A DNA stretch of 19,990 bases from Jimgerdemannia flammicorona (Eukaryota; Mucoromycota; Endogonomycetes; Endogonales; Endogonaceae): the NCBI GenBank assembly GCA_003990745.1, contig RBNI01002027.1, positions 1-19,990 of the forward strand, read 5' to 3'. Shown piece after piece: positions 1 to 19,990 of the stretch (position 1 is the stretch's first letter; every line of letters begins with the position of its first letter). The position numbers and the translations under genes were made by a program. The notes below the pieces were generated by a model. That model was not told the DNA's origin. It saw only the letters and a program-made list of their open reading frames with translations, and did not search any database.

Positions 1-1426
1 AAAAAAAAGAGATAGAAGGAGACCCCCAATATCCCACTACTCAAGCCTATAGGCCTTGATCACATTGCCATGTCAGCTCTCAGTTCTAGTTGAGTACAGT
101 CAAGACACCTGAAATAGGTAGCCTCAGGCCCCCTGACCCCCCCAATAATTGGAGTCTAACCCCACAAATTGCCAAAAGAAGCTGTGAATAATACCTACTA
201 TTTAATCACTCTATACCAATCAGAAGACCTCACTGATACAGTACCTGTCCCAGCCCTAATGACTGCCCTCAGCCTGGTATCCTACTGATTCACTATTATT
301 GCTCTTTCTCTTATCTGTGATGGCCATCTCTCCTCCCATCCTGATACCACCTGAAAAAATAATTATCTATGCCAAAACTATACTTACTGAGAAGCTCATC
401 AAAGCCAGAGGGCTCCACTACAAATACTGAGGACCTGCAGGTAATCTATACTGAGCACTTGATACCCAAGATCAGCTGACTCCCTATATAATCCATAATA
501 CTCTGAGATGATATGTACCTTGTTAGTAATAGCAAAAGGAAGAAGATACTATACCAAAACAGGTATACCCCAGATGTAGCCAAAGGTATCAGAATCTACA
601 AAAAAGTGGAGAAGATACTGATCTAATATTGATAAAGAGATAACTCATTACCATTGCCTCTCTCCCACTGCTCCACAATAGATATAATAAACCAACCCAA
701 GGTAGAGAGGGTATTAGGTGTAGAAGTAGACTCAGAAGATTACCTATCAAACCATTGTAACTGGTAAGGTAGCAAAGAAAGGAGTAATATCTTCTTTATA
801 TATTATACTCTGATCTGGCCCTTCTATTGGCTGATATGATTTTATGAGTTATTTGAAAGAAATTCAAATTATTGTAAACTTAAGTAAAAGTAAGACTAGC
901 AGGGCTCAAGTTAAAGGTATCATTTATATTTAATTATTAGATATTGGACATTAATATCAAGATCTTTCTTAGAATAATAATCTATTGAATTAATAGTAAT
1001 TAGAAGATATATAATATTATCTTAGACTTTGTAAATATCAGTAAAATAATACATATGGATACTAATCTTATAAAGAGTCTAAAGCTAGTAATAGATAATT
1101 TATTACTTAGTAACAATTAAATTATTACTATTATATATGATAATATTAGTAATAATAATACTCTGTTTGAGAATCTCTATCATCTGCTCACTTATATTTG
1201 CTATTTCAGATATATATTGAATCTCATCATTTATGATACTATTAGTTCTCTTAGTAAGCTTATTGAAAAGCTATAGAAGTTGATAAAGAAGATTAAAAAT
1301 TCAGTACAATGATAAGTATAATTAGTAAGGAGGATTGGGTAGTAGGAAGGGATACTGTAACTATATATATCTATAGACTGGTAATTAGTAATAAAGTAGA
1401 AGTCTAAGTAACTAAAAAAAATAAAA

Positions 1427-1428
<2 letters not shown>

Positions 1429-1493
<65 letters not shown>
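1429..1493. repeat. 65-base poly(A) run
   Basis: An uninterrupted A run of 65 bases, preceded by shorter A blocks broken by single T residues (1414-1428). It could be the tail of a retroposed LINE/SINE-type copy or an expanded homopolymer. I see no clear target-site duplication next to it. Its length may be imprecise in the assembly. Confidence 0.85.
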
Positions 1494-1494
<1 letters not shown>

Positions 1495-2700
1495 ACAACT
1501 GGTAAAAGTCTATAAATCCTCTAGAATTTCTATTTTGAAGCCTCTTTTAAATGTTATGATAAGATGAAGTTCTATATATAAAATGTTAGTATATGCTCTA
1601 GAGATTTATAAAATAAGATTTTGAATATATTTATATAGATTTTGAAATGTAATTTAAAAGTATTTTGATACTAAATAAATTGATATTACATCCAAATAGA
1701 GTTTATATATTATATATTATAGATAAGAAAATGAGTAATATATCTGAAGATACATGATAATAATTTGAATTAATTTGCTGATTTCTCAAGCCTTTTGCCA
1801 AAGTGACAACTATAATGTCAGCTTTGAAGTATCCAATAATAGTAGCTGTTATCTCACTATTTAATCAGCTATATAATCATCTCAAAGATATCATTAATAT
1901 ATATCAAGCTGGTAAACATTTTAATCAGGTATGTATATATAATTTTAAAAGTAATTTTATTTGTGAATTTAAGAACTAATTTAGTAAGTAATTGGGAAGT
2001 AATATATATATATTTCAATTTATTTTTTATTTTTTTATAGATAATGCTTACTACTACTGAGAATATATATATAAAACTTCTAAAGTATTACTACAAGATG
2101 ATACTATTATATGATATAGCTTTGGTCTTAGATTTATATATTAATATATATTATTTCTATTATAAGTAATGGAAAAAAATTCTTAATTAATAAATAGAAG
2201 AATCAGATATAATATATTTGGAAAAAGATATATAAGCCTATTAATGCTGTTATTATATCCTCAATATCTTATAATGCTAATAATTTTATCAATTCAATAT
2301 ATGAAAAGAAATAGTATATTAATATAGATAATAAGCTTGAATAGTGGGTATTATTATGTTTTTTGGTTAGCTTGGTTGATTTTCACTCATATTTCTCTAT
2401 TTCAGTTATTTATCAGAGAATTCAGCTAATTTTCATATAAATATACTAGATTAGTAGTAGTGAAATCAATTAGTATATTCTAATTTTTCATAAATAGCTC
2501 ATAATTATCTTACTATTTTAGCAATATCTATTCTATCTGAATATATTTTTTCTATTGCTAGTGAACTGGTGACTAAATGTTGAAATAGCTTGTATATAAA
2601 TATAATTTATATATATATGTATCTGGATTCTTAATGGTTTTTAGATATTTTTTACTTCTAATTACTCTGAATATTATCTAAATATTATCCAAATCATTTT

Positions 2701-2860
2701 TTCAGAGCAGAGTTTAGAGAGTCAGATTCAGGATCAGGTTCAGAGATTGGATTTAGGGTCAGGTTCAGGGATCAGATTCAGGGTTGAGTTCAGGGGTTGA
2801 GTTCAGAGAGATTGGATTCAGGGTTAGATTCAGAGGTTGAGTTTAGATTTGGGTTAAAAG
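2701..2860. repeat. Degenerate GGTTCAG-type minisatellite
   Basis: About 160 bp made of imperfect copies of a 6-12 bp word of the type GGTTCAGGG / GGATTCAGGG / GAGTTCAGG. The copies differ mainly by G/A and C/T changes. The array would become much more regular if many TTCA words had once been TTCG, so it fits a (TTCGGG)n-like array that lost its CpG sites. The repeat is seen; the ancestral unit is inferred. Confidence 0.65.
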
Positions 2861-2900
2861 TAAATAATAGATTGAGTTAAAGTCAGATAATATATATTTT

Positions 2901-3005
2901 CAGATTGGATTAAAGATAAGTGATGTATAATTCTAGATCAGGTTAAAAATATGTGATATATAATTCTGGGTCAGGTTAAAAATGGGTGATATATGATTTC
3001 AGATA
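2901..3005. repeat. Short tandem repeat, unit about 33 bp
   Basis: Three adjoining imperfect copies begin near 2901, 2939 and 2972. Each has the core CAGGTTAAAAAT (or a G-to-A variant) followed by GTGATATATAATTC or a close form. A weaker fourth trace follows near 3006-3030. It lies inside the CpG-free block and codes for nothing I can see. Confidence 0.6.
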
Positions 3006-3377
3006 TGAGTGACATCTAATTTTAGGTTGACTGTTTTATGGATCAGGTTTCAGGTTAATCAGATCAAGTTTGCAGAGCACTAATCTTAGTAAACACAACT
3101 AAGTAAAAGAACAATTGAAAGACTTCTTGATACATATATATGTGTGTCAAGTTTCTAAATAATATCTTATTTCCCAAATTATCCAAGAATAAGAGAGGGG
3201 TAGAAATAAGTATTATTACACTATTGCACATTATAAGATATATATGTATTTCATTGCAGACATTATGGGTGTAAATATAATTTTTATTTTATTATCAGAA
3301 AAAGAATTCCCAATGAGTTTAACAAACAATATCAACTACGTTCACGTGCCCACTCTCTGTATTCAAAATCGGCAAAA

Positions 3378-3770
3378 ATGCGAGGACTATTTTGCCAGAT
3401 GCTCATAAGTTACCTATTTTTTAAGTTAAGCAATGTGAACACCTGCATCAATCATGAGTATGGAACAGTATTTAATGAATCGCGGAAAAACACTTTTAAG
3501 AATAATGAACATGAGTTATTGTTCGAGTCTGTCACACAGAGGACTGACAAGCAGTGCGATGAGGTTACGTTACATTGTAATTACAATGGGACTTTGACGA
3601 CGTGATATAGATTTCCGTCTGGCCAACGTGCGCCAGTTGTAATACAAACAGTAGCATCTGTGTTAGATCTGTATGACGTATATACAGCCGCAGGATTTCC
3701 TTTTGATCTTTTTATCGTGGATCTGCACCATCTCGGAGAGCTGTGTGACATTTCACCGCTGATCATGTGA
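3378..3770 (+). pseudogene. Broken open frame upstream of the large gene
   Basis: A frame starting with ATG at 3378 runs 75 codons to a TGA at 3603-3605, then stays open in the same frame to 3770. The second part has protein-like composition (alternating hydrophobic residues, DLYDVYTAAGFPFDLF) and ends next to a good 5' splice-site word, GTGAGT at 3769. The opposite strand is also open over 3581-3796. I recognise no family. It may be an exon remnant of an older gene or chance openness. Confidence 0.2.
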
Positions 3771-3810
3771 GTTACGTAAACAGGCTGCGCCGCCATAAGT
3801 AACTATATCG

Positions 3811-3820
3811 TATATATATA
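3811..3820 (+). promoter_or_regulatory. TATA-like element of the large gene
   Basis: A ten-base alternating TA tract ends 36 bp before the chosen ATG at 3856. The spacing would give a very short 5' leader, so either transcription starts close to the ATG or this is not the working TATA box. Confidence 0.35.
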
Positions 3821-3844
3821 CACGTACTTGAGGTAAATTTCTTC

Positions 3845-3904
3845 ATGGATTGGTCATGGCAACTATCCTCGCCTCACAGCAAGACAATGCCGGTGCCCAA
3901 GTGA
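3845..3904 (+). promoter_or_regulatory. Upstream ORF overlapping the main start codon
   Basis: An ATG at 3845, eleven bases before the main ATG, opens a 19-codon frame in a different register that ends at TGA 3902-3904, past the main start. The first ATG has T at -3, a weak context. The main ATG has G at -3 and G at +4, a better one. If the leader includes 3845, the large protein would depend on leaky scanning. No transcript start is known, so its use is inferred. Confidence 0.4.
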
Positions 3905-6900
3905 TTCTGTCGGAAATCCCTGCTGGCGTAACATCCACCAACATCCTTGAAGCTCTGATATGTTACAGGCTAGCGCGCGTCACGGTGGCTGTTAGACACG
4001 ATAATACTGCCATAGTCAACGGCCTCTCAAATGACGCATATGCCTCTTTGATCTCCCTGGGAAGATTAATGGTCGCCGGCCACTGGGTAAAGCCCATTTT
4101 GACAGATGAAAACTCGACCGTTTGAATAATTCCCTAACGTGGATTTGCAATCGGTTCATTGTAGGTCAACGTCAGAAAAACGTCATTCGATCCTAGTCGA
4201 AGTCCGACAGACAGTTTCGCCTCTAATCACAATGTCGGAAATGTAATCTATAACAACGTGCATACCTTTCCGGAAAATTTACCAAATCTGCAACCAAGAG
4301 ATGGAAGCTACGCCGAGAGGCAACGAGTCGATAGTGTATCGCGACATTATCCCTTCCAAGGTGGCCAGCCTGTTCCGAGTTGGCCAGCTGCGGTACCAAT
4401 GCCGCCCCCTCATTACGTCATGAATTCGAGTGAACAGAATGGGAATCGTCAACAATTGTTCCACCCAGATTCCGGGACCCAAGGTAGGTGATCTAGCGAT
4501 TGGGGTTACGGATATTGTGGCGAAGTAGATAGGACATGTGCACTTGTATGGACTCCTTAACCTCTTGCTTCTTCGGTTCCAGGTCTTGTTGAAGAAAGGC
4601 CTGCCAGACAACTGACCAACACCGCGGCCTACAATGGTACGGAACTCCTACTTTGGCACCAAAACGTGTAGCGATATTCGTAACTCATATATTTCACTAC
4701 AACCTTCCTCGCCTTCTATTACCCATAGCCGGTGCCGACGCCAAGAACGTTTGCCCCCTCTGCCGCATGGTTCTCGAAAACGACACAAACTTAATCAACA
4801 TCCACATAGACAACTGTCTCGCCAAAAGAGCTGCGGCCCTGGAAGCGCAAAGTCCGTTGCCGGTGCCGAGCACGCGCGACAATGGTAGAAACGCATATGA
4901 CACGATTGAAGACTTTCCATACTACCATAATCAACCAGTCGTCATGAAGGCCAAGGCCAATGAAACAACCTCGCGCTTAGGAATTGACGAGGGCTCCTCG
5001 GTGTATCTTGTCGGTGTACCACAGAATCTTGATGAAGGATCGGTTATTGCTAAGGTGTGTCAGATGAAAGATACATTTAAAAATGCGACAAGAGCACACC
5101 ATTGTAATTGTCATCGACGTAATCCAATGTCAGCCATTCATTAAACAGCCTTTTATTTGAATCCATGTCTGTAGTTTTCAGCGGCTTTCGGAGATGTTCT
5201 CCTATGCAAAATCGGCCGCATGACACGAATAGGTTGCGTGATGTTCGCCCGTCGCGAAGCTGCCCAGAAAGCCTTGGTTACTGGAAGCATGTCATTTCCT
5301 CTGGGCCATGGTACAACAATGGGTGGAAATTTCATTGAAATGAAGATAAAAGAGAAGTGAGTCTCGTCGACTGTACGATTTTTAATTGAGTTGAAATGTA
5401 TCACGCATCCCCGAATTTTATTATAATTCACATTTTATGGAACACCAATTAGAGCGACCGCAATACTCTTTGTCGGAGGAAGTCTCGGAGATAATCTCAT
5501 GATGGACCTGGAAAATTACCTGGCCAAGGTATTCAAGGGAACTTGGAGCAGAAACCCCGAGAGTGGAATGCAAGGTTTTCTCGCTTTTGATTGTGATTTT
5601 GATGCTGCGGAAAAAGCATTGGCTGCGCAGAGGTAGGGAATTCGCGATTATCTGTATTTATTATTTTTGGGGGATCTGTTTATATACTATTCTTACCAAT
5701 CACACGACACCTTTTTCCCATTTGCTTTTCTTAATAGAATCAACTACAACCAACAAATCCTCGTATTTTATGCTCAAACCGGCATGGTTTATTTGGAAGA
5801 ATTGCCTCCGACCGCTACGTGCGAGAAAATCGCCTATGCGCTTCGAGACCTATTGCCCACAATTGGGAGAGCGAATGTGAGTTTATGTACCAGCGAAGGT
5901 ACGGGAGTTATTTTGTTGGCCAATCCCGCGTTGAAAGAGCAACTACTGGCGTTGGAGAAAGTTCAAGTAAGTCGTATTCGGCCCATGCTCTATTCCCAAA
6001 TAGCAATTTGTATCTGTTTGAATTCGTGACTCATCGAACTTCCACGTCGTCCACTAGATCGACAACAAACACGTAATGCTATCCTGGGAAGCCGTTCCGA
6101 AGGTCTGCATGGAGGAGATACCACGCGAAATACTCCAACAACCTCAGAGTGCATTGATTCGGGCTATCGCTTCCTTGCCAATCTTTGAAGGGATGGTCAC
6201 CAACGTTGACTTGCGTAGTAGGGAGGGGATGGCTATCTTGTCGCTGAAGGACACCAAAATCCGATCCAGGTAAGTCTGCAATCTCACTCTCGCCCAATTG
6301 GCATTAGCGTATATCGGTATGGAAACGCTGCTTATATCACGGAATTCCTTTACTGTCTCCTAGGGTATTGGGTCAATGCCAGTTATTGGCCCCGTTTCTT
6401 CTAGGCCGTCCAGTGTTCATCCGTGCCATGCGGGCAACGCCGGCAACCTGGGAGTTTGATGATGAATGGTATCAACGCGCCCACATTCATGAATCAATCG
6501 GTATGAGTTGACAAAATCAGTTATATACGAGATCGCGTTTAATACCTGAATCTGAAGCTCGGATCCCTTTTTGACATTTTTGACAACACGAATACTCCGC
6601 AGATCGATATGCCGCCGATCAATCCGTCTTTCTTCGGGAATGGAAACCCGAAATATGGCTTCATTGGAAGTCGAAATATGACGTTGATTTCCGAAACGCG
6701 ATTAGCGTGAGTTCAAGGACAGTTCATGCGGTTTCTTTTCTTGTATAATAATGGAAATCTCAATTTTTTTCTTTCTTTCATGCTTTGATTTCAGAAAAAC
6801 GACAGCGGGGCCGTCAGCCGCGCTAACCAGCAAGTGCATGGAATTCGTGTCACCGTCATGCTGGCTACTTTGGCCGCTGTTCGCAAAGGGTACTATTTTC

Positions 6901-9482
6901 CTTTTGAACATGATCCCACTGTGAGAATTCCAATCTCTCCGCCAAGGCAACCTTCAGAATCGTTCACCTTCGCGGCACTTCCTCCATCCTCGACTGTTAT
7001 GTACGAATACACATCGATTTCCGTGATCAAACGAGATTGCCTCCTGGCCGCACTAACTATGAAAGAAGGCGGGTTCCGACCGGTGGTCCTCAATATGGCT
7101 TCGGTTCGTAAGCCAAACTTATTCATCAAATGTCTCTACTCTTGCTTGATGGGCGATCATTGATTGATTATATTACACTTCAATTATAGTCAACGAGCCC
7201 CGGTGGTGGATATCGGAAAGGAGATGGTGCTCAGGAGGAAAATATCTTTCGTCGATCAAACTATTTCTTGAGCCTTGACGACCCCACGAACCCGCGATGT
7301 CCCACCTATCCGATCGCCGAATTTGGCGGCATCTATACACCTGATGTCACGGTCTTTCGTGATTCGGAGGATTCAGGATACGCTTTTCGTCAGATTCCTT
7401 TCACAATGGACTTCATAGCCGTTGCCGCTTATCGGTACGTCACACAAATAGCGATGTTGTGTCTGTTTTGCCATTTGCGCGTCCTAACTTCAATCCTCAT
7501 CATGCTACTGGCAGAAAACCGAAGGTGCAAAATAACTGCCTTTCATTTGAAGACGCTGCCCGGACGCGTAGGAAGATTGAAGCAATTTTCGCAATTGCGC
7601 TTCACAAGGGTCATGACAGTTTGCTGTTATCTGCGCTTGGATGTGGGGCTTTCCAAAATCCTCCGCATCATATTGCAGGTAAATTCTATACAATAGTTTG
7701 ATGGATTATCTTGTTTCTCGAATACCATTGTAAATATTCTCCCCTCCGAATTCCTGCAGCCATTTTTCTAGCTGTTGCGCAACAATATTCACGAAGGTTC
7801 AGAAAAATTGTATTTGCAATAGTCGAGGATCACAACAGTATAACCACCACCAACCCAGCTGGCAACTACGAAATTTTCTCTCACAATCTTGAGCACGCTA
7901 ATCTTGGGCCAGGTATACCCACCCTACCCCCGATTACGGGGCCCACGGTGGAGACGTGCTCGTTTGGAGGTGGTTGTGATATGGCTGAAACTATACATAC
8001 CAAAGAATTCTATCACCCTCCGTTCTGTCCGTTCGGCAAGGATTGCAAAACTACCGGTATTGCGCATGTACACTCACTTTTGAATTTTTGGATTGCCCTA
8101 CATCCGAATTGTCATTTACTTTGCTTTATTTTGACAGATGCCAATCACATTTTCCTCTTCCGCCACGTTCGGCCCTGCAAGCGAAAAGGACTTTGCATCG
8201 AATACAATGAGCCTGGTCATGCGGAGCTATTCTCTCACCCATCCTTTTGCGAAAATGGCGGTGGATGTCTTTTGACGGAGGACGCGCATCTCCAGCAGTT
8301 TCTCCATGTTCCGTTGTGCGCAAAGGGTGTTTCCTGTCCCAACAAGGAGGTGAGGCCGCACGCCGAGCATTTCCGGCATATCAAGGCACAATGTCGAGAC
8401 GGTGGCTTCTGTGGCCAGTACATGGTCGTTGCTCACATGGAGCAATACGTGCACCCTTTCAACACACCCTGCCGCGATACCCCGTTCGCGTGTACGAACA
8501 GGGATGTCAATCACGTCACAAAGTTCGCACATGTTTGTAAATATGGTGCGACATGTCCCCAATTGTTGGACCTCCTCCATGCGAAAAATTCGATCCATGT
8601 AGTCCGCACTCCATGTTCTGATGGTAACAAATGCATGCTTTTCTTAAATGAGGAGCATTTGGATTTGTTTTCGCATCCTGGGATCGCAGATATTCGATCA
8701 ACATGCATATTCTGGCAAGGTATTATTCTTCTGCATTGTCCACACTGTTCGTTTTGTGGCACTCCACGCATTTACGAATTTTCCCATTGTCCCTATCTCC
8801 TAGGATGCACCAAACGCAGTCAGTTATCTCATATCGCAGAGTGCGCACACCCATCCGAAGGTCCACCGATTTCAAGCTATGATGACGCCGGTCAGGATAT
8901 AAATTTCTCCGGCAACGCGCAGGATATTATCAAGGCGACTGATGCGTACTTTGCAAAAAAAGCGAAAAATTTTGAGATACCTGAAGAGGTTGTTGAATGG
9001 GTAAAGGGATTACGGCCAGCGCATCGTGTGAGACCGAAGATTTTTAAAAGTATATTGGCTCATCATCATGTAAGTTCGCATTTCTGGGATTTCGTTTATT
9101 CATATCTATAACACAACACGCATTCTCATAGGATTTTTGTGCAGGTCATGTCGGCGGATCACATTCAAAAACTCAAGAATCCGAAGTGGGCATCACACGA
9201 AGCTCGGCATCACCCTTTGGTGAGGGAAATATGTGAGAGGAACAATTTCGCAGAAATCGAACGGAATAATTTGAAGGTACATAATAATCTTTGGTTTGCG
9301 AGGTGGCAAAAGTGATTTTTCGAACTATGATTTCCATTCCATCCGCAGGATTTGGTGGAACGTGCAGTGCTTGTTGCTCATGGGAAAGCAGCAGATGATA
9401 CGCAATTACCAAGCTGGGAAGCAGACCTCACTTTGAAAATAGAGGCTTGTAATCAATTTCTCACGAGGTTCGTACCTCCATT

Positions 9483-9539
<57 letters not shown>

Positions 9540-12200
9540 GCAGCGAGCAGATGAAGCCCTTGTTCGACCTGGGTGATCTTCTTGTTCAGGCCACAAGAGA
9601 CCTTGCTGCCAATGCTGATGGGATTGGGATTAATTATAATGTTGACAAGGTACTGGGAACCAACAAGCAAGTGTTCGGCATCCTTGGACCCCACACTGGT
9701 ATGTCGAAGGGTAATCTGTCAGATTCTGTGAATGTTGGAGTCACCATAATTACAGTAATGATAAATGTGTAAATAGGTCACTACTATGGCGATATCATAT
9801 TGTTGTTCAAGCCGGACATCATGAATCACCCACAATCGAACGTTACACCAAACGCTGCTACGGCGTTTTGGTCCGGAAAGTACGCCATTCCGAGGGCTTT
9901 CCAGCCATCATTCGTTATGATTCCTTCTGGCGATTTGATGTCCACTTTGTACTCAATGATTACGAAATTTAATTTAAAACCATACAGAGAGGCCACTTTT
10001 CGACCATTTATGCCAAGAGAAAAGCATCATTCCGATGAAGCTTTGAAAAAGTTTCATGGATCAAAGTTGCATCCCAGCTGCGGCAATTGGGCAAAAGCAG
10101 CGGCTGCCGATATCTGCGCGCAGGTATGTTTGACAAGCTTGGCCACATTGAGTACAGTACTGCAGTCTTTATGCGGAATTCACTTCGAGATTTCACAATC
10201 CTTGTTTATTGTTGTAAGGTTATGGAGACCACGGGAAAAACACTCCTTTCTTTGGATGACATTAAAACCGAGTGGATGAAGAGAGACTCTCATTTCGTAT
10301 TCGAGGCGCATTTGCCAAGCCTCATCCCGCTCTCATTTGTAGATAAGGTCATCATCCCTAAGGTAACATGTTTGAGCATAATGATATTTAAACATTTTTG
10401 TAGAGTAACCCGTTAGATTGATTGAATTTTCTTTTTCCTAGAATATTTGGGATAACAATTTGACTGACACCGATAAGCAACAGTTTCGACTGGCATTTCC
10501 CGACCCGAGCAATGATGTCGTAGTAATCTGTGATCCAGTTGGAGGGGATGTCGATGGACATCTCGATTTGACCGACGATAGGAGAAAGCTCATAAAAATC
10601 GCCATGGAGCACTGTTCATCGCCGCAAACTGACGCCATGACTGTCCCCCGATCGCTCGGCATGAGCGTTACTCTGGAGCGCGGGAAAGGTGCCATCCTGC
10701 CCCTACCATTCCGTTTTCGGGTCGCGGGCGAGGGAAATATCTATTTCCGTGCCAAGGGTAGCGAGTTTTTCGTTATGCTTACGGAGAAGCAGACCAAGGA
10801 TAGCTTCAACAATGGTGCGCGGCTTACCTTCTTTTTCGGTGGTCCCAAATCGCACATCCTCTACATCACCAAAAGCCCACCTTCGGCTCATAGAGTAACG
10901 CTTGACAGGAAGAATTGGATGACACGAGACTGGGAATTCGATCGCGGTTTCGCTGAGGGAGATTGGGTCAATTACCACATACAGCTGGACAGCAAGTACG
11001 TCGCTTCGGTATTTCCTATTGCTTTTGGATTGAATTTATGAATCGTTCATAATGACTAAACTGAAATCAACACCATTAGGCAAAAGATCTGCATGGTGGA
11101 GCATTGGGGTCATTCGCAGATTTACAATCGGCGAACACTGGTTCTTAATACAGATGCTGTTCCTGGAGAATACAGCTTCAATGTACAGTGGTTGGGAATC
11201 GGAGTATGGAAGAATCAGGTACGTGTTCATGGTATCGGGCATGTAGACCTGAAATTAGTAACCATTGTATTGATGTGTAACCACATCGATAGGTCTCATT
11301 CGAATACATCGAGGTGCATCAAAAGCCGATGGCAGTCAATGCCATAGCTCAACCACAAGAGCTGTTCCCTGGGCCGTTGCCTGGGCCGTCATCTGTACCG
11401 TCGACTGGACCATCGCCTGGACCGTCGCCTGGACCGTCGCCTGGACCGTCGCCTGGACCGTCACGTGGAAAAACATTGAGATTTCTTACAAGCGCATTTT
11501 CGGCCTTAAAGGTAAACAAAGCTTCAACGGACGCTCCGACGACACCAAGTGCGACGCTGACGCCTAATACTGACTCCACGGCCTTAAAGGTAACCAAAGC
11601 TTCAACGAACGCTCCAACGACACCAGGTGCGAGGCCGACGCCTATTGCTGACTCCACACTTCTCAGCGGAGCCTTTCAAGCAAATGATAAGGCCGTTTGT
11701 AGCCTTCAAACGTTTTGTCCCAATTACAACGACTCAGCTCATTGTCAAAATTATGTGCATCCGTTCGTGACGCCCTGTCGCAACATGGCGACGTGTAAAT
11801 TCCAATTTATCAAATCGCCACACAACCAGGTAATCGTCAATCTCTTTGGCAGACTTGTTAGTTCACGATGAGCATGCGTTTTCCATAATGCTTTTAGTGT
11901 CGGATCGTTTACTGACGGAATTCTATACAAATCATGCAGGAGCGTTCCCATCTATGTCGGTTCGGCAATGGATGTCGTGAACTGAACGATGCCGAGCACC
12001 GGCTTTATTATATACATAAGTGTTTGCCAAAATGCGTGGATGACCAGAATTGTGCGCAGATAGGTGACTGGTGGCACCGCGAGAGCTTCCAGCATGACAA
12101 ATTGCCCTGCATTCTGATTCCCTGCAATGCCGGCTTACGGTGTCCTAGAATCAACGACTTGGGACATGCTAACGTCTACAAACATATCTCGAGACAGTGA
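3856..12200 (+). CDS. Giant ADP-ribose hub: UBZ4-RRM-PARG-PBZ array protein (25 exons, 2,074 aa)
   Basis: Reconstructed exons: 3856-4086, 4165-4483, 4583-4636, 4729-5054, 5175-5356, 5453-5632, 5738-5966, 6058-6269, 6364-6500, 6603-6706, 6795-7103, 7190-7434, 7515-7678, 7760-8056, 8138-8719, 8804-9069, 9145-9276, 9349-9467, 9544-9698, 9777-10123, 10219-10362, 10442-10995, 11080-11218, 11293-11829, 11940-12200. They total 6,225 nt and stay in phase throughout, and several junctions are confirmed because they restore a zinc-finger spacing or the PARG signature. Domain order: RRM-like (about 10-80), UBZ4 (210-232), RRM-like (291-370, 372-445, 447-520, 535-612), PARG (about 660-945), ten PBZ-type fingers (964-1206), helical linker (1207-1390), ART-like candidate (1395-1578), beta-rich module (1640-1815), Pro/Ser/Thr repeats (1835-1931), five PBZ-type fingers (1945-2070). 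Likely role: binding and hydrolysing poly(ADP-ribose), perhaps on ubiquitinated or RNA-bound targets. No signal peptide or membrane segment is visible, so nucleus or cytosol is expected. ATG 3856 is chosen over the out-of-frame ATG at 3845. A split into two genes is possible but nothing calls for it. Confidence 0.85.
3880..4177 (+). other. Domain: first RRM-like repeat (residues about 10-82)
   Basis: The first exon has the beta-alpha-beta-beta-alpha-beta order of an RNA-recognition fold: a strand ending in SEIPAG, a helix around TNILEAL, a strand VTVAVR, a strand TAIVNGLS followed by a helix and a last strand AGHWVNV that crosses intron 1. The aromatic residues of classical RNP motifs are not kept, so RNA binding is uncertain. 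It could equally be a protein-interaction RRM-like fold. Confidence 0.45.
4752..4817 (+). other. Domain: UBZ4 (Rad18-type) ubiquitin-binding zinc finger
   Basis: Residues 210-232 show C210-x2-C213-x13-H227-x3-C231 with the typical sequence CPLC at the front and NIHIDNCL at the back. This is the pattern of UBZ4 fingers in Rad18 and related DNA-repair proteins, which bind mono- or polyubiquitin. All four zinc ligands are present. The spacing between the ligand pairs is slightly longer than in Rad18, within what I would expect of the family. It suggests recruitment to ubiquitinated targets. Confidence 0.75.
4995..6462 (+). other. Domain: tandem RRM-like repeats 2-5 (residues about 291-612)
   Basis: Four successive units look RRM-like. 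Unit 2 (exons 4-5) has VYLVGVP as the RNP2-like strand and RIGCVMFARREAA as the RNP1-like strand with its helix. Unit 3 (exon 6) has AILFVGG and MQGFLAFDCDFDAAEKAL. Unit 4 (exon 7) has MVYLEELPP and GTGVILLANP. Unit 5 (exons 8-9) has GMAILSLKD and ends in GRPVFIRAM, a typical last strand. Introns fall within the units at varying positions. Units 2 and 3 are the clearest; unit 5 is the weakest. A series of divergent RRMs next to ADP-ribose domains recalls animal PARP14 and PARP10. Confidence 0.6.
6795..7900 (+). other. Domain: microbial-type PARG catalytic domain (residues about 660-945)
   Basis: This matches the microbial-type poly(ADP-ribose) glycohydrolase family (TIGR02452/DUF2263; macrodomain fold), which removes ADP-ribose from PAR chains. 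Marks in order: VVLNMAS before the loop, then PGGG (765-768), GGG-x7-QEE with Q776, E777, E778, GIYTPDVTVFR, a strand FIAVAAYR, LLLSALGCGAFQNPP (879-893) and IVFAIVEDHN. In PARGs the second glutamate of QEE is catalytic; it is kept here as E778. All key elements are intact, so an active enzyme is expected. The signature is formed only after splicing exon 11 to exon 12. Confidence 0.88.
7957..8850 (+). other. Domain: ten tandem PBZ-type CCHH fingers (residues 964-1206)
   Basis: Ten units fit C-x5-C-x6/7-H-x5-H (finger 7 has C-x6-C). The first cysteines are at residues 964, 987, 1010, 1034, 1057, 1082, 1108, 1130, 1156 and 1186. This is the ligand spacing of the PBZ finger of APLF and CHFR, which binds poly(ADP-ribose), and several units keep the aromatic and glycine after the first Cys (SFGGG, PFGKD, KYGAT) and the HP after the last His. 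Linkers are 3, 3, 3, 3, 4, 5, 1, 5 and 9 residues. Fingers 2 and 10 are completed across introns 14 and 15. PAR binding is inferred from the family; the basic and aromatic contact residues vary. Confidence 0.75.
9468..9543 (+). other. Intron 18 with a 54-base poly(T) tract
   Basis: This 76-bp intron is mostly one uninterrupted T run (9485-9538) lying just before the acceptor GGCAG. It serves as an extreme polypyrimidine tract. The donor is GTTCGT. Flanking exons join in phase, giving Ser at the junction. The run length may vary between strains or be misassembled. Confidence 0.7.
9640..10362 (+). other. Domain: unassigned module with ADP-ribosyltransferase-like features (residues about 1395-1578)
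   Basis: The module contains YYGDIILLFKPDI (1417-1429), AATAFWSG, SKLHPSCGNWAKAAAADI (ending near 1528) and HFVFEAHLPSLIPLSFVDKV (1555-1574) before VIIPKN. In several ART-fold enzymes an early YGD-type strand is followed late in the domain by a strand bearing the catalytic Glu and then a 'lPLs.I..I..p' pair; E1559 sits where that Glu would be. I cannot identify the other catalytic residues. This is a fold guess, not an assignment. It could be a different alpha/beta domain. The module looks conserved rather than linker-like: compositionally complex, with Trp, Gly and Cys spread through it. Confidence 0.3.
10625..11325 (+). other. Domain: beta-rich module, possibly Methyltransf_FA-like (residues about 1640-1815)
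   Basis: Exons 22-23 plus the start of exon 24 encode alternating strands rich in Phe, Tyr and Val: PFRFRVAGEGNIYFRAKG, a VMLTEKQ strand, RLTFFFGGPKSHILYITK, and later DWVNYHIQL and FEYIEV. The order 'F.aKg...v.Lt....i.iGG...s.i' recalls the farnesoic acid O-methyltransferase-type domain (PF12248), thought to be a lectin-like beta sandwich. The match is loose. Any jelly-roll domain would explain the pattern. Confidence 0.3.
11377..11472 (+). repeat. Coding 12-bp minisatellite (Gly-Pro-Ser-Pro linker)
   Basis: Four perfect copies of TCGCCTGGACCG lie at 11413-11460, with worn copies on both sides. In frame they give a GPSP repeat between residues about 1835 and 1866, a flexible, probably extended linker between the beta-rich module and the second finger array. 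Copy number is likely to vary between strains. Confidence 0.85.
11503..11658 (+). repeat. 78-bp direct repeat in exon 24 (two copies)
   Basis: Copies at 11503-11580 and 11581-11658 adjoin exactly and encode two 26-residue units (1880-1905 and 1906-1931) that both begin ALKV and contain KAST.APTTP. Most differences between them are single bases. The duplication keeps the frame and lengthens the Thr/Pro-rich linker. Confidence 0.85.
11698..12185 (+). other. Domain: C-terminal array of five PBZ-type fingers (residues 1945-2070)
   Basis: Five units fit C-x5-C-x7/8-H-x5-H, with first cysteines at residues 1945, 1971, 1994, 2020 and 2050. Finger 12 is completed across intron 24, which supports that junction. 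Linkers are 5, 1, 5 and 9 residues, the same as between fingers 6-10 of the first array, and both arrays share HPF.TPC after their first finger. The protein ends four residues after the last ligand His. The function expected is poly(ADP-ribose) binding, by family. Confidence 0.75.
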
Positions 12201-12528
12201 TGATGATGCTTTTTACGGACGCGACCTTTAGGCCATTTTTTATTTTTATTTTTGGAGGTGACCTGTACAATCATTCATAAAATGGCATGAACTAATTGCC
12301 AATAATAGTACAAAAATATAATATATATATATATATATATAAATAAATTAAATAAATGAATATTGTGAGCCAATATCATTAATTCAACGTATATGATGAA
12401 GATGAGAAGCAAAAACTGGGTGTCCTGTACCATAATTCGTGCTTCCGGTGCTGTACAAAAAATCCAATCGATCTCGGACGCTCGCGGCTACTCATTGCCC
12501 CCGACCGATCTTTGCGATACTTTTTTCG
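12201..12528 (+). terminator. 3' region of the large gene: (AT)n tract and poly(A) signals
   Basis: After the TGA (12198-12200) come T-rich blocks, then an (AT)n tract at about 12321-12340 and two AATAAA words at 12342-12347 and 12351-12356, some 145-155 bp past the stop. These are plausible polyadenylation signals. From 12390 to 12528 the sequence is more GC-balanced but holds no recognisable gene. Confidence 0.4.
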
Positions 12529-12802
12529 TTTATTTTATTTTATTTTACTATGTACTAAAAATATATTATTATAACATTATAAATAGATATAAAATTTCCA
12601 ATGATATTGAGAAAAAAAATATTATTGATACTATTACTAGTAATAGAGATGTTTTTTTATAATAGCTGAAGTTTTCTTGATACTATATATATTATAAAGG
12701 TGCTTTTAATAAAAACTAAAATATTATCAATATTATAGTAAAAAGAATTTTGAGAGAAAATAAGATAAGATATTTCAATAATTTAGAATTTTTGTGAATA
12801 TT
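12529..12802. repeat. 274-bp CpG-free AT-rich patch
   Basis: No CG occurs between 12527-12528 and 12803-12804, and the composition switches to the same ATT/TAGTAATAG vocabulary as the left end of the window. It looks like a small decayed insertion between genes. I see no terminal repeats. Confidence 0.5.
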
Positions 12803-13340
12803 CGTAAGACCGAACAGAAGAAGCAGTTTATTCAAATTGTCACATGTCGAAGAATTAACAAAATAGATGTTCTTCAAAACTTTATTAGATACTGCTATAA
12901 CTGTCTTTTATGAAATAAAATTTGATGTCATGAGTGAGACATATATAATAAATCAGTCAAACTATTAACCTATGTATATACTCAGAAAATTCAGGGCAAT
13001 TACTCTATCAGCATTTCGGAGGCCAGCACAACGGCGCGATGGAGAGATCTAACAGGCTAATGGACTCGCTGTATGGGCTGGTTGTGCAATGGCAAGCGAT
13101 AAGCAAGAACCAAAAGGCAAAAGGTAGACAAACAAATCATGCTCGTCTCTCCGAGACTCGCCTGTTGAACGTGAACTGCGCTCGAAATGATTTTCCACAG
13201 CCCAACCCACCTTTCGAAAAAAAAAAAACAAAAAACAAATAGACATAAAATTCACCCTCAACCCTAACCACTACTCTCTTACCGTCGTCCACGGAGCACC
13301 GCCATCGACACCATCTCTGCTACTCGGCATACACTTTTGT
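12803..13340. other. Intergenic stretch, no gene recognised
   Basis: Mixed composition with CG dinucleotides returning. An A-rich run lies at 13220-13240 and a pyrimidine-rich stretch at 13253-13330, which could be a promoter or leader for the exon-like sequence that follows. A 67-codon ATG frame at 13039-13242 has no recognisable features and ends in the A-run, so I do not call it a gene. Confidence 0.5.
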
Positions 13341-13341
13341 A

Positions 13342-14100
13342 AGCCTCGAGCGCGTCGTGAAGGGCAGCGCGATCATCCTGGAATTCGACGGCCAACGACC
13401 AAGTGCATTTAAGGGAGGGATTTTGAAAGGTGGACGAAAAACAATTAGATACAGGACGACTGAAAAGAGCGCTACGTCATCATCCGATTTGGCGACGGAT
13501 GTTAGTGGGTCGCCCGGTTCTCGTTCCTCCTCTGCTTTCTCTGACTCCACGTATGTACACTACCTTTGCGTTAGTGACTGGATCCAATGGAAAGTGCACG
13601 TCATATAAAATTCCCCTATCACCCGGCCACATCCCAGATAAAGCAACCTTCACCATTCATGTTCAACGTGTATGAACCATCGTGCCATGTGCCGAGATCG
13701 CAAGTCTACAATTCGAGGGAGAGGTATATACGCGCGATCAAAAAGCGATTATTTAGTCGCAAATATTCAAAGCGACCCATCCACCGCCCCTCTTAAGTTC
13801 GTATTTTATTATATTACATCTCAGCCTCAGGCATTTCCTTCGCCACCACCCTCACACGGTATCCGGTTTCATCCTTGCTTAACGCTGAGCGCCGGTCCGA
13901 ATACCAAGAACACCTTTTGTGGAGGTGGCACATATTCTGTCTGGGCTGGAAAACACCATTGGAAGGAGTGCGATACCAGGCCGGTTGCCACAAAGGAATG
14001 CCTCAACCCCGCCTTCTCTTGCTATTGCCGTGGACTCATCGTGGATTTCTCTGAAGAGCAGAACGTTCAGCGTTTCGACACAGGAGCGTCCCCGTCATAA
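13342..14100 (+). pseudogene. Exon-like fragments of an unrecognised gene
   Basis: An open segment at about 13342-13550 ends exactly at a strong donor, GTATGT at 13551. It encodes VVKGSAIILEFDGQRPS followed by a Ser-rich tail. A second open segment at 13825-14100 follows a good acceptor (ACATCTCAG) and runs to TAA at 14098-14100; it contains FCGGGTYSVWAGKHHW and five cysteines after that. I could not join the two through 13551-13824 with confidence, and no start codon is obvious, so this may be a decayed gene or an intact one I have failed to splice. The GGTYSVWAGK word is faintly like the heme-binding loop of cytochrome b5-like MAPR proteins; too little remains to claim it. Confidence 0.3.
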
Positions 14101-14224
14101 TTTACCAATCAGTCTCTGTTTGCCGAGTTTCACCAATGGACCCACAACCACGCGCCACAGGGGTCAAAACTAGTAGAGATAAGCTGGCGTCTTCCCCTTA
14201 GCTTTACAGTGTCGCGGCATCGGG

Positions 14225-14310
14225 CACTATAAAACGCTGACCCACAAGCGCTGGAGCGGGAGGGCATGGCGGGCCAGGGCGCTTTATAAATATGGCGGGC
14301 CATTACTTTT
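14225..14310 (+). promoter_or_regulatory. Promoter-like segment with two TATA words and a repeated 11-mer
   Basis: TATAAAA occurs near 14228 and TTTATAAAT near 14283. The word ATGGCGGGCCA occurs twice, near 14265 and 14292, flanking the second TATA. The segment lies 300-375 bp before the ATG at 14602 and could be the promoter of the decayed gene that follows. Confidence 0.3.
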
Positions 14311-14601
14311 TTTAATCATGCCCGGTTCGGTCCGTATAGCTCAACCTCGTCTGGGACAGAATGGATAACTTGCATAGCAGACACCCCGTCGCCGCGACAT
14401 CTACGCCCACTTTATTGACCGTTTGCCCCGTTGTGCGTATATATATATATATACAAAAAAATTTGTGGCTGCTCTCACGTGTAGGTAGGAGGAACATACT
14501 CGACCACTTCCCCACATTACTTTCTGCCCCCATCCTCTCCCTGCTCTCCAACCCAACATCCTACCCTCTTCTTTAGACCACTAGACCTCGTCTCCGCAAC
14601 C

Positions 14602-16916
14602 ATGTTCCAATCTGACTTCACAACATATTCCGTGCGAGTCACCGCGGGTTTGCCATTCTTTTCGCTTACAGTGGGAATCCCAACCCCAAGGTTGACGTCG
14701 AGGGTAAGCAGGCCGTGCACCTCATTGGTAGTCTCATCGATAAGAGAGGGTTGGGGTACGAGGAGGAGGATCAAATGCGGTTTTAGATTCGCTTTTGTTT
14801 GGCGCGTAACTTTGTGTGTTTCCGATCGCTAATGAATTTCCAATCCTCCTTAGATAGTCGTTTCAGGCGTCAACACTCTTCGTCAATGAAAATAGCATAC
14901 TATTTAGCCTGAAGAGCCGAGCCGCCGAGGCCGTTTAGGCCATTGAGGAACTCAAGGAGCACCGCAACTGGGCTCTCGACAATTTTACTGAACTGGTTGT
15001 CGAGGGCAAGGTCCAGGTTGTAGAGGTGGCGAGTGTTTTTTTTTTTTTTTTCCGACTTCGTAGTGGGGGAGGGCGAGAATCGGATAACTGACATGTTTAT
15101 GGGCACCCTCCTCGTCTTCATATTCTCAGGCATTCAGGGACCTACTTGCTTCTTCTCAACGACCTGTTCCGGTCATCTGGCTCGCCAAACATACGAACAG
15201 CTGTGCTTGATCTTCCTGACGGACGTGCAAAGAGGTGTGTGGTGCTGGACGAGGCTGAGACCAGATGGTGGACAGACAGGTTTGAGGCCAGTGAAGGGTG
15301 AATCGGGGGTGATAGCGGGGAGAGCCGTGGTAACGAGAGGGGAGAAAGTAGCAAGGAGAAGGAGACAACAACAGGAAAAGGGGTGTGAAAAGGGGTGTGG
15401 GATATAGGTAGGTTTTGTGAGGGCCATGTTTTTTTCCTTGATGTGGGTTCGAGGAGGAAAATGCTTTAACTCGTGTCGTCCATTGTTCCACAGAGGCAAC
15501 GAACCCCGCTACCGCAAACACCGCCAGATCGATCGTGTTCTTCCATTTCAAGACTAACCCAAGTACGTTCGCGAGGCTCGCCATGCTGGCTGTGTTTGAT
15601 TGCGTGCCCTGCCTGGCGCATTATAGCAGGTTCGGGTAGGAGGTTGACAACGTCATCAAACAGTTCGTGGAGGTCTTGTGCTTGGAGGTCTGAGATTGTG
15701 CAGGCAGCCGTTTGTAGGGTTTATATGAAGGCGGTTAAGAAGGTTTGTATTCGTTGTCGTTCTTCGGTTAGTGGAAGGTGTTTTATTTAGGAAGAAGAAA
15801 AATACCGGTTTTGGTTCTCAAATCCAATCCTATTCTTCCGTACAGTTCTTTGAGCTCATCATGGACGACCGTCACACTTCGGTCGAACCCGACATTGCAT
15901 CTCGTTCGGTTCTTCACGCACACGCTTAAATCCGGTGGCGGCGCCGGTGTCAACGCAATGGCCTCGCGGGCCTCCTCGCAGCACATAATGACATGCACCG
16001 TGATGGCATCACGTACGCCGTGTTCAAGGCCACCGGCTACCAGCTCATCATCAACCGTAACGCCAGAGTCATGATCGGACAGAGGGATGCGGAAATAATG
16101 TAAGTGTTGGCGCTATTTTGTTTGAGGGAGGTGCCCCTGGTGGGCGTGAGGCGGGTTTGAGGATTGAGCTGTCGATAGGCGCTTAGTGGTGATAGTGGGT
16201 GAGTTCTTGGGGTATGTTGGGTTTGTTTCGGGTTTAACGTGCCCTTTTCATCTTTGCATCAGATCGAAGTCGAATCAATTCGAGGACCCTATCCAAGAAC
16301 ACTCGATTGACATTTCAGAGGGATCAAGTCGTTTCAAAGCCTGGGTTACAATTCGGTAAAGGTCTCATTTTCATCATGGTATATTTCCCACCATGACATC
16401 ATTCTTACATCTATGATCACACTATTCACTGTCATTTTAGACGATTCCGCCTCCGCCTCCACCTCCAAGCGTTTCGGCGCTGCTATCCCGATACGCCGCA
16501 AATCGATCGCTGCCATCCGCTCCGACGACGAAGAAGACAACGATGAGCCTGGTGCGGCGACGTCGACCTGCGCTAAGGATAAACCCATGGCTGTTCGGGA
16601 CTTGTGATCCGCGCCCTGGCAGCAACTGCTCTTGGATAATGATGAGGAACGGCTTGTCGATATCCACCGCGCGTTTAGGAACAAACGGCTTGCACTCGGC
16701 ACGGACGACTATTTCGGATCGCCGAGTAAGAGGAGGAGGAGAAGGCCGGATCGGGGAAGGAGTCGCAGTATGCACACGAGCTTGAACTGGGGGAGCAGGA
16801 AAGGGAGGAGAGCAGGAAAGGGAGCTAGCTGGCCGGACGACGGCGACGCGCGGGAGGACGGGTCTCAGCCACCTCGGCGTTCCGAGAAGCGCAAGCCGTT
16901 GCCCATACGGGACTAG
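14602..16916 (+). pseudogene. Decayed multi-exon gene, possibly Scc3/STAG cohesin subunit C-terminal part
   Basis: Separate coding-like pieces, each next to plausible splice sites, lie on one strand: 14673-14783 (KVDVEGKQAVHLIGSLIDKR), 14867-15031 (LKEHRNWALDNFTELVVEG) with an internal TAG at 14936, 15131-15298 (TYLLLLNDLFRS, then PDGRAKRC), 15494-15670 (CLAHYSRFG, then DNVIKQFVEVL) with an internal TAG at 15637, 15846-16097 (FFELIMDDRHTS) with TAA at 15927, 16263-16355, and an acidic then basic tail (SDDEEDNDE, SPSKRRRRR) to 16916. The third to fifth pieces resemble the C-terminal helical region of fungal Scc3, where an HYGRLG-type loop precedes a D..K..VDVL helix. Three in-frame stops and mismatched phases point to decay. 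Scc3 holds sister chromatids together as part of cohesin, so a living copy should exist elsewhere. The identity rests on memory of the family. Confidence 0.35.
15036..15051. repeat. 16-base poly(T) run
   Basis: A T homopolymer inside the presumed intron between the second and third readable pieces of the decayed gene. It resembles the longer T run in intron 18 of the large gene. Confidence 0.8.
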
Positions 16917-17655
16917 AGATGACGAAGGGGCGGGGATACTTGATGCGGAGCGTTCATCGCCGGACGTGAGGGGGTCGTTGGGAAGAAGGCGAATGGGGAC
17001 AAGGAGAGAGTGACGGGGAGAGCGAGGCAAGTTTCAGAGGGCAAGAAGAGGGCTAAGAGGTGAATGGAATGAGACGAGGGGCGGGGGGATGATGATGTAC
17101 ACGCGAACGGTTGCGAGAGTGTGGTTTGTTTATTGGCATCTAGCTGGAATATCTGGGGTAGTATATCTGCTGTCTGGCCAAAAGTTGTAATTTTCTTTCT
17201 CTTTTATTATTATAATTATTATTTCTTTTTTCTTTTTTTCCATATTTTTTACCCATTTAGCCACATAATAATGGTGTGAATGCTTACGTACGCCGTACGT
17301 TGACCGGCCAATATCCCCGACGAGATCATTCTAAATTACCATAAGTTTGGAAGGTTTGAAAAATGAAGATATTGCGAGAATTAGGGGATGACGTTGCTGA
17401 CGAGGCGAAAAGATACGTTGTAAAGGTGGTATTGTGAGCTGTGAGGATTGCTGACGTGATATTGCGGATCTTATATTGTTAATATTGCGGAGGTATATTG
17501 TTGGCTGTGAGATTACAAAGTGAATTAGAAGGTGCACGTAACCATTAGATGCATAAGGCTTATTATACAACCAGATAAAAGAAAAAGAAATCAACCTGGC
17601 TGCGAACGAGAGTATATACACGTGCCACGTGAATCATATGTCATCCTAGGGGAGG
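16917..17655. other. Intergenic region with a palindrome and paired E-boxes
   Basis: No gene is visible. Contents: a T-rich tract at about 17190-17255; a perfect 7-bp inverted repeat with a one-base centre at 17286-17300 (ACGTACG-C-CGTACGT); loosely repeated ATATTGCGGA words at 17455-17500; and two CACGTG hexamers, 17619-17624 and 17626-17631, just past the stop of the minus-strand gene. CACGTG is a bHLH binding core, but the position, downstream of one gene and far from another, makes a role doubtful. Confidence 0.4.
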
Positions 17656-18524
17656 TTATTCCACAAGCCCACGACTGCTCCCGCCAACCTCTTGCAATCG
17701 CATCGACCACTCGGCGGGATACTGTAAAGAATTCCTCCCAATGGGATGCTTGCTGCTCGACTCGTCCATTTCTGGTGAATACGCCTTGCGCATAGCTACT
17801 TTCCATTTGTCTCTTTGGCTACCCGCATGCGCCGGGCGTGCCGGGATAATTTGCATGTCGCCACATCCCCCGTTTCCTGCCCCTCGTTTTCGAGCTTCGC
17901 CTCCGTCGTTCGTTTTCAACGTCTGGAGGGCGCTTGTTAATGCGTTTGCTAATCCTCCGACATCGCTCGTATTTCCGATGGTTCCTCCTGTACTGGTATT
18001 TCGTTCGGCCGAGTGGATTATACGATGGCTGGGCACAGCGTTGCCAATTCCTTCCCCCATGTGCATGGGGTGCGGTTAACAATTCGCTGAGCTTTTTTCC
18101 TGTCATACGTCGGGACTTTGCAAGTTGTCGCATGTAATTGAAGAAGTCGTTGGTGGTATTCCGAGCTTCATTACGATTTACGAGTCGACGGTATTTGTCT
18201 AAGTGGTCGCTTAATTCGTTTTGCATGGCGAGGGCGAAACCAGCGAGGTCTTTATCCTCGTCGCGGTTTTCAGGGGTTCTGGATCTCGTACCGAACCGAG
18301 TCTTCCTGGGGTCTGGTCCTAGGCTTCGGCTACGGCTACGGCTCCTTTCTGGCGAACGCCACCATCCTCGCGAGTTAACCGGCTCAATGCTGCCTACCGT
18401 CACCTTCGAACGGGTTAGCCATCGAGTCTTCCATAGGGTGTCCTCGTCTCCGAGCAAATCTTGATGACGAAAACATTTTAGTGGGGTCGTTTGGGTTCGA
18501 GTCATAGATTATTGCATCAGCCAT
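17656..18524 (-). CDS. Unknown RS-rich basic protein (three exons, 253 aa)
   Basis: Read leftwards from ATG at 18524-18522, three exons join in phase: 18524-18404, 18348-18081 and 18028-17656, stop included (762 nt). The introns are 55 and 52 bp, with ends GTGACG..GCCAG and GTTAAC..CCCAG. The start MADAIIYDSNPNDPTK is followed by an RS repeat (ERSRSRSRSLG), then a charged, probably helical stretch (AMQNELSDHLDKYRRLVNR, FFNYMRQLAKSRR), and a Gly/Asn/Ser-rich tail with a VGGLANALTSALQTLK helix. No family is recognised. RS repeats suggest a nuclear or RNA-linked protein, but that is weak. Both introns are shorter than those of the large gene and the second donor is unusual, so two frameshifts in a decaying gene are an alternative. 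Confidence 0.45.
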
Positions 18525-18533
18525 GTCATTTGT

Positions 18534-19031
18534 TTGGGCCTTCCTAATGCTAGTCTTTTTGCACGTGCAGTCGTTAGTGTTTACGAATCCGTGATTTCTG
18601 CAGATCACTACCCGGTCGTTTGCGAAGACCAGGGATCTAGACAGGAATATGGGTCTTGTGTAACATTAGGAAGCCTCAAAGCTGTAGGATATGACCTGTA
18701 TGCAGCTGAAGAAACCGCCTCAGTATCCAATTGCAAAGTCGAACAAGTCTACATTGGGATAAGCATCAAAGCCCCAGGAGAACATGTTGAAAAAATCTGC
18801 TATCATAGCAGCCTTGCTCTTAAAGGACTCACTATGAAAGGAGGAGTTATAGATGAAGACTATAGTTGCATAGTTCAAGTATCCGCAATTAAAGACGAAT
18901 TTGAGCTTATTACAATTTGCATAAATTGGTTTGAAGCCACGGACAAGGAGTACGTGACGCATATACAACAAGAATTACGACATGCTCAACGGAGTCCGCA
19001 ATTAACCGCCTCTTGGTTTTCTCGTTGGTAA
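18534..19031 (+). pseudogene. dUTPase-like frame with damaged active-site motifs
   Basis: The frame is open for 165 codons but has no ATG before the conserved part; the only in-frame Met comes after motif II. Motif I (AVGYDLYAAE, 18681-18710), the following strand VYIGISIKAPGEHVEKI, motif II (HSSLALKG) and motif III (GGVIDEDYSCIVQV) follow the trimeric dUTPase pattern, an enzyme that hydrolyses dUTP to dUMP and keeps uracil out of DNA. Motif II has His where the family has Arg, motif III has Cys where Gly is usual, motif IV is not recognisable, and the Gly-rich motif V is missing, replaced by RHAQRSPQLTASWFSRW. Its low CpG content and lack of a start suggest a fragment of a retroelement polyprotein. 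The first 25 codons overlap, in antisense, the leader of the minus-strand gene. Confidence 0.6.
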
Positions 19032-19990
19032 CGTCTCAATAATGATGGTGGCATCCCAATCCTAATAGTATATACCGATCTCAATGGCGACGTCACAGTC
19101 TCGATCTGCGGTCTCGTTGTCATTAGCGGCAGAAGGTCATTCATCTTAATATATTGTATTTACTTCTAGAGGTATCTTTGTGATTCGCATGAATCTTTGG
19201 CGACTTTCGATTATCTTTGTGCAGTAATATTTAGTCGAAATTTCGTTTCATCGTTTAATTACCACAGAGAATGACAGCCAAACGATGATGGTCATGTATA
19301 TATACAAAATGATCTTGTGCAAATGGCCGTCCATATATCCACGCGATCCATATCTTTTCTTTCTTTCTTTTTTCTCCACACATCAATTAGTCGCATGCTG
19401 TCGACTTGGTAGTTGACCGTTGGTGGCTTCGGATCGGTTTGTGCGTGCGTCCCTTCCACCCGCCCCTTGTGGCCTCGAGGTGAAACAAATGGCCCCTTCA
19501 CGTACGAGCACGAATGGCGATCCTTGGAAGCGCGTACGCTTTCATACAGCAAAACTTATTACATTACAGTATACAATTCGAAATTCGTGCGCTCTACTAA
19601 AATACTGGACACGCCATGTAATAATGAACATCGGTTTATTGGAAGGCTGAGGACACGGAATAATCCAAATTCGGAATGGAAATATGGTGTTTACGGAGTG
19701 CATAAGATCGCAAAATATAAAAGAATATATACTTGAAAATCGTCTATTCGGAAAATTGACCAGCTGCGCCAAGAACGATTTGTCCCCTGACAAGTTGCAT
19801 CCTAATAAAGGCTCGCCCCTGGCTTGTTCACGAACCATTACGATAAACCATGGTCGATTTTTTTCTGTAGTGATCCAAATCGATATTAATAAGATGCCGC
19901 AGGTTACTATACAATAATCCGCGTTGTGGGGGAATATTACAAATTATAAGTCTCACCTCCGCAGTTTCGGGGGGTTTTTTTTTTTTTTTT
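19032..19990. other. Gene-free right end, closing in a T run
   Basis: Open frames here (up to 107 codons) overlap on both strands and show no domain. A CT-rich stretch with TTTC repeats lies at about 19355-19376. The window ends in a 16-base T run (19975-19990), as it begins with eight A residues. I see nothing else to annotate. Confidence 0.5.

Follow-up and report, generated by a model that had tools for sequence, protein, structure and literature searches.

Poly-domain proteins that handle ADP-ribose have a few described precedents against which the locus reported here can be placed. In the rotifer Adineta vaga, a bacterial-type PARG with PBZ repeats is recorded in the accessible part of PMC4245714 (Perina 2014, citing Slade 2011). 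Human PARP14, a chain of more than 1,800 residues, brings together RRMs, ADP-ribose readers, a hydrolase and an ADP-ribosyltransferase (excerpts of PMC10470015 and PMC10499325). PBZ-tagged DNA ligase K/E is described from bdelloids and Mortierella in the available sections of PMC6264785 and PMC10665377. The 2014 survey, in the part available, found no PBZ in Fungi (PMC4245714), and the Mortierella ligase with PBZ belongs to a later report (PMC6264785, in excerpt).

In this work we examined a window of 19,990 nucleotides from the fungus Jimgerdemannia flammicorona, by which we mean the whole stretch of DNA analysed, and a gene within it whose product resembles each of these systems in part. Like the A. 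vaga protein, it has a PARG together with PBZ fingers; in print the A. vaga protein is described as PARG plus PBZ only (accessible part of PMC4245714), unlike the full order found here. A UBZ4-like finger and RRM character mark the fungal copy, in place of the RING or RanBP2 matches seen in some rotifer copies. An earlier note on this DNA held that no described protein has this combination, which remains true of the full set of modules and not of PARG with PBZ, already printed for A. vaga (PMC4245714, in part). We found no mention of an ADP-ribosyltransferase (ART) in these PARG-PBZ proteins in the portions of open-licence PMC literature available. The likeness to PARP14, with RRM, readers, hydrolase and transferase on one chain, is one of working and not of membership: PARP14 relies on macrodomains, on KH and WWE domains and on a PARP-type ART, while the fungal protein uses PARG, PBZ and a non-PARP ART, with no Pfam match to the PARP catalytic family PF00644 up to E 10. 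The ligase K/E is likewise a PBZ protein common to bdelloids and a Mucoromycota fungus, but has one or two PBZ fingers, and the available sections (PMC6264785, PMC10665377) mention neither PARG nor ART.

Gene structure and module order

Joining exons by script at GT..AG borders from the ATG at 3856 yields a single uninterrupted reading frame, 2,074 residues long and identical to the phase-consistent frame previously spliced by hand; seven of the eight splice combinations tried break the frame, and the stop codon occupies 12198-12200. The 2,074-residue form was nevertheless dropped as the final model, since an extra intron of 108 bases (9880..9987), inside exon 9777-10123, agrees better with the relatives and with stop codons in paralogs. 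Its removal keeps the frame and gives AATAFWSGK-EATFRPFMP, the length seen in rotifer relatives; C1554, C43 and C3886, all paralogs, have stop codons in the matching stretch, whose visible part is open in C4435 and C871. The whole coding gene (3856..12200, on the + strand, as are all features given below) accordingly has 26 exons and encodes 2,038 residues (2,074 with 9880-9987 retained). Its 25 introns each measure 72-120 bases, and G+C is 49.3% in exons and 37.6% in introns.

Comparison with three paralogs gives dN/dS of 0.26-0.30 over 1,707-1,904 codons, so this is not merely one long open frame. The collinear relatives P0002, P0003 and P0145 are each a single chain, and the proposal of one gene over 3856-12200 stands on both grounds. 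The gene is real, and its module order runs [RRM-like, UBZ4, RRM-like], PARG, ten PBZ fingers, ART, lectin-like sandwich and five further PBZ fingers; gene, order and their conservation across the fungal loci and three lineages are firm.

Predicted readers and eraser, and N-terminal modules

The best-defined module is a microbial-type PARG domain (residues 670-939; 6828..7884). Its family, PF10021 (PARG_cat_microb), scores 74.6 bits against a cut-off of 23.5 and is the only Pfam match obtained with the whole 2,074-residue protein, and a family profile finds the T. curvata PARG structure 3sig at E 8.6e-17. The signature GGG-x7-QEE (7202..7240) is also kept in paralogs C4435, C871 and C1554. The profile search thereby bears out the microbial-type PARG assigned earlier, and by sequence the family assignment is certain.

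PBZ-type fingers form a first array of ten (residues 964-1207; 7957..8853) and a second of five (residues 1909-2035; 11698..12188). A motif search found 15 loose motifs (C-x4-6-C-x5-9-H-x4-6-H), 14 of these strict (C-x5-C-x6-8-H-x5-H); in 1,000 shuffles the loose form averaged 0.08 and never exceeded 2, and the strict form averaged 0.001. The Pfam family PF10283 reaches 13.7 bits in the window's first array, under its cut-off of 22.7. It rises above the cut-off, at 24.4-48.5 bits, in relatives P0004, P0005, P0014, P0026 and P0145, is missed by P0003 and the fungal P0123, and scores 23.9 bits, over the cut-off, in the second-array counterpart of Rotaria P0002. Through these relatives the identity of the arrays appears well supported, and the count of fifteen fingers advanced earlier holds. 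The aromatic PAR-contact residue, at the second position past the first Cys, is kept in only 5/15 fingers; four fingers combine an aromatic with Gly and would be the strongest candidates for PAR binding.

Towards the N-terminus, the UBZ4 and RRM assignments are likely, and weaker than those of PARG and PBZ. A first RRM-like segment (residues 13-82; 3892..4179) has tblastn matches in paralogs C4435, C1554 and C43 and no Pfam match of its own. A UBZ4-type finger (residues 208-232; 4746..4820) reads C-P-x-C..I-N-x-H-I-x-x-C; it is the one C-x2-C..H-x3-C finger in the protein and is kept in all four PARG-bearing fungal copies. Its best matches in the PDB are DNA polymerase kappa (E 0.097) and RAD18 (E 0.69), and finger profile A7 ranked TRAF6 first, above UBZ4 structures, with WRNIP1 at E 0.047. 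Pfam UBZ gave no match in the window protein, and we grade the finger probable. RRM-like domain 2 (residues 291-370; 4995..5354) matches RRM_1 (PF00076) at 14.0 bits in the window, below the cut-off of 20.7, and at 27.7 bits, above it, in the paralog protein P0124; RRM structures appear in the family-profile PDB search at just E 1.9 and 2.7. The further segments called RRM-like (residues 372-600; 5454..6430) align partially with the rotifer N-terminus. Profile backing thus reaches one region among the RRM-like domains suggested earlier (up to five); the others are putative, and the N-terminus has some RRM character.

A predicted ADP-ribosyltransferase fold between the finger arrays

Predicted models of homologous rotifer segments place an ART-fold domain (residues 1220-1549; 8890..10462) in the interval that separates the first PBZ array from the second. 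The AF2 model of the rotifer segment has a pLDDT of 90.5, and its first 15 structural matches comprise SopF, OspC3/CopC, DarT and Tpt1, with weak Foldseek E-values (best 0.089); no PARP-type catalytic domain is among the 50 structural matches listed for this model. The fold is thus shown, as predicted models, for the rotifer segments, and would extend to the fungal chain by homology. A predicted Rotaria model likewise indicates a lectin-like beta-sandwich of concanavalin/galectin/CBM66 type (residues 1611-1785; 10646..11328), and a low-complexity PGPSPGPS linker (residues 1799-1831; 11368..11466) is read from the sequence. Both folded domains had escaped the earlier note, whose module list was therefore incomplete and lacked the predicted writer; one chain thus carries a predicted writer beside an eraser and readers.

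By sequence profile, the ART domain has no Pfam or PDB link to known ARTs. SopF (Salmonella) and OspC3/CopC, injected bacterial effectors solved with the host partner ARF1 or calmodulin, share 11-13% identity with it and no sequence-profile match. DarT shows 6-15% identity to the ART model, and its alignment starts only near model residue 40, leaving out the first part, which is alignable with SopF/OspC3. Two other matches were taken as chance: Pumilio homolog 1 (E 0.0045), from the whole-family profile against the PDB, and a channel (E 1.7), the sole PDB match of profile A6. An A6 scan of the genome contigs confirmed none of 173 pattern-matching stretches, a weak negative with patterns drawn from two stretches near the domain start. 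In an alternative account, a DarT-like ART positioned by the RRM and lectin-like parts would mark DNA or RNA, and the PARG or another hydrolase would reverse the mark; the system would serve genome defence or stress and would have expanded in the asexual rotifers. We consider this improbable: the nearest folds, SopF and OspC3/CopC, modify proteins, albeit with Z differences of about 1 that are too small to choose, and PADLOC and PHROGs returned nothing for P0145 and P0026, the two proteins tested.

Conservation suggests two elements of a catalytic site. An H-Y-Y-G-D-I motif (9779..9796) would supply the Tyr of the ART triad, and an E-A-H-L-P motif (10303..10317) the candidate catalytic Glu (residue 1523). 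The Glu1523 position is invariant in 100/100 rows of alignment A4 and in the window, and E-A-H-L-P recurs in C4435, C1554, C871, C43, C2281, C3886 and Pelomyxa P0145. The regex YG[DEN]I matched only 50/125 full-order proteins, and P0003 is without the candidate Tyr. The Asp of HHPD and Trp264, neither of which varies in those 100 rows, are replaced in the window by Gln and Phe; the site in the fungal protein may therefore be different or weakened.

These substitutions are consistent with a protein that only reads and erases PAR, its ART fold a non-catalytic pseudo-enzyme or scaffold and its PBZ-targeted PARG clearing PAR at damage sites. PARG and PBZ are moreover the firmest family matches among the modules, and it is as PARG plus PBZ that the A. 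vaga protein appears in print (PMC4245714, accessible part). Even so, we judge that account unlikely, given the invariance of the candidate Glu and a dN/dS in ART exons (0.15-0.25) near that of PARG (0.18-0.23). The paralogs also speak against it. The genome has at least seven related ART loci, this gene among them: four with PARG, two PBZ-ART loci in which PARG was not found, and one cut off at a contig end. The ART Glu motif is kept at all seven loci found, including C43 and C2281, which are among the three in which PARG was not found.

Distribution and proposed role of the family

The core order is common in bdelloid rotifers and present in the amoeba Pelomyxa schiedti, which rules out the dedicated fungal ADP-ribosylation hub envisaged earlier. 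Bdelloid relatives, A. vaga included, have the ART, and most have the C-terminal fingers. A PARG tree built on a selection of 78 among 231 rows groups the four fungal PARGs in a separate clade (100/100) with a long stem. The fungal copies branch next to the rotifers and not within them; stems are long and the Pelomyxa branch is very long, so that the tree points to neither direction of transfer between fungi and rotifers. The contigs might instead be contaminants, derived from a rotifer or another organism present in the culture of the fungus, given that rotifers provide the nearest full-length relatives outside the J. flammicorona genome, that the assembly is a draft of 7,754 contigs, and that no undisputed fungal gene was found beside the gene in the window, where dUTPase alone among nine neighbouring ORFs tested exceeded its cut-off. 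The separate fungal clade outside the rotifers, the seven loci, and P0122, a member of the same gene family from the same species under another locus-tag prefix, make such contamination very improbable; the two prefixes, BC938DRAFT for P0122 as against BC936DRAFT, presumably denote two isolates.

We propose, with slightly more confidence than doubt, that the protein is one PAR-anchored ADP-ribosylation regulator, working like PARP14 with unrelated parts as writer, reader and eraser. The cell's own PARPs would make PAR, which those PBZ fingers that keep the PAR-contact residues would catch and the PARG domain would trim. The ART, of the SopF/OspC/DarT structural group, would add ADP-ribose, more likely mono-ADP-ribose, to a neighbouring protein or nucleic acid, and the N-terminal UBZ4 and RRM modules would choose ubiquitylated or RNA-bound sites. 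For the fungus we infer ART activity and its targets, PAR binding, and a damage- or stress-response setting. D. radiodurans PARG does not hydrolyse Glu- or Ser-linked mono-ADP-ribose (PMC6445106, in excerpt); a bacterial-type PARG therefore need not take off the last, protein-linked ADP-ribose, and the eraser may work on a product other than the writer's.

For the family as a whole, spanning an Endogonales fungus, bdelloids and Pelomyxa, we put at about even the chance that it is a complete one-chain machine for reversible ADP-ribosylation that reached the PARP14 plan by convergence, writing with a SopF/DarT-class domain, erasing with PARG and reading through as many as 15 or more PBZ fingers, coupled to ubiquitin/RNA modules, and that paralogs with and without PARG coexist in a single genome. 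In the fungus, the four PARG paralogs can be set as a natural comparison against the two PBZ-ART paralogs in which PARG was not found. The locus places long PBZ arrays in a fungus and adds, after ligase K/E, a second PBZ protein common to stress-tolerant bdelloids and Mucoromycota fungi. If the ART is active, ADP-ribose marks would be made, read and removed by one polypeptide with no PARP-type catalytic domain, the PARP14 plan would have been reached by two non-homologous routes, and an ART fold predicted to resemble bacterial effectors would be at work inside a conserved eukaryotic protein.

Gene model and splicing

The 2,074-residue frame of the earlier note was reproduced exactly when its exons were joined by script from the ATG at 3856, and of eight splice combinations tried this was the only one to give an open frame. 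In alignment with the rotifer proteins the fungal chain carries an insert of about 36 residues soon after the GHYYGDI motif. Excision of a 108-base GT..AG intron at 9880-9987 drops this insert with the frame kept, after which AATAFWSGKEATFRPFMP in the window is equal in length to AATSYASGNAYKWRPWLG of the database relative P0014. This exon can be cut in frame at other places too, but it is the removal of 9880-9987 that restores the relatives' length. Stop codons occur in the matching stretch of paralog DNA on contigs C1554, C43 and C3886 of the same assembly; in C4435 and C871 the stretch is open in the part seen and does not decide on the intron. The corrected gene has 26 exons encoding 2,038 residues, with its stop codon at 12198-12200. 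A run of 54 T (9485-9538) lies inside the intron at 9468-9543, and the flanking exons still join in frame. Further along, an open frame at 18468-19031 matches dUTPase (42.5 bits, cut-off 22) and may belong to another gene or to a mobile element.

Domain assignments

The PARG assignment held in profile searches (PF10021, 74.6 bits), and a 70-row family profile compared with the PDB recovered T. curvata PARG at E 8.6e-17 and APLF PBZ structures with no better than E 0.04. All fifteen proposed finger motifs are present in the window (shuffle mean 0.08). Their identity as PBZ is carried by relatives, as the first array in the window reaches 13.7 of the 22.7 bits required, whereas five relatives exceed this cut-off (P0004, 24.4; P0005, 45.3; P0014, 34.6; P0026, 48.5; P0145 of Pelomyxa schiedti, 31.1); P0003, at 18.8, falls below. 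By our own count of the 120 relatives listed out of 341, precomputed PF10283 occurs in 46 and PF10021 in all. An aromatic residue is retained at position three in only 5 of the 15 window fingers, so many of them may be structural.

Elsewhere in the genome, a strong canonical PBZ (C5086, 3701-3772; 51.4 bits) within a 199-residue open frame provides further evidence for PBZ in fungi, where a 2014 survey could not find it (PMC4245714). PARP catalytic exons at C3849, 12788-14149, have a weak PBZ-like match nearby on the same strand (19.7 bits, below cut-off) and thus mark a possible PARP-PBZ protein.

Between the two finger arrays lies a domain that is predicted with high confidence to adopt the ADP-ribosyltransferase (ART) fold, and catalytic activity of the fungal ART appears reasonably likely.

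At the N-terminus, the C-x2-C..H-x3-C finger is conserved in all four PARG-bearing fungal copies. Among PDB entries it comes closest to two proteins known for UBZ fingers, DNA polymerase kappa (E 0.097) and RAD18 (E 0.69), followed by ovomucoid (0.7) and TRIM5 (4); a four-row finger profile placed TRAF6 first and again recovered polymerase kappa, WRNIP1 and RAD18. For RRM_1 the window scores 14.0 bits; the fungal paralog protein P0124 passes the cut-off with 27.7 bits. The N-terminus is the variable part of the family, since RING matches occur in 8 of the 120 listed relatives (P0005, P0007, P0012, P0013, P0029, P0048, P0052 and P0119 (rotifer)), RanBP2 matches in some, and the Pelomyxa PARG already lies at residues 71-216. 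Both RING fingers of P0005, the sole RING-bearing relative checked for position, are N-terminal. RING-bearing rotifer members with PARG and ART are candidate PAR-dependent ubiquitin ligases.

Paralogs in the same genome

Within the assembly (134.8 Mb, 7,754 contigs), PARG_cat_microb matches were found in the window, C4435, C871, C1554 and a separate PARG gene on C1579. The domain order was recovered by tblastn in C4435, C871 and C1554; C1579 (4774-5780) showed PARG only, its signature split by an intron, and other modules were not found there. In a per-exon codon comparison of the window with these three paralogs, dN/dS was 0.295, 0.292 and 0.263 over 1,904, 1,889 and 1,707 codons, ranging from 0.15-0.25 in ART exons to 0.40-0.43 in N-terminal exons; the 54-base exon 3 went unmatched in all three, as did exons 1-3 in C871. 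Window residues ~288-578 are matched twice in succession in C871, where part of the RRM-like region seems to be duplicated.

Searching with the ART and sandwich segment revealed at least seven loci (the window, C4435, C871, C1554, C43, C2281 and C3886). C43 and C2281 hold PBZ-ART-sandwich-PBZ, C43 additionally the first RRM-like segment, and C3886 only ART and a partial sandwich in a stretch reaching the contig end. In the fetched stretches of these three, tblastn did not find the PARG segment and a six-frame scan saw no PARG signature; an intron-split signature of the C1579 type would evade the scan, not tblastn. In the C-terminal PBZ part of C43 (10000-12600) the same query residues are matched several times over, which suggests tandem finger expansion in a paralog where PARG was not found.

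Distribution and implications

The whole 2,074-residue protein retrieved three database relatives, and a profile search 341 proteins, 120 of them listed, the organism-labelled ones being bdelloid rotifers (Rotaria, Adineta, Didymodactylos). The fungal PARG-to-ART stretch retrieved 228 (120 listed), adding P. schiedti P0145 (29% over 99%); it also brought up a protein of Geosiphon pyriformis for which PARG is the only domain listed. The gene in the window did not itself appear among listed proteins. By regular expression, PARG, at least three fingers and the ART Glu motif follow in this order in 125 of 231 proteins, a set made up of the window's protein and 230 retrieved ones, and in 113 of the 120 listed from the profile search; the fungal entries in the database are short gene models and do not match the pattern. 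In a 78-row PARG tree the four fungal copies group with 33 rotifer and other rows (support 99/94), outside which they are placed on a long stem.

The earlier note rightly saw a striking protein, but overstated its rarity and missed its most surprising domain, the ART. Published work describes PBZ repeats in the bacterial-type PARG of A. vaga (PMC4245714), a PBZ-bearing ligase K/E common to bdelloids and Mortierella (PMC6264785, PMC10665377), and PARP14, which has RRM domains, as writer, reader and eraser in one (PMC10470015, PMC10499325). The architecture and conservation of the fungal gene are secure, and a joint role in writing, reading and erasing is slightly favoured for its product.
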